Origin: a virus
DNA length: 64,000 nucleotides
Strand: one strand, 5' to 3'
Virus record (IMG/VR): IMGVR_UViG_3300025306_000003
Span: 1-64,000 of that record
The notes under the pieces: generated by a model
Database searches by the model: none
What the model was told of the DNA's origin: nothing
The model's input: the letters and a program-made list of their open reading frames with translations, nothing else
Position numbers and translations under genes: made by a program
Shown here: in pieces, positions 1 to 64,000 of the stretch
Layout of the letters: each line of letters begins with the position of its first letter
How positions within the stretch are numbered: position 1 is the stretch's first letter

Positions 1-449
1 CCGCTTGTTCCTGTGGTGCCTGACGTTCCGTCATGTCCAGAAGTTCCAGAAGTGGTTGCAGCGATGCTGGCGATACGCTCTGCCACGGTAGCGTAATCCC
101 CCGAAGGGTTCTCGCCGAGTTCGCCTTCGATTCCTAGAATATCGTCACGTAGAAGATTGTGGTGTGCAGCTACAGCAAAGCTTTCGACCGTAGTACCATT
201 GGAATGTGCTGCAGCGAGAGTACCATCATAACCACGATTGGCGAGACTGCCGACAGTGAGATGTGTAGCATCTTTGGCGATGTACTTGATGATCTCGCCG
301 TCAATGGTAACAACACCCTGACTTGCGAAGCTCGCAGTGGAATTAACAGTGACGATGAGACCGTCAATCGCGAGTGACGCTGTGAGATAGGTGCTGGCGT
401 TGTTGACAGCACTAATGAGATCCGCCTCGGTTGCAACTCGGTATGCCAT
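1..449 (-). CDS. Phage structural (tail/fibre-type) protein with collagen-like Gly-X-Y repeats, partial
   Basis: The frame starts at ATG 449, 6 nt after a GGAGG ribosome site, and runs off the left edge, so only the first 149 codons are visible. The product begins MAYRVATEADLISAV. It has a small beta-rich N-terminal domain, a segment HNLLRDDILGIEGELGENP, and then a Gly-X-Y tract (GTSGHDGTSGTTGTSG). Collagen-like triplets of this kind are typical of phage tail fibres and head fibres. It directly follows the portal gene in the transcription order. The exact structural role cannot be told from this part. Confidence 0.75.
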   Translation of the reverse strand, partial: MAYRVATEADLISAVNNASTYLTASLAIDGLIVTVNSTASFASQGVVTIDGEIIKYIAKDATHLTVGSLANRGYDGTLAAAHSNGTTVESFAVAAHHNLLRDDILGIEGELGENPSGDYATVAERIASIAATTSGTSGHDGTSGTTGTS

Positions 450-464
450 GCGTTACCTCCAAGA

Positions 465-1937
465 TCAGAATCCCGATGCAGCCTCGGAGGGAGCCGCCTG
501 TCCAGGGGTTCCAGGCACTGAGGTGGTCGAGTTCCCAGTGTCTGCCGGAACGGGCGGCTCTTCGGGGGGATTCAACAGATCTTTGATGTCGGTTTCTTTA
601 CGCAGCAACACCATCGGATCCATCCCCAACAGCGTCCTAAATCCTGTGACAGTCAGCTTGCCCAAATTCCCAGGCAGCGGATCTAAGTTAATATTCGCTC
701 TCGCTTCGTCAATCGTCATGACTTCCTGTGCGAGATACACAGCGTCAATCGTGGACTGCTTACCCATGTCTCTCGGGTCGATGTCAGTCCAGAAAAATTC
801 CATCTCCGCAATTGACTTGTTGCCTGTAAGCTGCGCGAGTCTGGGCAGCACATGCATCGTGATCTTGGTTGCCAGCACTTGCGCTAATGGCTTTACGGCT
901 TCTCGCAAAGTCGCTGACATGGTTACATCCGCCGTGGATCTGTTTACGTCGGCTTGGATTCCGAAGTCCATCGGGTGGAGGTCAAAACAAATTGCGAGCA
1001 CACGGGTTTGCAATTCGTGGAACTGAAGGAACAATCCCTCGTCACCGTTAGGTTTAAGTGGAATCGGTTCGGGGCGTAACTTGCTCCCATATCCACCGAC
1101 GAATCCCGGCGAACCTCTGCCACGCAATTCATTTTCCCAATACACGCGAAATGCATAGCGCTGATCCTCATCCACTTCGTCGCCAAGATAAATCAACATG
1201 GACGGATACGCTTCGCTGGCGATCTGCCGCTGGTAGCTCGACAAATTCGTGAGCGTGTCCATCACTTCGACTGCAGTCTCAAACGGCGAGAGCCCGAACG
1301 GGTCGAAGCTCCGCTTGCGCATCATGATGTATTCAATTTCGGAATCGAGGAACTGCGTTTGAATCTTGCCGTCATCCAAGACTTGCAGCCATCGCGGCAT
1401 CTTGGGATTCCCATCCCACTTTCTGTTCAATGCAATGGTAAATCCCGGCACGACCTCCATTCCCAACACATCGTTACCCACGATGTTGACAGGCTTCTCC
1501 ACGTACTCCCAACATCCGGCGTCGAAGATCAAAACGTCTTCCACGATCTGTCCGAGGAACGAACACAAATCATCGTCAGACGAATTCGGTCTCGAAAGCA
1601 AATCCTTCGCGATTCGGGTAGCCTTTTGAAACTCCTCTTTCTTTTCCTTTGCGTCCTGCACGTTCTTCGGTTGCAGTCCCCACGTGAGAGATTGGATGGC
1701 GTTACGAATCAACCGGATTGCTCTTGACGGCAGCGGAGCTTCCGAGAACATCATCAAGTCTTTTCGGGATCTGCGCAAACGCCTGCGCTGAAACTGCTGC
1801 TTGCCTGCGGAGGGTGCCCACAGGAACGAAGTTCCCCCGGCGTCTTTCATGGAAGTGCGCTTCCGCTGTCCGGCCTCCAATTGCTGAAGCGGGCGTGCAG
1901 GTTTCGATAATCCATAATTTCTAAGAAGTTCGAACAT
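465..1937 (-). CDS. Phage portal protein
   Basis: This 490-residue product looks like an HK97/phi29-superfamily portal, the dodecameric ring at the head vertex through which DNA is packaged. Visible hallmarks are the central block EIEYIMMRKRSFDPFGLSPF followed by a helical stretch, and the later segment DFGIQADVNRSTADVTMSAT, both typical of portals. The C-terminus is proline-rich and probably disordered. The length is normal for the family. ATG 1937 has an AGGGGG ribosome site. It lies downstream of the terminase in the same operon, the usual packaging order. Confidence 0.88.
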   Translation of the reverse strand: MFELLRNYGLSKPARPLQQLEAGQRKRTSMKDAGGTSFLWAPSAGKQQFQRRRLRRSRKDLMMFSEAPLPSRAIRLIRNAIQSLTWGLQPKNVQDAKEKKEEFQKATRIAKDLLSRPNSSDDDLCSFLGQIVEDVLIFDAGCWEYVEKPVNIVGNDVLGMEVVPGFTIALNRKWDGNPKMPRWLQVLDDGKIQTQFLDSEIEYIMMRKRSFDPFGLSPFETAVEVMDTLTNLSSYQRQIASEAYPSMLIYLGDEVDEDQRYAFRVYWENELRGRGSPGFVGGYGSKLRPEPIPLKPNGDEGLFLQFHELQTRVLAICFDLHPMDFGIQADVNRSTADVTMSATLREAVKPLAQVLATKITMHVLPRLAQLTGNKSIAEMEFFWTDIDPRDMGKQSTIDAVYLAQEVMTIDEARANINLDPLPGNLGKLTVTGFRTLLGMDPMVLLRKETDIKDLLNPPEEPPVPADTGNSTTSVPGTPGQAAPSEAASGF

Positions 1938-1938
1938 G

Positions 1939-2121
1939 CTACCCCCTGAGTTTTACGAAAGGATCTTCGTTCTTCTCGAAGCGTCCGTCCAATGAAAGCC
2001 CTTTCTCTTCCACCCACACATGTACTGCGGACACAGCTTGCGCAAATCCAAAATGATCTTCGTGATCTGGATGGATCTCGGCCAGCAAAGCATCAAGATG
2101 TTCGAGCAACTCTCGCAGCAT
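1939..2121 (-). CDS. Small acidic hypothetical protein
   Basis: A 60-residue acidic product (MLRELLEHLDALLAEIHPD...) just upstream of the portal gene; its TAG ends 1 nt before the portal start. I chose ATG 2121 over an upstream TTG at 2145; either way it overlaps the end of the preceding membrane-protein gene. No family recognised. It is probably co-translated with the portal. Confidence 0.6.
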   Translation of the reverse strand: MLRELLEHLDALLAEIHPDHEDHFGFAQAVSAVHVWVEEKGLSLDGRFEKNEDPFVKLRG

Positions 2122-2344
2122 GTTTTCTACCCATCGCTTTGGCAAAGGTTTTTACTTGAGTGCCGATCCCATACGCAACTGCCAAAACCAATTCGAGAAT
2201 CAGCATCGGGAGCCAAAAGAGCGTAAGCAATCCCAACTTCGCTTCCCCAGGCTCAGTGTTGTAGTTATAAATATATGCGAGTGTGAACAGCAGTCCGCAC
2301 AGCAAGTATGCTGCACAGAGTGAAATAATCCACAGCGTGATCAT
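2093..2344 (-). CDS. Small two-span membrane protein
   Basis: An 83-residue product with two strongly hydrophobic segments (about residues 3-25 and 38-60) and a basic C-terminus. ATG 2344 sits in a TGATG junction with the gene before it, and the GGAGG in its leader belongs to a copy of the repeated AAGACTTGG motif. Its place in the head module does not suggest a role; it resembles the many small inner-membrane proteins phages carry. No family recognised. Confidence 0.65.
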   Translation of the reverse strand: MITLWIISLCAAYLLCGLLFTLAYIYNYNTEPGEAKLGLLTLFWLPMLILELVLAVAYGIGTQVKTFAKAMGRKHAARVARTS

Positions 2345-2550
2345 CAATCCTCCAAGTCTTTAGGGTCAATGCCATTTTCGACAATCATCTGATTGTATAA
2401 CGCGGCGTTATCCGCAATCAGTTCGTCATCGTCTTCGGGATCTACTTCCAAGGCAGCATGTTTCATACGGGCTTCGCTGTGCTGCTTGAGCGTACCTTTC
2501 GACCCGCCAAAATACTTTCGCGCCTCTTTATCCAATTCTTTAAGACTCAT
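2344..2550 (-). CDS. Small hypothetical protein (MSLKELDKEARKYFGG)
   Basis: A 68-residue charged, helical protein. ATG 2550 overlaps the stop of the topoisomerase-like gene (ATGA), which decides this start over the GTG-type extension at 2568. The protein has a basic N-terminal half and an acidic C-terminal half ending DPKDLED. No family recognised; translational coupling to the upstream gene is likely. Confidence 0.7.
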   Translation of the reverse strand: MSLKELDKEARKYFGGSKGTLKQHSEARMKHAALEVDPEDDDELIADNAALYNQMIVENGIDPKDLED

Positions 2551-3527
2551 TTCAACCCTTTCAACCATCCAGAAAAAACAATCGGATGGATGTAGCTGTT
2601 CAATGCCTTATCGCGACCGTTGTTCAAGTGCGTAGCGACAACATCTCCAATGTGATTGCGAGAGGCTTTGTATTCTTTCAACGTGGCCGGTTTGGGGAGA
2701 CTCTTGATCATCTGCCGAGCTATCGTGGTCGCGCCCAATGTACGCCAGTTATGTGGAGTGAATCCATACGAGTCCCCGTGCGTGAGGCTGCTGGAATATT
2801 TCAACACAGTCGCGTAGGAAACATCGCCGAAGATTCTGCCATTTGGTCCAGCAGCTTTTGCCCTCGATACGAGATCTTTTGCAAGTTTAGAATCATGTAT
2901 CTGATACGAATTGGCAATCTTGTCTTTGCCGACAAACTTTGCAAATACCTTCCCACCCTTTTCAACGATGTGCCTACCCTCAAGCGTGCGTGCGCCATAG
3001 ATCGGGGGTTTCGTAGTTTCATCTGCCACGCGCATGAACGTGTGCGAGATTAAACGCATGATTGCAGCTTCCGGTTTGTTGCCTGTCATCTTGGCAGTCA
3101 ATCTGTCCGCAACAGGTTCCAATTCAAGAATCTTTTCCCAGTGTTGTGCTCCACGTTCGGCAACTGCTTTGGGCAGGTAGATTGGTTGGAACTTGCCCTT
3201 CTCATTTACGCTGTGGACCACATGACCTTTGTCATCAGGCTTCGTGTTCACGTATGTACGCAGATACGCTTTTGCATTGGGAACCGTGACGCCCTCGTGC
3301 ATCTTCAACCGTGCTTCGGTCAGCTTCTCGCGCAACATCCATAGCCCTTGACCCTTTGCGTTTTTCTTTGCTGCCCACTTATCGAGCTTCGCGATCCGAC
3401 TGTCTGAGTGCTCCTGCACAGTGAATGTCTTACCCTTGGAAGATGTCTTCGAGTACGTCCTGATCTTCACAGCCTCAAGGATTGCAAGCCTCAGCGCATC
3501 GGTGATCTCGTCTGCAAAAGTTCTCAT
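2547..3527 (-). CDS. Type IB DNA topoisomerase-like protein
   Basis: This 326-residue product carries the full set of bacterial/poxviral topoisomerase IB active-site positions. They are Arg166 (FMRVADE), followed by YGARTLEGRH; Lys201 (FVGKDK); Arg262 (HNWRTLGAT); Asn303 (HLNNGRDK), nine residues before the nucleophile as in bacterial enzymes; and Tyr312 (SYIHP). Family enzymes nick one DNA strand through a 3'-phosphotyrosyl link and relax supercoils. The size fits the bacterial family (about 340 aa). Its place between portal and metallopeptidase genes in the head module is unusual. The N-terminus (TSSKGKTFTV) resembles a segment of the protein at 9131-9577. ATGA overlap with the gene before. 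Confidence 0.8.
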   Translation of the reverse strand: MRTFADEITDALRLAILEAVKIRTYSKTSSKGKTFTVQEHSDSRIAKLDKWAAKKNAKGQGLWMLREKLTEARLKMHEGVTVPNAKAYLRTYVNTKPDDKGHVVHSVNEKGKFQPIYLPKAVAERGAQHWEKILELEPVADRLTAKMTGNKPEAAIMRLISHTFMRVADETTKPPIYGARTLEGRHIVEKGGKVFAKFVGKDKIANSYQIHDSKLAKDLVSRAKAAGPNGRIFGDVSYATVLKYSSSLTHGDSYGFTPHNWRTLGATTIARQMIKSLPKPATLKEYKASRNHIGDVVATHLNNGRDKALNSYIHPIVFSGWLKGLK

Positions 3528-3703
3528 TGCTTCCCCTTGGGTTCAAACAAAATACCATTATCGCCTGAGATGGGCTTATCGTGTTTATCCCCCTTGAGCA
3601 TAACTTGCGGAATGCCTTTGGGAAATGCATCACACCTGAATCCAGGTTTGTCGTCCTCGATCAGGTGCTTGCATTTGAAACAGACTGGAGTCGGTCCCAT
3701 CAT
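3524..3703 (-). CDS. Small zinc-ribbon-like phage protein
   Basis: A 59-residue protein bounded by ATGA overlaps on both sides. It has VCFKCKH and a later FRCDAFPKGIP followed by GDNGILFEP. Short phage proteins with this CxxC...FRC-F-GIP...GDNGI layout are familiar from head regions, but their function is not known to me. Two consecutive ATG codons are present; the first overlaps the upstream stop. Confidence 0.75.
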   Translation of the reverse strand: MMGPTPVCFKCKHLIEDDKPGFRCDAFPKGIPQVMLKGDKHDKPISGDNGILFEPKGKQ

Positions 3704-4512
3704 TTGTGCAACCCCTTCAATACACTATTCAACATGCCGCCCGTGAAGTCGGAATGCAAATGCGTATTTACGTTTGCGAAAGCCTCAGCAAAACCTTCCT
3801 GAAAATCCCACGCTGCGTAATTGGAATACGCTGTCAGGGATTTCTTGGGAGTCTTTTCCCAATGTGACATCCATTTATCCTGCGCTTCAGAAGACAACGA
3901 CGAAAACACAGCGTGACCGAATTCGTGAGTGATAATATATTTCCAACCGAGCTTCGAGGTTCCCTGTGCGAAGAAGTGATCCTGCTCGTTCATCTTCAGC
4001 GCCTTGGACAACAGAGCACGGTCACGTAAGTATACAGAGTTGAGAGCTATCTTATCACCAAGATTCGACGCCTCCCCAAAAGACCAGTCATCTTTCTTGA
4101 ACGGCTTGCCTGCAACTTCCTTAATCTCGTTTGCTACAGTTGGAAACGCTTTTGCCAATGAATTCCAGGTGTCGAAGATTTCCTTTTGTGAATTCACGTC
4201 CAGAGTCACGTCCCCGAAACGGATCCTGTTATCTGGGAACAGCGCCATCGGGTTGACCATCGCCTTGCGCTTGCCGTCGGCCTTTTTCTTCTTCGTGAAG
4301 GCTTTGACCTGGTTTCGACCTTGGGCAAGTTGATTCTTAATTTCATTTCCAGTCATCGGCCTGTCGTAATGGCGCTTGTAGGTCTGAACCTGAACGGCTC
4401 CATGCTTGCCCTGGCGTTGATAGGCTTTCACCTGAACATCGGACGCAGCTAGGCTGGAAAGGACGATTTGGGTAGCAATTTGACTCAACAGATCAGTGCT
4501 AGGTTGGCTCAT
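3700..4512 (-). CDS. Zincin metallopeptidase-like protein (HExxH) of the head module
   Basis: The 270-residue product has a zinc-protease signature, ITHEFGHAVFS (about residues 200-210), with a downstream FQEGFAEAFA that could give the third Glu ligand as in gluzincins. The N-terminal half is basic and low-complexity. HExxH proteins occur in phage head operons, where they may act in head maturation or as virion-borne proteases; here that is inference. ATG 4512 has a GAGGG site; the stop overlaps the next gene. Confidence 0.7.
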   Translation of the reverse strand: MSQPSTDLLSQIATQIVLSSLAASDVQVKAYQRQGKHGAVQVQTYKRHYDRPMTGNEIKNQLAQGRNQVKAFTKKKKADGKRKAMVNPMALFPDNRIRFGDVTLDVNSQKEIFDTWNSLAKAFPTVANEIKEVAGKPFKKDDWSFGEASNLGDKIALNSVYLRDRALLSKALKMNEQDHFFAQGTSKLGWKYIITHEFGHAVFSSLSSEAQDKWMSHWEKTPKKSLTAYSNYAAWDFQEGFAEAFANVNTHLHSDFTGGMLNSVLKGLHK

Positions 4513-4556
4513 AACCCTCGTGTAGCGGCCCCAGAGCCCAAATTACGCCCTGAGGC

Positions 4557-4979
4557 TTACGTAACCATGTACTGATGGAATTCGGACTCACCCTGACGGT
4601 CCATCTCCCACTTCAAAAGCTCGTAATACGCGCACCTGCTACTATAAGGATAGTTTCTGCAAACCTCAGGTCGGCCTTCGTAGATTGTGCATACCCTCCG
4701 CGTGCTGTGGAAGAATTTACACATCATATCGTTGGTCAACGGATCCTTTCGCATACGAAACAACCATCTTTTTCCCGTCTGCTTCAGATGGTGCTTTTTT
4801 GCTTCTTCAATGGTCAACTCAAGATGCTTCGCAAGCCTCGGGATGTCCTTGGGCTTGAGATCAATCTCGTGATAACCACAGCAGTAACCGGGACAGTTCA
4901 AGCAATCGAAAGTTTTCCTGCGCTTGTCTGGAGCACTCTGGACTTTCGAGCTTGCAGTCTTGCGTATCGGATGACTCAT
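4557..4979 (-). CDS. YkgJ-family cysteine cluster protein
   Basis: A 140-residue product with the YkgJ/UPF0153 pattern: CLNCPGYCCGYHEI at residues 26-39, then MCKFF, CTIYEGRPEVCRNYP near residues 96-110. The conserved cysteines are presumed to bind a metal or Fe-S cluster; the biochemical role of the family is unknown. It sits alone between the metallopeptidase and small structural genes. Members in phages are uncommon but not unheard of. Confidence 0.75.
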   Translation of the reverse strand: MSHPIRKTASSKVQSAPDKRRKTFDCLNCPGYCCGYHEIDLKPKDIPRLAKHLELTIEEAKKHHLKQTGKRWLFRMRKDPLTNDMMCKFFHSTRRVCTIYEGRPEVCRNYPYSSRCAYYELLKWEMDRQGESEFHQYMVT

Positions 4980-4987
4980 TCTTCAAC

Positions 4988-5242
4988 CTACTTTCGTTTT
5001 CGCTTCTGCATCCGAGAAACTTCCGAAAGCCCAATCGCAATCGCCTGCTTCTGATCGGTCACGGGGTCGCCCGAAGACGACTTGAGCTTGCCCGATTTCC
5101 ATTCCTTCATAACCTTGGTCATTTTCTTTTTGGCTGCAGGAGGCGCACATGCGGCCACTTCCGTCGCAAGTTTGGGATGTTGAGACATCTCTACTTGAGA
5201 CGGGGTCGAAAGCTGATTCTTTCCTGATACACGCTGAAACAT
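4988..5242 (-). CDS. DUF6496-like small basic protein
   Basis: An 84-residue basic protein. Its C-terminal half, KEWKSGKLKSSSGDPVTDQ followed by KQAIAIGLSEVSR, matches the pattern of small phage and bacterial proteins annotated DUF6496 (K-x-GKL-SSG...KQAIAI-LSEA). Function unknown. ATG 5242 is preceded by AGGTCG. Confidence 0.65.
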   Translation of the reverse strand: MFQRVSGKNQLSTPSQVEMSQHPKLATEVAACAPPAAKKKMTKVMKEWKSGKLKSSSGDPVTDQKQAIAIGLSEVSRMQKRKRK

Positions 5243-5252
5243 TGCGACCTCC

Positions 5253-5504
5253 TTACGTGGGTTCGGAGACTTCCAGAATCGAAGTCATTCCGGTGATGAC
5301 TGAAGGCGTGGTCGGGCAGTAAATGTACGGCCCGCTCCTGTCCGACAGCACAGGTAGCTGCACCATCCAGCAGCCGCCCGCAATCGGAGTCAGGCTGATG
5401 AGAGAATCTGTGTAATACACGTTGATCGCGGCAGGAGCGCCACCGGGGGCGTCCAGTGCGGATACGTCGAGGTAATTCTTACCGGCTGATAGACCTGGGG
5501 TCAT
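5253..5504 (-). CDS. Hypothetical structural protein
   Basis: An 83-residue, beta-rich, low-charge product (MTPGLSAGKNYLDVSAL...). ATG 5504 follows AGGAG. The composition and place among head genes fit a small decoration or neck protein, but no motif supports that. It ends 10 nt before the next start. Confidence 0.65.
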   Translation of the reverse strand: MTPGLSAGKNYLDVSALDAPGGAPAAINVYYTDSLISLTPIAGGCWMVQLPVLSDRSGPYIYCPTTPSVITGMTSILEVSEPT

Positions 5505-5514
5505 GATATTTCTC

Positions 5515-5778
5515 CTATCTTGAAATTAGAACTTCTTGGCAACGACAGTTTATACCTGTTCCGCCGTGCCTGTCTGTGAACGTTATACCATTCTTGTAAA
5601 ACGGGGTGCTCAATCCTCTTTGCATTCCGTTCATTTCGGAACATTCATAACACGTGCGCTTATCCTGCACGGCCACCCATTCAATTTTGTGCCTCTGCCC
5701 AGCGCCGAGCGCAGTGCTATTTTGCACCTGGGACGCTGTGGGCAGATTTCCATGACGGACGTTGCGACTAAGAAACAT
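5515..5778 (-). CDS. Mu F/SPP1 gp7-like minor head protein, C-terminal domain only
   Basis: The 87-residue product has the C-terminal signature of Mu gpF/SPP1 gp7 minor head proteins: VQDKRTCYECSEMNG followed by a His-rich loop and GTGINCRCQEV. Full-length family members are several hundred residues long, so this is a stand-alone C-terminal domain or a split gene. These proteins bind the portal inside the procapsid. ATG 5778. Confidence 0.65.
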   Translation of the reverse strand: MFLSRNVRHGNLPTASQVQNSTALGAGQRHKIEWVAVQDKRTCYECSEMNGMQRGLSTPFYKNGITFTDRHGGTGINCRCQEVLISR

Positions 5779-5781
5779 TGG

Positions 5782-6231
5782 TCACTTCACTTTCAGATCA
5801 AAAGCGTGTTTACGAATGATCTCGGCCTTTGCTTCCGCAAATGTCTTGTGCGCGGAATGATCCAATGTTTCCCACTTGCCTTCCCAGAATACTTCACGCG
5901 CAGCGGCAAAATATCCACGTGGATGCTTTGTCACCAAATAACGTGTCTTCGAGCCATCACGCGCTGAGATTGTACCGTGGTGATATTGTATGCTCCCGCT
6001 AGGAACCTTGTGCCCACGCTTGAGATTCCCTTTGGTGACGCCTTCGCTAGTGCCGAATGCATTTAGGACGTTGCAATATGCATCATGACTACTCGCTGCT
6101 ATAGAAGACTTCGACGCAAAACCGCTCCAGTCAAGACCATATGACTTCCGTGTGTGATCGTCCCAGCGAAATTGCCACCACGTGCGCATGGCGTGCAAAC
6201 TGCGGACGGCGATAGTCTGCTGCTCAGTCAT
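5782..6231 (-). CDS. Hypothetical protein
   Basis: A 149-residue basic protein rich in aromatic residues (MRTWWQFRWDDHTRKS...). The C-terminal half has a region, TRYLVTKHPRGYFAAAREVF, that could be a small beta-hairpin repeat domain. No family recognised. ATG 6231 overlaps the upstream stop (ATGA), so it is co-translated with the exported protein before it. Confidence 0.7.
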   Translation of the reverse strand: MTEQQTIAVRSLHAMRTWWQFRWDDHTRKSYGLDWSGFASKSSIAASSHDAYCNVLNAFGTSEGVTKGNLKRGHKVPSGSIQYHHGTISARDGSKTRYLVTKHPRGYFAAAREVFWEGKWETLDHSAHKTFAEAKAEIIRKHAFDLKVK

Positions 6232-6596
6232 GGGCGCACATTCTGAACAGGCGCGAACTGGGCAAGAGTTGCCGACCTGTCATGGAGAGCTGCTGCAAAC
6301 ACGTCGATGCCGTCCTGATCGGTGAGTTCAAGATCATACAGACTCGTAGGCGCGTGAGTCGCGCTGGGAACTGTACTCGCTCCGACAACATAAGCGCCGC
6401 GTATCTGAGTCACGATGTCATAGGGAATTGAGTAATCGGTGAGCACCCCCGAAGCCCCGGCAGTCCACTGCCATTCAACCACCCAGGTATTCCGATATGC
6501 AGCGACAGTGGGAGGGGTCACGGATCCCACTGCAAACACCAAACTCGTGAACGCAAGCACAGACATCAGCAACAGAACCGAACAGAATCTTTTCAT
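6228..6596 (-). CDS. Exported hypothetical protein with signal peptide
   Basis: A 122-residue protein with a classic signal peptide (MKRFCSVLLLMSVLAFTSLV, cleavage probably after residue 22-24). Downstream is a small Trp-rich domain. The start at 6596 is chosen because GGAGG lies 4 nt ahead and the signal peptide begins there. A secreted product inside the head module could act in the periplasm, but nothing specific is seen. Confidence 0.7.
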   Translation of the reverse strand: MKRFCSVLLLMSVLAFTSLVFAVGSVTPPTVAAYRNTWVVEWQWTAGASGVLTDYSIPYDIVTQIRGAYVVGASTVPSATHAPTSLYDLELTDQDGIDVFAAALHDRSATLAQFAPVQNVRP

Positions 6597-6668
6597 GATC
6601 CCTCCTAAATTACACAACGATCTTACAGCGATAGTAGTTGCGATGAGAAGCGATTCGTAACCCTAATC

Positions 6669-6755
6669 TTACTTCTTGCCGTACTTGAGGTAAGCCCAGA
6701 TTCCGACACCGACACCAACGAGAAAACTGAGTACTGCGGTCAATACGTATTCCAT
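6669..6755 (-). CDS. 28-residue single-span membrane peptide
   Basis: ATG 6755 follows AGGAGG by 7 nt. The product is a short N-terminus, a hydrophobic helix (VLTAVLSFLVGVGVGIWAY) and a basic KYGKK tail, giving an N-out/C-in single-span peptide. It pairs with the next small membrane gene. Function unknown; holin-accessory or membrane-regulatory roles are possible. Confidence 0.6.
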   Translation of the reverse strand: MEYVLTAVLSFLVGVGVGIWAYLKYGKK

Positions 6756-6767
6756 GATCAATCCTCC

Positions 6768-6860
6768 TTAGAAATGAACGCCCCTAAAGAACCACACAAG
6801 CACCGCGATTGCCAGAGCAGCTATCACAAGTGCGCCAATTGCAAGACCGCTCCAGAACAT
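6768..6860 (-). CDS. 30-residue single-span membrane peptide
   Basis: ATG 6860 follows AGGAGG by 5 nt and sits just after the terminase gene. The product is almost entirely one membrane helix (LAIGALVIAALAIAVLVWFF). It is adjacent to another mini membrane gene of the same layout. No family recognised. Confidence 0.6.
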   Translation of the reverse strand: MFWSGLAIGALVIAALAIAVLVWFFRGVHF

Positions 6861-6869
6861 ACCGCCTCC

Positions 6870-8483
6870 TCAGAACGCAAACGCTTTCTTTGAGCGCTCA
6901 AACGCGAGGATGGCTCCACAAGTCGCATCGGGGCCATCATCGTGTGAGTCGAAAGGAAAATTATCCCACTGATTGTAATACGTAGTGCTGAGATGGCTGG
7001 CAAAGAAAGTGCGAGTCTTAATGACGGGTTCCAAATTATAAATCCGTTGGATCTTATTGGCAGTCTGCGTAAAGGTTCTAAGCGGCACTGTGATATTACG
7101 TTCTTTGGCGATCTTCTTGAGGTATGGAAGCAAAACACCGAAGCCGCCGTTGTCCTCGTAGTACAATGTCTTGATCGGATATGCCTGTACCAACCGCAAT
7201 GCCTCTTCGCACTGCAATTCAACACGCGCCTGATTCAACCAAACATGCAGTACCCAATAAAAATTGTGCGTCAAGCTCTCCTTGGCGATGACATAATCTT
7301 TTCCATCTTTGTTTTTACCCATAAGTTCCCTACCCTGAAGGGTAATCGACTTACAAGCAACGACTGCGATACAAGCGTAATCCGCAGCCTGAAAGTTGGA
7401 TTGCTTTGGATCGCTTGGATCCCAGTACGCGATGACTCGGTAAGAATCGTCCATCTCGGCGATGAATTCCTGTGCATCGAACTTCTGAAACTTGACAGAA
7501 TCGTAAACAAGTTCTTCGTCGGAAGCCTGCTTGTTCATGTACTCCAACGAGTACGCCCTGGCTCCGATCTCTTCCCGTCTCTGATGCAGCTTCTCAAGCG
7601 GCCATCTCTCAGGCCACAAGGCTGATCCGTCTGTCTTCTTATTTCCAATCGGCCACTGTTCGTCGTGCTCATCTTGAGGAATGTTCTCCGCCCTGTAGAG
7701 TTTCCCATCCCAGGACTTTTGACGCATCAGAGTTCCGACCATGGACTCGGGGTTCAAGAAATTTCCGATCACGAAAATGTCGCCTGGACTGGCAATCAAA
7801 TTAACAAGGGTCGTTCTGAAGCGGTTCAGGAACTTTGCACGCTGATAATCAGTGGCGACTGTATCTGTGTCTTGAGGATCATCGAAGACCATCGCATCCG
7901 GTCGCCACTTGCCCTCTTTCAATCCGCGCACGTGACTGCCCATTGTACGCGCTTCGACGATTGCGCCCGATGTCACTTTGATACGGCTATCGTTCCAACT
8001 GACAAATTGCCCTTTGAAATCCATCATGGGCGACAGATGAGGATAATCGTCCAAGAGAGCTTGATTGCCTATGCTGCGATCCAGCGTATTTTGAAGCGTA
8101 GAATAATGATTCCAGAATGCCCCACCGGATCCGCCGAACAAACAGATGTACCATTTATCCTGTCTGGCTAACCACCATAATGGCGCGGCGAAGAGCAGGA
8201 AGGTGGACTTACCGCTGTCCCTGGGCTCGCATCTGACAATGCGCTTGTCTGTTTTTGGGCTCTGAACGCTGTCAATAAGATCTTGGTGATGCTCGCCCAT
8301 TGCGCAATCAAAGTGCGCAGACAAGTAATGATAGATAAATTCAATGAACCAACGCCGAGCTTTCTCTTTGGCGACGATGTGTGCAAGGCTGGCGCGTTCC
8401 TTTATAAGAAAGAACGGCTGCTTAGCCTGCATTATCGGCTTGGTGTCACTGATCTCCGCGATGAGAGCACTTTTACGAATCAT
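6870..8483 (-). CDS. terL: Terminase large subunit
   Basis: The 537-residue packaging motor has an ATPase domain with a Walker A-like P-loop (CEPRDSGKST, about 85-94), Walker B (DAMVFDDPQD, about 196-205), and a C-terminal RNase H-fold nuclease with acidic motifs YWDPSD and FDSHDDGPDA. It translocates DNA into the head and cuts concatemers. ATG 8483 is 7 nt after the upstream stop; a TTG at 8510 would add nine residues. Length is normal for the family. Confidence 0.9.
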   Translation of the reverse strand: MIRKSALIAEISDTKPIMQAKQPFFLIKERASLAHIVAKEKARRWFIEFIYHYLSAHFDCAMGEHHQDLIDSVQSPKTDKRIVRCEPRDSGKSTFLLFAAPLWWLARQDKWYICLFGGSGGAFWNHYSTLQNTLDRSIGNQALLDDYPHLSPMMDFKGQFVSWNDSRIKVTSGAIVEARTMGSHVRGLKEGKWRPDAMVFDDPQDTDTVATDYQRAKFLNRFRTTLVNLIASPGDIFVIGNFLNPESMVGTLMRQKSWDGKLYRAENIPQDEHDEQWPIGNKKTDGSALWPERWPLEKLHQRREEIGARAYSLEYMNKQASDEELVYDSVKFQKFDAQEFIAEMDDSYRVIAYWDPSDPKQSNFQAADYACIAVVACKSITLQGRELMGKNKDGKDYVIAKESLTHNFYWVLHVWLNQARVELQCEEALRLVQAYPIKTLYYEDNGGFGVLLPYLKKIAKERNITVPLRTFTQTANKIQRIYNLEPVIKTRTFFASHLSTTYYNQWDNFPFDSHDDGPDATCGAILAFERSKKAFAF

Positions 8484-8490
8484 GAAAGCC

Positions 8491-8757
8491 TTATTTGTGG
8501 ATACTGTCAAGAAGCCAGCGCTGCAATGACATCTGCAGCTTGGCGATGATTTCGTAACGGGACATGCCCGCTACTGCGAACCTGGGAGTCAACGTGTTGT
8601 CTTCGAGATTCTTTTCCCACCAAAAGATCATGAGCCCTTCGAGTTCTTTAGAACTTTCAGTCACTTCTTTTTGTGCCCATGCAAGCGCATCTGCGGGAGT
8701 CCAAAGCGTACAATCGTTATTCTTCTGCGCACGTCTCGCTGCAAGTTCGTCCATCAT
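8491..8757 (-). CDS. Hypothetical protein upstream of terL
   Basis: An 88-residue helical protein (MMDELAARRAQKNNDCTLW...). Two adjacent ATG codons at 8757 and 8754 follow the previous stop by 7 nt. The position immediately before terL is where a small terminase subunit or adaptor often lies, but no DNA-binding motif is visible. Confidence 0.65.
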   Translation of the reverse strand: MMDELAARRAQKNNDCTLWTPADALAWAQKEVTESSKELEGLMIFWWEKNLEDNTLTPRFAVAGMSRYEIIAKLQMSLQRWLLDSIHK

Positions 8758-8764
8758 ATTGTCG

Positions 8765-8890
8765 CTAAGCCTCGTCAGCAGAGTCTTCAAGTTGGTCGAT
8801 GTCTTCCATTTCTTTTTTGAGTGCGTCTGCCTGTTCCTTGGGCAGATGCATGTAATCGATGTCAAGATTAACTTCTTCGATGAAATCCAT
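8765..8890 (-). CDS. 41-residue acidic peptide
   Basis: ATG 8890 follows AGGAG by 7 nt. The peptide (MDFIEEVNLDIDYMHLPKEQ...) is acidic and mostly helical, with no recognised family. It ends at TAG 8765, 7 nt before the next start. Coding is supported by the ribosome site and tight packing. Confidence 0.6.
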   Translation of the reverse strand: MDFIEEVNLDIDYMHLPKEQADALKKEMEDIDQLEDSADEA

Positions 8891-8891
8891 G

Positions 8892-9131
8892 TCAATTCTC
8901 CTCGCTTGTGATCTTGCCGGTTTCGAAATCCAATGTGTGCGTGTAGGTTTTCTTTAGCAAATACTTGGTGACCCTGCGGTACACCCGATGCAGGAATTGC
9001 TTGCCAGCTTTGTGATGAAAATTACCTGGACTGCAGCACATGCAGTGCAGACCTCCTGGGCCAGCGTTTAGTTTGGCTGAGACTTCATGATACATGCGCT
9101 GATTTCTTGCTGCAGGATGTTTGGATTTCAT
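8892..9131 (-). CDS. Small Cys/His-rich basic protein
   Basis: A 79-residue protein. ATG 9131 shares one base with the upstream TAA. The central GGLHCMCCSPGNFHHK carries four potential zinc ligands (HCxCC...HH), and the rest is basic. A nucleic-acid-binding role is possible. No family recognised. Confidence 0.65.
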   Translation of the reverse strand: MKSKHPAARNQRMYHEVSAKLNAGPGGLHCMCCSPGNFHHKAGKQFLHRVYRRVTKYLLKKTYTHTLDFETGKITSEEN

Positions 9132-9577
9132 TAGCGCAGAGCCTCCATCATGTCTCGCAGCTTCAATGCTTCCTTGCGCATTGTGATTGCACCGTGGAAC
9201 CACTTTCTCCGTTCCTTACTGATCGTTTTCCATCCTCTTACCAGATAGGCACGCGCCTTGCCTTCGAACATACCGATCTGCGTGTTTGATTTCACCCAGG
9301 TTTGTTTGGATTTCTCAGAGAGGCCGATCATGCTCTTGTACTCAAAAGCTCTCGGTGTGTACACGTCCTTGTACGTTTGGATCTGACCAATCAGGTACTG
9401 CTCACGCTGCGGCGCTTTGAGCTTCGCGTACTGCTCTTTCGTGAGTTCGTCTTTCCTGGTGAAAGGTCTAACCGTGTAGCGCCTTCCCTTCGTAGAAGTC
9501 CTCGTGTGCGCTTTGACAGCTTCAAGTCTTTCGCAGATGGCTGCGTAGACTTCCCGTGCTGTGAAGATGAGTCCCAT
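9131..9577 (-). CDS. Hypothetical basic protein with TSTKGRRYTV segment
   Basis: A 148-residue basic protein. I chose ATG 9577 (AGGAG 8 nt upstream) over a TTG extension at 9634. Residues about 25-40, RTSTKGRRYTVRPFTRKD, resemble the N-terminus of the topoisomerase-like protein at 2547-3527 (KTSSKGKTFTV). A shared small domain or shared interaction is possible. Otherwise no family recognised. Confidence 0.65.
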   Translation of the reverse strand: MGLIFTAREVYAAICERLEAVKAHTRTSTKGRRYTVRPFTRKDELTKEQYAKLKAPQREQYLIGQIQTYKDVYTPRAFEYKSMIGLSEKSKQTWVKSNTQIGMFEGKARAYLVRGWKTISKERRKWFHGAITMRKEALKLRDMMEALR

Positions 9578-9663
9578 TTGCGTAGCTCCTGTTTGAGTCT
9601 GCTGCTCATTGACCGCTCTGCGGCGTCGTTCCAATCAAGCTGATTCATATCATCCCGAGTTTG

Positions 9664-9705
9664 CTTTGGCAGGAGTCTCACCAACGTCACGTTCTCCTGC
9701 CAAAG
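9664..9705. repeat. Perfect 12-bp inverted repeat
   Basis: CTTTGGCAGGAG (9664-9675) and its exact complement CTCCTGCCAAAG (9694-9705) flank an 18-nt spacer. There is no T-tract, so it is not a typical terminator. On the transcribed strand the first arm contains an AGGAG, so folding could hide a ribosome site; a protein operator is the alternative. Confidence 0.6.
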
Positions 9706-9722
9706 ATTATTGACCGGAACAG

Positions 9723-9872
9723 CTAGGCCGGTTTGATCAAGTTCGCCTGGATCTGAATTACAACAGCAGTGTCGTTGGACTCAATCTGATCTCTGATCGC
9801 CTCCTTCAGATCCTTCAGCTTCATGTCAGTCTCAACTTCAATCATGACGGAAACCTTCTTTTGCTTCGCCAT
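9723..9872 (-). CDS. 49-residue hypothetical protein
   Basis: ATG 9872 follows GGAGGTG. The product (MAKQKKVSVMIEVETDMKLK...) reads as a beta-strand/helix/strand mini-domain. No family recognised. The ribosome site lies in the end of the upstream membrane-peptide gene. Confidence 0.65.
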   Translation of the reverse strand: MAKQKKVSVMIEVETDMKLKDLKEAIRDQIESNDTAVVIQIQANLIKPA

Positions 9873-9879
9873 TTCGCTT

Positions 9880-9981
9880 TCACCTCCCTCCTTCTTTAAT
9901 GAATTTGCTCACAATCACTGCGATCCCGAAGATCAGGAACGCAATCGAAAACCACATGCACACATCAAGAAATATCGCCAT
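9880..9981 (-). CDS. 33-residue single-span membrane peptide
   Basis: The peptide has one hydrophobic helix (VCMWFSIAFLIFGIAVIV) and a charged C-terminus (KFIKEGGR). ATG 9981 lies in the last codons of the preceding gene. It is similar in type to the membrane peptides at 6669 and 6768. Confidence 0.55.
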   Translation of the reverse strand: MAIFLDVCMWFSIAFLIFGIAVIVSKFIKEGGR

Positions 9982-10366
9982 TTTCTTTGCCCCTTTCTCT
10001 GACAAGTCTTATCGTACGCGTTCTCCTGCACGGGCGTACCGTTTTCTTTAACAGTCTCTCTTCTTTCAAAATTGCTTCTGGTACACACATTTTCTTTTCC
10101 ATGTTGTGCAGTACCGAGTCTGGGATCTCCTGTGCCACAAAATCGTAGCTCAATGCCGCACCTTCAACACGAAATTCTCTAGGCTTGATCGCTTGAACAA
10201 CAGTTCTATCTTCCCCCGGCTTTGCAACGTCGTATGAGCCCAAAATTTCCTGCCTGAAATGATCCCGCATTCTCTCTCTATGCTGCGCCTCATACTCTTT
10301 GGAGATAACCTTAATGAAAGTCTGATTCCCCCAGGCTGGGAATGAAATCTCCTTTTCATTGCTCAT
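9965..10366 (-). CDS. Hypothetical protein
   Basis: A 133-residue protein (MSNEKEISFPAWGNQTFIKV...), with an aromatic N-terminus and a very basic C-terminal tail (RPCRRTRTIRLVRERGK). ATG 10366 overlaps the preceding stop (ATGA). No family recognised; the tail could contact nucleic acid. Confidence 0.65.
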   Translation of the reverse strand: MSNEKEISFPAWGNQTFIKVISKEYEAQHRERMRDHFRQEILGSYDVAKPGEDRTVVQAIKPREFRVEGAALSYDFVAQEIPDSVLHNMEKKMCVPEAILKEERLLKKTVRPCRRTRTIRLVRERGKENGDIS

Positions 10367-10491
10367 GACGCTTTCGCCTCTGCCAGATTTCTTTCAATCT
10401 GCTTCTTGAACTCAGGGGAGAGATTCTGTCTGGAGAGTAATTTTGTCCACTTGCTGATCCTGGCTTCTTTTGCCTCAGCCTTGGTTTGCAT
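10363..10491 (-). CDS. 42-residue helical peptide
   Basis: The peptide (MQTKAEAKEARISKWTKLLS...) is a highly charged amphipathic helix. ATG 10491; the TGA overlaps the next start (ATGA). No family recognised. The context argues for coding, since it exactly fills the gap between two genes. Confidence 0.6.
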   Translation of the reverse strand: MQTKAEAKEARISKWTKLLSRQNLSPEFKKQIERNLAEAKAS

Positions 10492-10492
10492 A

Positions 10493-10756
10493 TCAATTCA
10501 CCTTTCTCAGTAAACTGCTGGATGCTTCGATGATGCGCTTCTCTTCTTTCTTTGGAGCAAGTACCGACCAGCCCAGATCCGCCTTCATGATTACCGGCAC
10601 ATGGAGTGCTCCACATTTCCTGCACACCCTCTCGTCGATTGAATACGTCGGCACCAATGTCAACTGCGTTATAAACTCATTGGTGATACTCACTGACTGT
10701 GGCTGATGCAGACTCATGTCTGCTGAGCATTGCAGGCATTTGAACACGTCTCTCAC
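10493..10756 (-). CDS. Zinc-ribbon protein
   Basis: An 87-residue product with two Cys pairs, CLQC (8-11) and CRKC (45-48), forming a predicted zinc ribbon. GTG 10756 overlaps the upstream TGA (GTGA); this start is chosen by that junction and by inclusion of the first Cys pair. Function unknown. Confidence 0.65.
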   Translation of the reverse strand: MRDVFKCLQCSADMSLHQPQSVSITNEFITQLTLVPTYSIDERVCRKCGALHVPVIMKADLGWSVLAPKKEEKRIIEASSSLLRKVN

Positions 10757-11439
10757 GATACTTTCTCCTCCGGTTGATGCCGCGTGGCTATAGCTTCCAA
10801 CTCGGCCAATTCACTATCTGAAAGTAAACTCATAGGGTCTTGAGCAATGGTCTGAGTATTCGGGTTATTCACTCTAGCCCGCAATGCATCCATTGAAATA
10901 ATCAGCCCCCACTGGGTAAGCTGTGAGGCCATGTCCATTACCACGCGCCACGACAATCCAAGATTCCCCGCACGCTTTGCGACCGCGATGTGATACTCGG
11001 CCTGGGAGAAGAACCAGCCCACGAATTTCTCTGGATTGAACTCAGCTACGATCTTTGCGATCTCGCCCAGAATCTTCTGTTTGTCTTTGAAGATCATGAC
11101 CGATGAGACGCCGAACAAATCGGCAATCTCAATGTCACGCATTCCTTGGTGGAGTAATTCTGCAACGCAGCCTAATCTTTGTGTGCGAGTCAGGAGTTTT
11201 GCATCGACAGCACCTGATTTGATGTCCCGCAAAAGCGCCAGTGCATTTTTGGATACTTTCATCGGCTTTTCTTCGACTTCACCGACAGAAACGCCTGATT
11301 TCCGCTTCATCAGCTTCAATCCCGAGACGTATTTCTTGCGGCTTTCTTCCGAGAACGTCCTGCCGTTCTTATCGCCAGTAGTCCCCAGTCTTTCAAAGTG
11401 GCTTTGTGGGCCATCCTCATCAAACTTTTCGTCGTCCAT
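10753..11439 (-). CDS. Helix-turn-helix protein, candidate terminase small subunit
   Basis: The 228-residue product has a helix-turn-helix region (MRDIEIADLFGVSSVMIFKD, about residues 100-119) followed by a helical domain, a layout compatible with a terminase small subunit that recognises phage DNA. It is the first gene of the packaging/head operon, just after a good promoter. An alternative is an operon regulator. Family membership was not verified. Confidence 0.5.
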   Translation of the reverse strand: MDDEKFDEDGPQSHFERLGTTGDKNGRTFSEESRKKYVSGLKLMKRKSGVSVGEVEEKPMKVSKNALALLRDIKSGAVDAKLLTRTQRLGCVAELLHQGMRDIEIADLFGVSSVMIFKDKQKILGEIAKIVAEFNPEKFVGWFFSQAEYHIAVAKRAGNLGLSWRVVMDMASQLTQWGLIISMDALRARVNNPNTQTIAQDPMSLLSDSELAELEAIATRHQPEEKVS

Positions 11440-11475
11440 TGCCCCATTTCCCTGTATATGTTAACCAACTTCCAA

Positions 11476-11505
11476 ATTATCATCTTTTTACTACTCTAAT
11501 TACAA
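11476..11505 (-). promoter_or_regulatory. Sigma-70-like promoter for the packaging/head operon
   Basis: On the minus strand, TTGTAA (11505-11500), an 18-nt spacer and GATAAT (11481-11476) form a plausible -35/-10 pair. It lies just downstream of a terminator and 37 nt ahead of the first head-module gene, so it probably starts the late packaging transcript. Confidence 0.55.
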
Positions 11506-11506
11506 C

Positions 11507-11543
11507 AAAAAAGGACCATAAACCTTTCGGCCATGATCCTTTT
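11507..11543 (-). terminator. Rho-independent terminator
   Basis: On the minus strand AAAAGGATCAT and ATGGTCCTTTT pair (11 bp, one G-T) around a 13-nt loop and end in a run of T. It follows the 69-residue basic protein gene and separates the aminotransferase/ParB operon from the packaging operon. Confidence 0.75.
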
Positions 11544-11566
11544 AAGCCCTCGTATTGACGGGATTG

Positions 11567-11776
11567 TTACCGAACTTTCCGTACAGTTTTGGTGCGCTTC
11601 ACCGGACGAACGGTTTTCTGTCGAGCCGCCCTATTCTTCGCAGCCCTTGCGTTCTGCATCCTGACATTCTTCTGCGCAGACTTGCTCAATCTGAGCTTCG
11701 AAGTCGGCACGAACGTGTAACCTTTCGGCGTGCCTCGTGCTCCACGTGCCCCCGCATTTGCTCCGCCTCCGCTCAT
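11567..11776 (-). CDS. Small very basic, Gly/Ala-rich protein
   Basis: A 69-residue protein with a Gly/Ala-rich N-terminus (MSGGGANAGARGARG) and a C-terminus of Lys/Arg clusters (KRTKTVRKVR). It probably binds nucleic acid in a non-specific way. AAGGAGGTGA precedes ATG 11776, which overlaps the aminotransferase stop (ATGA). It is the last gene before the terminator. Confidence 0.7.
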   Translation of the reverse strand: MSGGGANAGARGARGTPKGYTFVPTSKLRLSKSAQKNVRMQNARAAKNRAARQKTVRPVKRTKTVRKVR

Positions 11777-12975
11777 AATCTCACCTCCTTTACAGTAGAC
11801 TCGAAGACCTCTGCAATCTTCTGTACATCTTTGTCAGAAAGATTCAGCGGAGGAAAGAAGTAGACTACGTTACCGCCTGTTCCCAGCAGCAATAACCCTT
11901 TGGCGAAGCATTTTTGCATTACACGCAACACAAGCGTGTGCAGCCCAGAACCTTCGGCCTTCACATTCAATTCAACCCCAAGCATGTGCCCGTCTCCACG
12001 CACATCCTTAATCACATTATGGTGTGCACGCCAAATCCCAACCAATGCCCTTTTCAGAGCGCGAGCACTCGCAGCAAAGAGCTTTTGAAAACTTTCGCGT
12101 TGCAAGATCTCAATGGTCTTCAACGCGGCTGCACAACTCACGGGGTTTCCCCCAAATGTCGAAGAGTGCACTCCAGAATTCCAATTGGCGACCGCTTCAT
12201 TATAAATCACAGCGCTCAGCGGCAACCCATTAGCAATCCCCTTGGCTACACAAATCATATCTGGCTCAATCCCGTAGCGCTCAACCGCGAACATGGGGCC
12301 GCTTCTACAGAAGCCGGTCTGCACTTCATCCACGACCAACAAGATTCCATAAAACGTACACAACTCACGTAACAACTTCATAAACTTGGAAGTCGCCTTA
12401 AGCACACCCCCGCTCCCGAGGATCGGCTCTACAAAGATTGCGGCAACCTCCCAAGGGTCCACCAAATGTCGGAACAAAGATCCTTCCAAATACATTTCGT
12501 CATTGTATGGAATACGAAATGCATTCGAGTCGAAACCCGTGTTGTAAAACGTGTAGCTACTCTGCAGTGTCAAAGCGCCCAAACTGTAACCGTGAAATCC
12601 ACCGATACAACATACAAATTTCCTGCGCCCCGTAGAAAGGGTCGCCATCTTCATAGCAGACTCTATGGCCTCGGCACCCGAACACGCAAAGAAAACCTCC
12701 TTACGGGACTTCCCAGGCGCAATCGCAGCAAGCTTCTCCGCAAGTTCAACAGGTGTCTCAGACAGAAACTCCCCTGCAGGCATCGCGGGCAAGCGTTTCA
12801 TTTGAGTGATTGCGGCGTCTACAATCTCGGAGTGCGCATGCCCCAAAGGCACAGTCATCATCCCACTGGTCGCATCCAAGTAAGTGTTCCCACGCGTGTC
12901 TGTCACGTAAGCACCATACGCACACGCCACAATCAAATCAGGAAACAGATGATAAGACAACCTACTGTTGTGCAT
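11773..12975 (-). CDS. Class III pyridoxal-phosphate aminotransferase
   Basis: The 400-residue enzyme is complete and has the family's key features: CSGAEAIESAMK (98-109, phosphate-binding loop), FHGYS (127-131), VVDEVQTGF with Asp216, AKGIANGLP with the cofactor Lys245, and STFGGNP (272-278). Class III enzymes move an amino group between an omega-amine or amino acid and a keto acid (acetylornithine, GABA, glutamate-semialdehyde types). The substrate cannot be told. It is coupled to the ParB-DUF4417 gene by a 14-nt overlap. A phage copy is unusual and suggests synthesis of a modified metabolite or base. Confidence 0.88.
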   Translation of the reverse strand: MHNSRLSYHLFPDLIVACAYGAYVTDTRGNTYLDATSGMMTVPLGHAHSEIVDAAITQMKRLPAMPAGEFLSETPVELAEKLAAIAPGKSRKEVFFACSGAEAIESAMKMATLSTGRRKFVCCIGGFHGYSLGALTLQSSYTFYNTGFDSNAFRIPYNDEMYLEGSLFRHLVDPWEVAAIFVEPILGSGGVLKATSKFMKLLRELCTFYGILLVVDEVQTGFCRSGPMFAVERYGIEPDMICVAKGIANGLPLSAVIYNEAVANWNSGVHSSTFGGNPVSCAAALKTIEILQRESFQKLFAASARALKRALVGIWRAHHNVIKDVRGDGHMLGVELNVKAEGSGLHTLVLRVMQKCFAKGLLLLGTGGNVVYFFPPLNLSDKDVQKIAEVFESTVKEVRL

Positions 12976-14260
12976 CTTTTTTAGACTTCTTCCTAACGAT
13001 ACCGTCTTTTGCTTTCTTAGGAGCCTTCACCATCGCATTCTTCTTGCGCATACTGATAATACTTGGAAGCCATTGATACACCGGCCCGTGCGGGATCCCC
13101 GCAATGATTTCTTCCTTATGCTGCTCCCCACTGTACATGAGCACAACTTCTGGCTTCACAACCCTCACCATCTGAGCAAAGCCTTTGAAGAAGTACTCGG
13201 TTGAAATGCCCCCCGCGTCGTGCCTGGGGGAAAACGCCTGACATTGCATGCTTACCACAGGCGCATGCTGTGGGATTCCCAAAAAACTAAACTCAAAGCT
13301 CGCGTCGTCGGTCCAATTCATATCAGGGATGATCTTGATACCAGCTTCCTGCCAGTAACGCGCAACCCAACGGGATCTATAGATCTCATACATCTGCAAC
13401 ACACGGGGTGCATCCAACCACATCGAGAAGTTCGGGGATATAATCGACCCCCAACCTTGCTCTAGCAACATTTGCGTGGTTCCCGCCACATCGCTCCAAA
13501 CACCTGCAAAGCGATCATCCCAAGAGTAATATCCGAGCACGGCACCCTGAACGATTTCAATCTGCCTCTGCGGCGGGAGCCATGCAGTCAGAAACAAAGT
13601 CTTCTCGGGCGTGAACTCAGGCTGTCTCCAGTAAACTTCCGTAGGCACCTGATCGGAAAGCATATCCAATCTCAAATCAGGAATGCCCCACTTATTTGAG
13701 GACGGCAGAATAACTTCATCATTATTCACCAATGCCACAACAGATGTTGCTTCCTGTGCAACGTCCCTCTCACGGTCAGTCGGTTCCGATGACTCGGGAA
13801 TATCCGGCATGATGTTCTCTTTGGGAAACATCTTGTCGAGATCCAACGTGAAATCGGGAATCTCAATCATGCTGGCAAAGTTCGGGAGATCGAGATCGGC
13901 GGCAAAGTTCCTCAGACCATCTTCGGTGATCCTCCCGTACCTGCTCGATATCAACAGGATTTTCTGCTTTGCTTCCTTCATGTCTTTCGCTTCCACCCAA
14001 ACCACCGGCAGAGGCGGAATCTTCCAACCCTCTTTTGCCATCTGCTTCAAGACTGAATCGCGCTGATGACCATCGAGGATGTACGTGATCTTCTTGAATT
14101 TCCACGCCAAGAACGGAAACGAAACGCCATGCTGAATCAGAGATGCACGAATCTTGTCTGCATCTTTTTGAGACAAAGATTTCAAATCGCCCTGCAACGG
14201 AACCAAGGATTCAATCGCCACTGTATCAGCAGCCTTACACGTAACTTTCAGTTCAGACAT
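12962..14260 (-). CDS. ParB-like N-terminal domain fused to DUF4417-like domain
   Basis: The 432-residue product starts with a ParB/sulfiredoxin-type domain (YILDGHQRDSVL, GHQR near 64-67), which in relatives binds or cleaves nucleotide phosphates. The C-terminal half has the look of DUF4417: GYYSWDDRFAGVW, SIISPNFSMWLDAP, RSRWVARYWQ, IIPDMNWTDD. DUF4417 proteins occur on mobile elements and have no known reaction. A Lys-rich tail ends the protein. ATG 14260 is used; a TTG at 14302 is possible. It overlaps the aminotransferase, implying joint action. Confidence 0.75.
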   Translation of the reverse strand: MSELKVTCKAADTVAIESLVPLQGDLKSLSQKDADKIRASLIQHGVSFPFLAWKFKKITYILDGHQRDSVLKQMAKEGWKIPPLPVVWVEAKDMKEAKQKILLISSRYGRITEDGLRNFAADLDLPNFASMIEIPDFTLDLDKMFPKENIMPDIPESSEPTDRERDVAQEATSVVALVNNDEVILPSSNKWGIPDLRLDMLSDQVPTEVYWRQPEFTPEKTLFLTAWLPPQRQIEIVQGAVLGYYSWDDRFAGVWSDVAGTTQMLLEQGWGSIISPNFSMWLDAPRVLQMYEIYRSRWVARYWQEAGIKIIPDMNWTDDASFEFSFLGIPQHAPVVSMQCQAFSPRHDAGGISTEYFFKGFAQMVRVVKPEVVLMYSGEQHKEEIIAGIPHGPVYQWLPSIISMRKKNAMVKAPKKAKDGIVRKKSKKDAQQ

Positions 14261-14525
14261 CTTTGTATGGACACGTCGCGTCTTTGCAACGGCCTCCTTC
14301 AAGATGAGTGTGAATGAATTTGTCGGGAGCGCACCTAACCACCACTTTGCAATATCTTATAAGAGCCGCTCTGTGACTGCGTTGCATCGCTCCTCCGCAA
14401 AAAGACACGAAACGCCGATTGAGTGCCGACAGGTAACGAACGATCCCATCGGCACCCTTTCTACGGAAAATCCGCGCTACAAACTGTATCTCATCATATA
14501 AACCCCATCGATCAGAAGTTGACAT
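14253..14525 (-). CDS. Hypothetical protein with Cys/His C-terminus
   Basis: A 90-residue protein (MSTSDRWGLYDEIQFVARIF...). The C-terminal HTHLEGGRCKDATCPYKD may bind zinc. ATG 14525 has GAGG 6 nt upstream and is chosen over a TTG extension. It overlaps the ParB-DUF4417 gene by 8 nt. No family recognised. Confidence 0.6.
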   Translation of the reverse strand: MSTSDRWGLYDEIQFVARIFRRKGADGIVRYLSALNRRFVSFCGGAMQRSHRAALIRYCKVVVRCAPDKFIHTHLEGGRCKDATCPYKDV

Positions 14526-14587
14526 CGACAACCTCAACAAGTACCAGTCTTTACGTGTCAAACAGTGAAAGCAAGAACTATTTTGCC

Positions 14588-14854
14588 CTATTCCCCATTC
14601 CAAACTCCCGCATCAAGCAATCGCTCAATAAGCTTGACCGCATCAACACCCCAGAACTTGAACAGAGTATCCCGCGTGCTCACGCCTGGATCCGGCTTCA
14701 CAACCTCTTCGTCGAATTTGATAACGTCGAAACCTATCGCCAATCCCTTAATGGATCTCACGTCGAAGAACTCAGCCAGATCCCTCTCGAAGTGCGCATT
14801 GAATGCCCCATGCGTTTCATGAAAGCATTTTTTCAACTCTCGAATGGAAAACAT
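14588..14854 (-). CDS. Hypothetical protein
   Basis: An 88-residue protein (MFSIRELKKCFHETHGAFNA...), with an amphipathic N-terminal helix and an acidic centre. ATG 14854 overlaps the upstream TGA (TGATG). No family recognised. Confidence 0.6.
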   Translation of the reverse strand: MFSIRELKKCFHETHGAFNAHFERDLAEFFDVRSIKGLAIGFDVIKFDEEVVKPDPGVSTRDTLFKFWGVDAVKLIERLLDAGVWNGE

Positions 14855-15126
14855 CACTTGCCCCCTTTGCCTACAAGCGCCAACGTGGATTTCGCACGGC
14901 GTGAGCGTTTGAGCTTCACGTGCTCGACAACCGCAAAGTCTTTCTGTACTGCAGAGCCTCCAAATTGCAACGCCACAGATAGCAACTGAGGACTTGCGCA
15001 GTAAGGACAAATCTCAGTTTGACTAAAACTGTAAATCGTTTCGCAATTCAAGCACAACACAGCTTCTCCCAACGGGATCCCCTGTACTACACGCTTGGGA
15101 GGTTCACCCAACCATAATATTGGCAT
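14854..15126 (-). CDS. Zinc-ribbon protein
   Basis: A 90-residue product with CLNC and CPYC pairs about 15 residues apart (residues about 26-45), forming a zinc ribbon, followed by a basic C-terminus (KLKRSRRAKS). ATG 15126 follows AAAGGA. A DNA-binding accessory role is likely but unproven. The 109 nt upstream (15127-15235) hold no gene I can support. Confidence 0.65.
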   Translation of the reverse strand: MPILWLGEPPKRVVQGIPLGEAVLCLNCETIYSFSQTEICPYCASPQLLSVALQFGGSAVQKDFAVVEHVKLKRSRRAKSTLALVGKGGK

Positions 15127-15235
15127 ATTCAATCCTTTCTTTTAGGATGGACCCTGCAGAGGCTCGGGTGTGTACGCACCCAACATCTGGCGATGCGCCC
15201 CTGCAGAGATAAATTGCTTCTACACAACTTTCAAA

Positions 15236-15331
15236 TTACGTTTTTCCAATTCGGGGATTGTACGGATTTTCTTGCTCGTCGGTGGCGACGACTGGAATGT
15301 CCACGTCAAATTCAACATGTACTCGTTTCAT
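15236..15331 (-). CDS. 31-residue peptide
   Basis: ATG 15331 overlaps the upstream TGA (ATGA) and follows GGTGGGG. The peptide (MKRVHVEFDVDIPVVATDEQ...) has an alternating beta pattern. No family recognised. Confidence 0.5.
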   Translation of the reverse strand: MKRVHVEFDVDIPVVATDEQENPYNPRIGKT

Positions 15332-15663
15332 TTCCCCACCTTCCTTGCTCGTTCGAGCCAGTCGCTAGCTTCCCCCAAACCATATATCTGATTAAAAAAT
15401 CTGCATCGTTCCTCGTCGAGGATAATAGATGGTATTGCTTTCTTCACCAACTCCTTTAATTGTACATACTCGGGCTCTCCATCTTTAACAGCCTGCTTGT
15501 ATCCTGCGTAGTACCCATGCTTAAAATCATCACTCAATCGAGTGTCGTCGGATACAGACCAAACTATAGTTCCGCACGAATCATGATGTTCCTGAAATGT
15601 AACTTGGTGGCCGTCAACCTCATGTTTGCAGTTTGGACACCACCAAATATTTCCATTACTCAT
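15328..15663 (-). CDS. Zinc-motif protein of a paralogous small-gene cluster
   Basis: A 111-residue product with WWCPNCKHEVDG at the N-terminus plus a later His/Cys pair (HHDSCG), and a C-terminus SDWLERARKVGK. The final W-x-ERA-(R/K)-K motif recurs in the proteins at 15660-15950 and 16164-16679, so these genes share a C-terminal module. ATGA overlaps at both ends. Function unknown. Confidence 0.65.
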   Translation of the reverse strand: MSNGNIWWCPNCKHEVDGHQVTFQEHHDSCGTIVWSVSDDTRLSDDFKHGYYAGYKQAVKDGEPEYVQLKELVKKAIPSIILDEERCRFFNQIYGLGEASDWLERARKVGK

Positions 15664-15950
15664 TTCTCCACCATCTTTCTTGCGCGTTCACACCATATAG
15701 GGTTATCCAACGAATCAACTATACTTAAAGCATCTAACACCAGCTCCCGCAGGGTGGCGTTCTCGATTTTCAACAGTTCAACGGTCTGTGCGTAACTACC
15801 ACGCTGGTCAATCTCGTCCTTGAGCTTGGCGTTCTCGGCTTCGAGTTCTGGGTATAAACATTCCAAACATTTGTCATCTTCGCTACAGTTGTCCTTATCA
15901 CAAACAAAGTACCCACCACATTTTGGACAGTCATGGCAATGATCACTCAT
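15660..15950 (-). CDS. Cys-rich/coiled-coil protein of the paralogous cluster
   Basis: A 96-residue product with six Cys in the first 35 residues (CHDCPKCGGYFVC...CLEC), a coiled coil (LEAENAKLKDEI) and the C-terminal module WCERARKMVEK. AAGGAGG precedes ATG 15950. It shares the KLEAENAKLK coil with the proteins at 16164 and 16676. Confidence 0.65.
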   Translation of the reverse strand: MSDHCHDCPKCGGYFVCDKDNCSEDDKCLECLYPELEAENAKLKDEIDQRGSYAQTVELLKIENATLRELVLDALSIVDSLDNPIWCERARKMVEK

Positions 15951-15960
15951 CCCTGCCTCC

Positions 15961-16167
15961 TTATAATTTCAGCCACCAACATATTGTTTGCTTGTCATAA
16001 TCAGTTTTTATCGCACCTACCCAGTCGTACTTATTTGTTTCAGCGCCATCTTCGTAGACTTTACCATTGAGCACCCAAATACTGATCCACTTTGACGGGC
16101 GCTTGAACACGGAAAACGGTGCCGCTATAACTGCAAATAGAGATCCGAAAAATGTTCTACGTTTCAT
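15961..16167 (-). CDS. Exported or membrane-anchored small protein
   Basis: A 68-residue product starting MKRRTFFGSLFAVIAAPFSV. This reads as a Tat-like (KRRTFF) or Sec signal or a membrane anchor. It is followed by a small domain rich in Trp/Tyr. ATG 16167 overlaps the upstream stop (ATGA). No family recognised. Confidence 0.6.
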   Translation of the reverse strand: MKRRTFFGSLFAVIAAPFSVFKRPSKWISIWVLNGKVYEDGAETNKYDWVGAIKTDYDKQTICWWLKL

Positions 16168-16679
16168 TTTCCTACCTCTTTCTTAGCCCGTTCAATCCAT
16201 CCTGTGCAATCCACCGAATAGACCGTGTTGGGCCATTTCATTGCTTCTTGAACTAAAACTTTCAGTACATCGTTCTTGGATTTTAACGTTTCATATGCAC
16301 ACACTAAGCACCAGGAATATCTGGTGATGCCTTCTTTGTGAAGCTCACAAATAGGCAATGACAACTTCCATTTCTGAAGATCGCTTAATAATTCTATCCA
16401 TTGATCGCAATCATCCCCCCATCTATCCGACGATTTATGATCTAAATCATGTAGGTATTCCAACCGATCTTTGTCCTTGGCCATAATAATGTTATCAGAT
16501 TTAAGTTTAATGTTCTCGGCTTCAAGTTTAGTGAATCTCCTATCCGTTTCACAGCAGTCACGGCAAACAGTATAGTCACCAAAAGCAGCAACACTCCGAC
16601 CGCAGTACTTGCATTTCGCTGGATAATCGTGTTTCTGGTTTCCAAATACGTTACACTTACTGCCTAATGGATCACTCAT
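16164..16679 (-). CDS. Zinc-finger/coiled-coil protein of the paralogous cluster
   Basis: The 171-residue product has Cys pairs CKYC and CRDC (residues about 23-43), the coiled coil KLEAENIKLKSD, a second CLVC pair and the C-terminal module WIERAKKEVGK. It is thus a mosaic of parts seen in its neighbours. Overlaps with the adjacent genes are ATGA. Role unknown. Confidence 0.65.
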   Translation of the reverse strand: MSDPLGSKCNVFGNQKHDYPAKCKYCGRSVAAFGDYTVCRDCCETDRRFTKLEAENIKLKSDNIIMAKDKDRLEYLHDLDHKSSDRWGDDCDQWIELLSDLQKWKLSLPICELHKEGITRYSWCLVCAYETLKSKNDVLKVLVQEAMKWPNTVYSVDCTGWIERAKKEVGK

Positions 16680-17074
16680 TCCCCGCCTCCTGCTGCATCA
16701 TTACTGGGCTCTTGGATTGGACCGGCCCACGTGTCGTTGCAAGAATCAATCTGGACACCGATCACAATGTAGTTGTTCCACCCGGACTTGCTCTTCATCC
16801 AATAATACGCTTCTGTGTCTGGGACTGCCCCTGTCTGCCACGTCAACTCGCTTGCAGCAAGATCGTATTCCAGCTTGCCTATGATCTCGTTGGCGTGGTC
16901 GAAGGCTAGACGTTCATCGGAGAGTTGGATTTTCAGCCGCTCAATCTCTTTATTCCCCTCTTCCCAATTGAGGAGGGCGGTTTCGCGTTCCAATTTGAGC
17001 TTGGCGTTCTCGGCTTCGAGTTTGGTGATGTGCTCATCCCTCACCAATATCTCATTGATATAATTGTCACTCAT
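16676..17074 (-). CDS. Coiled-coil protein of the paralogous cluster
   Basis: A 132-residue product with a long coiled coil (ITKLEAENAKLKLERETALL and onward to about residue 75) and a C-terminal aromatic domain (AYYWMKSKSGWNNYIVIG) that may fold as a small beta sheet. ATG 17074 lies 8 nt inside the preceding gene. No family recognised. Confidence 0.65.
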   Translation of the reverse strand: MSDNYINEILVRDEHITKLEAENAKLKLERETALLNWEEGNKEIERLKIQLSDERLAFDHANEIIGKLEYDLAASELTWQTGAVPDTEAYYWMKSKSGWNNYIVIGVQIDSCNDTWAGPIQEPSNDAAGGGE

Positions 17075-17309
17075 CCCCGCACTCCTTGGTTTTGCATCGG
17101 TCGCATTTCTTGAAAGCGTTATGGTAGACCATATACCCAGTATTGTCGCTCATATTGCCGGGACTGTAAGTATTAACAAATTCTGGTGGAGCAACCTCCA
17201 CACATTCAACTCTACTTAAAAAGTATACACATAGATGACCATGCCGAAGAATGCATGAACCACAGTATTTCCCTTTTGGAATAGTTAAGGTCACTTGTAA
17301 TTCACTCAT
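17067..17309 (-). CDS. Cys-rich small protein
   Basis: An 80-residue product with scattered Cys (YCGSCILRHGHLC near the N-terminus, CDRCKTKEC at the C-terminus), likely zinc-binding. ATG 17309 has AAGGAGG upstream, which decides this start over a longer frame from 17363. Confidence 0.65.
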   Translation of the reverse strand: MSELQVTLTIPKGKYCGSCILRHGHLCVYFLSRVECVEVAPPEFVNTYSPGNMSDNTGYMVYHNAFKKCDRCKTKECGDE

Positions 17310-17667
17310 CACCGCCTCCTTCCCGTAGTGCCTTGGTTGCAGCATGGAATCTAATCGCGCCAAGTTCCATGAGTCTAAATTTCGCTTGCAATGTTTCTAC
17401 ACCACCGATATCAGTGAAAATAAAGAGTACTTCCAGTAGGTCCTTTAGCGCGGCGGCGTAGCGGTCGCGCTCCAGCTTCGCTTCTCCAGCCACCTTGGTC
17501 ATGTTTGACAGCAGGTTTATATATTCATCCCGCTCCTTCTGGCACTCGGCAAGTTGCTTTTCGAGTTCCAGAATTCTTGCCTGTTCAAGAGAGTAACTTG
17601 ACAGCCCGCACATGCAGATAGTGCGGTTCCCATGGTACACATGCACAAACTCATTGCAGTAGGTCAT
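17302..17667 (-). CDS. Coiled-coil protein
   Basis: A 121-residue product with a short His/Cys-containing N-terminus (HVYHGNRTICMCG) and a coiled coil (ARILELEKQLAECQKERDEY). ATG 17667 overlaps the nuclease-gene stop (ATGA). No family recognised. Confidence 0.65.
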   Translation of the reverse strand: MTYCNEFVHVYHGNRTICMCGLSSYSLEQARILELEKQLAECQKERDEYINLLSNMTKVAGEAKLERDRYAAALKDLLEVLFIFTDIGGVETLQAKFRLMELGAIRFHAATKALREGGGDE

Positions 17668-18101
17668 ACGTGCTCCTCCACAAAATCTTCAATGAGAATA
17701 CCGTTCTGTACACACCATGCCGACAACAACTCTTTGAAAAATTCGTCGGAAACCGTAACGAATTGTCGCTTATCGAACTTCAAATGCTGAATCAAAACCA
17801 AGCGATCATCTTTTCGTGTGAAGTACTTCTTCTCAGTCTTTTTGAAGATCGAAGCCGTTTCACACTTTGCACGCTTTTTTACTTCTACATACAAAGCAGG
17901 AAAAGACAAACCGTCTGGCGAAACCAATTTGTCCTTGATCACACGCGGAGGATTCGTATCTAACGTATGTTCGGGGCCAAAACCCGTCACGTCATCCGCG
18001 ACGGTTGCGTATGAACCTAAACCGACTCGCGTTCTCCTCCGACCTCCTGGAAACAAACGCGCCGCTTTTCTTTCGCTGTCTTTCCACCCGCTCTGATTCA
18101 T
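17664..18101 (-). CDS. Holliday-junction-resolvase-like PDDEXK nuclease
   Basis: A 145-residue product with the pattern of small phage resolvase-like nucleases: WKDSERKAARLFPGGRRRTR at the N-terminus, an acidic DDVTG, and ALYVEVKKRAKC with the E-x-K catalytic signature. A C-terminal beta-rich part ends the fold. Such enzymes cut branched DNA and would serve the RecA/SbcCD pathway nearby. ATG 18101 follows AAAGGTG. Confidence 0.6.
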   Translation of the reverse strand: MNQSGWKDSERKAARLFPGGRRRTRVGLGSYATVADDVTGFGPEHTLDTNPPRVIKDKLVSPDGLSFPALYVEVKKRAKCETASIFKKTEKKYFTRKDDRLVLIQHLKFDKRQFVTVSDEFFKELLSAWCVQNGILIEDFVEEHV

Positions 18102-18309
18102 TGAGCACCTTTCGCGTGGTTTTTTGGCGAGCGGGCTTCTCTTGTGAGATGCACACTGCACACAGCCACTCTTCCCTACTGCGATCAATTACAGTGTAGC
18201 GCCATCCGGCCTGCGCAAGTTCTTTTCTTGCAACAAGCTCAGATGGCGCAGTTTTGAAAAACCCCTTACCACACTTTTTACAAACGCCGTGAAGACCAGT
18301 CAGAACCAT
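17992..18309 (-). CDS. Zinc-ribbon protein
   Basis: A 105-residue product with CKKCGKGFF and CAVC pairs about 45 residues apart and a strongly basic C-terminus. GGAGGGGG precedes ATG 18309. Its last 110 nt overlap the nuclease gene in another frame, an unusually long overlap for this genome; the true functional part is probably the first 70 residues. Confidence 0.55.
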   Translation of the reverse strand: MVLTGLHGVCKKCGKGFFKTAPSELVARKELAQAGWRYTVIDRSREEWLCAVCISQEKPARQKTTRKVLNESERVERQRKKSGAFVSRRSEENASRFRFIRNRRG

Positions 18310-18311
18310 AC

Positions 18312-18476
18312 CTACCCCCTCCAAGGCGCGAGCGCGGGAGCATACTTGCGGATCCTCTGCCTGAAAACGGTCGTGTTTTCCTGCATCTTGATCTGTGCCT
18401 GCCAACGTGTACATGCCGCCAGTTCTGTTGGTTGCCAGATTTCCCCGACGAGTTTTTCGACCACCCAAATATGCAT
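18312..18476 (-). CDS. 54-residue hypothetical protein
   Basis: ATG 18476 overlaps the upstream TGA (TGATG). The product (MHIWVVEKLVGEIWQPTELA...) exactly fills the gap between two genes. It is helical and basic at the C-terminus. No family recognised. Confidence 0.6.
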   Translation of the reverse strand: MHIWVVEKLVGEIWQPTELAACTRWQAQIKMQENTTVFRQRIRKYAPALAPWRG

Positions 18477-18868
18477 CACTTCCTCTCACGGAATTTAAGC
18501 TGCGCAAGTTCCCGTTTGCACGACACAAGCTCCCTACCACACACCGCAAGTTCGATGCGCAGTTTATCCGCCAATTCATCCGCAGCTTTCAACTGTGTGT
18601 GCAAACCTTCGATCTCGCGAATCTCAGCAACGTCCACAGGTTCGTAAGTCATCTGAAAGACTTCGTTCACGCACGGATAGAACTCACCCATAACCCCGTG
18701 AATAATCCAATCACCAAAATTGCAATGCACCCACGTAGTGTGTAGAGTATCCCACACATGGATACCATGATCATTGACGAGATACAGCGCCATATCGCTG
18801 AACGGAAGGTCTTTGAATTGCACAATCCGCTCGGCATTAATTACAATCGGTTTCTTGCGGAACTTCAT
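18476..18868 (-). CDS. Common phage protein of the MKFRKKP...GEFYPC family
   Basis: The 130-residue product starts MKFRKKPIVINAERI and contains CNFGDWIIHGVMGEFYPCVN followed by MTYEPV. This combination is a very widespread phage family of unknown function. A coiled-coil extension (LADKLRIELAVCGREL) follows and is not usual. GAGGAGGAGA precedes ATG 18868. Confidence 0.75.
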   Translation of the reverse strand: MKFRKKPIVINAERIVQFKDLPFSDMALYLVNDHGIHVWDTLHTTWVHCNFGDWIIHGVMGEFYPCVNEVFQMTYEPVDVAEIREIEGLHTQLKAADELADKLRIELAVCGRELVSCKRELAQLKFRERK

Positions 18869-18879
18869 GTCTCCTCCTC

Positions 18880-18963
18880 TCAATCATGTTTTATGCGAAA
18901 CACCTTCCAACCCAAAGACTCTAATACAAGAGTCTTGCGAGCATCTGCATGCTGTGTACTCAA
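18880..18963 (-). CDS. 27-residue peptide with TTG start (tentative)
   Basis: TTG 18963 overlaps the TGA of the gene before (TTGA, like the ATGA junctions elsewhere). The peptide includes RKTLVLESLGWKVFRIKHD. Coding is supported only by position and by a natural-looking sequence. Confidence 0.35.
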   Translation of the reverse strand: MSTQHADARKTLVLESLGWKVFRIKHD

Positions 18964-19145
18964 CCTTTTATGAGCAGGGCCGTACCCCTTTCACGATTCA
19001 CTTGCTGATGTTTGATCCGCGATAATCTATTTGCGTGACAGACCAAACAAAGCCTGTCATCAAATAACCTATCGATGTGCGCAGGATTGTTTTCGCACTT
19101 CTCCAACGGGCGTTTGCTACGTGAAGTCATGTAATCCTTTGACAT
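18960..19145 (-). CDS. Small Cys/His protein
   Basis: A 61-residue basic product with CENNPAHIDRLFDDRLCLVCH, a possible HNH-like or zinc-binding core. GGGAGGTGAT precedes ATG 19145 and lies in the end of the previous gene. It could be a degenerate HNH fragment. No firm family. Confidence 0.6.
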   Translation of the reverse strand: MSKDYMTSRSKRPLEKCENNPAHIDRLFDDRLCLVCHANRLSRIKHQQVNRERGTALLIKG

Positions 19146-19146
19146 A

Positions 19147-19416
19147 TCACCTCCCAGAAATTGGACGCGCTACGTATTGCAGGGGGATAAACTCCACTGC
19201 GTATGCACGCTGCTCTGACAGATTTGCGTGGTAATCGATTTTGTACAGATACCCTGAAGCGTCCAATCCCAAGAGCACACCTTCGTATTCCATGATCTGC
19301 ACGAATTTGAGAGAACTAGGCATAACCCCCGAACCGGACCCCGGATCAGAACGCTGCCCGAAAAGCAACACACTTGCTACCAAAAATACAACGAGCACTA
19401 AACATAATTTTTTCAT
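19147..19416 (-). CDS. Exported hypothetical protein
   Basis: An 89-residue product with a signal peptide (MKKLCLVLVVFLVASVLLFG) followed by a Gly/Ser linker and a small beta domain. GGAGGAG precedes ATG 19416. No family recognised. The 108 nt before it (19417-19524) contain only short frames without good starts. Confidence 0.65.
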   Translation of the reverse strand: MKKLCLVLVVFLVASVLLFGQRSDPGSGSGVMPSSLKFVQIMEYEGVLLGLDASGYLYKIDYHANLSEQRAYAVEFIPLQYVARPISGR

Positions 19417-19524
19417 AACTCCTCCGGTTTACATTGCAGGTTCGGGCGCTTTCTGTGGATATATAAATGCACCCAGCGTTGATCCCACACCATCTTCGCT
19501 TCGGCTCCCTGCAAAAATCGTGAA

Positions 19525-19821
19525 CTACTTTCCCAACCGCAAATTGAGCTTCTTCGGTCGAGGCATGAGCTTCACACGCGCAGGCTTGTTAGTGAACGTC
19601 TTCGCATCTTTGTCTGTGAAAGGAAGCTCCTCGCCAAGGATGACCTTGCGAGTGTCCACATCGAGGATGAACCATTTAGTGCCGCCGAATTCCTTCAGCG
19701 CCTGATTGTAAAATCGCTTCACAGTCGGCAACGATTCTGACATGACATTCAATTCGGCGGTGTCGTCGATGATCTCATACAAACCATATTTCCGTGCTGG
19801 AACTTGATCAAGCTTTAGCAT
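19525..19821 (-). CDS. Hypothetical protein
   Basis: A 98-residue product (MLKLDQVPARKYGLYEIIDD...) with a beta-rich centre and a Lys/Arg-rich C-terminus. AAGGAGCAGGGC precedes ATG 19821, which lies inside the end of the previous gene. After its TAG the same frame stays open for 31 codons. No family recognised. Confidence 0.65.
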   Translation of the reverse strand: MLKLDQVPARKYGLYEIIDDTAELNVMSESLPTVKRFYNQALKEFGGTKWFILDVDTRKVILGEELPFTDKDAKTFTNKPARVKLMPRPKKLNLRLGK

Positions 19822-20383
19822 TTGCCCTGCTCCTTTTGGATGCCCAGATGTCAAAGACCTCGCGTCCATAAACAATCAAGGCTGTTAGTAATAAAATCGC
19901 TTTTACAAACGTGTCTTGTGAGGAGTCTTTCTCACAAGTAAAAAATTTCAATGCTGTAAGCACACACTCCACGATATAAGCATCCGCAGATGCGGACCGC
20001 ATCATGATCTGCGTACAGACCTCCAAGTGATCCTGCTGCCACGACTCCGGCAGATCTGTGCCGGAAGTTATCCTCTTCAAGTCTTCCATGATAGTCTGAT
20101 TGCTCAATGGAGACTGCCACACAGCCAACCCTTCCCACAAAACATGCGCAAATCCACACAAAGGCTGACCTGCTTCGACCATATCGCCCTTCGCCGCAGC
20201 AGCATACTGTTCCGAGACAGCCGCCCACACCAGCGCTGCAACAACAACCTGTTTGGAAGCAGCGCTGCCCAATACTGCAAGAATCTCTTCTTGCGATGTC
20301 GGTTTGACACGTGTTGCCAGATCACTAAGCTTAGATCCTGCAATCTGCGGCAGAACATGTGCCATCAATCTCAGATATTCCAT
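19808..20383 (-). CDS. Helical protein with C-terminal hydrophobic segment
   Basis: A 191-residue product, mostly helical, with a hydrophobic stretch near the C-terminus (FVKAILLLTALIVYG) that may be a membrane anchor, then a basic tail. GGAGG precedes ATG 20383. It starts directly after the SbcC-like gene, within the recombination operon. No family recognised. Confidence 0.65.
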   Translation of the reverse strand: MEYLRLMAHVLPQIAGSKLSDLATRVKPTSQEEILAVLGSAASKQVVVAALVWAAVSEQYAAAAKGDMVEAGQPLCGFAHVLWEGLAVWQSPLSNQTIMEDLKRITSGTDLPESWQQDHLEVCTQIMMRSASADAYIVECVLTALKFFTCEKDSSQDTFVKAILLLTALIVYGREVFDIWASKRSRANAKA

Positions 20384-20384
20384 A

Positions 20385-22166
20385 TTATGCCTCCACGATT
20401 CGAGACTCGCCGCCCTCTCTACGAACAGTGAGCACGTTCTCAAAACGATTCGCCATGTGCGCATTGTGGGAAATTACGAATACCGAACCCTTACGAGATG
20501 CTTCGGTCTGCAGAAACTCTGCAAACGCATCAACACCTGTCGCATCCAACCCAGCATCAAATTCATCTATGATTGAGAAGTTCAATTTCTCCTCCCCCTC
20601 TGCTGCGGCCTGCCACGCCAACGCAATGCAAAGATCCACACGGCGCATCTGCCCATTGCTGGACATGATATAAGATTGCGCCGACTTCTCGACATCGACT
20701 TTCACCCCAAGTTTGTCGCTGTCGTTTTTGGAGAGTTCGATGTCGATCTCGCCGCCGGTCAGCCAGCTTGAGAACTTCTGAATCAATTCATTCAAATGCT
20801 CAATCAGACTCTTATAGCAGTTGTCTTTGATCGCCTTGTACCCAACAACCCAAAACTCGGCTATCGCCTTCTCTTCGCGCATCCCCTCCTGCATCTTGAT
20901 CGCCGCCGATCTACGCTTTCCCGCATCAGCGGCCTTCTTCTTCGCTGCAGCAATCTTGTCGTCGATTGCCTGAATGTTTTTCTTCGCGATCTCTTCTGCA
21001 CCCTCAGCAGCAGCAACTGTCGCCTGTAAGCGTGCGATCTCCGTCTGAAGCTCGCGATGCACTTTCATCTGCGCAGCCTCGTGCGAGGCTTTCTCATTCA
21101 AGTCACGCAACGCAATCGCCAACGCATTGACCTTCTCAGTCAATCCCTCCAACTCAGCTATCTTCTTCTGCAACACGATGTTGGTTCTACGCTCGTGATC
21201 AAACACATGCTGCTCCCCGACCACCTGCATACATTCGGGACAAGTCTCTCCCGCACGGAACTTACTACGCAATCTACGCAATGCCGCAACATCCCCTCCC
21301 ACAGTTCGCTGCTTCTCTTCCAACTTTGAGAACTCCCGCTCTTTCTCCAAAATTTTGCTATCGATGGCTTTCTGCCCCAACAACACCAACTTGGACTGTC
21401 TGACCTTGGCTGCGGCCAATTGCTTCTTCAAAGAAATCAAATCCCCAACTTTCGAAGTCTTTGCAGTTGATACACGTAACGCATCCAGATTGCTGATCGA
21501 ATCCTGAACGGTCTGAAGCTCAAAATCAGCCTGTGCCTGTTTACTCTCCCATTCAGCTATCGCTTTGGTGATGTCGCGAACGTCCTCTTTTGCCTTCGCG
21601 AGCGCATTGTCAAAATCCGAGAAGTCGAAAAAGTCCTCCATGATCTTTCGACGCTCTGCATCTGTGCATTGCGTAAAACGCTTGATGGAACCTTGCGCAA
21701 ACACGGCGCTGTTGCAATACGTCTGATAATCCATACCGATAAGAACTTCAATCTTCCTATCGGTCTCTTCCACAGTCTCGCCTGTGAGAGTTGCACCTTC
21801 ACACGTAAGAGTGACTTTGTTTTTGAACTGAGAATGCTTCCGATATCTCGTAGCACAATATTCATGTCCACCGGATTCAAACAATACGCTCACAAAACAA
21901 TCCTTGCCCTCATCGAGATTAACCACATCGTCGGCCTTAAACTCCTGACTGGTTTTGCCGAAGACCTTTTCTCTGATTGTCTCGCCGAAAAGACACCATG
22001 GAACAGCATCCACCAATAAACATGATTTGCCGCTCCCATTGCTCGAAGCATTTATGGAATCCAAGTTCTCACCCAACACAAGCACCAATCCCTGATCCGC
22101 AATCGGCAAGACGGCATGCTTAAATCCCAAAAAATTATTCACTTCCACAGATAACAATTTACTCAT
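20385..22166 (-). CDS. sbcC: SbcC/Rad50-like recombination ATPase
   Basis: A 593-residue SMC-type ATPase. Visible parts: P-loop NGSGKS (43-48), two long coiled-coil arms, a CPEC zinc hook (309-312), the signature loop MSSNGQMRRVDL and Walker B FSIIDEFDAGLD, then a D-loop/His switch (VISHN). With the SbcD-like nuclease encoded at 24306 it should form the SbcCD/T4 gp46-gp47 complex that processes DNA ends. The arms are shorter than in bacterial SbcC, as is typical for phages. ATGA junction sets the start. Confidence 0.9.
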   Translation of the reverse strand: MSKLLSVEVNNFLGFKHAVLPIADQGLVLVLGENLDSINASSNGSGKSCLLVDAVPWCLFGETIREKVFGKTSQEFKADDVVNLDEGKDCFVSVLFESGGHEYCATRYRKHSQFKNKVTLTCEGATLTGETVEETDRKIEVLIGMDYQTYCNSAVFAQGSIKRFTQCTDAERRKIMEDFFDFSDFDNALAKAKEDVRDITKAIAEWESKQAQADFELQTVQDSISNLDALRVSTAKTSKVGDLISLKKQLAAAKVRQSKLVLLGQKAIDSKILEKEREFSKLEEKQRTVGGDVAALRRLRSKFRAGETCPECMQVVGEQHVFDHERRTNIVLQKKIAELEGLTEKVNALAIALRDLNEKASHEAAQMKVHRELQTEIARLQATVAAAEGAEEIAKKNIQAIDDKIAAAKKKAADAGKRRSAAIKMQEGMREEKAIAEFWVVGYKAIKDNCYKSLIEHLNELIQKFSSWLTGGEIDIELSKNDSDKLGVKVDVEKSAQSYIMSSNGQMRRVDLCIALAWQAAAEGEEKLNFSIIDEFDAGLDATGVDAFAEFLQTEASRKGSVFVISHNAHMANRFENVLTVRREGGESRIVEA

Positions 22167-22522
22167 GATTTTTTGTTCCCCCATTTGATGCAGAGTTCCA
22201 TGTGCCCAAGCCTAGCATCCTCAGGATCGTTGTACCCACGAAAATCCACCTGCTTATCAAAATTCGCGCAGTATGGACAGCACTTACTGCCATCGTCCTG
22301 CTTTTTGGATTTGAAAACCATCGTCTCATACTTACGATCAAGTCCAATATCATGGTACTTGGGTTTCTCGCCAGACTCGCGTATGGACTTAGGCATGATA
22401 AGTTCCCCCACGGTCGAGACTATGTATTTTCCAACCCACGTGTTCAAACAAAACTCGCAGTCTCGGGCAGCACAAAAATGACCTGGATGAGGCATCCAAA
22501 TCCACTTTGAGCTATCACGCAT
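22163..22522 (-). CDS. Common phage protein (HPGHFC...YIVSTVGE family)
   Basis: A 119-residue product with MPHPGHFCAARDCEFCLNT, GKYIVSTVGELIMP, DRKYETMVFKS and a C-terminal GHMELCIKW. This combination marks a widespread phage family of unknown function with likely zinc-binding Cys/His. ATG 22522 (a GTG lies just before). Confidence 0.75.
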   Translation of the reverse strand: MRDSSKWIWMPHPGHFCAARDCEFCLNTWVGKYIVSTVGELIMPKSIRESGEKPKYHDIGLDRKYETMVFKSKKQDDGSKCCPYCANFDKQVDFRGYNDPEDARLGHMELCIKWGNKKS

Positions 22523-22829
22523 CACACACCTCGTTTTTAAGAAGTTCTATACGCTCCATTTCGGACATGATGTGGTGTAATGCAACCAGTCCGCATGTGA
22601 GCAAACCCTCCACATCTTTTATACGTGACCCCCATACAGGAAATGCGTAAGCGATATCCATCAATGTTCCCCGAGTACGGGCAATGTCATCTCGCACACC
22701 AGAAATAATTGCACTCAAAGACTTCGAGAAATCAGTATGATAAATCGGATCCTCACGATAGCGTTTCGCTTCCAATACCTGCCCCGAAACGGTAAGCCTG
22801 TTGCATCCCGAACATCTTTCTAATTCCAT
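22515..22829 (-). CDS. Hypothetical protein with CxxC motif
   Basis: A 104-residue product beginning MELERCSGCNRLTVSGQVLE, then helical. The start at 22829 is chosen because it overlaps the upstream stop (TGATG). No family recognised. Confidence 0.65.
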   Translation of the reverse strand: MELERCSGCNRLTVSGQVLEAKRYREDPIYHTDFSKSLSAIISGVRDDIARTRGTLMDIAYAFPVWGSRIKDVEGLLTCGLVALHHIMSEMERIELLKNEVCDA

Positions 22830-23227
22830 CACACCACCTCCTCTGCTGCAGTGCGGGGCATCGCTCCTTTTGAATCGCCCCTTGGAAGTCTCAACATGTC
22901 CCACACTTCATCGGGGACAAACGCCATTCGACACCCGATGATCTGCTCTGCGAGTTCTGGAGGATTCACCATTCTCCGAATCGCGTCTTCTTTGATCACA
23001 ACCCAACCACCAGTACGGTAGGGATTGTCTTTATCAGTGGACAATTTCTCATCCACCGAGATCAAAATAATCCCCAACTTCATGTGCTCTTCGCACTTGG
23101 TGCAGGGCCGCTTGTTGTAGCAAGCCAATCGAGGAATCACCTTGCGCAAGCGCCTGTGGAGCAAAACCTCACTCGGCTCTAAACAGTAATAGCACTGCGA
23201 CATTCCCACGAAGTCTTTTTTGCTCAT
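22829..23227 (-). CDS. Common phage zinc-binding protein (NPYRTGG family)
   Basis: A 132-residue product with CYYC, CTKCEEHMKLGIILI and DNPYRTGGWVVIKEDAIRR. The Cys pairs plus the G-I-I-L-I/NPYRTG/edA motifs define a common phage family of unknown function, probably with a bound zinc. ATG 23227. Confidence 0.75.
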   Translation of the reverse strand: MSKKDFVGMSQCYYCLEPSEVLLHRRLRKVIPRLACYNKRPCTKCEEHMKLGIILISVDEKLSTDKDNPYRTGGWVVIKEDAIRRMVNPPELAEQIIGCRMAFVPDEVWDMLRLPRGDSKGAMPRTAAEEVV

Positions 23228-23233
23228 TGCGTC

Positions 23234-23386
23234 CTACCTTTCCCATTTCTTAGGAAGAAAACCGCCTGTTGACATCCACCTATCAAGCGCCCCCCACAAA
23301 ACGATGAGTCTCTCGATATCGCCTATGTCCCAAGTAGGTTGTGCAAACAACTCTTCGAGTTCATCCAATGTTTTACTGGGGTCCAT
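23234..23386 (-). CDS. 50-residue hypothetical protein
   Basis: GGAGGGGAAAATCA precedes ATG 23386. The product (MDPSKTLDELEELFAQPTWD...) is acidic and helical. It overlaps the end of the previous gene by 14 nt and stops 7 nt before the next start. No family recognised. Confidence 0.6.
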   Translation of the reverse strand: MDPSKTLDELEELFAQPTWDIGDIERLIVLWGALDRWMSTGGFLPKKWER

Positions 23387-23861
23387 TGATTTTCCCCTCC
23401 TTTTTCAATTGCATCCAGATAAATTCCATCAAAAGCTCAGTCCACACATTGGACTTGAGTATGGCTTTACGGATGAACTTTTCGGGAATCACGATTCCAA
23501 AATAATCGTCCCCGCAAAGCTTGTACTTCGAACCCAACCACGTCGGATCAACAATCTTCCCGCACGCATCAACCAACCACGCGTGTGAAAGTGGAAGTCC
23601 TGCGGTGCAAGTCGCAAAACCTTCACAATAATAAAAACCACTGCCAGGATTGACCACAATGCGCTGACAGTTGGCGTAGCATTCCTTAAGCTTGCAGCCA
23701 TACTTTTGTTTGACGGCCTTGGAAGACTTGTGGTCTATCTCATCGGAGGTATATTCGATCCCATGATCCAAAATGTACTCGTACCCCAACGTGTACGGAG
23801 GCCGCCCATTCTTACGCCCCAACTCAGCAACCATCTGCACGTACTCTCTGCAGGGGTTCAT
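23373..23861 (-). CDS. Phage protein with Cys-His-Asp motif, possible papain/transglutaminase-like fold
   Basis: The 162-residue product has GFYYCEGFATC, then LPLSHAWLVDACGKIVDPTW. The ordered Cys...HAW...D with a DPTW motif is reminiscent of transglutaminase-like/papain-fold hydrolases, and similar small proteins occur in many phages. A catalytic role is inference. ATG 23861 overlaps the upstream stop (ATGA). Confidence 0.6.
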   Translation of the reverse strand: MNPCREYVQMVAELGRKNGRPPYTLGYEYILDHGIEYTSDEIDHKSSKAVKQKYGCKLKECYANCQRIVVNPGSGFYYCEGFATCTAGLPLSHAWLVDACGKIVDPTWLGSKYKLCGDDYFGIVIPEKFIRKAILKSNVWTELLMEFIWMQLKKEGKINGPQ

Positions 23862-24121
23862 TCGGGCACCCCATAAATTTCGAGACTTGCCCACATCGGG
23901 AAATTGTCAAATGTCCGCACCACCCCCGAGTGCAATCTGTACAACATCTCCTTTTCGTAATGCTTGCGACACAATAACAAGTTTCCCTGCGAAGGATCCC
24001 CACCGCAAGGGAGCTTCCGAACTTCGCGACACACATGCCCATAATCGCAGATGGATTGCAAATGTCGAGACGCTCGCATGTCGGCCACCAATTCTTTCAC
24101 GGCGACAATTTTGAATTTCAT
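23858..24121 (-). CDS. Cys/His-containing small protein
   Basis: An 87-residue product with CDYGHVCREV and LLLCRKHYEKE, probably one zinc site. ATG 24121 overlaps the gene before (ATGA). No family recognised. Confidence 0.65.
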   Translation of the reverse strand: MKFKIVAVKELVADMRASRHLQSICDYGHVCREVRKLPCGGDPSQGNLLLCRKHYEKEMLYRLHSGVVRTFDNFPMWASLEIYGVPE

Positions 24122-24309
24122 GAGTACCTCCCATAAATGGATTCGAGAAGCGCAAGCTGCGCGTCTGAAAGTTTGTGAACTCGGTTGTAAAACTCCTCAA
24201 TGCTGATCATGGTCGCCAAGTCTTTCTCCGACATGGCACCCGCCAAATCGCGGGACTTAAAAATCCACTCAGTTCTCTTCTTCTCCTGCTCAGTCAAAGG
24301 TCGGATCAT
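24118..24309 (-). CDS. Small helical protein
   Basis: A 63-residue product (MIRPLTEQEKKRTEWIFKSR...). ATG 24309 overlaps the stop of the SbcD-like gene (ATGA). A copy of the AAGACTTGG repeat lies inside it. No family recognised. Confidence 0.6.
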   Translation of the reverse strand: MIRPLTEQEKKRTEWIFKSRDLAGAMSEKDLATMISIEEFYNRVHKLSDAQLALLESIYGRYS

Positions 24310-25415
24310 TCCTGCACCTCCTTAGCAGAATCGTAGTAGTTCAAACCATTACTCAAATACTGCTTGCGTCGATCATCGGGCGCATGTTGCTGCGCGTACG
24401 ATTGAACTAATTCCCGATGTTTGTGAACATCAGAACTCGCGAACGCAGTCTCTTTCCTGTCGTGAGGTTTGTACTCCACAAGCGCTCTGCCCTTGAGATT
24501 TGTCTTAACGAGCTTCCGAGCTTCGTCAACGTAGTCGGTAACTTGAAAGCGTATAAAAGCATTTGGCAGAAAATCTACCAGTGATAACGCCGCAAGATCA
24601 GAATCCGTCAACGTCGTAAACAACGGACTGTCGGGGTACTCCACGAATTTTGCAGTACGCTTATCGGTGTCGATCTCCCAAATGCCCTTTGTGTTCCCCT
24701 CATCCCCGAAGTCCATTTGGTACGGAGAACCTGGAATCAAAATAATCTTTCCAATCGGAAATACATCGCCATCCTGCAACTTCGTGATTTTCTGCAAAGC
24801 AGTTTTGTGCTTCCCACGTTTTGACTTGGAACGCCACATGACCTGACCAAGATGGATGTCGCCGCAGATACAGAGGTCAACATCATTCGAATTCATGAAG
24901 CTGAGAATTGCATCCGCGTCATACCCACCACCTCGGGAGATGTACCCTGTAGGATACGCCGCTCCCACAAGGCATTCGTGGATCATGAGAATACGAAAAG
25001 CTCGCTCACGCGGAGGCAATTTCTCCGGAGGAGTCCCTGCACCGAAACTGTGGATCTCAGCGTCACCCTGTGAATCATGACCCTGTGTCCTTACATGAAA
25101 AGATCCACTCTGCAAAGCGTGCAACGAATGCACATCACCGCTCTGCAAATATTGATCATGATTACCTGGAATTGCCAGCACTGTCGGACAGTTGTGATTG
25201 AACAAATCATAAACCCGATTGTACAGTGGAACTGGAATCGCGTTCTTTTGCGAGAACAAGTCCCCCGCTAATAAGTGCAAGTCGGCAGGTTGCTTCAAAA
25301 ACCATTCGAGGAAGCTCAACCCCACCTCTGCCCTTGTGGAAAGCCCGTCAGATTTTGGTCGGGAGAACATGCCTCCAATTTGCAAATGAGTATCTGCAGT
25401 CGCGAGAATTATCAT
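24306..25415 (-). CDS. sbcD: SbcD/Mre11-like nuclease
   Basis: A 369-residue metallophosphoesterase: TADTHLQ, LLAGDLFSQ, IPGNHDQ, MIHECL and ICGDIHLG supply the metal-binding motifs in order. It is the nuclease partner of the SbcC-like protein, forming the end-resection complex. ATG 25415 overlaps the preceding stop (ATGA), which rules out the longer frame from 25448. Confidence 0.9.
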   Translation of the reverse strand: MIILATADTHLQIGGMFSRPKSDGLSTRAEVGLSFLEWFLKQPADLHLLAGDLFSQKNAIPVPLYNRVYDLFNHNCPTVLAIPGNHDQYLQSGDVHSLHALQSGSFHVRTQGHDSQGDAEIHSFGAGTPPEKLPPRERAFRILMIHECLVGAAYPTGYISRGGGYDADAILSFMNSNDVDLCICGDIHLGQVMWRSKSKRGKHKTALQKITKLQDGDVFPIGKIILIPGSPYQMDFGDEGNTKGIWEIDTDKRTAKFVEYPDSPLFTTLTDSDLAALSLVDFLPNAFIRFQVTDYVDEARKLVKTNLKGRALVEYKPHDRKETAFASSDVHKHRELVQSYAQQHAPDDRRKQYLSNGLNYYDSAKEVQE

Positions 25416-25729
25416 AAGTTCCTCTTCGGATGAACAAGTGAACGCCACACACGCAATGGTCGCCTGTGTGCTGCGGGGCGCTTGGATTCTTGAAAGTCGC
25501 CAGTACGTTCGATCAAACTATTCTTCACAGCAAGTCGCATCTGATGACCGAGCGCACTCGGATGCGGAAACGCTACTGTGTAATTCGAAATGTACATCCA
25601 CACATCGTCGGTCGTGAAATACTGAAACTCTTTCGCGCACCATTCGACAGCACTCACAAGGATGGCTGTCCAATCGGGGTCCAACGCTTCGTGAGATTTC
25701 TTGATTCCCTCTTCAATGATTTCAGTCAT
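25412..25729 (-). CDS. Common phage protein of the recombination operon
   Basis: A 105-residue product with FTTDDVWMYISN, HPSALGHQMRLAVK and HRRPLRVWRS. This winged-helix-like pattern recurs in phage replication regions; I know of no assigned function. ATG 25729 lies 8 nt inside the previous gene. Confidence 0.65.
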   Translation of the reverse strand: MTEIIEEGIKKSHEALDPDWTAILVSAVEWCAKEFQYFTTDDVWMYISNYTVAFPHPSALGHQMRLAVKNSLIERTGDFQESKRPAAHRRPLRVWRSLVHPKRNL

Positions 25730-25952
25730 ACGCGGTTTTTCCTCTCTTACGAGTTATACGAGTTTTCTTCCCAACAAAAACATCTTCCCAGAAAACGTCT
25801 TCGTTGAATGCAGGATCATCCTTCATCAATACATTAATCGTGTCGATCAAGATCGAGTTAAAAATGCTACGGGACTGCCCGTCCTTTTTGACCACAGTCT
25901 GGTAAGCGTGTCTGAATCCTTTTGCGAGAAGCTGATAATCAGACTCATTCAC
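25722..25952 (-). CDS. Hypothetical protein, GTG start
   Basis: A 76-residue product (VNESDYQLLAKGFRHAYQTV...) with a basic tail. GTG 25952 has GAGGAGG 6 nt upstream and overlaps the recA-like stop, so it is chosen over the longer frame from 26075. No family recognised. Confidence 0.6.
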   Translation of the reverse strand: MNESDYQLLAKGFRHAYQTVVKKDGQSRSIFNSILIDTINVLMKDDPAFNEDVFWEDVFVGKKTRITRKRGKTAYD

Positions 25953-26904
25953 TCTCAACCTCCTCAGTTTCAGGTTCAGACTCCCCCTTTTCAACCCCAG
26001 CAAGGCCAACCTTGGGGGAGATCCGCACTCTCGCACGTTTGAACGCCACACCAACCTTGTTTTTGACGTTTGCAATCATAGTTTGAATTGAACCATCGGG
26101 GAACTTCTGCATACGCTTTACTGCAACTCGAACAGAACACATATGCAAAAGTGCATGTCCCCCAGGAGTCTTCAGCTTGTCCCCATACATCACACCAATA
26201 TTATCCCGAACCTGATTCAAAAAAATCAGCAACACATCGTTATTCGAGATGAATCTACAAAGCGCTTTCAAATTGGTGGACAACGCCCGAGACAACGCGC
26301 CAATACGATGCTTGTCTGTGTAAGATTTAGAATCCAATTCCTCTTTCGTAAGAGTGCAATAAATCGTATCCATCACAACCGTGATAAACCCCTCAGGCAT
26401 GATCTTCCGCGCCTTAAGCACAATGTCCTCAATCATGTCAAAAAATGATTCGACACAGGACTCATCGTTTGGAAGAATGACGATCAATTTGTCTGGATCC
26501 ACGCCCATCATCTTTGCCCATTCGGGGTCGTAGCTAAGCTCAGTGTCAAGCAAGATCGCGATTCCACCAAGTCTTTGCGTTGCGCCCAAAAGGAAGTACG
26601 CCAACGAAGACTTCCCGTGAGATTCCATCCCAAATATTTCCAGAAGTTTCCCACAAGGAAGCCCTTGACCATCTCTACCCAACACAGCATCGAGTTTAGG
26701 CACGCCCGTGGGCATCCAATTTTTCACCTTGCCCACCAACAAGGAAGCCACCTCTTCACCCGCATAAATCGGCGCTAAGGACTCTTCCCCATAAATACGC
26801 ACAATGCTCTCGCGAATTCCTGTGAGCGCCTTCAAAACCTTCGGGTTTTCACCCTGAACCTGTACCTGCTGTCTCAATCTGCGAATCTTCTTCGGTTTAG
26901 GCAT
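25945..26904 (-). CDS. recA: RecA/UvsX-like recombinase
   Basis: The 319-residue protein has a P-loop GMESHGKSS (92-100), Walker B-like VVMDTIYCT, a Gln-containing switch (IFLNQVRDNIG) and PGGHALLHMC typical of RecA. It should form filaments on ssDNA and drive strand exchange with the phage SSB and SbcCD. The C-terminus is acidic (SEPETEEVESE) as in RecA. The N-terminal 20 residues are basic. Confidence 0.88.
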   Translation of the reverse strand: MPKPKKIRRLRQQVQVQGENPKVLKALTGIRESIVRIYGEESLAPIYAGEEVASLLVGKVKNWMPTGVPKLDAVLGRDGQGLPCGKLLEIFGMESHGKSSLAYFLLGATQRLGGIAILLDTELSYDPEWAKMMGVDPDKLIVILPNDESCVESFFDMIEDIVLKARKIMPEGFITVVMDTIYCTLTKEELDSKSYTDKHRIGALSRALSTNLKALCRFISNNDVLLIFLNQVRDNIGVMYGDKLKTPGGHALLHMCSVRVAVKRMQKFPDGSIQTMIANVKNKVGVAFKRARVRISPKVGLAGVEKGESEPETEEVESE

Positions 26905-26952
26905 CTAAAACACCTCATAATTGCGTTGTACGGCCTTCTAAGACGGGAAATA

Positions 26953-26978
26953 GGGGTGCCCGACCCTTAAGGCACCCC
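26953..26978 (-). terminator. Stem-loop between SSB and recA genes
   Basis: GGGGTGCC and GGCACCCC (8 bp) flank a 10-nt loop 18 nt after the SSB-gene stop. There is no proper T-run, so it may be a weak terminator or an mRNA-processing/attenuation hairpin that lowers recA relative to SSB. Confidence 0.5.
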
Positions 26979-26996
26979 CAGACATCTGAAAAGAAC

Positions 26997-28124
26997 CTAG
27001 CGCCGCTTACGGGCAGGTGCTGGCGGTGTGCGTTTAACTGGCGCTGAAGGCTTTGCTACTACTCTTCTAGTAGGAGCAGTTGGCTTCGCGGCAACCTGCG
27101 GACGCATCTGGACTCCGCAATCGGACTTCAAGACGCATTCCTGACACGCTGGCGAGGAAGACTTGTACTTGGTGCTGTAGCACTTGGACTCGCCCTTCGA
27201 CTGAGACAAGGCGACTCGTTTCTCCGGTCCAGAGAGATTATCGGCCAAGAGAACGGAAGTTCGTGGACCATCCTCGGTGCCATACCCCCAAGTATCAGAC
27301 TCCTCAACGGAATCCTCCTCAGGTTCCTCCTCCCCCTCTTCTTCTTCTGACTCTTCTGTTTCCTCCTCCTCCTCTTCTTCTGCAGGTTCCTCCTCGGCGG
27401 GCTCTTCTTCAGGGGCCTCTTCTTCACTGTCCCCTGCGAGCCCATATGCGTCGGCCATGAGCTTCTTGATGTCATCCTCACTCATACTCTCAACCTCGTC
27501 ATCGAGATCAACAAGTTTGAGTTTGGAGATGTCGCACTTGGAAGGATCCCCTGGCATCATGACGTACTCGGTGTCGTCGAACGTAGTGCCTGTGCGTTTG
27601 AGAATCACATCACGTCCGGTGTCAGAGTCTGTGATGTCACCATGCTCGCTGAAGTATCCCTGAATGTCCTTGTAGCGTTCCCAACCGACAACCCAGACCT
27701 GCACACCCTTGGCAGCGGTCGCCTTGGAAGTGCGATCCAAAATGTTCCAAAAATACTTGCGACGACGCACCAACTTTTCGAGAATGGCGGCGTCGTCTTC
27801 GTTACCGCCGTCCGCAGACTCGCGCAACGCGGGAACCAGTACGTCACACACGTAGCAGTTTCCCGATTTGGTGATGGGGTCAATGCCACACGTGAACGGG
27901 GTGAATTTCCCCTTCGCGTTGACCTCGTGCCGGTACACGTACTTGAAGGGAACCGGACTGTCTCCCCACGGAGGGAGAAGACGCAATACATTCCTCCCAC
28001 CTGCAGCCTTGAAATACTTGCCGCCGCCCGACTGAGCTTCAGCGTCGTCATATAGCTGCTGCATGAGAGACAGGTCCACGCCTTTTTTCTTTGGTGCTGC
28101 TGAGGTTCTCGATTTGAATGCCAT
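26997..28124 (-). CDS. gp32-like single-stranded DNA-binding protein
   Basis: The 375-residue product has a gp32-type core: KYFKAAGGRNVLRLLP, and a zinc site with His66, Cys79, Cys90 and Cys93 spaced as in T4 gp32. Unusually, the acidic stretch (232-276, nearly all Glu/Asp) is internal. It is followed by a second Cys cluster (CYSTKY...CQECVLKSDC) and a Lys/Arg/Pro-rich tail. In gp32 the acidic tail is C-terminal and recruits partners. Confidence 0.8.
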   Translation of the reverse strand: MAFKSRTSAAPKKKGVDLSLMQQLYDDAEAQSGGGKYFKAAGGRNVLRLLPPWGDSPVPFKYVYRHEVNAKGKFTPFTCGIDPITKSGNCYVCDVLVPALRESADGGNEDDAAILEKLVRRRKYFWNILDRTSKATAAKGVQVWVVGWERYKDIQGYFSEHGDITDSDTGRDVILKRTGTTFDDTEYVMMPGDPSKCDISKLKLVDLDDEVESMSEDDIKKLMADAYGLAGDSEEEAPEEEPAEEEPAEEEEEEETEESEEEEGEEEPEEDSVEESDTWGYGTEDGPRTSVLLADNLSGPEKRVALSQSKGESKCYSTKYKSSSPACQECVLKSDCGVQMRPQVAAKPTAPTRRVVAKPSAPVKRTPPAPARKRR

Positions 28125-28125
28125 A

Positions 28126-28725
28126 CTAACTTATGACCTTTCTGCGCCGGACGCCCGACGCTTCGCGTTTGAGTTGATCAACATCTGCTCGTGCTGTTGC
28201 TTTTGAAGACATGACTTGCATACCGCCCGACTTCTGCTCTGACTGAGCCAAGTAGCCAAGCGTGGTTAAAATATCAGTGCGTTTGGAAAAGATCTTCTCC
28301 GCGAGAGACAAAATTCCCACAGTGAATTCCAGTTCGACGAGTTCTTCTTTTAACCCATCCAAACCGCGCTGACTTCCGAGATACTGTTCATCCTGCAAAA
28401 CTTTGGAATCGATCAGTTTCTCGGTGACTTTGAAGCTGCCGTCCTGAGACGCTACAAGCAACTGCTTGCGATAAAACTCGTTTGTGGTCGCCTCCAGACT
28501 CTGGTGTTCACGTTTCGCGATCTCATACGCCAACGTAGCGCGTTCATGCAGACGCACGGCAATTGCGCTGAGCTTGCCGTACTTCCAATACGACGCGCCA
28601 TGACGTGTCATCGCGTGTTGCAAATCATCAAGATTCACATCCAAGTCTTCTTCAAACTTGGACTCTTCGAAAACTTCGGACTCGTCCACAGTGATCAGCG
28701 AACGTGCTTTTTGCTGCTGTTTCAT
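28126..28725 (-). CDS. Coiled-coil protein, possible recombination accessory
   Basis: A 199-residue, mostly helical product that ends directly before the SSB gene. Its place upstream of SSB and RecA and its overall pattern (helical, KVTEKLIDSKVLQDEQYLGS, basic C-terminus) fit a recombination mediator such as UvsY, but I see no diagnostic motif. Confidence 0.6.
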   Translation of the reverse strand: MKQQQKARSLITVDESEVFEESKFEEDLDVNLDDLQHAMTRHGASYWKYGKLSAIAVRLHERATLAYEIAKREHQSLEATTNEFYRKQLLVASQDGSFKVTEKLIDSKVLQDEQYLGSQRGLDGLKEELVELEFTVGILSLAEKIFSKRTDILTTLGYLAQSEQKSGGMQVMSSKATARADVDQLKREASGVRRRKVIS

Positions 28726-28771
28726 CGCCTCACCTCACGGTATCTTGCTGTGTTTCAATTAGGATAGGAGA

Positions 28772-28800
28772 ATTGTAATCGAAAATTTACGCAAAAGCAA
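28772..28800 (-). promoter_or_regulatory. Sigma-70-like promoter for the SSB-recA-sbcDC operon
   Basis: On the minus strand TTGCTT (28800-28795), a 17-nt spacer and TACAAT (28777-28772) lie 46 nt upstream of the coiled-coil gene that heads the recombination operon. Confidence 0.6.
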
Positions 28801-29088
28801 CTAAAAAACTCTGGGAATCGCCATGTGCCGAAAGGCTCGGACCAATGCGATTGTGATCCCACGTTCCACGTTCATGATCTCACGAACGCTCTTATCTGTC
28901 ATACCGATGCCGACAGCCTCATCACCTGAAGTAAGAATCACGGTCGTTCTACCTCTGACCCTCCACCACTCAGCGCCGGTCGCGAGCGCAAGTTTTCCTT
29001 GATCGCGGATTTCGCATTTGATTCTTGTGGACAACAACGTATGAAAATCCCCAGGAACCAAAATACCATGTTCGCTATTGTGTGCCAT
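28801..29088 (-). CDS. Hypothetical protein
   Basis: A 95-residue product (MAHNSEHGILVPGDFHTLLS...). GTGAGGTG precedes ATG 29088. The sequence alternates strands and helices with no known motif. It ends at the -35 box of the next operon. Confidence 0.6.
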   Translation of the reverse strand: MAHNSEHGILVPGDFHTLLSTRIKCEIRDQGKLALATGAEWWRVRGRTTVILTSGDEAVGIGMTDKSVREIMNVERGITIALVRAFRHMAIPRVF

Positions 29089-29116
29089 ACACACCTCACT
29101 TTCGGTAGCATCAAAC

Positions 29117-29144
29117 AAAAGGGCCGAGACTTATGCCCCGGCCC
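29117..29144 (-). terminator. Rho-independent terminator
   Basis: On the minus strand GGGCCG and CGGCCC pair around a 12-nt loop, followed by TTTTGTTTG. It lies 40 nt after the membrane-protein gene and ends the polymerase-side transcript. Confidence 0.7.
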
Positions 29145-29184
29145 GACCTCACTGGAATGGGTCTACTACATCCAAGTAGAACTC

Positions 29185-29496
29185 TCAAGCGAGCATTGAG
29201 TACCCAAACAGATACCGAACTTCGTGTCGCCGCGTATCAATGTATCCTATATTGTTAGATGCAATCACGCACAGGTCATCGAACTTCAAGTAGGCGACAG
29301 ATACGTTTGGGCACACAACCCAAGTGTCAGTAACTTTCAAATTTATCGTGGAGGGCTGACTCATGAACTGCGGAGGACCGACTCCGATAATCACAAGCGG
29401 TTTAGTATTGTCGAAGTTCGTCGCGGTCGCGACCAAGGATCCCAGCAGAAGCGCCAGCACCGCCATGAGCAAAAGCGTCATTACGGTTCTCAACAT
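29185..29496 (-). CDS. Exported or membrane-anchored hypothetical protein
   Basis: A 103-residue product with an N-terminal signal or anchor (MLRTVMTLLLMAVLALLLGS) and a beta-rich remainder. GGGAGAG precedes ATG 29496, chosen over a longer frame from 29541. No family recognised. Confidence 0.6.
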   Translation of the reverse strand: MLRTVMTLLLMAVLALLLGSLVATATNFDNTKPLVIIGVGPPQFMSQPSTINLKVTDTWVVCPNVSVAYLKFDDLCVIASNNIGYIDTRRHEVRYLFGYSMLA

Positions 29497-29546
29497 ATTG
29501 GCTCTCCCAGTTAGAGTACAAACGCAAACGCAGTTTAGCACAACTC

Positions 29547-29864
29547 CTAATTTACCGCACCCCCTTTCTTCCGCAACATGTGCTTACGGAGATTCGCATA
29601 AAATGCATTCAAGTGTTTCCTGAGAGGTTCCACCATGTACGGTGCGACATTCTCAATTCGTAAAACGCGCTCCACCAAGTCTTCCCACTGATCCGCATCA
29701 ATCAGTTTGGAGCATTCTCGACAAGCGCACCAATCCCCTACGGATTCCAACACCAACACCGGCCCGTCGATAACTTTGTGCGTGCCGGTGATGTACGTTT
29801 CCGCAGAGATACGCTTCTCAGCGTCTTTCGGAACCTGCAAGTTACAAAAATCACAATGCAACAT
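29547..29864 (-). CDS. Zinc-binding small protein
   Basis: A 105-residue product with CDFC at the N-terminus and CACREC about 42 residues later, an apparent zinc ribbon, then a helical C-terminal half. GGAGG (part of a repeated AAGACTTGG copy) precedes ATG 29864. Confidence 0.65.
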   Translation of the reverse strand: MLHCDFCNLQVPKDAEKRISAETYITGTHKVIDGPVLVLESVGDWCACRECSKLIDADQWEDLVERVLRIENVAPYMVEPLRKHLNAFYANLRKHMLRKKGGAVN

Positions 29865-30155
29865 TTAAGACCTCCAAGTCTTCTTTTGCCGCGAATGGAA
29901 AATCATGATACCCGCGTCGGAACTTGAGAGAAAACCTCCTCCTCGAACAGGAATTGAAAAGAACGTATCTGGAATGCCGCACCTGACTACTTGCAACTTT
30001 CCAGTATCTGAATTGTAAGCTCTAGCTCTACGAATCATCGCGCCCGAGGGATACGTGATCTCTTCCGGTTCCAACCACGTACCCAAAATGTCGGAAGGCG
30101 CTTCGGTGCGCATACCAAAGTAGTTCGCAACACGCGGACGCGGCTCTTTCCTCAT
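29865..30155 (-). CDS. Hypothetical protein
   Basis: A 96-residue product (MRKEPRPRVANYFGMRTEAP...) with a small beta-sheet pattern and a Gly/Ser-rich loop (VRGGGFLSSSD). ATG 30155 overlaps the polymerase stop (ATGA). No family recognised. Confidence 0.6.
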   Translation of the reverse strand: MRKEPRPRVANYFGMRTEAPSDILGTWLEPEEITYPSGAMIRRARAYNSDTGKLQVVRCGIPDTFFSIPVRGGGFLSSSDAGIMIFHSRQKKTWRS

Positions 30156-33100
30156 ACAGCTTCCTCCTTTTCGAGACTACCCAATGCAATTCCGTATTTC
30201 ATGTCGGCCTTGATGGGCACTTTGAGTTTCTTTCCCAACCACTTCAACGTATCTGGGTTGTTCATAATGTTCTGAACGAATGCCATTTCCTTTTTGAGAT
30301 ATTTCTTCGGGATTTCAAGGTACACAGCGTCGTGCTGCTCCATAATGAATTTGTAATGGTGTGTCGGATACGCCTCCAGTAACATCGCGATCTGCACAAG
30401 CAAAACGTCGTGCGCCGACGATTGAATCGGCGTATTGATCGCCTGATTCGCGCCATGCTTATCAATCACATTGAGGTGTCTGCGTCTGCCAAACAAGTTT
30501 TCAACGTAACCATGTTTCTTAGCAAATGCAATCATCCCCCTTTGCCACTTCAGCAATTGTGGGAATCTTTGATAGTACCGTCTATGAAAATCCGCTACTT
30601 CTTGTGGAGACATAGAAAAATTAGAAATTTTCCTGCACAATTGATCATACAATCCATCAGCATCCAAACCGTAGGCAGTTCCAAAGTTTACGGATTTTGC
30701 TACAGTACGTTGCCAATCTGCCAATTCAGCATCATCAGGCTTTTCACCAAACAAAAATTGACGGGTTTCCTCATGAAAATCAGCATCATCAATAAAAATC
30801 TGAAGCAGGGCTTTATCCTCAGACATCTCAGCCAGCACCCGCATTTCGATCTGGCTGCTGTCAAACTTGACAAGCACATGTCCGGGGGCTGCTACGAATT
30901 GGTCAAGCAATTCCTTTTTCTTTTTAATATTGTGCAACCGATACGAAGCGCGACCTGTATTGTGATTCATAACAGCATTGGCAACAAAACCATGTGTTAC
31001 TGGGACGGTCAAATCATAGACTGGAATAACAGGTCCAGGTTCTCTGTGCATCAACTTCACATAAAGACCATCCTTTCTGAAATTGTGCTCTGACCAAGAG
31101 CGAGTATGGGGAATCTTCGCACGAAATACCTTAGCAATTCCCGCTTGTTTCTGACTCAAACACCCCACCTCAGACAAGTAACGCAGGATTGAATGTCCGG
31201 TCACATCCAAGCTGTAATAATAAGGTGCCGTGGCATTTCCAGTCCGTCGAACTGGATGCTTGTACTCTGTGCGTTTGAAATGGCACCGCACCCCCAAGTT
31301 CCAAAGTACTTGCTGAACAATCTCCAATCGGAACTTGTCCAAAGAACGAAACCTGATTAGATACTGTAAGCATTTCCCATTACGCACAACACACCAGCTA
31401 CTATCTAGCGAAACCCCACGAACGAATGCACACATCGCTGACTTGTCTCCCCCCAAGATCCACGCAGGCACGTGCTTCTCCGCCGCACCATTCAAAGGGA
31501 AATCCATCAACCATTTAGCAGTAACGTCCTTTCCGGTTATGTGTACGCTGCCATTGCTGGCATCCCAAGAAGTCTCCCGAGCGTATAAAACCTGAGAAAT
31601 TGCATTTACACGTTTTAGAACATAAATATCTCTATTTGAAATGGACAAAGAGTAATGTCCCGAATTCTCCCGGTTTGTGATGTGCCCATCAGACAAAAAC
31701 ATACCCAATAATTCAGCTTCCTCACTAGAACAAGTAGAAACACTTGGGAAGAAATTTGCACCAAATCCAGTCTGGATGTAATCTGCAGATGTGAGATCGG
31801 CTGCCTCCTTCCAGCCCGTTTCTGTCAACAACGGGTGCTCCGGCGTACAGCACAAATGTAGTCCGCACCCAAAAGTGAGATTCAACGTCGTGCGCCTCCG
31901 CGCAACATACGTATATGAAGTATTTCTAGGACCGTCTGGCGACAAAATCCCAATCCTGCGGGAAACAAATCCCTCCTTATGATCACACAAGACATCTGCG
32001 AACGCGAGACCCTCGCTGGTCCAAATCAACGTATCTGCAGACACACAGTCGGTTCCGTGAAGAAACAACGGAGCACGCGCACGGTCGTCCGCACCCACGA
32101 TCTCCCAGATACCATCGACAAACGTACCTTTGTCTTTGCTTAGATCCTTGAAATCGGAGAACGCCTCCAATACAGGATTCTTCACATACTTATTGAGGAT
32201 CGTGATGACTGGATCAGAAACAGACCAGCGCCCTGTAGGCGTTTTCATGTTTCCGATTTCCTGAATACCTTCACGTGGGAGCTTTTTATGGAGCTTCAAT
32301 CTATCGAATAATGCCGCACCCATCTGTGGACCCGAATTCACGTTGATGCTCGGATCCCCCACGGCCAACCTAACCCTGCGTTCCAAATGACGAATACGCT
32401 TCTCCAAGTCTTTGGAAAGTTTCTTGGAGTAAGGCATATCAAAACCGATTCCGTTTTTCTCCATCGCTTCGTATGCACGTGAAACGAATGCGTACAATCT
32501 GCCGAGGCGCTGCTGATCTTCTGTCAGATGCGTTCTCTGCTGATCCGCAGCGATATGCGTTACGCACGCATCCAAACCATTATACTTGCAGAGAAGGTCT
32601 TCGGGCACTGAACTGAGGTGCGACATGAATTCAGAATACATCGCATTCGACTCGCGCTTGTACCCCTGAAGCTTTCTGCGATACTCCACAAACTCGTAAT
32701 CATAGCCCCCCATCTTGGCGAATCGCGCCGCAACCATGTCCAAGTCATGAATCCCCCTACGTTCGTCCCACAAATAAGAACCATACATGGTGTCCCATGC
32801 ATAATTCTCCACATCACAAACGAAAACGCCTTCAAGCATCCCACGATCATAGCCGTTGAAGTTCTGCCCAACCTTTGCGATCTTGGAGTCTGCCAAAATC
32901 TGCTGAAATTTTGCGTAGACCTTAGCGGTAATAAGCCGTCTCGGGACCACAAGCGCTTTGTAATCGTCATCGAAGGTCATGGCGATACTCAAGATCTTTG
33001 CGCCTTCACCTTCAACGTCTATCGCAGTTTCGCCTTTCACCCAACCCAAAAGCGTCAAAGCCTCATGTTCGGATCTCGCCACAAACACCTTCGGATTTTT

Positions 33101-33697
33101 GGGGACGGGCTTGGTCAGAAGCTCTTGTGCCAACTGCAAATCGGAAATGAACTGATCAATTACAGTCGGGTCAAAGTTCCTGACACGCATCACGTAACTG
33201 GGATGCCAAGTCGGCACAACAAAAATCGATTTGTTTCTGTACCTAAAAATCGTTCCACGCATCTTGGCAATACCATCGCGATTAAGCAACGCCATACACG
33301 GCGTGTTGCCCAATGCGACGATGACCTTAGGCTGACACTTCGAGATTGTTTCCTCCAAGTATTTTGAGCAACAGTAAACTTCCTGATCGGTAGGCGCTCT
33401 ATTTGCCTTTCCAAGAGTCGGCCGACACTTCGCGGCATTCGCAATCGACACCTGAAGCGGATCAATGCCAACAGCACGCATTGCAAGCCGCAACGTCTGT
33501 CCAGCTTTACCGATGAAAGGGACTCCCTGTGCAACTTCGTCCTCTCCAGGGGCTTCGCCGACGAAGAGCAATCCACCAGCACCAATATTTGGGAGGTATG
33601 GTCGAACTTGCCCCTCAAAATTCGCAGTTCTGTTGATATTTAGTGGACAAACATCGCAGCCCCTGAAGTTGGGATCGAACGCGCTCTTTTTTGCCAT
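30152..33697 (-). CDS. DNA polymerase I (family A) with N-terminal uracil-DNA-glycosylase domain and intein
   Basis: The 1181-codon frame encodes, in order: (1) a family 4-type UDG domain (1-195): CDVC, GEAPGEDEVAQG, CRPTLGK, YCC, WHPSYV; (2) a 3'-5' exonuclease (about 220-400): AIDVEGE, GQNFNGYD, YNGLDA; (3) the polymerase domain with motif A KFDSSQIEMR (Asp946), motif B RTVAKSVNFGTAYG and motif C EQHDAVYLE (Asp1123). A 363-residue intein interrupts the TGR motif (551-913); after splicing 818 residues remain. UDG-polymerase fusion has precedent in phage SPO1. Phe1005 in motif B matches bacterial Pol I. Confidence 0.92.
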   Translation of the reverse strand: MAKKSAFDPNFRGCDVCPLNINRTANFEGQVRPYLPNIGAGGLLFVGEAPGEDEVAQGVPFIGKAGQTLRLAMRAVGIDPLQVSIANAAKCRPTLGKANRAPTDQEVYCCSKYLEETISKCQPKVIVALGNTPCMALLNRDGIAKMRGTIFRYRNKSIFVVPTWHPSYVMRVRNFDPTVIDQFISDLQLAQELLTKPVPKNPKVFVARSEHEALTLLGWVKGETAIDVEGEGAKILSIAMTFDDDYKALVVPRRLITAKVYAKFQQILADSKIAKVGQNFNGYDRGMLEGVFVCDVENYAWDTMYGSYLWDERRGIHDLDMVAARFAKMGGYDYEFVEYRRKLQGYKRESNAMYSEFMSHLSSVPEDLLCKYNGLDACVTHIAADQQRTHLTEDQQRLGRLYAFVSRAYEAMEKNGIGFDMPYSKKLSKDLEKRIRHLERRVRLAVGDPSINVNSGPQMGAALFDRLKLHKKLPREGIQEIGNMKTPTGRWSVSDPVITILNKYVKNPVLEAFSDFKDLSKDKGTFVDGIWEIVGADDRARAPLFLHGTDCVSADTLIWTSEGLAFADVLCDHKEGFVSRRIGILSPDGPRNTSYTYVARRRTTLNLTFGCGLHLCCTPEHPLLTETGWKEAADLTSADYIQTGFGANFFPSVSTCSSEEAELLGMFLSDGHITNRENSGHYSLSISNRDIYVLKRVNAISQVLYARETSWDASNGSVHITGKDVTAKWLMDFPLNGAAEKHVPAWILGGDKSAMCAFVRGVSLDSSWCVVRNGKCLQYLIRFRSLDKFRLEIVQQVLWNLGVRCHFKRTEYKHPVRRTGNATAPYYYSLDVTGHSILRYLSEVGCLSQKQAGIAKVFRAKIPHTRSWSEHNFRKDGLYVKLMHREPGPVIPVYDLTVPVTHGFVANAVMNHNTGRASYRLHNIKKKKELLDQFVAAPGHVLVKFDSSQIEMRVLAEMSEDKALLQIFIDDADFHEETRQFLFGEKPDDAELADWQRTVAKSVNFGTAYGLDADGLYDQLCRKISNFSMSPQEVADFHRRYYQRFPQLLKWQRGMIAFAKKHGYVENLFGRRRHLNVIDKHGANQAINTPIQSSAHDVLLVQIAMLLEAYPTHHYKFIMEQHDAVYLEIPKKYLKKEMAFVQNIMNNPDTLKWLGKKLKVPIKADMKYGIALGSLEKEEAV
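30959..32047 (-). mobile_element. Intein inside the DNA polymerase gene, with homing-endonuclease-like core
   Basis: The 363-residue insert begins with Cys551 (CVSADTLIWTSEGL, splicing block A) and contains a block B-like CTPEHPLLT. It has a LAGLIDADG-like stretch (ELLGMFLSDGHIT) and ends GFVANAVMNHN before Thr914 of the host protein. It splits the family-A motif HGTD|TGRASYR, one of the most conserved polymerase positions. The N-terminal Cys, the penultimate His, the final Asn and a +1 Thr are all present, so it should splice. Only one clear LAGLIDADG-like motif is seen, so nuclease activity is uncertain. Confidence 0.88.
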
Positions 33698-33736
33698 GCT
33701 AACCCCTATACTTTCTCAAAACAAGTCTTTAATTGT

Positions 33737-33799
33737 CCCCGCCACGCTACTATCCGCTCACCGGATGTCCTCCGAGTTTGAGCGGCAAACGTGGCGGGG
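33737..33799 (-). other. Nested stable stem-loop upstream of the polymerase gene
   Basis: CCCCGCCACG (33737-33746) pairs perfectly with CGTGGCGGGG (33790-33799). Inside, CCGCTCA and TGAGCGG form a second perfect 7-bp stem. There is no T-tract. It lies between a tRNA-like element and the polymerase ribosome site and probably acts as an RNA structure (processing, stability or translation control). Confidence 0.65.
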
Positions 33800-33802
33800 T
33801 TT

Positions 33803-33909
33803 CGTGGACGACTGCGGAATCGAACCGGCACATCCTTAGTAGAAGGGGTCACGTGTTGGGAAAGCACTGGCCTTGTCAGCCCAAACCGCACTATCCGACT
33901 GCGGCCCAC
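33803..33909 (-). tRNA. tRNA-like element (atypical; may not be a functional tRNA)
   Basis: The minus strand shows: a GTGGGC/GTCCAC acceptor-type pairing; a D-arm-like CGCA-GTCGGATAG-TGCG; several mini-hairpins, including GGC-TGACAAG-GCC and CCTT-CTACT-AAGG; and a T-arm-like CGG-TTCGATT-CCG. One extra arm and imperfect acceptor pairing mean no standard cloverleaf fits. An anticodon cannot be called with confidence. No CCA is encoded. Confidence 0.4.
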
Positions 33910-33931
33910 CCCTGTCGCCCACGAAGATCAA

Positions 33932-34360
33932 TTACAAATACTGAGCGTACTGCTCATCGTTTCTGCCGCCGATGTTGACAGTCTCGTCACAAGACAGCTC
34001 CAGCAACTTGAGTTGCCGAGTCGCGTAATCAAGTTTGTGAGTCAAAAAATCAAGCTTGTTCTTGAACTCCTGCGCCGTACGGTCGCGCCTGAATTCGTGT
34101 GGAACCTCATCTTCAGGAATCTGAGTCTCCACACGCACGGAAAACAAACCACCACCTTGATGCATGACCTCGACATTCTTGACACACAACGCGGTATCTG
34201 CGAGCATTGCAGTCGCAAACGCAACGAGGTCCACCGGAGATGTCTGAGAAGACAAACCGCTATATGCATCACTCTGTGCCCTCACCTCAGCAAACGTGGC
34301 TTGGCACTTCTCGATGTACTCTTTGACTTTCCCGATTAAGACTTCGCGTTTTACTTTCAT
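33932..34360 (-). CDS. Hypothetical helical protein
   Basis: A 142-residue product (MKVKREVLIGKVKEYIEKCQ...), mostly helical. AAAAGGAG precedes ATG 34360. No family recognised. It lies between an HNH gene and the tRNA-like element. Confidence 0.65.
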   Translation of the reverse strand: MKVKREVLIGKVKEYIEKCQATFAEVRAQSDAYSGLSSQTSPVDLVAFATAMLADTALCVKNVEVMHQGGGLFSVRVETQIPEDEVPHEFRRDRTAQEFKNKLDFLTHKLDYATRQLKLLELSCDETVNIGGRNDEQYAQYL

Positions 34361-34426
34361 TTGGAATCTCCTTTTTTGAATTCACAAGTTATATACACAC
34401 CAAGACTTTTTCGCCGTGCAGGACTC

Positions 34427-34963
34427 CTACTCCGTACCAACGAATTTCCACCTTCGAAACGTAATAATATTATGAATCGCCGAACAACAAACACCAAATT
34501 TACGAGAAAGAGATTTTAGTGTCTCGCCTCCCGAAGAATACAATTTACGAATTTGTATCACCTTGAAAGATGTTAACTTTGCATAGTGATGTAATTCCCC
34601 CGAAGGAGCGTTGCGCCGATTTTTATTGATACAATCTTGATTGTTAATTGCGAAGGTGCCTAGAAATAAATGTTTTGGATTCACACAAAGCGGAATATCA
34701 CACTTATGAAGCACACAAAGCCCTTTTGGGATTTTGCCGTTGTGAAGCACCCAAGAAACTCTGTGTGCACGAGTTGGTTTGCCAAATTGACCTCCGCTAA
34801 AGATGTTGCCATACCCCGATTTGAAAGTCCCCGCAGTCCACAGCCAACAACGAGTTCCCAAAATAGGATGGATGGGGCCGTGCTTATTGACTTTTTTCCA
34901 AAAACGAACACCCACAGGAACTGGTGGGCGTCCGCGTCTTGAGATACAATTTTGAGCAACCAT
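34427..34963 (-). CDS. HNH homing endonuclease (free-standing)
   Basis: The 178-residue product is a typical phage HNH enzyme: CWLWTAG, GYGNIF, AHRVSWVLHNGKIPKGL, VLHKCDIPLCVNPKHLFLGT. A C-terminal helix-turn-helix region (SLSRKFGVCCSAIHNII) probably gives sequence specificity. Such enzymes cut an unoccupied allele and copy their gene into it. It is AT-richer than neighbours and not inside a split gene as far as I see. Confidence 0.85.
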   Translation of the reverse strand: MVAQNCISRRGRPPVPVGVRFWKKVNKHGPIHPILGTRCWLWTAGTFKSGYGNIFSGGQFGKPTRAHRVSWVLHNGKIPKGLCVLHKCDIPLCVNPKHLFLGTFAINNQDCINKNRRNAPSGELHHYAKLTSFKVIQIRKLYSSGGETLKSLSRKFGVCCSAIHNIITFRRWKFVGTE

Positions 34964-35038
34964 GCAGTCCTCAAAAAGAATGGCACGGCCCGTTCGGGAC
35001 GTTCTTGCCCGACCGAACCATATGCCTGTTTGGAATTA

Positions 35039-35440
35039 TTAAACGAGGGTTGAAACTTCTTTTCGACGGCCCCTAGCGCGGAGCTTGAACTTTTCGCCAT
35101 CAATTACATCGTAAACGGTAAAATCCCCATCCTCACGCCTGACAAGGAGCAAGTTTGGGAATGCTCCCGTCCTACCGAAAAGTTCAATCACCAAAAGAAT
35201 ACTGGGGTCGGTCAGCCCTGGCGTGAGAATGTAAACTGCACAACGCTCTAACAACGCCTTCCCATCAAGCTGGCGCTCAACAGCATCCACGGTCGCAACA
35301 ATCTGGCGCTCCATGGGAGCACTGAAATCAATTCGAAGTCTTTGATGCACGTACAAAAAATTTTCGCCAAACTTTTCTTTTAGAAAGGCCGTTGATTGTT
35401 CGCTGGGAATATGTCCAAAGTTCAAAACCAAATTTTGCAT
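35039..35440 (-). CDS. Csx15-like protein, candidate ring nuclease/type III anti-CRISPR
   Basis: The 133-residue product shows the layout I associate with CRISPR-accessory Csx15 proteins: an N-terminal LNFGHIPSEQS, a middle AVYILTPGLTDPS, the block LLVIELFGRTGAFPNLLLVR and a final D-x-I-DGE...ARGRRKE. Csx15 belongs to type III CRISPR cyclic-oligoadenylate signalling and has been reported as a ring nuclease. In a phage such a protein could degrade or sequester the alarm molecule and block type III immunity. AGGAGGTGAT precedes ATG 35440. Assignment is by eye only. Confidence 0.5.
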   Translation of the reverse strand: MQNLVLNFGHIPSEQSTAFLKEKFGENFLYVHQRLRIDFSAPMERQIVATVDAVERQLDGKALLERCAVYILTPGLTDPSILLVIELFGRTGAFPNLLLVRREDGDFTVYDVIDGEKFKLRARGRRKEVSTLV

Positions 35441-35452
35441 ATCACCTCCTCA

Positions 35453-35504
35453 AAAGGGGATTCTAGTTGGTCAAGGTACTGCATGCAACCAATTCGAACC
35501 CCTT
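35453..35504 (-). terminator. Extended stem-loop after the VWA gene
   Basis: On the minus strand AAGGGG-TTC...TTGGT pairs with ACCAA...GAAT-CCCCTT, followed by TTTTG. It overlaps the VWA stop codon and ends 13 nt before the Csx15-like start, so it may terminate the MoxR-VWA transcript or control the next gene. Confidence 0.55.
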
Positions 35505-37119
35505 ATATTGAGAAGAGATTGCTGAGAATGGTATCCTCTTTGTCTCCAGGAACGTGCATGACTTTGCCGAGCTTGCTCAATTCCTGTACACCATACGCCT
35601 CCTCATCTAAAGAATCACCGATGAACACAGGGAACACATCAAACTTCAAACGCTCCCTCTCGTTATTGAAATGCGCAAGCACAGGACCAGAAATTTGGCA
35701 GTCCCCATCCGAAATGAAAATGCAATCAGAGTCTTTTTGATTCTCCAGGTGCGAGAGATATTCCCGCAACGGCGGATCAAAGCTTGTGCCCCCACCTGTG
35801 AAAGCCCCAAAAAAGATCTCCAAGTCTTTCACAGTTGGAGTCGTGCCTTTAGGAACGATCAGCTTTTTGCCGACCACGTAATCAAACAACACTGCCACGT
35901 AATCGCGCTTCTGCTTAACTGCGATGGACAACAACGCAATACCGACCGCCTTGGCCCACTGCTCACGGGAATACACATTTGAATTCAATGTGGGATTGCC
36001 CTCTGCATCCGTCGAATAGGACTCCTCGCCATTCGGGCACACCATTCCTGTCATAGAACCTGAGCTGTCTAACGCGACGAAGACTGGCCCCTGACCCTTT
36101 GAGTCGGTGCCTCTCAATTCATATTGAGTGAGCTTTGCGTCAAGAAAATCCTTGTAGAAAATGTCCTCCAAATCAGGGTCTTCCAGTTTGATAAACTCTT
36201 CGGGAACCACGTCTGCCAGAATATTTCCCAGCTCGATCCCCTCAACTTCAGTGCGAATGTATTCGACTTTCTCCGACTGCTTACGCTCTGCAATCGCGAT
36301 CATCCTGCCAGCCAACCGCGCCAACTTGTGAAGATCAGGCATACTGTGAACCTTGTGCGCCAACTTCATACGCTCTTGCAAGCTAACCTTTGTTTCCGTT
36401 CCAACACCTGTGCCCCACCCGAATGCTTCGGATAATTCCTGGTTGGCATCCACCTCCTCTTGAGCCTTCTGCAACTCCTTTCGAACGATCCTGCGGATCT
36501 TGCCAGCGTTGTTTTTGAGCGACTTTTGCAATTTCTTTTGTGCGACTTGCTTATCTTTGACCTTCTTCTCGGCCTCAGGCACGTCTGCAGGATCACCTTT
36601 ATCGAGCAAATCGTCCAAGTCTTTCTGAATTGAATCGACTTTGTTTTGCCCATCGCGCACTTCTTTTGGCAGCTTCTTAAAGGCTTCTTCCACAGCGATC
36701 AATGCACCAACAGCGTTGATCTCATCGCCTCTGGAAAACGCCCTGAGGTGTTGATACTCAGGAAGGCCCATGACTGATTCGATCACCTGCGCGTTGGCGC
36801 TACGCGCTTCAGGAACTTCATCAAGTATTTTCGGAGCATACTTGTAGAAGATCCCGAAGCCGTCTGTCATAAGATCCCGAAATGGCTGAGACTGCTTCCC
36901 CATCTGCGCCATCATATGTGGATGCATTTTGACAAGGGACGAAAACAATTCCTTATCCATTGTATCCACATTGGTAGTGTACTTCGCGACACCCTCTCGG
37001 GCGTCCGTTCCAATCGGCACACCATCCTCGTCCACAAGTTCCTGCTCAGGGTCGTTCTGAGCAAGAACCTGTTTCGGAGTCGGCGGGACCGGAGCAATCA
37101 TCCGTCTGCGTCTTCGCAT
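35503..37119 (-). CDS. VWA-domain protein, partner of the MoxR ATPase
   Basis: The 538-residue product has a long helical, charged N-terminal part and a C-terminal von Willebrand A domain with a complete MIDAS: VALDSSGSM (Asp351 start), GGGTSFDPP and FISDGDCQ. MoxR/VWA pairs (RavA-ViaA type) act as metal- or cofactor-inserting chaperones in bacteria. It lies directly downstream of the split MoxR gene (12-nt gap), so the two act together. A phage role in virion assembly or host takeover is inference. Confidence 0.85.
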   Translation of the reverse strand: MRRRRRMIAPVPPTPKQVLAQNDPEQELVDEDGVPIGTDAREGVAKYTTNVDTMDKELFSSLVKMHPHMMAQMGKQSQPFRDLMTDGFGIFYKYAPKILDEVPEARSANAQVIESVMGLPEYQHLRAFSRGDEINAVGALIAVEEAFKKLPKEVRDGQNKVDSIQKDLDDLLDKGDPADVPEAEKKVKDKQVAQKKLQKSLKNNAGKIRRIVRKELQKAQEEVDANQELSEAFGWGTGVGTETKVSLQERMKLAHKVHSMPDLHKLARLAGRMIAIAERKQSEKVEYIRTEVEGIELGNILADVVPEEFIKLEDPDLEDIFYKDFLDAKLTQYELRGTDSKGQGPVFVALDSSGSMTGMVCPNGEESYSTDAEGNPTLNSNVYSREQWAKAVGIALLSIAVKQKRDYVAVLFDYVVGKKLIVPKGTTPTVKDLEIFFGAFTGGGTSFDPPLREYLSHLENQKDSDCIFISDGDCQISGPVLAHFNNERERLKFDVFPVFIGDSLDEEAYGVQELSKLGKVMHVPGDKEDTILSNLFSI

Positions 37120-37131
37120 AAAACCCCCTAA

Positions 37132-37897
37132 CTAAAAGGAGAATCCAATACAGTCCTTAATAATATCACGTTGCATCTTGAGAAGTTGCGCCTGAATATC
37201 TTCGATCTTGCGATCTTTACGAAGCTTGCCAGCGTCCGCAATGAGCTTTTTCAGCTTCTCATTGCTTTCTATCCCCACGTCGGACTTTTTCGAGTCCATC
37301 GCGTTTTTATGGACCTCGGAAGCTTTGTCCAAAATATCCAGTGCGAGTTGAATGTCGGGCGAGACCATCTGCAAGATGATTCTGGACGAAACCTTGATGT
37401 CGGCAGGTTTCTCCCACAACACGTGCTGCAGAATCGAGAACTCCTCAGCAGTCACTTGATCCTTGCCATTCAAGAACGCTTCCGCCTGCAGGACTTTCTT
37501 ACTCTCACGCCAACGCCTAGGCGAAAACGTCAAACCTTCAGTTTTCAGCTTGCCACGAAGATCTCGGCACAAAGACGGCACCTGAGAAGCGTCTACAGCA
37601 TCGACTGCGACCCAAGCTTTTTCCAAGTCTTTCATTGGAATCATGCCAGGACAACCCTGGATCCTCACTGTGGTCATCATCTTTTCGAAGTTCGAATCGT
37701 CGATGATGTCACCTACCGGATACCTGAGAATCAGCCTATCGTACAACGCGGCCAACTCCTGAGACTCTGGCAGTTCATTCGACGCCGCGAACATAGACAC
37801 CAACGGGGTCTGCAAAATTTCATCGCCGTTGAAAAAGAGTCGCCGCTCGTCCAACAACGCCAATAACGAATTGAGTAAAGAACCTGTGGCTTTGAAA
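37132..37897 (-). CDS. MoxR-family AAA+ ATPase, exon 2 (C-terminal part)
   Basis: The open frame begins FKATGSLLNSLLALLDERRL and continues with TPLVSMFAASNELPE, the sensor I region of MoxR ATPases, then the helical lid. It has no ribosome site or good ATG of its own and starts in mid-motif. Joining it to exon 1 (38677-39071) across the intron gives a 386-residue protein in frame (395 + 766 nt), normal for MoxR. Without splicing, it could only be made from a TTG at 37863. Confidence 0.85.
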
Positions 37898-38676
37898 CCT
37901 TTGTGTTAGCTTACGTTCGCACGTAAGAGCAGACTATATCTTCATCTTGATTCTGGCTTTCTCTTGCCAACGGATACGGGCACAACATCGTACACATCGC
38001 CCATGACTTTCGTGCCTACGCTCTGTCGTGTTGCAAATAATACAAGCATCATAATGAAACGCCCACCGACCCGCATACTTACTTTTCAAAGCAGCACACA
38101 ATTCCTGTCGATGACGCAACAAATGACACCCACGACAAAACCCCATCAACCTCTCAGGCGAATGTCCAGGAGTCAAACCCAAAGATTCGTAAGATCTCCC
38201 ATCGCCATCCAGATGATGCACTACGGTAGCTTTCGCACCACAGTCAAAACATCTGCCCCAAGTCTTTTTGAAAATCTCAACTCGCAAAATTCCAAAATGC
38301 CGAAGTTCACGTTTGAGCTTTTCCTTTCGCCTGAAAGCCTTATCTAATCGCAGTACGGCATAACACTCCCGCGACCTTTCAATCAGGTGTTGACGGTGCT
38401 TCTGATAATACTTTTTGTAATAGTCGGGATCAGATGGTTTTCCGCCCATAGCGTTCTCCTTATGCTTTGAATAGCATAACAGAAAACACTAAGGATTTCA
38501 AGAGCAAGGCGTGTAGTCGTTGAGGGGCCAATCACGGCTTCCCTGCGGATTTTCTGCACCCAAACATTTTTACCGACATCCGGTGATAAGCCTCGGTAGT
38601 TTAGGATACTCAGACGTTCCCGCATACAGCCCTGTTACGTATCGCAAGTCACCCTGCGAGTGAGTCCGTAAAGTCA
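37898..38676 (-). mobile_element. Group I intron in the MoxR gene, encoding an HNH protein
   Basis: The 779-nt insertion has group I core elements on the minus strand: R-type CCTCAACGACTACACG (38508-38523) and S-type AAGATATAGTC (37932-37942), plus a Q-like AATCCGCAGGGAAGCC. Proposed splice sites are ...GATGAGTT|TGAC and ...CAAAGG|TTTCAAAG: exon 1 ends in T and the intron in G, as group I introns require. Splicing restores LDEFFKATGS, the expected MoxR sequence. The HNH frame sits between the R and S elements. Confidence 0.88.
37934..38449 (-). CDS. Intron-encoded HNH endonuclease
   Basis: A 171-residue basic protein with a Cys-containing HNH-type fold: WGRCFDCGAKATVVHHLDGD, followed by FCRGCHLLRHRQ and a second Cys cluster (CIICN...CVRCCAR). 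It lies in the loop before the intron S element and its stop overlaps that element. AAGGAG precedes ATG 38449. It should promote intron homing into intron-less MoxR genes. Confidence 0.8.
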   Translation of the reverse strand: MGGKPSDPDYYKKYYQKHRQHLIERSRECYAVLRLDKAFRRKEKLKRELRHFGILRVEIFKKTWGRCFDCGAKATVVHHLDGDGRSYESLGLTPGHSPERLMGFCRGCHLLRHRQELCAALKSKYAGRWAFHYDACIICNTTERRHESHGRCVRCCARIRWQEKARIKMKI

Positions 38677-39071
38677 AACTCATCCAAGAACGCAAAATGC
38701 ACAGAGGGGAACATGCCATCAATATTCCGACGATAGACATCCTTCTTGAGACCGGACAAGCGGATGGGACCAAAGAGATCTTCGGGTTTGGTGAACTTGT
38801 TCACAAGGTGCTCGAAGTACGCAGAGTCCGCGAACGTCTCACAGACCTTTTCAACCAACAGGGATTTGGTCACGCCCTTCGGGCCAATCTGAAAGTGGTG
38901 CTTCTGTGCCAGCACCGCAACCATCGCGCCGTGCAGGACTTCGGTGCGCTCCACAAACTGATCATCCAAAGCACTCACAGCAGCATTGAAATGCGTGTAC
39001 AGTTTGCCATTACCATTCGAAGACACATTGCGGACCTTGCGGACATGAGAGGAACTTTTTTTGCCTATCAT
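38677..39071 (-). CDS. MoxR-family AAA+ ATPase, exon 1 (N-terminal part)
   Basis: ATG 39071 follows AGGAGAG. Exon 1 encodes 131 residues with Walker A GPKGVTKS (63-70), the MoxR block FTKPEDLFGP and Walker B FAFLDE (126-131), and is then cut by the intron. Unspliced, translation would continue DFTDSLAG to a TGA at 38649, giving a truncated ATPase without sensor regions. See exon 2 at 37132-37897. Confidence 0.85.
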
Positions 39072-39116
39072 ATACTCTCCTAAGTTTAGGTTAAATGTTT
39101 CCAAGTCTTTTCTGGA

Positions 39117-39198
39117 GAGAGGTTCACGAAACCCCTTGAGTAAGGCACTCTAGGGTGTCGCCTTATTTAAGCGCCAAGCGCTGATTCGCGAACCTCTC
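39117..39198 (-). ncRNA. Structured RNA element with three-way junction
   Basis: A 14-bp helix with one mismatch (39117-39130 with 39185-39198) closes two internal hairpins, AGCGC-TTG-GCGCT and AAGGC...GCCTT. On the minus strand it lies between the 125-residue gene and the MoxR start and is followed by a copy of the AAGACTTGG repeat. There is no T-run, so it is more likely an mRNA leader structure or small RNA than a terminator. Confidence 0.6.
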
Positions 39199-39207
39199 AC
39201 AACTCAA

Positions 39208-39585
39208 TTACTGAACTCTGCTGCTTGCGGGTTTCGCCTGAGTAAGATCTTTCTTTGAGACCTTCCGACGGGATTTCTCAACAGTGACCCTATTACCCAA
39301 AGTCTCGAACACAAAAGAGGCATGCTTCACAAGCGCCTGTTCGACCAACTCATCCAAATTAGTCTCGTACCCATTCTGGGACATCGACCGCAGTGCATCT
39401 TGCATAAGCAACGCCCCACAAGACGCCAAGCACAGAGTGTACATGATACCGTCCATAAACTTCCGATCACTATCGGAGAGAGGCTGCAACGCTTCCTTAC
39501 ACGCATCCGCCAAGTTCGACAACTGCTGCCTATCGGCACCGTTAAGATGCGGAATAAGCAACAACATAATATCATCCAGCTTCAT
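39208..39585 (-). CDS. Hypothetical helical protein
   Basis: A 125-residue product (MKLDDIMLLLIPHLNGADRQ...) with a Lys/Arg-rich tail. GGGGGAGG precedes ATG 39585, chosen over a longer frame from 39630. No family recognised. Confidence 0.65.
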   Translation of the reverse strand: MKLDDIMLLLIPHLNGADRQQLSNLADACKEALQPLSDSDRKFMDGIMYTLCLASCGALLMQDALRSMSQNGYETNLDELVEQALVKHASFVFETLGNRVTVEKSRRKVSKKDLTQAKPASSRVQ

Positions 39586-39586
39586 A

Positions 39587-39952
39587 CTACCTCCCCCGCA
39601 GCTTTGGGTTGACCTTCGTATAACCGCCATCGTAGCACTCGCCTTCGAGAATCTCCACCAAGTCTTTCAAACTGGTTTGCACGTTCTCGATTTGATCCAG
39701 AACATCTTCGACCGTTTGCTCTTCGTTGCGATAGCCCAAGATGGTATTGAGCGTTCTGCTAAGACAGGACACCGTAGCACTCAACGTGGTTTCTTCACTA
39801 GACGAAGCCCACGTGCTCCCGTCAGGGTAGACGGCCGCTGAAGTTTTCCTCCTGCTGATGCCAGGCTTTTTGGCTTTGATAAAGTTCTTTTTCGAAGCGG
39901 TAGCACCTTTTTTGACAACCGCTTTTTTGATTGGGTGTCTTTTGACGAGCAT
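39587..39952 (-). CDS. Hypothetical protein with basic N-terminus
   Basis: A 121-residue product. The first 45 residues are Lys/Arg-rich (MLVKRHPIKKAVVKKGATAS) and the rest is acidic and helical. AAGGAGATC precedes ATG 39952. It overlaps the preceding gene's frame for 172 nt, so one of the two has an atypical extent. Confidence 0.65.
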   Translation of the reverse strand: MLVKRHPIKKAVVKKGATASKKNFIKAKKPGISRRKTSAAVYPDGSTWASSSEETTLSATVSCLSRTLNTILGYRNEEQTVEDVLDQIENVQTSLKDLVEILEGECYDGGYTKVNPKLRGR

Positions 39953-40281
39953 GATTTGATCTCCTTTTTGAAGAGAAGTTTGTAACCGAAGTTTCTGACT
40001 GCCCATGCGGTCAGCATGGACTTGCTTTCCTGAATGATGATATCGTTGACCATCGTGGAACGATTCCCCTTTCCCCGTTTGAGATTCTCGGGCCAAGAGT
40101 CTATGACGCGAGAGTTATCCTGCCAGTTACCCCCAAGGTGATTGGTTGCCGCAAAAGCCTCTTCGATGGTCTCAGCCTTAACCTCAGCAACCAACACATA
40201 CGGCACCCAGGGATCAAAATTCTGCTCCAAAAACCTGAAGTCTTTTACAAGCTTCTGGTGAAGCACTAACCAAATTGCCAT
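39781..40281 (-). CDS. Hypothetical protein (long 3' overlap with next gene)
   Basis: The 166-residue frame starts MAIWLVLHQKLVKDFRFLEQ after a GGAGG site that belongs to a repeat copy. The first 110 residues look natural; the last 57, which overlap the next gene, are low-complexity Ser/Lys-rich and may be dispensable or reflect a recent frame extension. No family recognised. Confidence 0.6.
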   Translation of the reverse strand: MAIWLVLHQKLVKDFRFLEQNFDPWVPYVLVAEVKAETIEEAFAATNHLGGNWQDNSRVIDSWPENLKRGKGNRSTMVNDIIIQESKSMLTAWAVRNFGYKLLFKKEIKSCSSKDTQSKKRLSKKVLPLRKRTLSKPKSLASAGGKLQRPSTLTGARGLRLVKKPR

Positions 40282-40345
40282 ACCAACCTCCAAGTCTTCT
40301 GTGGCCCCCTCGTCGTGAGGGGGCCGATGGATTGAATTGAAACCT

Positions 40346-40780
40346 CTAGGACTCCAACTCTTTCGAAGCGTCCACGAGGTAGAGGCGAACGCGGTTGCGA
40401 ACGTCGCTCGCCAGCTTCAAACTGGCAGTGCCATCCTCAACTGCCTTGTCCCACGATCCCAACAGGGGCTCAACCTTACGGACAACGACTGACCACGCGC
40501 TGTTGATCATATCGTCGATGGCGTTGATCATGGCGCGGTCGGTCGGGGTGAGTTCCTTCACCGCCGAAGTCTCGGGAGCCTTGGGGCGACGCACCGGAGC
40601 CTCGATAACGGCCTCGACAACCTGCTTCCCAGGCTTGGTGCGCTTGATCGCAGGGTTGATCGCGGGAGCGGGAGAAGCCTTCACAACTGCCTTCGCCTTC
40701 ACCGAAGTCTTCACAACGGCCTTGTTCGTTGCCTTGTTGATCTTGCCGATTACATGCGCTACGCTATTGCTGATTTTCAT
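40346..40780 (-). CDS. Lys/Ala/Pro-rich protein
   Basis: A 144-residue product. The first 75 residues are rich in Lys, Ala, Val and Pro like histone-type or scaffolding linkers (NKAVVKTSVKAKAVVKASPA); the C-terminal half is helical. AAAGGGGAA precedes ATG 40780. A nucleoid-like or DNA-binding role is possible. Confidence 0.65.
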   Translation of the reverse strand: MKISNSVAHVIGKINKATNKAVVKTSVKAKAVVKASPAPAINPAIKRTKPGKQVVEAVIEAPVRRPKAPETSAVKELTPTDRAMINAIDDMINSAWSVVVRKVEPLLGSWDKAVEDGTASLKLASDVRNRVRLYLVDASKELES

Positions 40781-40819
40781 ATGTTCCCCTTTTCTTCTTT
40801 TTGAAAGTGAGTTGAACTA

Positions 40820-40903
40820 CCGCTCTTCGAAGCGGTCCATTCGCCTATCGTCTTCGCGATAAGCGGATGAAACGCTTGGGGCGCGACCTCTCAGCCGCGC
40901 CCC
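40820..40903 (-). promoter_or_regulatory. Three consecutive stable hairpins in the leader of the 40346 gene
   Basis: CCGCT-CTTCGA-AGCGG (40820-40835), TATCG-TCTTCG-CGATA with flanking CGC/GCG (40842-40865) and GGGGCGCG...CGCGCCCC (40878-40903) follow each other. The first two have UUCG-type loops. Together they occupy most of the 283-nt gap between 40780 and 41064. The third may terminate upstream transcription; as a group they look like a structured leader. A palindrome CATCTTGTCAAGATG lies at 40942-40956. Confidence 0.55.
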
Positions 40904-41063
40904 TCTTACTTACCGCATTAGTATTTCCCTGAGTCTCTTTGCATCTTGTCAAGATGGTCTCAATTCGAGACTCGCGCCTTTTCGCGGCGCACGGGCATAG
41001 ACAATATCCTCCAAGTATTTTCAATCGTCACACGTAACCATTCGAGCCATCATAACCCCAACC

Positions 41064-41213
41064 CTAATTCCCCGACACCTCTTTTTGGACGGGGACTTCG
41101 TGAATCGCAATCACATAGCATCGCGCACAGAGTTGAACCAACATACCCCGAAGCAGTTTCGGGAATTTGACCTCTACCTTGTTGCATCTCCTGCAAAGTC
41201 TTTTCAATCGCAT
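41064..41213 (-). CDS. 49-residue zinc-ribbon protein
   Basis: ATG 41213 follows AGGGG. The product starts MRLKRLCRRCNKVEVKF and has a second pair, LCARCY, about 21 residues later, making a zinc ribbon. No family recognised. Confidence 0.6.
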   Translation of the reverse strand: MRLKRLCRRCNKVEVKFPKLLRGMLVQLCARCYVIAIHEVPVQKEVSGN

Positions 41214-41221
41214 AAAAACCC

Positions 41222-41485
41222 CTAAGACAAACAATTGTGTTTGTGATAAAACTTCCGACCCCGCTGTTCGACGTTCTCGTCGTCTGGATCAATTGCCTGA
41301 AAGCACCATTCGCACCGAAGCAACAAGTGCCCCCGCAATACGGGGAGCTTCTTGCCTCGGAGATTCTTGCGAATCCTCGCAATGACCATCATGCCTTCTT
41401 CCCGCGTCAAACCATCCTTCTTCATCAAAGCCTTCAGATGATCACCCCAACCTTCTGCAATAAATCTACGCTCTGCAATCGACAT
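41222..41485 (-). CDS. Small protein with C-terminal zinc motif
   Basis: An 87-residue product, helical at first (MSIAERRFIAEGWGDHLKAL), then CEWCFQAID and YHKHNC near the C-terminus. GGAG in the AAGACTTGGAG repeat serves as the ribosome site for ATG 41485. No family recognised. Confidence 0.65.
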   Translation of the reverse strand: MSIAERRFIAEGWGDHLKALMKKDGLTREEGMMVIARIRKNLRGKKLPVLRGHLLLRCEWCFQAIDPDDENVEQRGRKFYHKHNCLS

Positions 41486-41550
41486 AAAGTTCTCCAAGTC
41501 TTTCTTACGTTATGGGGGCGAGACCACCCCGCCCCCAAGGCCGTTACCAA

Positions 41551-41823
41551 CTACGCCATCAACTTCTTCCCAAGCTGCTTCTTGAACTTAGGCCAACTGG
41601 TTGCGATCAGGTCCATCACGTCGGGGCCGATCCGCTTCATGGGCCAAGTGCGAACGGAACCGAACGCATCGGGGGAACTCTTCCCCATGACCGCGATCTT
41701 GGGTTTGCCTCCGTCATAGGACATCAGCGCGAGTACCACTTCGTAGTCCTCGATGTTGCCGACCGTAATGGTCGCGATCACTTTGTCTTTTGAAGCATCA
41801 AAAGCATTTGCGAATCTTGCCAT
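41551..41823 (-). CDS. Hypothetical protein downstream of the structured RNA region
   Basis: A 90-residue product (MARFANAFDASKDKVIATIT...), alpha/beta, basic at the C-terminus (KFKKQLGKKLMA). AAGAGGTG precedes ATG 41823; an in-frame ATG at 41952 is possible but has no ribosome site. No family recognised. Confidence 0.65.
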   Translation of the reverse strand: MARFANAFDASKDKVIATITVGNIEDYEVVLALMSYDGGKPKIAVMGKSSPDAFGSVRTWPMKRIGPDVMDLIATSWPKFKKQLGKKLMA

Positions 41824-41989
41824 ACTATTCACCTCTTCTTTTTGGATGATGGTTGAAAATCCGAGTCTTTTACCAGACCGTACCAACATGGTGCAGCCAT
41901 TTCGGGGCTCACGTGCGTCACCGTCGTGGAAGCCCCGTACATCGCCGCTCATATCGTCTGTTTGGATTGTGTCCTAAAGGTAGGTTTTT

Positions 41990-42746
41990 TGATTTGAGTG
42001 AGGTTTATCCTATGGACCCTCACTGACATTCGTTTCTGTGCCATCGCGCACAATGAGCAATGTTGAACTCATGCAGATTCTACTTGGTTGCCTTCAAGGG
42101 AGATATTCACTGAGATCAACGTGTGACGCCTAGCGGCCAATCCACGTCTCTCATCTCACTGCGCCAATCCTTTCCCTAACACCCTTCAAGCTTGTTCGTC
42201 CTCGCCGGACTTCCACCTGTCGGAGTTTCGCTCACGGGATTTAGCGTCTCAAGGTCTTTCGTATCGGAGTACTGCGACCCCTGCCGTGTTTGTTTCAACA
42301 CGGACTTTCCTCACTATCGCTGAGTCACGCCAAGTCTTTTTTCCGATCCCTCGCGGGCATCTCGCCCACTTGATCGATTAGACTCTGCGCTAACCTGCTA
42401 CCCGATTTGCTATGTCGGGAAAAATGTTTGTACGGGTTCTCAGGACTTCTCGTGGCATCTCAAGGATGCTATCCTTGCCCTCTTGTCAGACTCACCGTCC
42501 AGAAGTGGCAATCAGAACCAAGCGCCCAAGTCTTTTTCGTTGCGGCCTCGCCAATCGCCCTAGTCCCAAAACATCCCTTGTCGGCGTCATCCATGCGGGT
42601 CCACCGCTCTGGACTTTTTGGTTTCGAAAGAGGTGAATGTTCGACCCCTTTCAAGGGTTGTGGGCTCGTCCCAGCGGGCTCTCACTCCCACATCCCTCCC
42701 ACTTGAATCAGATTCAAGCTCCATTTCGAGCGTACACTCTAGTGGA
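41990..42746 (-). ncRNA. Candidate large structured non-coding RNA
   Basis: About 0.75 kb without a credible gene on either strand, downstream of a good promoter. The minus strand is full of local helices: CTTGAAT-CTG-ATTCAAG, CAAGGAT-AGC-ATCCTTG, CCGTGTT-GAAACA-AACACGG, CCCGA...TCGGG, and GTTGATCTCA...TGAGTTCAAC (9 of 10 pairs) near the 3' end. Two copies of AAGACTTGG and a diverged third lie inside. GAGGAAAGTCC resembles a conserved stretch of RNase P RNA, but the other RNase P regions are absent. Class unknown; the 3' end is not defined. Confidence 0.6.
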
Positions 42747-42752
42747 AGTGTA

Positions 42753-42781
42753 ATAGTAACATACCGTATGTCTATAGTCAA
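42753..42781 (-). promoter_or_regulatory. Promoter with operator-like palindrome for the structured RNA
   Basis: TTGACT (42781-42776), a 17-nt spacer and TACTAT (42758-42753) on the minus strand. The spacer carries the near-perfect palindrome ACATACGGTATGT, a likely operator. Transcription would start near 42746. Confidence 0.6.
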
Positions 42782-42831
42782 CTAAAAAGATGAAATAAAA
42801 TGAGCTTGCTACTATAAGAGTAGTAATAAGA

Positions 42832-42885
42832 CATTTCACACAGCGAAACGCTAAGAATGAAATCACGTTTCACACAGTAAAACGC
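42832..42885. repeat. Pair of 20-bp direct repeats (iteron-like)
   Basis: CATTTCACACAGCGAAACGC (42832-42851) and CGTTTCACACAGTAAAACGC (42866-42885) match at 17 of 20 positions, 34 bp apart start to start, about three helical turns. The decamer GAAATCACGT also occurs twice nearby (42859 and 42909). They lie just upstream of the RNA promoter and could bind a phage regulator or replication initiator. Confidence 0.6.
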
Positions 42886-42912
42886 AGATCTCCAAGTCTT
42901 TTTACTTCGAAA

Positions 42913-43056
42913 TCACGTCCCACAATCGGAGCACTGAGCGTCTTCCGAACCAGAGCAAGCTTCGCAGTACATCTTGCCGCAGTCCTCGCACCCACACAGT
43001 TCATCGGGATTTACAAACTCCCCGCACACATCACAGAGACCTTCGGTCTGACTCAT
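42913..43056 (-). CDS. 47-residue Cys-rich zinc protein
   Basis: The product has nine Cys in CxxC-type pairs (CDVC, CGCEDCGKMYCEAC, CSDC), giving probably two zinc sites. AAGAGGTG precedes ATG 43056, which overlaps the previous stop (ATGA). No family recognised. Confidence 0.65.
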   Translation of the reverse strand: MSQTEGLCDVCGEFVNPDELCGCEDCGKMYCEACSGSEDAQCSDCGT

Positions 43057-43502
43057 GCACACCTCTTTTTGACTGACTTGATTGTAAGTGTAACCTCGCC
43101 AGGATCGGTCGAGTAAATGATCTTACCAAATCGCTCCACGCTGCCTAAGCGCCTCGGAAGCACGGTGTGGTGCAGCATACCGGAGGCGACAGGGATCTTG
43201 ACGTACAAGATCACCCTCAGACCCTCTTCGTCAAACAACCCTGCAATCAACACCTTGGTATTTTTGGGGACCGAGTTGGTATGCAACTGCCACGCGGGAT
43301 ACCTATAAACACGGTCGCTTGTGGTCATACCTATAGATCCCAGGTTCATGGTGCGCACCACAACAAGCTCACCAGCACTATCTCGATAGCACCTACTTCG
43401 ATTGGTCGGTCCCATTGTGTGCCTCAAGGGATAACCCAAATCCGAAAGGACTTTCAACACGATATCCTCCCGGTCGTTCAGACTCCAAATCTTGTTCTTC
43501 AT
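43053..43502 (-). CDS. Hypothetical protein after the primase gene
   Basis: A 149-residue, beta-rich product (MKNKIWSLNDREDIVLKVLS...) with central VPKNTKVLIAGLFDEEG. The ATGA overlap with the primase gene implies coupled translation. No family recognised. Confidence 0.65.
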   Translation of the reverse strand: MKNKIWSLNDREDIVLKVLSDLGYPLRHTMGPTNRSRCYRDSAGELVVVRTMNLGSIGMTTSDRVYRYPAWQLHTNSVPKNTKVLIAGLFDEEGLRVILYVKIPVASGMLHHTVLPRRLGSVERFGKIIYSTDPGEVTLTIKSVKKRCA

Positions 43503-44422
43503 AAGAAAGCTCCTAACCCATAATTCACATTACGCAACGCTTGTGCCACAACGTGGTCGATCTCACATTGCTCAGCCTCACCTGGATCCTTCGCTTGCAC
43601 GAACGTCACGGAGATATGCATAAATGCCGACAACGCTCTTGCCATCTCAGCAGCGAACTTCGCAGCATCGCGGTCCAGCATTATCACGGCCCTACCCCAG
43701 GTGCGAGTGATCAATAACTTTTGACGCTCGGATAAACGATTCCCAAATAATGCAACTGCGCTATCTGGAAGTCTCATTGCATCGTACGGCCCCTCGGTGA
43801 GCACCACATATGAACTGCTCTTGGCATTGTCGAAGTTGTACAAATAATCCGCAGCTTTGAATCCCGGCGGAAACTTGTACTTAGGCTTTTCGTCTGGAGA
43901 AATTGCTCTCGCAGTGAACCCCACCATCACGCCCTCATGTTCGACGGGAAGAACCACTCTCTGTGCATAGTCGCCCAAGACGCAAAATCCCAGTTTGTAC
44001 TTCTCGATCAGATCCTGACCGACGCCACGCTTGTATAGATAACGAAGTGCTGCGGCATGTCTGGGTCTCGTACCGCTCAAAGGCTTGCACTCTTTGGGTA
44101 CGGGGAAGGCTTGCGCCACAACCTTCCCTGAGATCGGAGCGGTCAAAGGGGGGAACGTCCCTTGACGGCCTCGCTTGAGCCCGATCAATACGTGAGCATC
44201 TTTCCAAGGCAACCCAAGCTCATGAAGCAATTCCAACACCGAACCGCTGCTGTCACACCGAAAACAATGGAATGCTTGAAAATTCTCTTTCAGAGAAATC
44301 CCCATATGAAACTTCGTATCGGGAGACTTCCCATGATTCTCACATAGGGGACAACAAGCTCGATAAGCATCGCCCCTATCACGCTTCACCCTCAAATGAG
44401 ATTCCAACCATTCCAACAGCAT
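43499..44422 (-). CDS. DNA primase (zinc finger plus Toprim)
   Basis: A 307-residue DnaG-type product with an N-terminal zinc finger (CCPLCENHG...HCFRCDSSG), an RNA-polymerase linker region and a Toprim core with TEGPYDAMR and VIMLDRDAA. It makes RNA primers for the phage polymerase and pairs with the DnaB-like helicase upstream. ATG 44422 is chosen because a GTG at 44482 would overlap the structured leader; it lacks the C-terminal helicase-binding domain of bacterial DnaG. Confidence 0.85.
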   Translation of the reverse strand: MLLEWLESHLRVKRDRGDAYRACCPLCENHGKSPDTKFHMGISLKENFQAFHCFRCDSSGSVLELLHELGLPWKDAHVLIGLKRGRQGTFPPLTAPISGKVVAQAFPVPKECKPLSGTRPRHAAALRYLYKRGVGQDLIEKYKLGFCVLGDYAQRVVLPVEHEGVMVGFTARAISPDEKPKYKFPPGFKAADYLYNFDNAKSSSYVVLTEGPYDAMRLPDSAVALFGNRLSERQKLLITRTWGRAVIMLDRDAAKFAAEMARALSAFMHISVTFVQAKDPGEAEQCEIDHVVAQALRNVNYGLGAFL

Positions 44423-44446
44423 CGCGGCCTCGCACACAAAACAGCA

Positions 44447-44496
44447 GGAGGGCTCCCGAATATCGATTCGGGATTTAGGCACTCGGCCAACCCTCC
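44447..44496 (-). promoter_or_regulatory. tRNA-like mini-structure in the primase 5' leader
   Basis: On the minus strand GGAGGG and CCCTCC close a 50-nt element. It contains TTGGCCGAGTG, which resembles a tRNA-Ser D-arm, and a perfect hairpin CCCGAAT-CGAT-ATTCGGG. It starts about 27 nt after the promoter's likely start site and ends 25 nt before the primase ATG. It hides a GGAGGG ribosome-site-like sequence, so it may gate a GTG-start form of primase or protect the 5' end. Confidence 0.5.
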
Positions 44497-44529
44497 ATAC
44501 TGTTCAGCAATTTCCCAGCTCAAAGTACT

Positions 44530-44559
44530 ATTATACTAAAGTAAGATTTCCAATAGCAA
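44530..44559 (-). promoter_or_regulatory. Sigma-70-like promoter for the primase operon
   Basis: TTGCTA (44559-44554), 18-nt spacer and a perfect TATAAT (44535-44530) on the minus strand. It lies after the HNH gene and before the primase leader structure. Confidence 0.7.
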
Positions 44560-44572
44560 GAGAATAATGAAA

Positions 44573-44875
44573 TTAAAAAGGAAGTTCCTCAAGAGGTTCC
44601 AACTCCCCAGGCCGAGGTCTTGGAAGCGTCTTGGCATTGCAAGACTTACACAAAAGCTCCAAGTTGCCTTCCGCAAAATCCCGCTCATAGTGATTCATTC
44701 GCAAGTATGGATTCATCGACCGCGCAATCCAATCCCGCCCATAAGGGTGGTGAAACTCCAATTTCTCAACCTGCCCGCATTGCTGGCAGGCACCCCCCAT
44801 CTTTTTAAGCAATGCATCTCTGCGCCGTTTACGCGCAATCTTCAACCATACATTATTACGTTCAGTCTTTGTCAT
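44573..44875 (-). CDS. Small HNH endonuclease
   Basis: A 100-residue product with CQQCG, LEFHHPYGRDW, and a C-terminal GNLELLCKSCN, a complete zinc-bound HNH core. ATG 44875 overlaps the helicase stop. It could be a homing enzyme inserted between helicase and primase operons or a packaging/nicking nuclease; the place next to a DnaB gene favours homing. Confidence 0.75.
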   Translation of the reverse strand: MTKTERNNVWLKIARKRRRDALLKKMGGACQQCGQVEKLEFHHPYGRDWIARSMNPYLRMNHYERDFAEGNLELLCKSCNAKTLPRPRPGELEPLEELPF

Positions 44876-46317
44876 CACAGCACCCGAGTTCTTGCATTGG
44901 AGCGTCTACGTGTGGCAGTCGTTCCTGCTTTCAATTCCTGCTCAGCGTTGTAACCTTTGATCTCATCTCCAAGAACCATAGTAGCCGAGCTGGAATAAAA
45001 GATTCCGTGTGTGAAATCACATGCGAAACTCACATCGTATTTATCTCCGCGACCTCTGTGCTTGGTTACAAACAATCGGACCACACGTTCGTTGTGCAGC
45101 ACGTCTTTCTCTTCCCACTGTCGATTCTTAGTATCGAAGATAATATTGCGGTTGAAACCTATAAAAATATCCGAGACACGAACCTTCTCATAACTGTCAC
45201 CTACTTCCAATTCGGTAATACGTTTGACACCGACACCGGATCTCGCTGATTGAGTAGCGACCCAAATTGCTATGTTCTCCTCCACAGCAAACGCTTTCAA
45301 TGCACGCCACACCATCCCCTGCTCTTCGTATCTGTTCTTTCCATTCGTTGCCAACAGATCGCCATAGTCAATAATTACGAGACTGGGTTTCCCATCTCTT
45401 GCAGCACGATTCCGAAAGTCCTGGCGAAGCGCCTCTACTTTTGAGCGCTTTGCAGTTTCACCGTAACCAAATGCAAGGTACACCACCTGCAGTGCCCCAC
45501 CATGCTGCTGAAATGTCCGCACACGCTTTGCCAACTTTCTCGCGATTGCAGAATTCGAAAGCTCTTCCTCAGTCGCGCCGATGAACATCTGATCGTAACG
45601 TGTGATGATTTCATCCCTGGACATTTCCAACGTGTAATGAAAAACGGACATCCCCTGTGCAAGTGCGGCCTTGCCGAGATGTACTAGAAAAAATGACTTC
45701 CCCACTCCCGAGGGAGACATGATAGTTCCTACTTGACCAAGCTTGATTCCTTTCATCTTTGCATCCAAAGGATGTATAAGTGTAGCTATCGGAGGGGCTT
45801 CTTCCTCTGCCATTCGAGCTACGCTTCTGTGCCACGTCTCCGCAAGTACGTCGGGCACTCCTTCTTCAGCTTCCTGCTTTTGACTCTGGATGCGCATAAG
45901 AGGCGCAGTCAGTTCCGACAGATCATATTCACCGGAGGAAAACTTCGGTAGAAAATCCTCCAGCACTTGACGCATCTCGGAATGCTGAATGAATTTGTTC
46001 ACCTCTTCGATGACATAGGATTCGTCCCCGAGTTCTGAGGGGGCCAGTTCGTCGATGAGATCAAGAATCAACATTTGACCTTCATCAGAAACCTTCGTGC
46101 GCTTTGCGTACTTGAGAACCTCATTCGAAATGTTGTCCCCAGGCGCTACCGCAAACTTATCAAAGTATGCGTATGCTAAGGAACACACCGTCCACTGTTC
46201 CTTCGATGGAAAATGTTCGGGCTGTAATCTCTCGCGCATGGTGTTCAAAAACTCAGTGGAATAAACCACCATTGCGAGCACTTTCGTTTGCATGGATTGT
46301 GTAAGGTCTAGTTTCAC
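44875..46317 (-). CDS. DnaB-like replicative helicase
   Basis: The 480-residue product has a DnaB-type N-terminal helical domain and a RecA-fold core: Walker A SPSGVGKS (201-208), HYTLEMSRDEI, Walker B LVIIDYGDLL, and the late arginine-finger region RHRG-type (TKHRGRGDKYDV). It should unwind DNA at the phage fork together with the primase. GTG 46317 overlaps the upstream TGA (GTGA). Confidence 0.85.
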   Translation of the reverse strand: MKLDLTQSMQTKVLAMVVYSTEFLNTMRERLQPEHFPSKEQWTVCSLAYAYFDKFAVAPGDNISNEVLKYAKRTKVSDEGQMLILDLIDELAPSELGDESYVIEEVNKFIQHSEMRQVLEDFLPKFSSGEYDLSELTAPLMRIQSQKQEAEEGVPDVLAETWHRSVARMAEEEAPPIATLIHPLDAKMKGIKLGQVGTIMSPSGVGKSFFLVHLGKAALAQGMSVFHYTLEMSRDEIITRYDQMFIGATEEELSNSAIARKLAKRVRTFQQHGGALQVVYLAFGYGETAKRSKVEALRQDFRNRAARDGKPSLVIIDYGDLLATNGKNRYEEQGMVWRALKAFAVEENIAIWVATQSARSGVGVKRITELEVGDSYEKVRVSDIFIGFNRNIIFDTKNRQWEEKDVLHNERVVRLFVTKHRGRGDKYDVSFACDFTHGIFYSSSATMVLGDEIKGYNAEQELKAGTTATRRRSNARTRVL

Positions 46318-47834
46318 TGTACATACTCCTCTCTGTGTCGGGCTTTTTCTTCTTCGGTCATGAGCCTCTCTGGCATCTCTTCGATCTCACAATACAAAGA
46401 CGGTTCTTTTATTTGCATGTGAGCAGTCGCTCTTTGCCGAGCAAACTCGCCCATCAACTCTTCGTAAGTACGACCTCTTTGATTTTTGATGTACTCAATA
46501 TTCGCTTGCAAGTAATACCTTGGGGGCAGTCCCTGACGGTACAACTGTGCATGACGCATTTGCTGATCTTGAAAATCCTTGTAGGATTTCAAAAGGATCC
46601 ACTGATTGAACTCTTTCAAGAACTTCCCCCCATGCGTTCTCGGATCAGGCATCCTCAATAATCTTGCGACAGTTGACGCCTGTAATCCCCAACGCTCCAA
46701 TTCAATTTCGTGTGCAGCTAACTCTTCGGGCTCAGTGGTTCTGTACCAATTCATTTGTCCATGAGCTTTGCACATGGACTCCAAACAATAAATCATTTGT
46801 TCGCAGTGCAAACTCTTGTGTGGAGGAAATCTTCGATAAATAAGCTTGTGGTATGCGAATGCACCTTTAATCAAAGAAAGCATCTCTTCGGTGTCCGTAA
46901 AACCAAGCTCCACAAAACCCTCGCCCAGAACACACATGCACTCTCGCACATTGGCATGAACTGTTTCCCAAGCGGCTTTGAAGACACCTCTTCGACCTGC
47001 CACAGCTCTGTAAGCTTGGTGCATCAAGTTGAACACACGCTTCCCGCCAAGGTTGCGAACTAACTGTGCCTTTTTTGGGGGTAAATCTACGGCTGGAAGG
47101 CGTTTTTTCTGCTTTTTTGGGGCTAACTCGTTTGAAATGTGTACTTTACTTGGAGAAGTTGCAAAACCGTCGTGTTCTCTACTAAGTAAAGAGTTATTAC
47201 TTATTATATTATTATACTTAGTAGAGAAACTGCCATTTTTGCAACTTTTGAGGTTATCTGATTGACCGCGCTCAACTTCCGCCATTTCCAGCACATCTGC
47301 CAACTCATCCATGAGCGGCTCGTATTCTTCACGCGGTAGATACTTCTTTGCCGATATGAGACGTGTTCCTGACTCTGAGAGTCGTTTTCGCAGGTATTTC
47401 ACGTATGCATTCACACCACGTGTCTCTGGTTCTCCCAACCTCTGCAACACGGTTATTTGAATGGAAACCTCAGAAAACAACTGCCGCGCACGCCCTTTTT
47501 TGGTGAGTGCTTCAATTGTCGAGAGCTTTCGCACAGCGTCATAAGCCACAAGGAGCGGACTCACGTAGCCCCGAGGCTGCTTGAACGCGATGACATACTC
47601 CCGCCCAATCGTGTTTTGCAAAACCCCTGTGTTGTGCAACGCTGCTAGTGCTGCATAGGCCGTACGCTGCGACACTTTCGCAGCTTTTGCAATCTGCCAA
47701 GGAAGCCAAACTCCCAAGAGCATGTCATCCTGCAATCGTGCTCCGTCGGTAGCTCCCCCATTTTCGATTGCTGCTATTGCTTGTTGGATATCGTCTCTCA
47801 ATACTTGCACCACTCTTCGTGTTCCGATGGACAT
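46314..47834 (-). CDS. Winged-helix replication protein, possible initiator/helicase loader
   Basis: The 506-residue product begins with a winged helix-turn-helix (WLPWQIAKAAKVSQRTAYAA, about 45-64), then a helical region and a C-terminal domain rich in aromatic residues. It lies directly before the DnaB-like helicase gene, the usual site of a phage initiator or helicase loader. GGAGGGGGG precedes ATG 47834. Function inferred from context only. Confidence 0.65.
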   Translation of the reverse strand: MSIGTRRVVQVLRDDIQQAIAAIENGGATDGARLQDDMLLGVWLPWQIAKAAKVSQRTAYAALAALHNTGVLQNTIGREYVIAFKQPRGYVSPLLVAYDAVRKLSTIEALTKKGRARQLFSEVSIQITVLQRLGEPETRGVNAYVKYLRKRLSESGTRLISAKKYLPREEYEPLMDELADVLEMAEVERGQSDNLKSCKNGSFSTKYNNIISNNSLLSREHDGFATSPSKVHISNELAPKKQKKRLPAVDLPPKKAQLVRNLGGKRVFNLMHQAYRAVAGRRGVFKAAWETVHANVRECMCVLGEGFVELGFTDTEEMLSLIKGAFAYHKLIYRRFPPHKSLHCEQMIYCLESMCKAHGQMNWYRTTEPEELAAHEIELERWGLQASTVARLLRMPDPRTHGGKFLKEFNQWILLKSYKDFQDQQMRHAQLYRQGLPPRYYLQANIEYIKNQRGRTYEELMGEFARQRATAHMQIKEPSLYCEIEEMPERLMTEEEKARHREEYVQ

Positions 47835-49266
47835 GTTCGCCCCCCTCCGTATCACGTATGATTACTTGTTGTTTCAATTTGTATTTGCAAGTTCGTATTC
47901 GAGAATTTGCGTGTGCTAAAAGATGCCTGTTTGTGTTGTCCAAAAAATCGATGTACTGCAATTCCGTTTTTCCCTCTGCGATTCGTAAACCTCTTCCGAA
48001 CATCTGTGTAAAAACCACGGGAGATTTTCCGCCTGCCGCATTTATCAAAGCATCAACAACCGGAATATCCACACCTTCGCCAAAAAGCTTTCTGGTAACG
48101 ATAAGGATTTTTACTTGTCGATCTTTGGTGAGTTGTTTTACATCCGCAATATATTCTGCGTCATCGTTACCTGATAAAAAGATAGAATCCTCGATAAGCT
48201 CATTGAGAATTTCTCCATGGTCAATTCTTTCCACAAACACCAAAACAATCCGGCCTTCTTTTGCTAAGCGCTCCGCTTCCTGTTTTACAAGAGCATTGCG
48301 AGGGACACTCTTCACAATTCCGTAGAGGTATGCATTGCGGTAGTTTTCGTAATGGAGATTTGGAGAAGATATTTCGAGGAATTTGATTTGAGATGTGGAG
48401 AGATGTCCCTGCCCTTGCAACTCTGAGATTGGAATCTCATGAATAATTGGACCAATTGCAGCTTCCAATAACATGCCAGTTTTTTTGAGATTGGGTGTTG
48501 CCGTAAGGCCAAATCGAATGTGTGCGTTTGTGAAATGTCTTGATGACACGTACCAGCTCGCTTTTTGTCCGGTGCTACTGACGTGATGAACTTCATCGAT
48601 GACCAAAATCTGAAACTTATCAAGTTGTGTTCGTGCATTTTTACTCTTGATCAAACGCATCAAACTTTGAACTGTGAAGATGGTAACTCTCCCGAATTCC
48701 TTTCGGCCTCCACCGTAAACTTTCACATCGATTCCTGCCTTTTGAAATACCTCGGCAGTCTGACTCAAGAGGGTTTTGGTGTGGACTACGAAAGCGGTAG
48801 GCAAATCGAGGATTTTTAGCGCTGCTACTACTGTTATAGTTTTTCCCGCGCCCGTGGACAAAACCAGCACACCACGCTGGAATTTGAGCATGGAGACGAG
48901 CGCACCCTGCTGAAATGGCCTTAATTCGACGCCTACGGCTCTCAGAGGCTGCAAAAAGTCTTCGGAGCTACCCTGATATGCCTTTTTTAGGTCGTTGATT
49001 GTGGGGCTTTTGGTGCGGGAATCTTCGATTCGGTATTTTACACCGTTTGCGGCCAAAATACCTACTACTCTAGTAGTAAGTCCAGCGGGGAAAGTGCCAT
49101 TCTTGAAAAGGTGGATTTTTCCGTCCCATCGACCACCTCGAAAGGCGGGACTGAAGCGATACCCTTCCAAGCTATATGAAAGCTCTTTGTCGATCTGTGC
49201 GAAACACGGACAGCTCCCAGAAATGGAAGTATCCACGTTCGCCACGTGAAGCACACATTCGGCCAT
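47725..49266 (-). CDS. SF2 DNA helicase (UvsW/type III restriction-like)
   Basis: The 513-residue product has motif I LSTGAGKT (136-143), motif II DEVHH (224-228), motif III GLTATP and motif VI QMFGRGLR, in a complete SF2 core. It resembles T4 UvsW and RAD25/XPB-type helicases, which remodel forks and R-loops at the early-late replication switch. Its last 110 nt overlap the next gene in another frame. It is the first gene after a strong promoter. Confidence 0.85.
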   Translation of the reverse strand: MAECVLHVANVDTSISGSCPCFAQIDKELSYSLEGYRFSPAFRGGRWDGKIHLFKNGTFPAGLTTRVVGILAANGVKYRIEDSRTKSPTINDLKKAYQGSSEDFLQPLRAVGVELRPFQQGALVSMLKFQRGVLVLSTGAGKTITVVAALKILDLPTAFVVHTKTLLSQTAEVFQKAGIDVKVYGGGRKEFGRVTIFTVQSLMRLIKSKNARTQLDKFQILVIDEVHHVSSTGQKASWYVSSRHFTNAHIRFGLTATPNLKKTGMLLEAAIGPIIHEIPISELQGQGHLSTSQIKFLEISSPNLHYENYRNAYLYGIVKSVPRNALVKQEAERLAKEGRIVLVFVERIDHGEILNELIEDSIFLSGNDDAEYIADVKQLTKDRQVKILIVTRKLFGEGVDIPVVDALINAAGGKSPVVFTQMFGRGLRIAEGKTELQYIDFLDNTNRHLLAHANSRIRTCKYKLKQQVIIRDTEGGEHVHRNTKSGASIERRYPTSNSSNRKWGSYRRSTIAG

Positions 49267-49301
49267 GACGACGCTCCTGATTAAGTTGTTTTGAAGAGTA
49301 G

Positions 49302-49331
49302 ATTATGTCGCAGTCAGAAGAGCGTTGTCAA
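49302..49331 (-). promoter_or_regulatory. Strong sigma-70 promoter for the replication operon
   Basis: A perfect TTGACA (49331-49326), 18-nt spacer and CATAAT (49307-49302) on the minus strand, 36 nt upstream of the SF2 helicase ATG and just after a terminator. It looks like an early promoter read by the host polymerase. Confidence 0.8.
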
Positions 49332-49340
49332 CTAAAATGC

Positions 49341-49371
49341 AATGGGGAGACAAAAAATAAATCTCCCCATT
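49341..49371. terminator. Strong, bidirectional terminator between late and early regions
   Basis: AATGGGGAGA and TCTCCCCATT (10 bp) enclose an 11-nt AT-rich loop, followed by T-rich sequence on both strands. It ends the tail/lysis operon 13 nt after its last gene. Confidence 0.8.
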
Positions 49372-49383
49372 TTTGCGCTTGAC

Positions 49384-49833
49384 TTACTTGGGTTCGACAG
49401 GGCCGAATTCGATCTCAAAACCGACCGCATCTCCCGCAACCAGTTGAATGTCTGCGAGAGAAGTAATCGTCTTCACGCCAGCACCCAAGTCGGCATCGCC
49501 TGTCACTTTCAACTGCACGTTGCCGACAGCACCATTCGGGAGAATCTCTGCGGACATGCCATCTGCTGAAATGACAAGCTCGCAAGCTTCTGGAATGGAC
49601 AGCGCGTACGCGGGCAGGCCGTCCAATCGGGCAGGATTGCCATAAGCATCCACAGGGCGTACAACTCGTACTGAGGTTTTTTTATCGACGGGGAGAGTAA
49701 ACATACCGAATCCTTTCAGGGTTATGATGCGACCTGTTATGGGATCAACCACATCCAGCCAGATCGCGACTGCGGGACGCGGCATACCTATGAGACGTAA
49801 AAACCAACTGATGATTGCTTGAATGATTCTCAT
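49384..49833 (-). CDS. Beta-rich protein with hydrophobic N-terminus
   Basis: A 149-residue product beginning with an amphipathic/hydrophobic helix (MRIIQAIISWFLRLIG), then an Ig-like beta domain (residues about 60-149). It is the last gene of the late operon. It may be a small virion or periplasmic protein. ATG 49833 overlaps the previous stop (ATGA). Confidence 0.65.
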   Translation of the reverse strand: MRIIQAIISWFLRLIGMPRPAVAIWLDVVDPITGRIITLKGFGMFTLPVDKKTSVRVVRPVDAYGNPARLDGLPAYALSIPEACELVISADGMSAEILPNGAVGNVQLKVTGDADLGAGVKTITSLADIQLVAGDAVGFEIEFGPVEPK

Positions 49834-50939
49834 TTTGTGAGGAACGAACCTTTCGCATCCGTACGGTCGGCCGTGCTCTCGGAGATCGCAGTGTAGCTGT
49901 ACAATTTTCCTGAAGTCAAGTTTGCTAATCTCACGTAATGATCAGTGACGAGTGTGCTGCTGACGGTCACAGTTTTCAACGCACCACCTGCGGCTTGGTA
50001 TTCGAGTCTTGTGGTACATGGCACTGATGTCTTCCATGACAGTTGCGCAGTCGTGGCAGTCAGATCCACAACCAATGGGCCTGTGATCGCGATAGCGCTT
50101 GTCACCGGCAGAGATGCTGTTATGAACGAGAAATCCGCAGACAGGATGCTGTTGGACCTCACTCGGTAATGATAAAGCTTCGCCGCCTGTAATCCCTGCA
50201 CTGAAAGTGCGTGCGTCGTAACCTGCGCCGCATCGGTCAGGAAAGTCCCATAAGAAGTTGTCAAGCCATACTCGACGTAGGAATCTGCTGAGATATCCGT
50301 TGTCCATGTGATGCTCGCAGTCTTATCGGTTATGTTCTTGGCCGTGATTTGGCTGAGAACGGGGTTTTGTGTAGGAGGGCTCAGAGTTGAAAATGTGAAG
50401 TCAGAACTGACAGTCGGTCCCGATGTAACCCGTGCGTGATACAGCGTGCTGGGAGTCAGCCCTGACAGCGGCAATGTGTGGGAAGTTACGGATGCGGCGT
50501 CTGTCGCAATTCCCCCATAACTTGTGGACGTTCCATAATCCACTCTTGAATTAGCTGCGAGATCGGTTGTCCATGTGATCGAGGCTTGCGTGGGCGTGAT
50601 GTTTACGGCAGCGATTTGACTGATGACAGGATTCTGAACCGGAGGCTCGCCCGCGATTGTCGTACTGACTTCATTTGAGAAACCGCTTTCCAATCCTGCT
50701 GTGTTGTAGGCAGTCACCACAAAGAAATATGTGCCTGGGGCCAGGTTTTGCACTGTGTACGTGGGAGCAGTAGAAACTCCTGCAGTCTGCGGAGGGGATG
50801 CGTACTGACCCGAAATGGTGCCGTAGTAAACCTTGTATCCCGCTAAGTCTGTTTCTGAATTGGGATCCCACGCGAGTTGCACAGAGCCTGACAGGATCAG
50901 CACACGCAATGCAGCGAGGAGCCACAATGTTATTTGCAT
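49830..50939 (-). CDS. Exported protein with fibronectin type III-like repeats
   Basis: The 369-residue product has a short hydrophobic signal-like N-terminus and four FN3-type modules with the signatures AWDPNSETDLAGYKVYYG, ASITWTTDLAANSRVDYG, ASITWTTDISADSYVEYG and AQLSWKTSVPCTTRLEY. Such modules occur on phage virion surfaces and bind carbohydrates on the host. ATG 50939 overlaps the previous gene's stop. A signal peptide in a phage FN3 protein hints at export before lysis. Confidence 0.75.
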   Translation of the reverse strand: MQITLWLLAALRVLILSGSVQLAWDPNSETDLAGYKVYYGTISGQYASPPQTAGVSTAPTYTVQNLAPGTYFFVVTAYNTAGLESGFSNEVSTTIAGEPPVQNPVISQIAAVNITPTQASITWTTDLAANSRVDYGTSTSYGGIATDAASVTSHTLPLSGLTPSTLYHARVTSGPTVSSDFTFSTLSPPTQNPVLSQITAKNITDKTASITWTTDISADSYVEYGLTTSYGTFLTDAAQVTTHALSVQGLQAAKLYHYRVRSNSILSADFSFITASLPVTSAIAITGPLVVDLTATTAQLSWKTSVPCTTRLEYQAAGGALKTVTVSSTLVTDHYVRLANLTSGKLYSYTAISESTADRTDAKGSFLTK

Positions 50940-51313
50940 TTTGCAGTACCCAGCGAAAATACCTTTTTCACTTTGCACCAGAATCCGGTTTTCTTGGTGA
51001 CGGTATTATAAAGCTGTTGGTACAAATCCGCACGTTCTTTCTGGAGGTCTTTTTCCCTTTCGGCAAGTGCGGTAGCCGATTTTTCTATTTCCAGTGCGCG
51101 TTCCCAGTTAATCTTTTCCTGTGTGCGCAGCGCTTCTTCCTTAACTCGTGTGTCCGTAAGCAGTTGCAGTCGTGCCTCTTGCGCAACAAGTTTGTACAGA
51201 AGTTCGAGAACAATTCTTTTGTCACTTTCCGACAGCGGAGGACTTATATCCTGACAGAAAAGCGCGGATGGCATCATCCAACATATCACCACGAAGGTTA
51301 CGAATTTTTTCAT
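50930..51313 (-). CDS. Spanin-like exported coiled-coil protein (outer-type candidate)
   Basis: A 127-residue product with a signal peptide (MKKFVTFVVICWMMPSALFC) and a long coiled coil (LEIEKSATALAEREKDLQKE). It starts inside the end of the Rz-like gene (92-nt overlap), an arrangement seen for spanin pairs. No clear lipobox is visible, so it may be an unusual o-spanin or periplasmic partner. Confidence 0.55.
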   Translation of the reverse strand: MKKFVTFVVICWMMPSALFCQDISPPLSESDKRIVLELLYKLVAQEARLQLLTDTRVKEEALRTQEKINWERALEIEKSATALAEREKDLQKERADLYQQLYNTVTKKTGFWCKVKKVFSLGTAKCK

Positions 51314-51665
51314 AATCCTCCTTCAGTTTATTTTGTATGTCCTGCATCGAAGCGTCAACGCTTAACTCGAGCGTGGTGCGCAGCTTTTCGAGATCTCGCC
51401 GCTCCAGCACGTTTGATTTGTGATCTGAGATGTTTTGTTTTTCTTGCGCTTGCAGCAGAGCTTCGCGCTGCTTCCACTCCAGGGCTTTTGCTTTCTCGAT
51501 CTCCGTTGTTGCCGAAATCCTCCCCTGCTGCTCGCCGTTTGACCATTGCCGAGCGCCGTAGCGAAGGATGCACAAGTAACTCACCGACAAAACGACGAGT
51601 GCCAAAATCACCCATAAAATCATCTTCCGCACAGGCGCTGGAATCATTAGCCACCATGCAAACAT
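51222..51665 (-). CDS. i-spanin-like (Rz-type) membrane protein
   Basis: A 147-residue product with one N-terminal membrane helix (MILWVILALVVLSVSYLCIL) and a long periplasmic coiled coil, the layout of Rz. GGAGGGAGGT precedes ATG 51665, chosen over a long frame from 51815. It overlaps the next exported coiled-coil gene and follows a holin-like gene and a lysozyme, so a role in outer-membrane disruption is likely. Confidence 0.65.
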   Translation of the reverse strand: MFAWWLMIPAPVRKMILWVILALVVLSVSYLCILRYGARQWSNGEQQGRISATTEIEKAKALEWKQREALLQAQEKQNISDHKSNVLERRDLEKLRTTLELSVDASMQDIQNKLKEDYEKIRNLRGDMLDDAIRAFLSGYKSSAVGK

Positions 51666-51676
51666 ACCTCCCTCCA

Positions 51677-52039
51677 CTATTCGTCTTTGGGGAATGGAAT
51701 TTTGTTGATCACGAATTTGGTCGCCGCAGGCGCTGCGAATTCCATGATGGACCCAAACAGTCCTGCAATAGCAGGATGAATTGGAATCGCAGAAAAGTAC
51801 TCGGGAAACAACCACGTCACTTTGTCAATGTACAGTGCGCCGAACAGCCACACCACGAAAATGGTTGTGATCCACGAGATTTTGTCTTCAAACAGTCCGA
51901 TATCAAACCACTCGTGTGTGCTGAGGAGCACAGGTTTTTTCAGCTTTTTTCCCGTGTGGCACCATTTGGCCCACTTCCAAACAAGTGTGAGAACCGCTGC
52001 AGACAAATAAAAAATCCATGCGAATGTTGTAGGTTTCAT
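51677..52039 (-). CDS. Holin-like membrane protein
   Basis: A 120-residue product with three hydrophobic segments (near residues 5-22, 54-74 and 88-104) and a charged C-terminus. It lies directly after the lysozyme gene (ATGA junction), the usual holin position. Holins form membrane holes to release the endolysin. No specific holin family confirmed. Confidence 0.6.
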   Translation of the reverse strand: MKPTTFAWIFYLSAAVLTLVWKWAKWCHTGKKLKKPVLLSTHEWFDIGLFEDKISWITTIFVVWLFGALYIDKVTWLFPEYFSAIPIHPAIAGLFGSIMEFAAPAATKFVINKIPFPKDE

Positions 52040-52467
52040 ATGACTCCCCCACGCAATATGTTGGCTAAACGCCCGTATCTATTCGGCAGACTCCGCGCCG
52101 CATCGCTATCAAGACATTCCTTTGCGGCAGTTTTCCAATCTTGAATTTTCAATGCAGCAAGCATCTTTTTGAATTTAGACAGACGGGGCATCCCCAAGTT
52201 ATATCGCATATTCACCAATGCCGCCTGACGAACAACGTCAAGATCGGCGAACCAAGGCAGGGCTCGAACCAAGTCAGCAACACACTGGTTAATCTTGCTG
52301 TTGAGCAACCACGCAGCCTCTGCTTTTGTGACACCTTCGAGATTTATGTTGAGTCCGTATCCTATCACCAACGTGTTGCCTGTGTCGGCTGCGGGAAACT
52401 GTGAATAACCTTCATCCTCTTTTAGGCTAATGAAAGCAGAATTACGAACGGCATCTATATCTAACAT
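52036..52467 (-). CDS. T4-type lysozyme (endolysin, GH24-like)
   Basis: A 143-residue muramidase-type product with LKEDEGYSQFPAADTGNTLV carrying the Glu...Asp...Thr catalytic triad pattern, followed by IGYGLN, and a C-terminal helical domain (AALVNMRYNLGMP, FKKMLAAL). No signal peptide, so release needs a holin. ATG 52467 is preceded by TGGAG; a GTG at 52479 is possible. Confidence 0.85.
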   Translation of the reverse strand: MLDIDAVRNSAFISLKEDEGYSQFPAADTGNTLVIGYGLNINLEGVTKAEAAWLLNSKINQCVADLVRALPWFADLDVVRQAALVNMRYNLGMPRLSKFKKMLAALKIQDWKTAAKECLDSDAARSLPNRYGRLANILRGGVI

Positions 52468-52485
52468 TTGTTTCTCCACAGGTTT

Positions 52486-53037
52486 TCATGCCATCAACCA
52501 CTGCAATTTGCGCTTCAGTATGTCGTAAGCCTCGTGCAACATCTGACTGATTCGACACTCTACCACGTTGAGCACTATGCCTATTTCCTTTTCACTCAAT
52601 TCATCGTAGTAGCGCAGCATGATTACCAATCGTAACTTCTTGGGCAGTCCTAGTATGGCTTGTCTAACGTGGTATATTCGCTCGTTGTGCCACGTGCGCG
52701 TGTACGGAGAATGCCCAACTGCCACATATGAGCGGATGTGACTTTCGTTCAATTTCGTGCAGGGACAACCTTCGTGATTGCGACTGCTGCCAGCATTGAG
52801 CCAGGACATCTGATGATGGACGCCATCTATCAACGCGCCATTGATCAGAATCTTTGCGTATGCACGAAAGGGAACACCTTTTGACTCGTCGTACTTTTTA
52901 GCTGCGTTCATCAATCCAAGAGCAGCAAACTGATTCATGTCGTCAAGCTCATCGTACTGCTTAGTGCGCTTGACGTATGAAGCTGCGAGCATCTTGGCAA
53001 GCCCCAGGTTTGAAGTGACGAGTTCTTCGGTGGTCAT
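52486..53037 (-). CDS. Phage sigma-70-family factor
   Basis: A 183-residue product with sigma region 2 (DDMNQFAALGLMNAAKKYDE, VPFRAYAKILINGALID) and region 4 (LPKKLRLVIMLRYYDELSEK followed by EIGIVLNVVECRISQM). No region 1 or 3, as in SigF/FliA-like minimal sigmas. It would redirect host RNA polymerase to phage late promoters. It sits in the late operon next to lysis genes. ATG 53037. Confidence 0.85.
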   Translation of the reverse strand: MTTEELVTSNLGLAKMLAASYVKRTKQYDELDDMNQFAALGLMNAAKKYDESKGVPFRAYAKILINGALIDGVHHQMSWLNAGSSRNHEGCPCTKLNESHIRSYVAVGHSPYTRTWHNERIYHVRQAILGLPKKLRLVIMLRYYDELSEKEIGIVLNVVECRISQMLHEAYDILKRKLQWLMA

Positions 53038-53468
53038 TTCTGCAATTCCAGATCCCTGATATCCTTCATACGTTTTTCCATTACGATGACCAAATCATTC
53101 TTGCGTTTGTCGAGCACCCGGATCTTTGCCATCAGATTAGCGACATCTCGATCTCCCTTATGGCACTCTACACACGACGGTTGACTCAACCACGTTCCAT
53201 GTTGCAGTTGTCGATAGTAGCCGTTGCGCTCTTCATTGATCCTCAAAATCGTCAGTTCGTCCTGCAAGATGACGAGACGCAGACCGTTGAGGTTTATGCT
53301 TTTCTGATTCGATAACATGACGATATCCTGTGTGGTGATGTCATGTGCAATCCAGGTCAACCAAGCCGAGAGCAACCCAATCAGGATCAGGAACACCACA
53401 AAGATTTGCCACATCATTCGGGTCTGTCGGTATGCTACAGCATCCACACTTGTGAACGTATCAATCAT
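53034..53468 (-). CDS. Membrane protein with CxxCH motif
   Basis: A 144-residue product with one membrane helix (WQIFVVFLILIGLLSAWLTW) and a periplasmic domain containing QPSCVECHKGD, a CxxCH heme-attachment-type motif. A c-type heme would need the host maturation system; zinc binding is the alternative. ATG 53468 overlaps the upstream stop. No phage family recognised. Confidence 0.6.
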   Translation of the reverse strand: MIDTFTSVDAVAYRQTRMMWQIFVVFLILIGLLSAWLTWIAHDITTQDIVMLSNQKSINLNGLRLVILQDELTILRINEERNGYYRQLQHGTWLSQPSCVECHKGDRDVANLMAKIRVLDKRKNDLVIVMEKRMKDIRDLELQK

Positions 53469-53734
53469 GGTTTCTTCGCCACCCAATAATAAATGAGCAC
53501 CAAAATAGCCGGGATCAACCCCGCCAACGCACCCCAAATGCCAGACTTCAACCGCAGCTCCGTACCCAGCATACCAATTGCGGTTTTGATCTCCTGCGTC
53601 TTTTCATTGAACTTCTCATTCATATTGGAATGATCTTTCCGCAGTTGGTCACATTGCTCGTTCAACCGTTCTAATTCTTTTAAAACGTACTTGCTCCATT
53701 CTGACCAACCATTAGTCTCATCAGCTTTTACCAT
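53465..53734 (-). CDS. XhlA-like membrane protein
   Basis: An 89-residue product with an N-terminal coiled coil (WSKYVLKELERLNEQCDQLR) and a C-terminal membrane helix (GIWGALAGLIPAILVLIYYW), the layout of XhlA/hemolysin-type phage proteins that assist lysis. It lies upstream of the sigma and lysozyme genes. Confidence 0.65.
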   Translation of the reverse strand: MVKADETNGWSEWSKYVLKELERLNEQCDQLRKDHSNMNEKFNEKTQEIKTAIGMLGTELRLKSGIWGALAGLIPAILVLIYYWVAKKP

Positions 53735-54131
53735 TGGGAAACTCCGTGGAATCGGGAATGACGATAGCTAAAACAAAAGCATCGTTGTCACAATGACATG
53801 AATGTGGTGTGCTGGGCTTCAAAGTAATGCTTTCAGTTGGGTGCAACACTACTATCTCTCCGTCATCTAAATGCACTTCAAAGACTCCAAGTACACAGAT
53901 GATAATTTCCGTTTGAGGATGGGAATGCCTTGAATGTGTTGTGTTTGCAGCAAAATCTCCGGTTACAATGGAGCATTTTCCTGGTTCATTGTATACCCCA
54001 AGCAAATCGCACGAACCCCCGATGGTTGCCAGCGCCATCCTATCACGATTTTTCCACAATACAGTTTCGGATAAAGTACTCAGCTTACCCGTTAAGATCC
54101 GCAGTTTTTCCAGATTGGAATTTTCATCCAT
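53721..54131 (-). CDS. Cupin-domain protein
   Basis: A 136-residue product with the cupin signature HSRHSHPQTEIIICVLGVFE and a second motif LKPSTPHSC, giving a metal site of His/Glu residues. Cupins include isomerases, dioxygenases and sugar-binding proteins; the substrate is unknown. ATG 54131 lies 8 nt inside the gene before. A cupin among late phage genes may modify or bind surface sugars. Confidence 0.7.
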   Translation of the reverse strand: MDENSNLEKLRILTGKLSTLSETVLWKNRDRMALATIGGSCDLLGVYNEPGKCSIVTGDFAANTTHSRHSHPQTEIIICVLGVFEVHLDDGEIVVLHPTESITLKPSTPHSCHCDNDAFVLAIVIPDSTEFPNGKS

Positions 54132-54630
54132 GAGCGATCTCCAAGTCGGGTAAAGGTAGAGGCGCAAAAGTCGGAACTGATTCCACAACCGCTTCCGTCG
54201 CAGGAACCCCCCATAGTTTTTCGGCCATCACCGCGAACAATCCCTCGTCGTGCAAATCGGTCAGGATCTGATTGAGATCGAAAACCGTTTTCCCTTCGCA
54301 GTATTTGTCCCAAAGCTCCGGAGTTTCCCTGCGATTGATTCGCCACATTGCAACCGGATGATTACGGTCCAAGCTGCGATGAAATACGCCGTCGGCATCG
54401 TACGCGCCAATGGCTACAATGGCCTGAAAATCACCCTCTTCCAAGTCCAAACTGAGCTTGATGACTTTCGGCGCATTGATGGGCAGTCCGGTATACGTGT
54501 GGGCCTCCGCGTCTGCGAGCACGGGCACAAAGCCCAGTTGCGCTTCGGTCTTCGTCACAACCCCATCCGCGTCACGAGTCACTTTTTGCAATGTTACCGT
54601 AGGTTGAAATGCTGCTTTAACTTCTCCCAT
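54124..54630 (-). CDS. Hypothetical late protein
   Basis: A 168-residue alpha/beta product (MGEVKAAFQPTVTLQKVTRD...). AGGAGGTCG precedes ATG 54630, chosen over a frame from 54711. It may be a small tail-associated or chaperone protein. No family recognised. Confidence 0.65.
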   Translation of the reverse strand: MGEVKAAFQPTVTLQKVTRDADGVVTKTEAQLGFVPVLADAEAHTYTGLPINAPKVIKLSLDLEEGDFQAIVAIGAYDADGVFHRSLDRNHPVAMWRINRRETPELWDKYCEGKTVFDLNQILTDLHDEGLFAVMAEKLWGVPATEAVVESVPTFAPLPLPDLEIAHG

Positions 54631-54790
54631 CACGACCTCCTGTCTTCTCATCCTGTGTCTTAACCGCAGCTTCTTCTTTGCGCTTTGCGGTGTCACGCTC
54701 CACGATTGCATTTGCGAGATCTCTCTGTAACGCGAATAAGCTTATGGCCTGATCCGCGATAATCAATTTCAAATCATCAACTGTGATCAT
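54617..54790 (-). CDS. 57-residue helical peptide
   Basis: AGGAGGAG precedes ATG 54790. The product (MITVDDLKLIIADQAISLFA...) is one long charged helix, and it overlaps the next gene start by 14 nt. It follows the tail-fibre gene; a tail-fibre assembly helper is possible but not shown. Confidence 0.65.
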   Translation of the reverse strand: MITVDDLKLIIADQAISLFALQRDLANAIVERDTAKRKEEAAVKTQDEKTGGRDGRS

Positions 54791-54801
54791 ACACTCCTCC
54801 T

Positions 54802-57800
54802 TTAGATCAGTGCCTTCAGTGAAATTAATTGTGCCTCACTTAATGTTGTTGATCCAAGTGTCATTGACGCGCCCTTGAGAACTCCTGCAGTATCTATGCC
54901 ACCGGATCCGGTGAACTTCCCATTTTCATCAATAACGTATTGACTTCCGGTGATGGCAAATTTATGACCCTTAACGTCGCCGTTGGTGGTCGCAATGTCA
55001 GCACTGGCGACCGACACACCTACCGCTAATGTACCTCCAGAAAAGTACGAGGCCGCGGCATATGCTGAATCATGATTATGATTCCCTGCGGCAACGTCCC
55101 CAGAACCTGTGCCGGTATTCTTGGCGGCTGCGTCTCCAAGAGTGGGTAATCCAGATAACGAAGAGTAAGCATGCGTATGTCCGATGAGATTCAACACGGA
55201 TGTCAGTTGAGAAGATGTCATCGCTACAGCATCGATCGTCAATGATGTGTCGCAAGCGAGCGTTCCCGCGATGTCTACGGCTCCACTTGTGGCCGATAGT
55301 ACGGTGGTTGAGCCCATTTTGAGATAGACATAATCAGAATATCCAGCCGAGCAGATCGATATGCTTTTTGCGCTGAAGATTCCACCAATAGATATGGATG
55401 CGTTCGCTGGGGTGAAAACGATTTGACCCCCGCCCGGCTCCGTGAAGGATGCGGCTGTCGTACCTCCGAGCATTAACTTCACACCGTCGTCAGTTGAGCG
55501 CACTTCGTAGGCCTTGATGTAACCATCAACACCTATCTGTCCTCTGAGCACGCTGCCACTATCGTAGGATCTCACTCCATATGTGCCGTCGATCTCGACA
55601 CGAGCACCAGACGCGGCAGAACGTATCTGAAAGTACGAGCCTAGTAATGAAATTCCGGTGTCGGAGAATTGCCCGACCAGCACCGGACCAGTTACGTAGA
55701 CACGAATTCCGTTCACGGAATCCATTTCTACGCGCCCGCCGCTGGCGGCAGTTCTGATTGTTGCTCCGGTAATCACCATTCCGTCAATGGCAGTTGCTGC
55801 GAGTTCAACACTCGAAATCGTCCCAGCGTAGATTTTACTTGCTGTAATCGTATTTGCTGCGATTTCATAAGCGGTGATCGTCCCAGCGGCGATCTTGGCT
55901 GCGGTGATTGCCCTGGATTGAATCGCGTCACCGTCCACCTGATTCGGATTCACGGAGCCATCCGCCCCAAGGCCGGTAGCTAAACGAAGGGCCAACGCTT
56001 CGTCCATCGGCAGCATACTGAAGCTGTCGATCTCCGATTCATTGTCGTTGTGATCTTCACCCCCCGGCCAGTTCAAAAGAAAGGCTGGTTGGCAATATGC
56101 CGTCCCAGTTTTCCATTTGAATGGGGTATCTAAAGTGCCGGATCCAAAATCAGAAGAAGCCTCTCCTTTCAAGTATACGGTAAACTCAACCCATTCGTTA
56201 ATACCATAGTTTTTAAGATTTAATCCGGCAACCCAATAAAACCAACCTGCGGATATGTTAACTATATCTTTATCATAAATGTAAAACCCCACAAGGTAAG
56301 TCTGTGAAGTAGTAGTGGAAGCCGTTCGTCTAACTCTGCCTGTAACGCGATACATTCGGTTTTTGTCTACAGGATAGAGCCCATTCGTGATTGCATAATA
56401 TGGGCCTGTGGCATGCAAAACCTTTCCGCCATTGACCCCATTCGAAGGGTAGGTTGGTGCATGATCCCTCTGAGGGCAATTATATGCTCGCTCACTTGCT
56501 TCTTCGAATGTTTCTACATATGGAGCGGTACTGGGATCAAGGTCGGAAGGTTGAACCGCCATTGGTGCGATAGCCCCAGATACGACTTTCCCCGAAGCAA
56601 CATCTCCACCGGAAGTCAGGCCGGTATTGGCGCGGTAAAATCCGCTGGACGCTGCCGAAGTCAGGCGTGCATCCGGTACCTCTGTTTGGATGATTCCAGA
56701 AGAGCTTAGCCCAGTATATACTGATGTCGTGATGCGTTCTTCAACCGTGTCAATTGTGATGCTGTCAATTTCTAAAGTTGATGTGCCATTTACGGCGGCA
56801 TGATTTACGGCCACGCAGGGCGCGAAATATGCAACGTCAGTTCCCAAAGGACACGGTGAAAGAGGATCATTATAATTCGACAATTCATAATCCGGCGAAC
56901 CTGTCGTCCCCTTGAACCATCCGGTATATTCATACCACTGATCTTTCACCATCTCATCGGCCCATAGAAAATTAGCTACGTGCCAACAATAATTAATGAA
57001 TCCTCCTGTCGAATTAAATACCGACCACCCAACATGCGTGCGCGAATGTTCCGTGACGCCATCTTCGCTGGTTCTTCGCAGTCTTATTCTATACCGATGC
57101 AATTTACTGGAATTATACGGAATCCTGTCGGAACTTGCGAGAGTGGATGTCAGTGCAGTAAGAGAAAATACTTTACCTCCAGCTAATCCATGCGTTGGAT
57201 ATGTTGCGCCAAGGGAATCCGCATTCCACCCCGCACCTGCATCTTCCCAATACTCGCTAAAAACACCATTACTTGCACCAGCCGCACCAGTCAAGGATCT
57301 AGGAGTTACTCTCCCCGCAACAACATTCCTCGCCAAATCTCCACTGCTATCCAATCCAGAGTTCGCTCTGGCAAACCCACTAGAAGCTGTAGCGGATAGT
57401 TTGTGATCGGGAACTTCTCTGGCAACATCACCGCTGGTGGCTAGTCCGACGTATCCACGATTGCCCCCGTCCCTTGCATTGGGGGGCACTCTCACGTAGG
57501 AAGATCCGTCAGCATCGACGTAATCCGCACTGATCAAGCGGCCACCCGTAGTCAAACCTGCAGTTGCGCGAGAAAACCCACTGGAGGCGGCTACTGACAG
57601 TTTGTGATCAGGGACTTCCCGAGCGACATCTCCAGCAGTTGTAAGACCAGCATTGGCTCGTGCAAACCCTGCGGAGGCTGTTGCAGACAATCTACTGTCT
57701 GCTACTTCTTTAGCGACGTACCCGGCAGTGTCCAATCCTCGCGTGGCGCGGGCTGCGCCGTCTCGCACATCAGGATCCACAACCATTCCACTTGACGTGA

Positions 57801-59409
57801 GCCCCGAGGTTGCGCGATTTACCGCATCTTGCACGACTGCTGAAAGCTGCGTGTCTGAAATCGAAGTCGGAGTGTAGACTTTTGGTGTGTAAGAAGACGC
57901 AACTGCTCCCCATGAATGTGTGACTGCGGCTAAGCAAATCACAGTGACCATGTGGCGACCGTTGGTTACAACACTGTGCGCAATGTGTGCGATGAAAAAG
58001 TCTTCGTCGTAGAAATGCCCCGTGTTCGAATCCGCGTGAATATGCACACGGTCGCCAACGTCCATGCGTTGAGCTTCCGTCAGTAACTCAGTGCTGGCGT
58101 TCGCATCGAAGGTCAACGTGACTCCGACGTGCATGTCTTTTCCCAGCGCCAAAATATGCTGCGCCCACGCACGAGCTTCGGTTTCGGATCCGATGTACTT
58201 CGGATTGATGCCGCATATCTTCTCGCCATAAGCTGTAACGCTGGCAGCATCCACTTCCGTAATTGTGTAGCTGTCACGTTGAATCTCATTCGAACCGATG
58301 ATGCGGAACGAGATCAGCCAACCATTCTGCTCAGAGCTGTTGTTGGTAACTCTACACGCCCAACCATCCATGTATGGAGTTGCAGAAGCAGAACAACTCG
58401 CTGTGATATCTAAACCGCTGCCATCTTGCGCGGTGTTGACTTCAAATTCGACTGATACGGTTGCAGCGGCGGCGACCGCGTTTACTGTCATCTTAGGATT
58501 GAACTTCGCGGAGAAGTCGAAAGGGTGAGACATCCCCGTGAACTTCTCAAGGTACACGACGCCACTGGCAAATTCCCAAAGAACCCCCCCAGGCTCTGTG
58601 TACGTGTCATAGTTTTGAACTGTCACGTTCACAGTATTGATAATCGCACTTTCGGTGTTTATAGGTACTATCGTTGCGTAGCGAAGCGTTCCCGTGGGTG
58701 AGTTGGTGTAAGTGGCTTGCACGACAGTGTGTGGAGAACTAAGCATGTGCGCACGATCTTCATAAGCGATCTTACCATCTCTGGTTTCCCGAATCTTTCC
58801 GCATTCGAGATCTTCAAGTTCATTCAACGCTGCGCGAACATCGCCCTTCACACGTAAACCATAATTGTCCTGAGAACCCAAGATCCATTTTAGGACTGTG
58901 GTTTGTCCGGTATCCAAAGTGTACTTTGATGACGGAACTCCCGCAGCATCGAGAATCAATTGTGCGGCATACCCAGTAGCTACGCTCCCTTGCGCGGGGA
59001 CGAATGATTGAATCCCTGTGAGCGAAGCCAATAACCCATTCGCAGCCAAGCTCACGCTTTTCTGCGTGGGCAAATCAGAAGCCTGTGGCAGAGGAGTTTC
59101 GAGGTAGCCATAAAACATCGTAATCCATGAACCGGAGTCTACTTGCATTCGAATTCGCAGAGGGCGCTTGGCTACCAAATTCCTATAATACGGACCCGAT
59201 GGGTTGTTGGGAGAGAATCGATTGTCCCAATTCATCAACGTGAACGTGCCCTTGGCTGGGAGCCATCGTCCAGACACAGCGGACACATTATCCGTACCAT
59301 AATTCCAGTCAGCTTTAAGTACATAAGCAGTGATATTATCATCCCCATTTGGGTCTATGGAACCGTCGTTATTCCAATCGATGCAATATTCGTAATGTGC
59401 GAGTGCCAT
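54802..59409 (-). CDS. Tail-tip/fibre protein, 1535 residues
   Basis: The N-terminal 500 residues form a structured tail-attachment part (starts MALAHYEYCIDWNNDGS, with KGTFTLMNWDNRFSP). Residues about 510-700 carry tandem repeats with the core SGFARANSGL...GDVAREVPDHKLS. A carbohydrate-binding-like jelly-roll region repeats twice (YEWTG-type segments), then a central-tail-fibre segment (AAKIAAGTITAYEIAANTI). The C-terminus has GNHNHDSAY and a final TLSEAQLISL. It probably forms the receptor-binding tip just downstream of the tape measure. Confidence 0.8.
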   Translation of the reverse strand: MALAHYEYCIDWNNDGSIDPNGDDNITAYVLKADWNYGTDNVSAVSGRWLPAKGTFTLMNWDNRFSPNNPSGPYYRNLVAKRPLRIRMQVDSGSWITMFYGYLETPLPQASDLPTQKSVSLAANGLLASLTGIQSFVPAQGSVATGYAAQLILDAAGVPSSKYTLDTGQTTVLKWILGSQDNYGLRVKGDVRAALNELEDLECGKIRETRDGKIAYEDRAHMLSSPHTVVQATYTNSPTGTLRYATIVPINTESAIINTVNVTVQNYDTYTEPGGVLWEFASGVVYLEKFTGMSHPFDFSAKFNPKMTVNAVAAAATVSVEFEVNTAQDGSGLDITASCSASATPYMDGWACRVTNNSSEQNGWLISFRIIGSNEIQRDSYTITEVDAASVTAYGEKICGINPKYIGSETEARAWAQHILALGKDMHVGVTLTFDANASTELLTEAQRMDVGDRVHIHADSNTGHFYDEDFFIAHIAHSVVTNGRHMVTVICLAAVTHSWGAVASSYTPKVYTPTSISDTQLSAVVQDAVNRATSGLTSSGMVVDPDVRDGAARATRGLDTAGYVAKEVADSRLSATASAGFARANAGLTTAGDVAREVPDHKLSVAASSGFSRATAGLTTGGRLISADYVDADGSSYVRVPPNARDGGNRGYVGLATSGDVAREVPDHKLSATASSGFARANSGLDSSGDLARNVVAGRVTPRSLTGAAGASNGVFSEYWEDAGAGWNADSLGATYPTHGLAGGKVFSLTALTSTLASSDRIPYNSSKLHRYRIRLRRTSEDGVTEHSRTHVGWSVFNSTGGFINYCWHVANFLWADEMVKDQWYEYTGWFKGTTGSPDYELSNYNDPLSPCPLGTDVAYFAPCVAVNHAAVNGTSTLEIDSITIDTVEERITTSVYTGLSSSGIIQTEVPDARLTSAASSGFYRANTGLTSGGDVASGKVVSGAIAPMAVQPSDLDPSTAPYVETFEEASERAYNCPQRDHAPTYPSNGVNGGKVLHATGPYYAITNGLYPVDKNRMYRVTGRVRRTASTTTSQTYLVGFYIYDKDIVNISAGWFYWVAGLNLKNYGINEWVEFTVYLKGEASSDFGSGTLDTPFKWKTGTAYCQPAFLLNWPGGEDHNDNESEIDSFSMLPMDEALALRLATGLGADGSVNPNQVDGDAIQSRAITAAKIAAGTITAYEIAANTITASKIYAGTISSVELAATAIDGMVITGATIRTAASGGRVEMDSVNGIRVYVTGPVLVGQFSDTGISLLGSYFQIRSAASGARVEIDGTYGVRSYDSGSVLRGQIGVDGYIKAYEVRSTDDGVKLMLGGTTAASFTEPGGGQIVFTPANASISIGGIFSAKSISICSAGYSDYVYLKMGSTTVLSATSGAVDIAGTLACDTSLTIDAVAMTSSQLTSVLNLIGHTHAYSSLSGLPTLGDAAAKNTGTGSGDVAAGNHNHDSAYAAASYFSGGTLAVGVSVASADIATTNGDVKGHKFAITGSQYVIDENGKFTGSGGIDTAGVLKGASMTLGSTTLSEAQLISLKALI

Positions 59410-59412
59410 GAT

Positions 59413-62400
59413 TTATGTAGTCCTCGCTATGTAAGGGAACCCGCCGCGTTTGTACCATGCATCCCATGCCGAAATCACAGTCTGCTGCAAATCTTCCGTG
59501 CTGTTAATCGTTGACCCCTCCAGATGCAAGTGTACTTCCACAGTAGTTGCCTCTGACGAATTAGATCTACTGCCTGCAGTTGCTCTGAGGTCTTGATTTT
59601 CAGGCAAGGTGTCGGGTTCGTTTGTGGTATTGGAAATAACCACAACTGGGAGAGGTTTCGTTGCGCTGGCAGCATCGAGAATCGCATTTGTGATATCGTC
59701 TTGGCGTGTTTTGACCGCGCCAGAAATCGTTTGCAATTCAGTGAGCAAGTACCCAGCTTGTGTCTTGATTGTCAAATCAAGAGCGTTGCCGATAGTAGTC
59801 AAAGAATCATTCAAGGTTTTCAGCTTGTCTCCGATTTGTGTGTCCAACGAACCTGTGATCTTAGTGAGTTCCGCAATCATCTCTTCTGCCTTGAGGCGAA
59901 TGCGATCATCCAGTACAGTGCTCAAAGCTGTCAGTGCAAGAGTAACCGCAGTAGAGGTGTTCTTGATGTTCTCTGAAAGACCCGTCCACATGTTGTTAGT
60001 GATTTCAACCAGCGCACGCGCAGTTTCCTGCATACGTCCATCAAGACCTGTATTCATGTAATCAATTTCAGTCTGCACTGCTTTGGATGCTTGATACGTA
60101 GCTTCCGTAATCGAAGCATTCACGGCGTTCAATGCATTAGTCAATGCTTCTTGAATCCCATCAATTTGTTCGCCGGTCTTGGTTGACAATATTCCAAGCT
60201 CGGTGTTGAGTTCAGAGGCCGCAGCGCTCTTGGCAGTGCCTAAGCTCTTGGATACAGCTTCGACCAACACATCGATTGATCCACCTTTAAGCAAGGATTG
60301 AATCAATTCGGGAGTGAGTGTTTGCGTTGTGGTGGCCGCCCCTCCCACGCCGGGAATGCCGACAGTTAGACCAGTACCGTACTTGGTGATGAAATCGACC
60401 ATCTCTTTAGTGATTACGCTGTTCGCGCCGATTTGCTGTTTGTACATCTCCCACTGCGCAGTCGCGCCCGCGATCTTTTCAGATACGTATTGATGCATGT
60501 CTGTTCCAAGACGTTGCAACATGTCGTAGGAGTCCCCGCCGAACTTGCCAATCCATGAACGGAGAAGCTGTTCGCGCTGCGCGTCGTTGGTTTCCGCTAA
60601 GCGCCACTGTTTCTCAAATGAAGTTTGCAAGCTTAGGCCGAAACTCTGCGCAAATGCCTTAGCCTGCTCGCCTGCCCACAAGAAAGCCTTCCCCGCATCC
60701 CCGCCGTACTTGGACGCAAGATCGATGAAGTCTTTGGTTTTTTCTCCTGTCTTCTGGTAAGTATCCAAAGCGATCTTCCAGCGGTTTTCATCTTGCACGA
60801 CACTGCCGTACTTTTGAAATTTGGAAACGTCCGCGCCCTTTGCGGTAAGCTGTGCCATCATGCCTTCGTCAATGGTGCCTTCAGTCATGAACTTCCCCAT
60901 TCCGGTTTTGGGGATGTACTGTTGGATGTCAGCACGCAAAGCATCAATGTCACTCTTGAAACTCACAAGCCCAGGCAGCATTTCCGCCTTGTCTAACGCG
61001 GAAAGATCGCCATTGAACTGTTTGAAAATCTCGCGCATCTCCGCAAGACCTTTTCCGGTGCTCGTGATGCTCTGAGTCAACTTGTCAAATTTGGCCCGCA
61101 CTGTTTGCATCGCGGCAAGATTATCCAGTTTGGTGATGTCCCCACCGAGATTCTTGAACTGATCGCGCAAAGCATCTGTGATTATCCCTGTGCGTTGAAA
61201 CTCGGTGTAGATGTCGTTAAGCGTTTTCTTCATACCGGCAAACTTCGCGAACTGTTCAAACTGACCGATATCGCCGTTAAGTCCGGTAACAGCATCGCGC
61301 AAATCTTGAGTAACTTCACCTGTGCGTGCGAACTTTTCCCACACAGTTTCCTGATCCATTGCGAGCGTGTGAAAACTGTTGCGCAAAGCATCCAAACCTT
61401 TTTGCGATGCGAGCAACTTTGGAAGCATCTTGGTGGACTCATTCTCGAAGTCATTCAGATTTCCTCCCGCTGCCGTAATGACATCTCGAAATTCTTGAGT
61501 CATCTCTCCGGTCTGCATAAAGACCTGTGAGAGTTCCACGAATTGATTTTTCAACTTTGCGAGCTGTGCGAATTCGGTAAACGTGCTCAGATTCCCACCA
61601 AGATCCGTGATCTGCTTTGCCAAATTCGCTGTGATTTCGCCGGTGGAATTGAACTTGCTGAAATCATCTCCCGCGATTGACATCATCGCGGATTTGATCC
61701 CTTCGAAGCCCGACTTCGCAGACCCCAGTTCGCGCAGGGATTTTCCTAAGTCTGCAAACTCAGATATCTTCTCCGCGCTCACACCCAAATCCGTAAGCGT
61801 TTTGCGGAATGCTTCGGTCATTTCTCCGGTCTGCCGAAATGTATTTGAAAGCTCCACGAAAGATGTCTTCAGTTTGGTGAGTCGCGAGAACTCCTCGAAC
61901 TTGCCGAGGTCTCCACCCAAGTCTGTTATTTTCGCAGCTAACCCTTCAGTGATGTCTCCCAATGAAGTGAATGCCGAGAAATCATCTCCCAGTAATGCAT
62001 CAAGCGAGGTTTTGATGGAATCAAAACCTGTTTGCATGTCATTCAGGTTTTTGATTGTGGCTTCCGACTCTTTCCATTTCGCGACTGCTTGTTGTGCGCT
62101 ATACAACTGATCCGCAAACATATCGGATGATGCTGCGACGGCGTCAAGCTGTACTTTGTTCTTCTCAAGAAAATCCGCGAAGTCCTGAGTCATCGTTTTC
62201 GAGTCTTTGAACCGTGTAAATAAAGATTCAAAATCGGTGGCTGCTTTCTTAGCAGCGTCCCCTGCCATCAGGAGCTTCTTTTCCCAATCTGGAAGACTCT
62301 GATTCAACGCTTGCGAGTCTTTGAACGCGGCCTTGAAGACCTCATCAAGCTTCGTCCAATCGCCTGTGAGCGCTCCGAACTCGTACTCTTTTCTGAAATC

Positions 62401-64000
62401 AAAAGTCCCCCATGCAGTCTTGACTTCAGAGAGCGAAGCGAGAAATTCTTTTGTTTTCCCTTGTGCAGCGGCCATCGGCCCTAGCACTTCAGCCAACATC
62501 TTGGGGCTGGAGGTAATATCTTTACGAATGTTCCACGCGGCACTCTCAGAGATGCCCATGCTGGCAAGAGCATTTTTGAATTCGTCGGAAGCCATATCAA
62601 CTTTGAAATCCCGCGTGACCTCCATCGAGCCTGCAGTACCGACATCCTTGCCGATGATGATTTTGATGCCTCGGGCAATCACACCTGCAAGGGCTCCAAT
62701 CGCTGCACCCAGCGGACCTCCCATCGCAAATCCTGCTGCAGCACCTCCACCAATAGTCTCCATCCAGCCAGTGACACCGCTACGTTTTATTCCATCCATA
62801 AATGCTGCGATGCCTGCTGCGGCTATTGCTCCTCCGATGGGACCGCCGATACCTTTTTCGCTGAAACCTCCTGCAGGTAAACCGAATGGACCTTTAGCAG
62901 CGCCCTGTATCGGCCCCACGAAACCTCCCCAGTCAACACTGCCAGCACCTGTGCCAAAGGCTGGGGCCGCACCCATCGCGCCCAGAAGTGGAGACTGAGT
63001 TTCAGTCATGGACATGATATTTTGTGATATGCCCTGAACGCTTTGGGAGACCGTCTTACGGTATACAGATGCAGTACCGCTCGTAGCATCGAAGATACTA
63101 CGTACAACTTTCTGCAAAGAATCCTGAATTGGCTTGAACACAGACTCCAGGAACATGCGTGTAACCGACTTGCCGAATTCCTTGAAGATATTCAGCAGCA
63201 TGTCGGACATCTTCTGACCGGAGAAGATGACATCGGAAACACCCTTGCTGAAATCGGTGACGATGGTGGAAACCTGATTCTGCCAGAGTTCTGAAAGCTT
63301 GCCGGTCGCCCTGTCGCTGCGTTTGATAATCTCCGTGTTGATCTTTTCGATATCGTCCGGCAACTGCCCGTTCGCGTTGCGTACGGTCTTCAGATACTCT
63401 TCCCACACAGGCATGAGCTTTTCGCGCATCGCCTGAGTGCCATTCAACATCTCCGTAACCATCTTGTTGACGGCATCAATGCCCATCTCGCCGTGGATCT
63501 TGACTACATCTTGATAGTACTTTGTCCAGAGATCCCAGGCAGCACCTTTGGTGTAATCGTTGGTGGAATTGGTCATCTTATCCAGCATAGTGATCCATGC
63601 TGAATCCACATCTTGAAAGCCTGCGGACATGTCCGAAAGTTGTCGCGACAGCATCTGCAAAAGTTGAGGATCGCCGCCTACTTCTACGACTTTGCGCATG
63701 GCTTCTGCGTCTGCATTGAGTTCATCTGCTGTTTTCGCGGCAGTTACCCCTAATCTTGCGCACGCATCCGTGTACTCCTTCGTGACCATTGCAAGCGTTG
63801 GCATCGTTGCCAACATTGGCGCAGTAGCCGCAGTTTGGGCAGCATCCAAAGCTTGGTACTGTTTCGTTGCTTCTGCCAGTGCTGCTGAAGCGCTACTCCA
63901 TCCCTTTTCAGTGATCAAAATCGCGGCATTGGCGCGGATAATTTCGGCCGCATGAGGCTTCAACGCTTCGGTAGTCAGCTTCATGATCGCAAGCTGCATA
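59413..64000 (-). CDS. Tape-measure protein, partial at its N-terminus
   Basis: At least 1528 residues, open to the right edge; the ATG at 63999 may be internal. Features: a helical start, FGKSVTRMFLESVFKPIQ typical of tape measures, hydrophobic Gly/Ala-rich segments (residues about 380-450) for membrane passage, then tandem units of about 103 residues (core FVELSQVFMQTGEMTQEFR) to about residue 1100 and coiled coils to the end. It sets tail length; at about 0.15 nm per residue the tail would exceed 200 nm. Confidence 0.88.
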   Translation of the reverse strand, partial: MQLAIMKLTTEALKPHAAEIIRANAAILITEKGWSSASAALAEATKQYQALDAAQTAATAPMLATMPTLAMVTKEYTDACARLGVTAAKTADELNADAEAMRKVVEVGGDPQLLQMLSRQLSDMSAGFQDVDSAWITMLDKMTNSTNDYTKGAAWDLWTKYYQDVVKIHGEMGIDAVNKMVTEMLNGTQAMREKLMPVWEEYLKTVRNANGQLPDDIEKINTEIIKRSDRATGKLSELWQNQVSTIVTDFSKGVSDVIFSGQKMSDMLLNIFKEFGKSVTRMFLESVFKPIQDSLQKVVRSIFDATSGTASVYRKTVSQSVQGISQNIMSMTETQSPLLGAMGAAPAFGTGAGSVDWGGFVGPIQGAAKGPFGLPAGGFSEKGIGGPIGGAIAAAGIAAFMDGIKRSGVTGWMETIGGGAAAGFAMGGPLGAAIGALAGVIARGIKIIIGKDVGTAGSMEVTRDFKVDMASDEFKNALASMGISESAAWNIRKDITSSPKMLAEVLGPMAAAQGKTKEFLASLSEVKTAWGTFDFRKEYEFGALTGDWTKLDEVFKAAFKDSQALNQSLPDWEKKLLMAGDAAKKAATDFESLFTRFKDSKTMTQDFADFLEKNKVQLDAVAASSDMFADQLYSAQQAVAKWKESEATIKNLNDMQTGFDSIKTSLDALLGDDFSAFTSLGDITEGLAAKITDLGGDLGKFEEFSRLTKLKTSFVELSNTFRQTGEMTEAFRKTLTDLGVSAEKISEFADLGKSLRELGSAKSGFEGIKSAMMSIAGDDFSKFNSTGEITANLAKQITDLGGNLSTFTEFAQLAKLKNQFVELSQVFMQTGEMTQEFRDVITAAGGNLNDFENESTKMLPKLLASQKGLDALRNSFHTLAMDQETVWEKFARTGEVTQDLRDAVTGLNGDIGQFEQFAKFAGMKKTLNDIYTEFQRTGIITDALRDQFKNLGGDITKLDNLAAMQTVRAKFDKLTQSITSTGKGLAEMREIFKQFNGDLSALDKAEMLPGLVSFKSDIDALRADIQQYIPKTGMGKFMTEGTIDEGMMAQLTAKGADVSKFQKYGSVVQDENRWKIALDTYQKTGEKTKDFIDLASKYGGDAGKAFLWAGEQAKAFAQSFGLSLQTSFEKQWRLAETNDAQREQLLRSWIGKFGGDSYDMLQRLGTDMHQYVSEKIAGATAQWEMYKQQIGANSVITKEMVDFITKYGTGLTVGIPGVGGAATTTQTLTPELIQSLLKGGSIDVLVEAVSKSLGTAKSAAASELNTELGILSTKTGEQIDGIQEALTNALNAVNASITEATYQASKAVQTEIDYMNTGLDGRMQETARALVEITNNMWTGLSENIKNTSTAVTLALTALSTVLDDRIRLKAEEMIAELTKITGSLDTQIGDKLKTLNDSLTTIGNALDLTIKTQAGYLLTELQTISGAVKTRQDDITNAILDAASATKPLPVVVISNTTNEPDTLPENQDLRATAGSRSNSSEATTVEVHLHLEGSTINSTEDLQQTVISAWDAWYKRGGFPYIARTT

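What the first reader, a model, noticed from the sequence alone, without database searches (positions are those of the whole stretch)
41990..42746. Large structured non-coding RNA candidate with its own regulated promoter
In a genome with almost no gaps, about 920 nt between 41823 and 42746 contain no credible gene. The minus strand holds many perfect local hairpins, a 9/10 long-range helix near the 3' end, and follows a TTGACT-N17-TACTAT promoter with a palindromic operator. Size and density of helices recall ornate large phage RNAs (GOLLD, ROOL, HEARO classes), but I recognise none of their sequences. GAGGAAAGTCC resembles one RNase P conserved region, without the others.
Basis: partly seen in the sequence, partly recalled or inferred. 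Interest (0 to 1): 0.88.

Follow-up and report, generated by a model that had tools for sequence, protein, structure and literature searches.

The report
Orphan structured phage RNA candidate
A roughly 0.9-kb stretch of a divergent, uncultured phage genome codes for no protein and, only when read on the transcribed strand, folds better than chance into a closed multi-branched RNA, so it may be a new large phage RNA, but no relatives or expression data exist yet to prove it.

Summary
The gap is real: on the minus strand, 41824-42912 shows no coding signal in any frame and is the longest such stretch in the window. Only one overlapping contig of this virus is held (100% identical). No homologue turned up in phage, plasmid or IMG/VR searches, so covariation, the decisive test, could not be run. 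With those ends (42746-41872) the fold is z = -4.5 against shuffles on the minus strand and -1.15 on the plus strand; a genuine group I intron core in the same genome scores only -1.9. Base composition is rRNA-like (19% U). Local helix density is ordinary, however, and the promoter is a plausible single consensus hit, no more frequent than chance in its region. GOLLD, ROOL, HEARO and RNase P covariance models do not match. Most likely a structured untranslated RNA, free-standing or a long leader of the downstream genes. Moderately interesting, unproven.

The parts
41872..42746 (-). candidate structured RNA, revised limits (start = predicted transcription start, end = 3' edge of the closing helix)
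   Evidence: z -4.51 on minus, -1.15 on plus strand; no coding signal
42753..42781 (-). sigma-70-like promoter TTGACT-N17-TACTAT with extended -10 TG
   Evidence: consensus match only, region-wide number of hits near chance
42759..42771 (.). near-perfect palindrome ACATACGGTATGT inside the promoter spacer, possible operator
   Evidence: unique in the window
42732..42743 (-). 5' arm of the terminal closing helix (ACUAGA G UGUAC)
   Evidence: pairs with 41872-41883, P 0.99; more distal pairing than all 40 shuffles and 60 control windows
41872..41883 (-). 3' arm of the terminal closing helix (GUACG G UCUGGU)
41884..41956 (-).
   Evidence: 77-nt window 41882-41958: z -4.44, 0 of 200 shuffles as good; plus strand -2.12
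42327..42390 (-). long stem-loop GCGC/GAGUCU/UCGAUC/GUGGGC, pair probabilities 0.91-1.0
   Evidence: windows 42327-42446 and 42267-42386: z -3.24 and -3.81; probabilities
42284..42303 (-). perfect 7-bp hairpin CCGUGUU/AACACGG following GAGGAAAGU
   Evidence: P 0.99
42625..42653 (-). 9-10 bp hairpin GAAAGGGGU/ACCUCUUUC
   Evidence: P 0.95-1.0
42461..42477 (-). perfect 7-bp hairpin CAAGGAU/AUCCUUG
42702..42718 (-). perfect 7-bp hairpin CUUGAAU/AUUCAAG
42526..42535 (-). copy of the genome-wide motif AAAGACTTGG
42330..42339 (-). copy of AAAGACTTGG, partly within a stem
41861..41870 (-). variant AAAGACTCGG directly after the closing helix
42831..42885 (-). tandem palindromic repeats upstream of the promoter, forming a minus-strand hairpin; likely end of the upstream transcript or operators
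   Evidence: 62-nt window 42829-42890: z -4.90 minus, -1.10 plus; repeats 34 bp apart
41551..41823 (-). downstream gene, 90 aa, no family match; begins about 50 nt after the closing helix with no terminator-like site between
42913..43062 (-). possible upstream gene, 49-aa cysteine-rich zinc-ribbon-like protein

Best explanation
A phage-encoded, untranslated, highly structured RNA of about 0.87 kb is transcribed on the minus strand from a sigma-70-like extended -10 promoter at 42781-42753, starting near 42746. Its 5' end pairs with nucleotides 41883-41872 to close a large multi-branched fold with several stable arms (42390-42327, 42303-42284, 42653-42625, 41956-41884). Most likely mechanism (inferred): a stable structural RNA made with the early/replication genes that acts as RNA, by binding proteins or copies of itself, as GOLLD and ROOL do. 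No terminator separates it from the gene at 41823, so it would be released by processing or would remain as a long structured leader. Shown: absence of coding, strand-specific folding excess, predicted end-to-end helix. Inferred: transcription, processing, function.
For: Coding-free in all frames. z -4.51 on minus against -1.15 on plus with the revised ends; z -3.9 for the whole 923 nt with 0 of 40 shuffles as good; best of 26 same-size windows. Terminal helix stronger than in 40 shuffles and 60 control windows. U 19.3% against 25.9% in other gaps and 24.1% in coding sequence, G and A about 29% each; loops A-rich and structural entropy low, each second of 33 windows. A genuine group I intron core in the same genome has z of only -1.92.
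Against: No homologue outside one identical contig, so no covariation. Local fold energies are ordinary for this genome. Several control windows come close to the terminal helix value, and the 3' end was chosen after seeing the fold. Promoter hits in the region are near chance number. No terminator, no transcript data.
Confidence: 0.5

Rival explanations
1. The stretch is the long 5' untranslated leader of the downstream early genes (41823 and on), carrying regulatory structure such as the 73-nt hairpin about 60 nt upstream of the start codon and binding sites such as AAAGACTTGG; it is never a separate RNA.
For: Same strand, no terminator between 42746 and 41823; the strongest single hairpin of the stretch lies close to the gene start; the motif AAAGACTTGG recurs ahead of other genes in this region.
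Against: About 0.9 kb is far longer than usual leaders (general knowledge); the end-to-end closing helix and structured islands spread over the whole length are more than a leader needs.
Confidence: 0.27
2. Non-functional or decayed sequence (lost gene or mobile element relic) that happens to fold.
For: No homologue; local fold energy within the genome's range; z-scores of single sequences are weak evidence.
Against: G+C 52% and U-poor, unlike the other gaps; strand-specific fold excess; no trace of coding frames or family matches; phage genomes lose useless DNA quickly (general knowledge).
Confidence: 0.16
3. A DNA-level element: transcription-primed replication origin or operator region beside the primase and helicase genes, with the G-rich transcript forming an R-loop.
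For: AT-rich promoter stretch 42750-42905 (41% T on the minus strand) with tandem palindromes next to primase (43499-44482) and DnaB-like helicase.
Against: The GC-skew trend does not switch at 42 kb but near 49-50 kb; this does not explain strand-specific folding over 0.87 kb.
Confidence: 0.07

Closest known systems
Phage K (Herelleviridae) lncRNAs lnc001 and lnc002 (PMC9241854)
   Same: Long intergenic RNAs of a large lytic phage, 0.6-1.2 kb, minus strand; at least one from its own early promoter and abundantly transcribed.
   Different: Those lie beside tRNA genes and are shown by RNA-seq; here there is no tRNA, no expression data, and no DNA similarity in the phage collection.
GOLLD RNA (RF02032)
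   Same: Size (over 800 nt in many members), phage setting, multi-branched fold.
   Different: No covariance-model match at E up to 10; no tRNA neighbour.
ROOL RNA (RF03087)
   Same: Large RNA of phages and prophages.
   Different: No model match, though the control genomes of that search did not ring either.
Group I intron of this same phage, 37910-38686 (RF00028)
   Same: A structured RNA in the same early region.
   Different: That one sits inside a split MoxR-like gene and matches RF00028 at 45 bits; the 42-kb stretch matches nothing and has no recognisable exons around it.

Membership tests
GOLLD RNA | match to the conserved covariance model RF02032 | tested here: not met
   no match at E up to 10
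GOLLD RNA | neighbouring tRNA genes (frequent) | tested here: not met
   no tRNA in the window
ROOL RNA | match to covariance model RF03087 | tested here: not met
   no match; one search had no ringing control
HEARO (omega RNA of IscB/IsrB) | match to RF02033 and an adjoining IscB/IsrB/HNH open frame | tested here: not met
   no match; the nearest HNH-like ORF (44573-44878) is a 101-aa protein 1.8 kb away
RNase P RNA | conserved core (CR-I to CR-V, P4) as in RF00010 and related models | tested here: not met
   no match at E up to 10 while RF00010 rings in 11 of 14 control genomes; only GAGGAAAGTCC is shared
Group I or group II intron | covariance-model match and flanking exons of one gene | tested here: not met
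   group II fragment 13.9 bits, E 2.4, chance level; no group I match, although the true group I intron in this genome is found at E 4e-10
Large ornate phage RNA, as a kind | elaborate secondary structure supported by covariation | not testable with these tools
   only one distinct sequence known
Large ornate phage RNA, as a kind | discrete abundant transcript | not testable with these tools
   no RNA data for this uncultured phage
Large ornate phage RNA, as a kind | long non-coding stretch with significantly stable, strand-specific fold | tested here: met

The most novel reading that the evidence does not exclude
A new class of large structured phage RNA, unrelated in sequence to any Rfam family, closed by a 5'-3' terminal helix and carrying copies of a motif (AAAGACTTGG) that the phage repeats along its early transcripts, perhaps tying the RNA to a phage RNA-binding or RNA-processing protein.
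Probability: 0.33. Interest if true: 0.8.

Novelty: new variant of a known kind. Interest (0 to 1): 0.5.

Why it matters
Large structured phage RNAs such as GOLLD and ROOL are rare and their functions unknown. A further, sequence-unrelated class in a divergent environmental phage would suggest that such RNAs arose several times, and its compact anatomy gives something to test. The AAAGACTTGG motif would offer a handle on what binds it.

Tried and rejected
Homologue hunts that failed: blastn of the gap against phages and plasmids; relatives through primase, DnaB-like helicase, UvsW-like helicase and DNA polymerase, giving only the identical contig or distant relatives (helicases of about 30% identity or less); blastn of the RNA against fetched loci; DNA patterns for GTGAGGAAAGTCC, the AAATCCCGTG loop and the two-motif spacing, whose hits are unrelated. 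Rejected: RNase P, HEARO, GOLLD, group I/II intron (see membership tests); hidden or decayed gene. An 18-of-19 antisense match between 42430-42412 and the group I intron (38579-38561) is at chance level (E 0.55). A first genome-wide shuffle scan timed out and was replaced.

Full report
Setting. The window is part of a 64.6-kb virus record of a divergent tailed phage. Nearly all genes lie on the minus strand: portal, terminase, SbcCD, UvsX/RecA, a UDG-DNA polymerase A fusion with an intein, DnaG-like primase, DnaB-like helicase and a second helicase. The best phage-database matches of the two helicases are about 24-34% identical. One other IMG/VR contig (3300013088_000003, 36 kb) carries the locus, 100% identical over everything compared.

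Observation. On the minus strand the last possible upstream gene ends at 42913 and the next gene starts at 41823. Codon-usage scores between are at or below zero in all three minus frames; it is the longest gap in the gene model; peptide fragments from it match nothing convincing. An extended -10 promoter match sits at 42781-42753 with the palindrome ACATACGGTATGT in its spacer. Such promoter hits are near chance in number in this region (9 against 6.9), so the promoter is plausible rather than shown.

Folding. Local measures are unremarkable: 300-nt windows are ordinary, and 120-nt windows average z about -0.93, inside the control distribution. The excess therefore comes from particular islands and from long-range pairing. 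Islands: 42267-42446 (z -3.2 and -3.8), 41882-41958 (z -4.4) and 41967-42086 (z -2.4).

Corrected limits. When the transcript is taken to 41824, the nucleotides just after the predicted start (42743-42732) pair with 41883-41872 at probability 0.99. Expected distal pairing of the first 15 nt is 12.4, against a maximum of 10.3 in 40 shuffles and 11.2 in 60 control windows; since several controls reach 10, this is suggestive, not overwhelming. With limits 42746-41872 the minus strand has z = -4.51 and the plus strand -1.15. As a yardstick, the core of a genuine group I intron in the same genome (RF00028, E 4e-10) has z = -1.92.

Composition. The stretch has A 29, C 22, G 29, U 19%, whereas other gaps have 26% and coding sequence 24% U. 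This G/A-rich, U-poor make-up is usual for structured RNAs such as rRNA (general knowledge) and unlike decayed intergenic DNA.

Families. In the region only three chance-level Rfam matches appear (E 1.8-8.6), and targeted searches with GOLLD, ROOL, RNase P and HEARO give nothing (only the RNase P control rang above its cut-off). At the same relaxed setting the group I intron elsewhere in the window is found, so the scan works here.

Motif. AAAGACTTGG is the most over-represented 10-mer of the window: 14 exact copies, all on the minus strand, 0.29 expected from a Markov model; 8 in genes against 0.86 expected after synonymous-codon shuffling, 6 outside the gene model (one of these six, at 38258, lies in the intron ORF). 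Two lie inside the candidate RNA, one upstream of its promoter, and the variant AAAGACTCGG follows the closing helix directly. The two internal copies sit in different structural settings, so the motif is not a structural unit of the RNA. Its role is unexplained.

Judgement. A structured untranslated RNA is the best explanation, but it rests on a single sequence. Free-standing RNA versus long leader cannot be settled: no terminator separates it from gene 41823. Phage K shows that large lytic phages make 0.6-1.2 kb intergenic RNAs, at least one from its own early promoter (PMC9241854), and GOLLD and ROOL show that large phage RNAs can assemble as RNA-only particles (PMC12286853). Membership in any named class is not supported.

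Noticed in passing
37910-38686, minus strand: Group I intron (RF00028, 45.1 bits, E 4e-10, below Rfam's gathering score of 50) splitting a MoxR/RavA-type ATPase gene (5' part 39104 to about 38683, 3' part from about 37893) right after the FLDE motif; it carries a 171-aa ORF at 38449-37934 with HNH-like CxxC motifs and no Pfam match.
   Followed up: partly
14 sites between 2352 and 42901, 12 of them in 26.5-43 kb; all minus strand: AAAGACTTGG is strongly over-represented and strand-specific, in genes (8 against 0.86 expected) and gaps; several copies lie just before a start codon as AAAGACTTGGAG or near variants. Possible RNA-binding, processing or translation signal; unexplained.
   Followed up: partly
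42831-42885: Two palindromic repeats 34 bp apart whose pairing on the minus strand is kept through G.U pairs and lost on the plus strand (z -4.9 against -1.1), upstream of the RNA promoter; terminator, stability element or operators.
   Followed up: partly
30152-33697, minus strand: DNA polymerase A with an N-terminal uracil-DNA glycosylase domain and an intein with a LAGLIDADG-like part inserted ahead of the palm motifs.
   Followed up: no
40831-40950, 44431-44550 and 18151-18270, minus strand: Other strongly folding stretches outside the gene model (120-nt z -4.5 to -4.7), e.g. an 11-bp GGGGCGCGGCU/GGUCGCGCCCC hairpin at about 40.9 kb.
   Followed up: no
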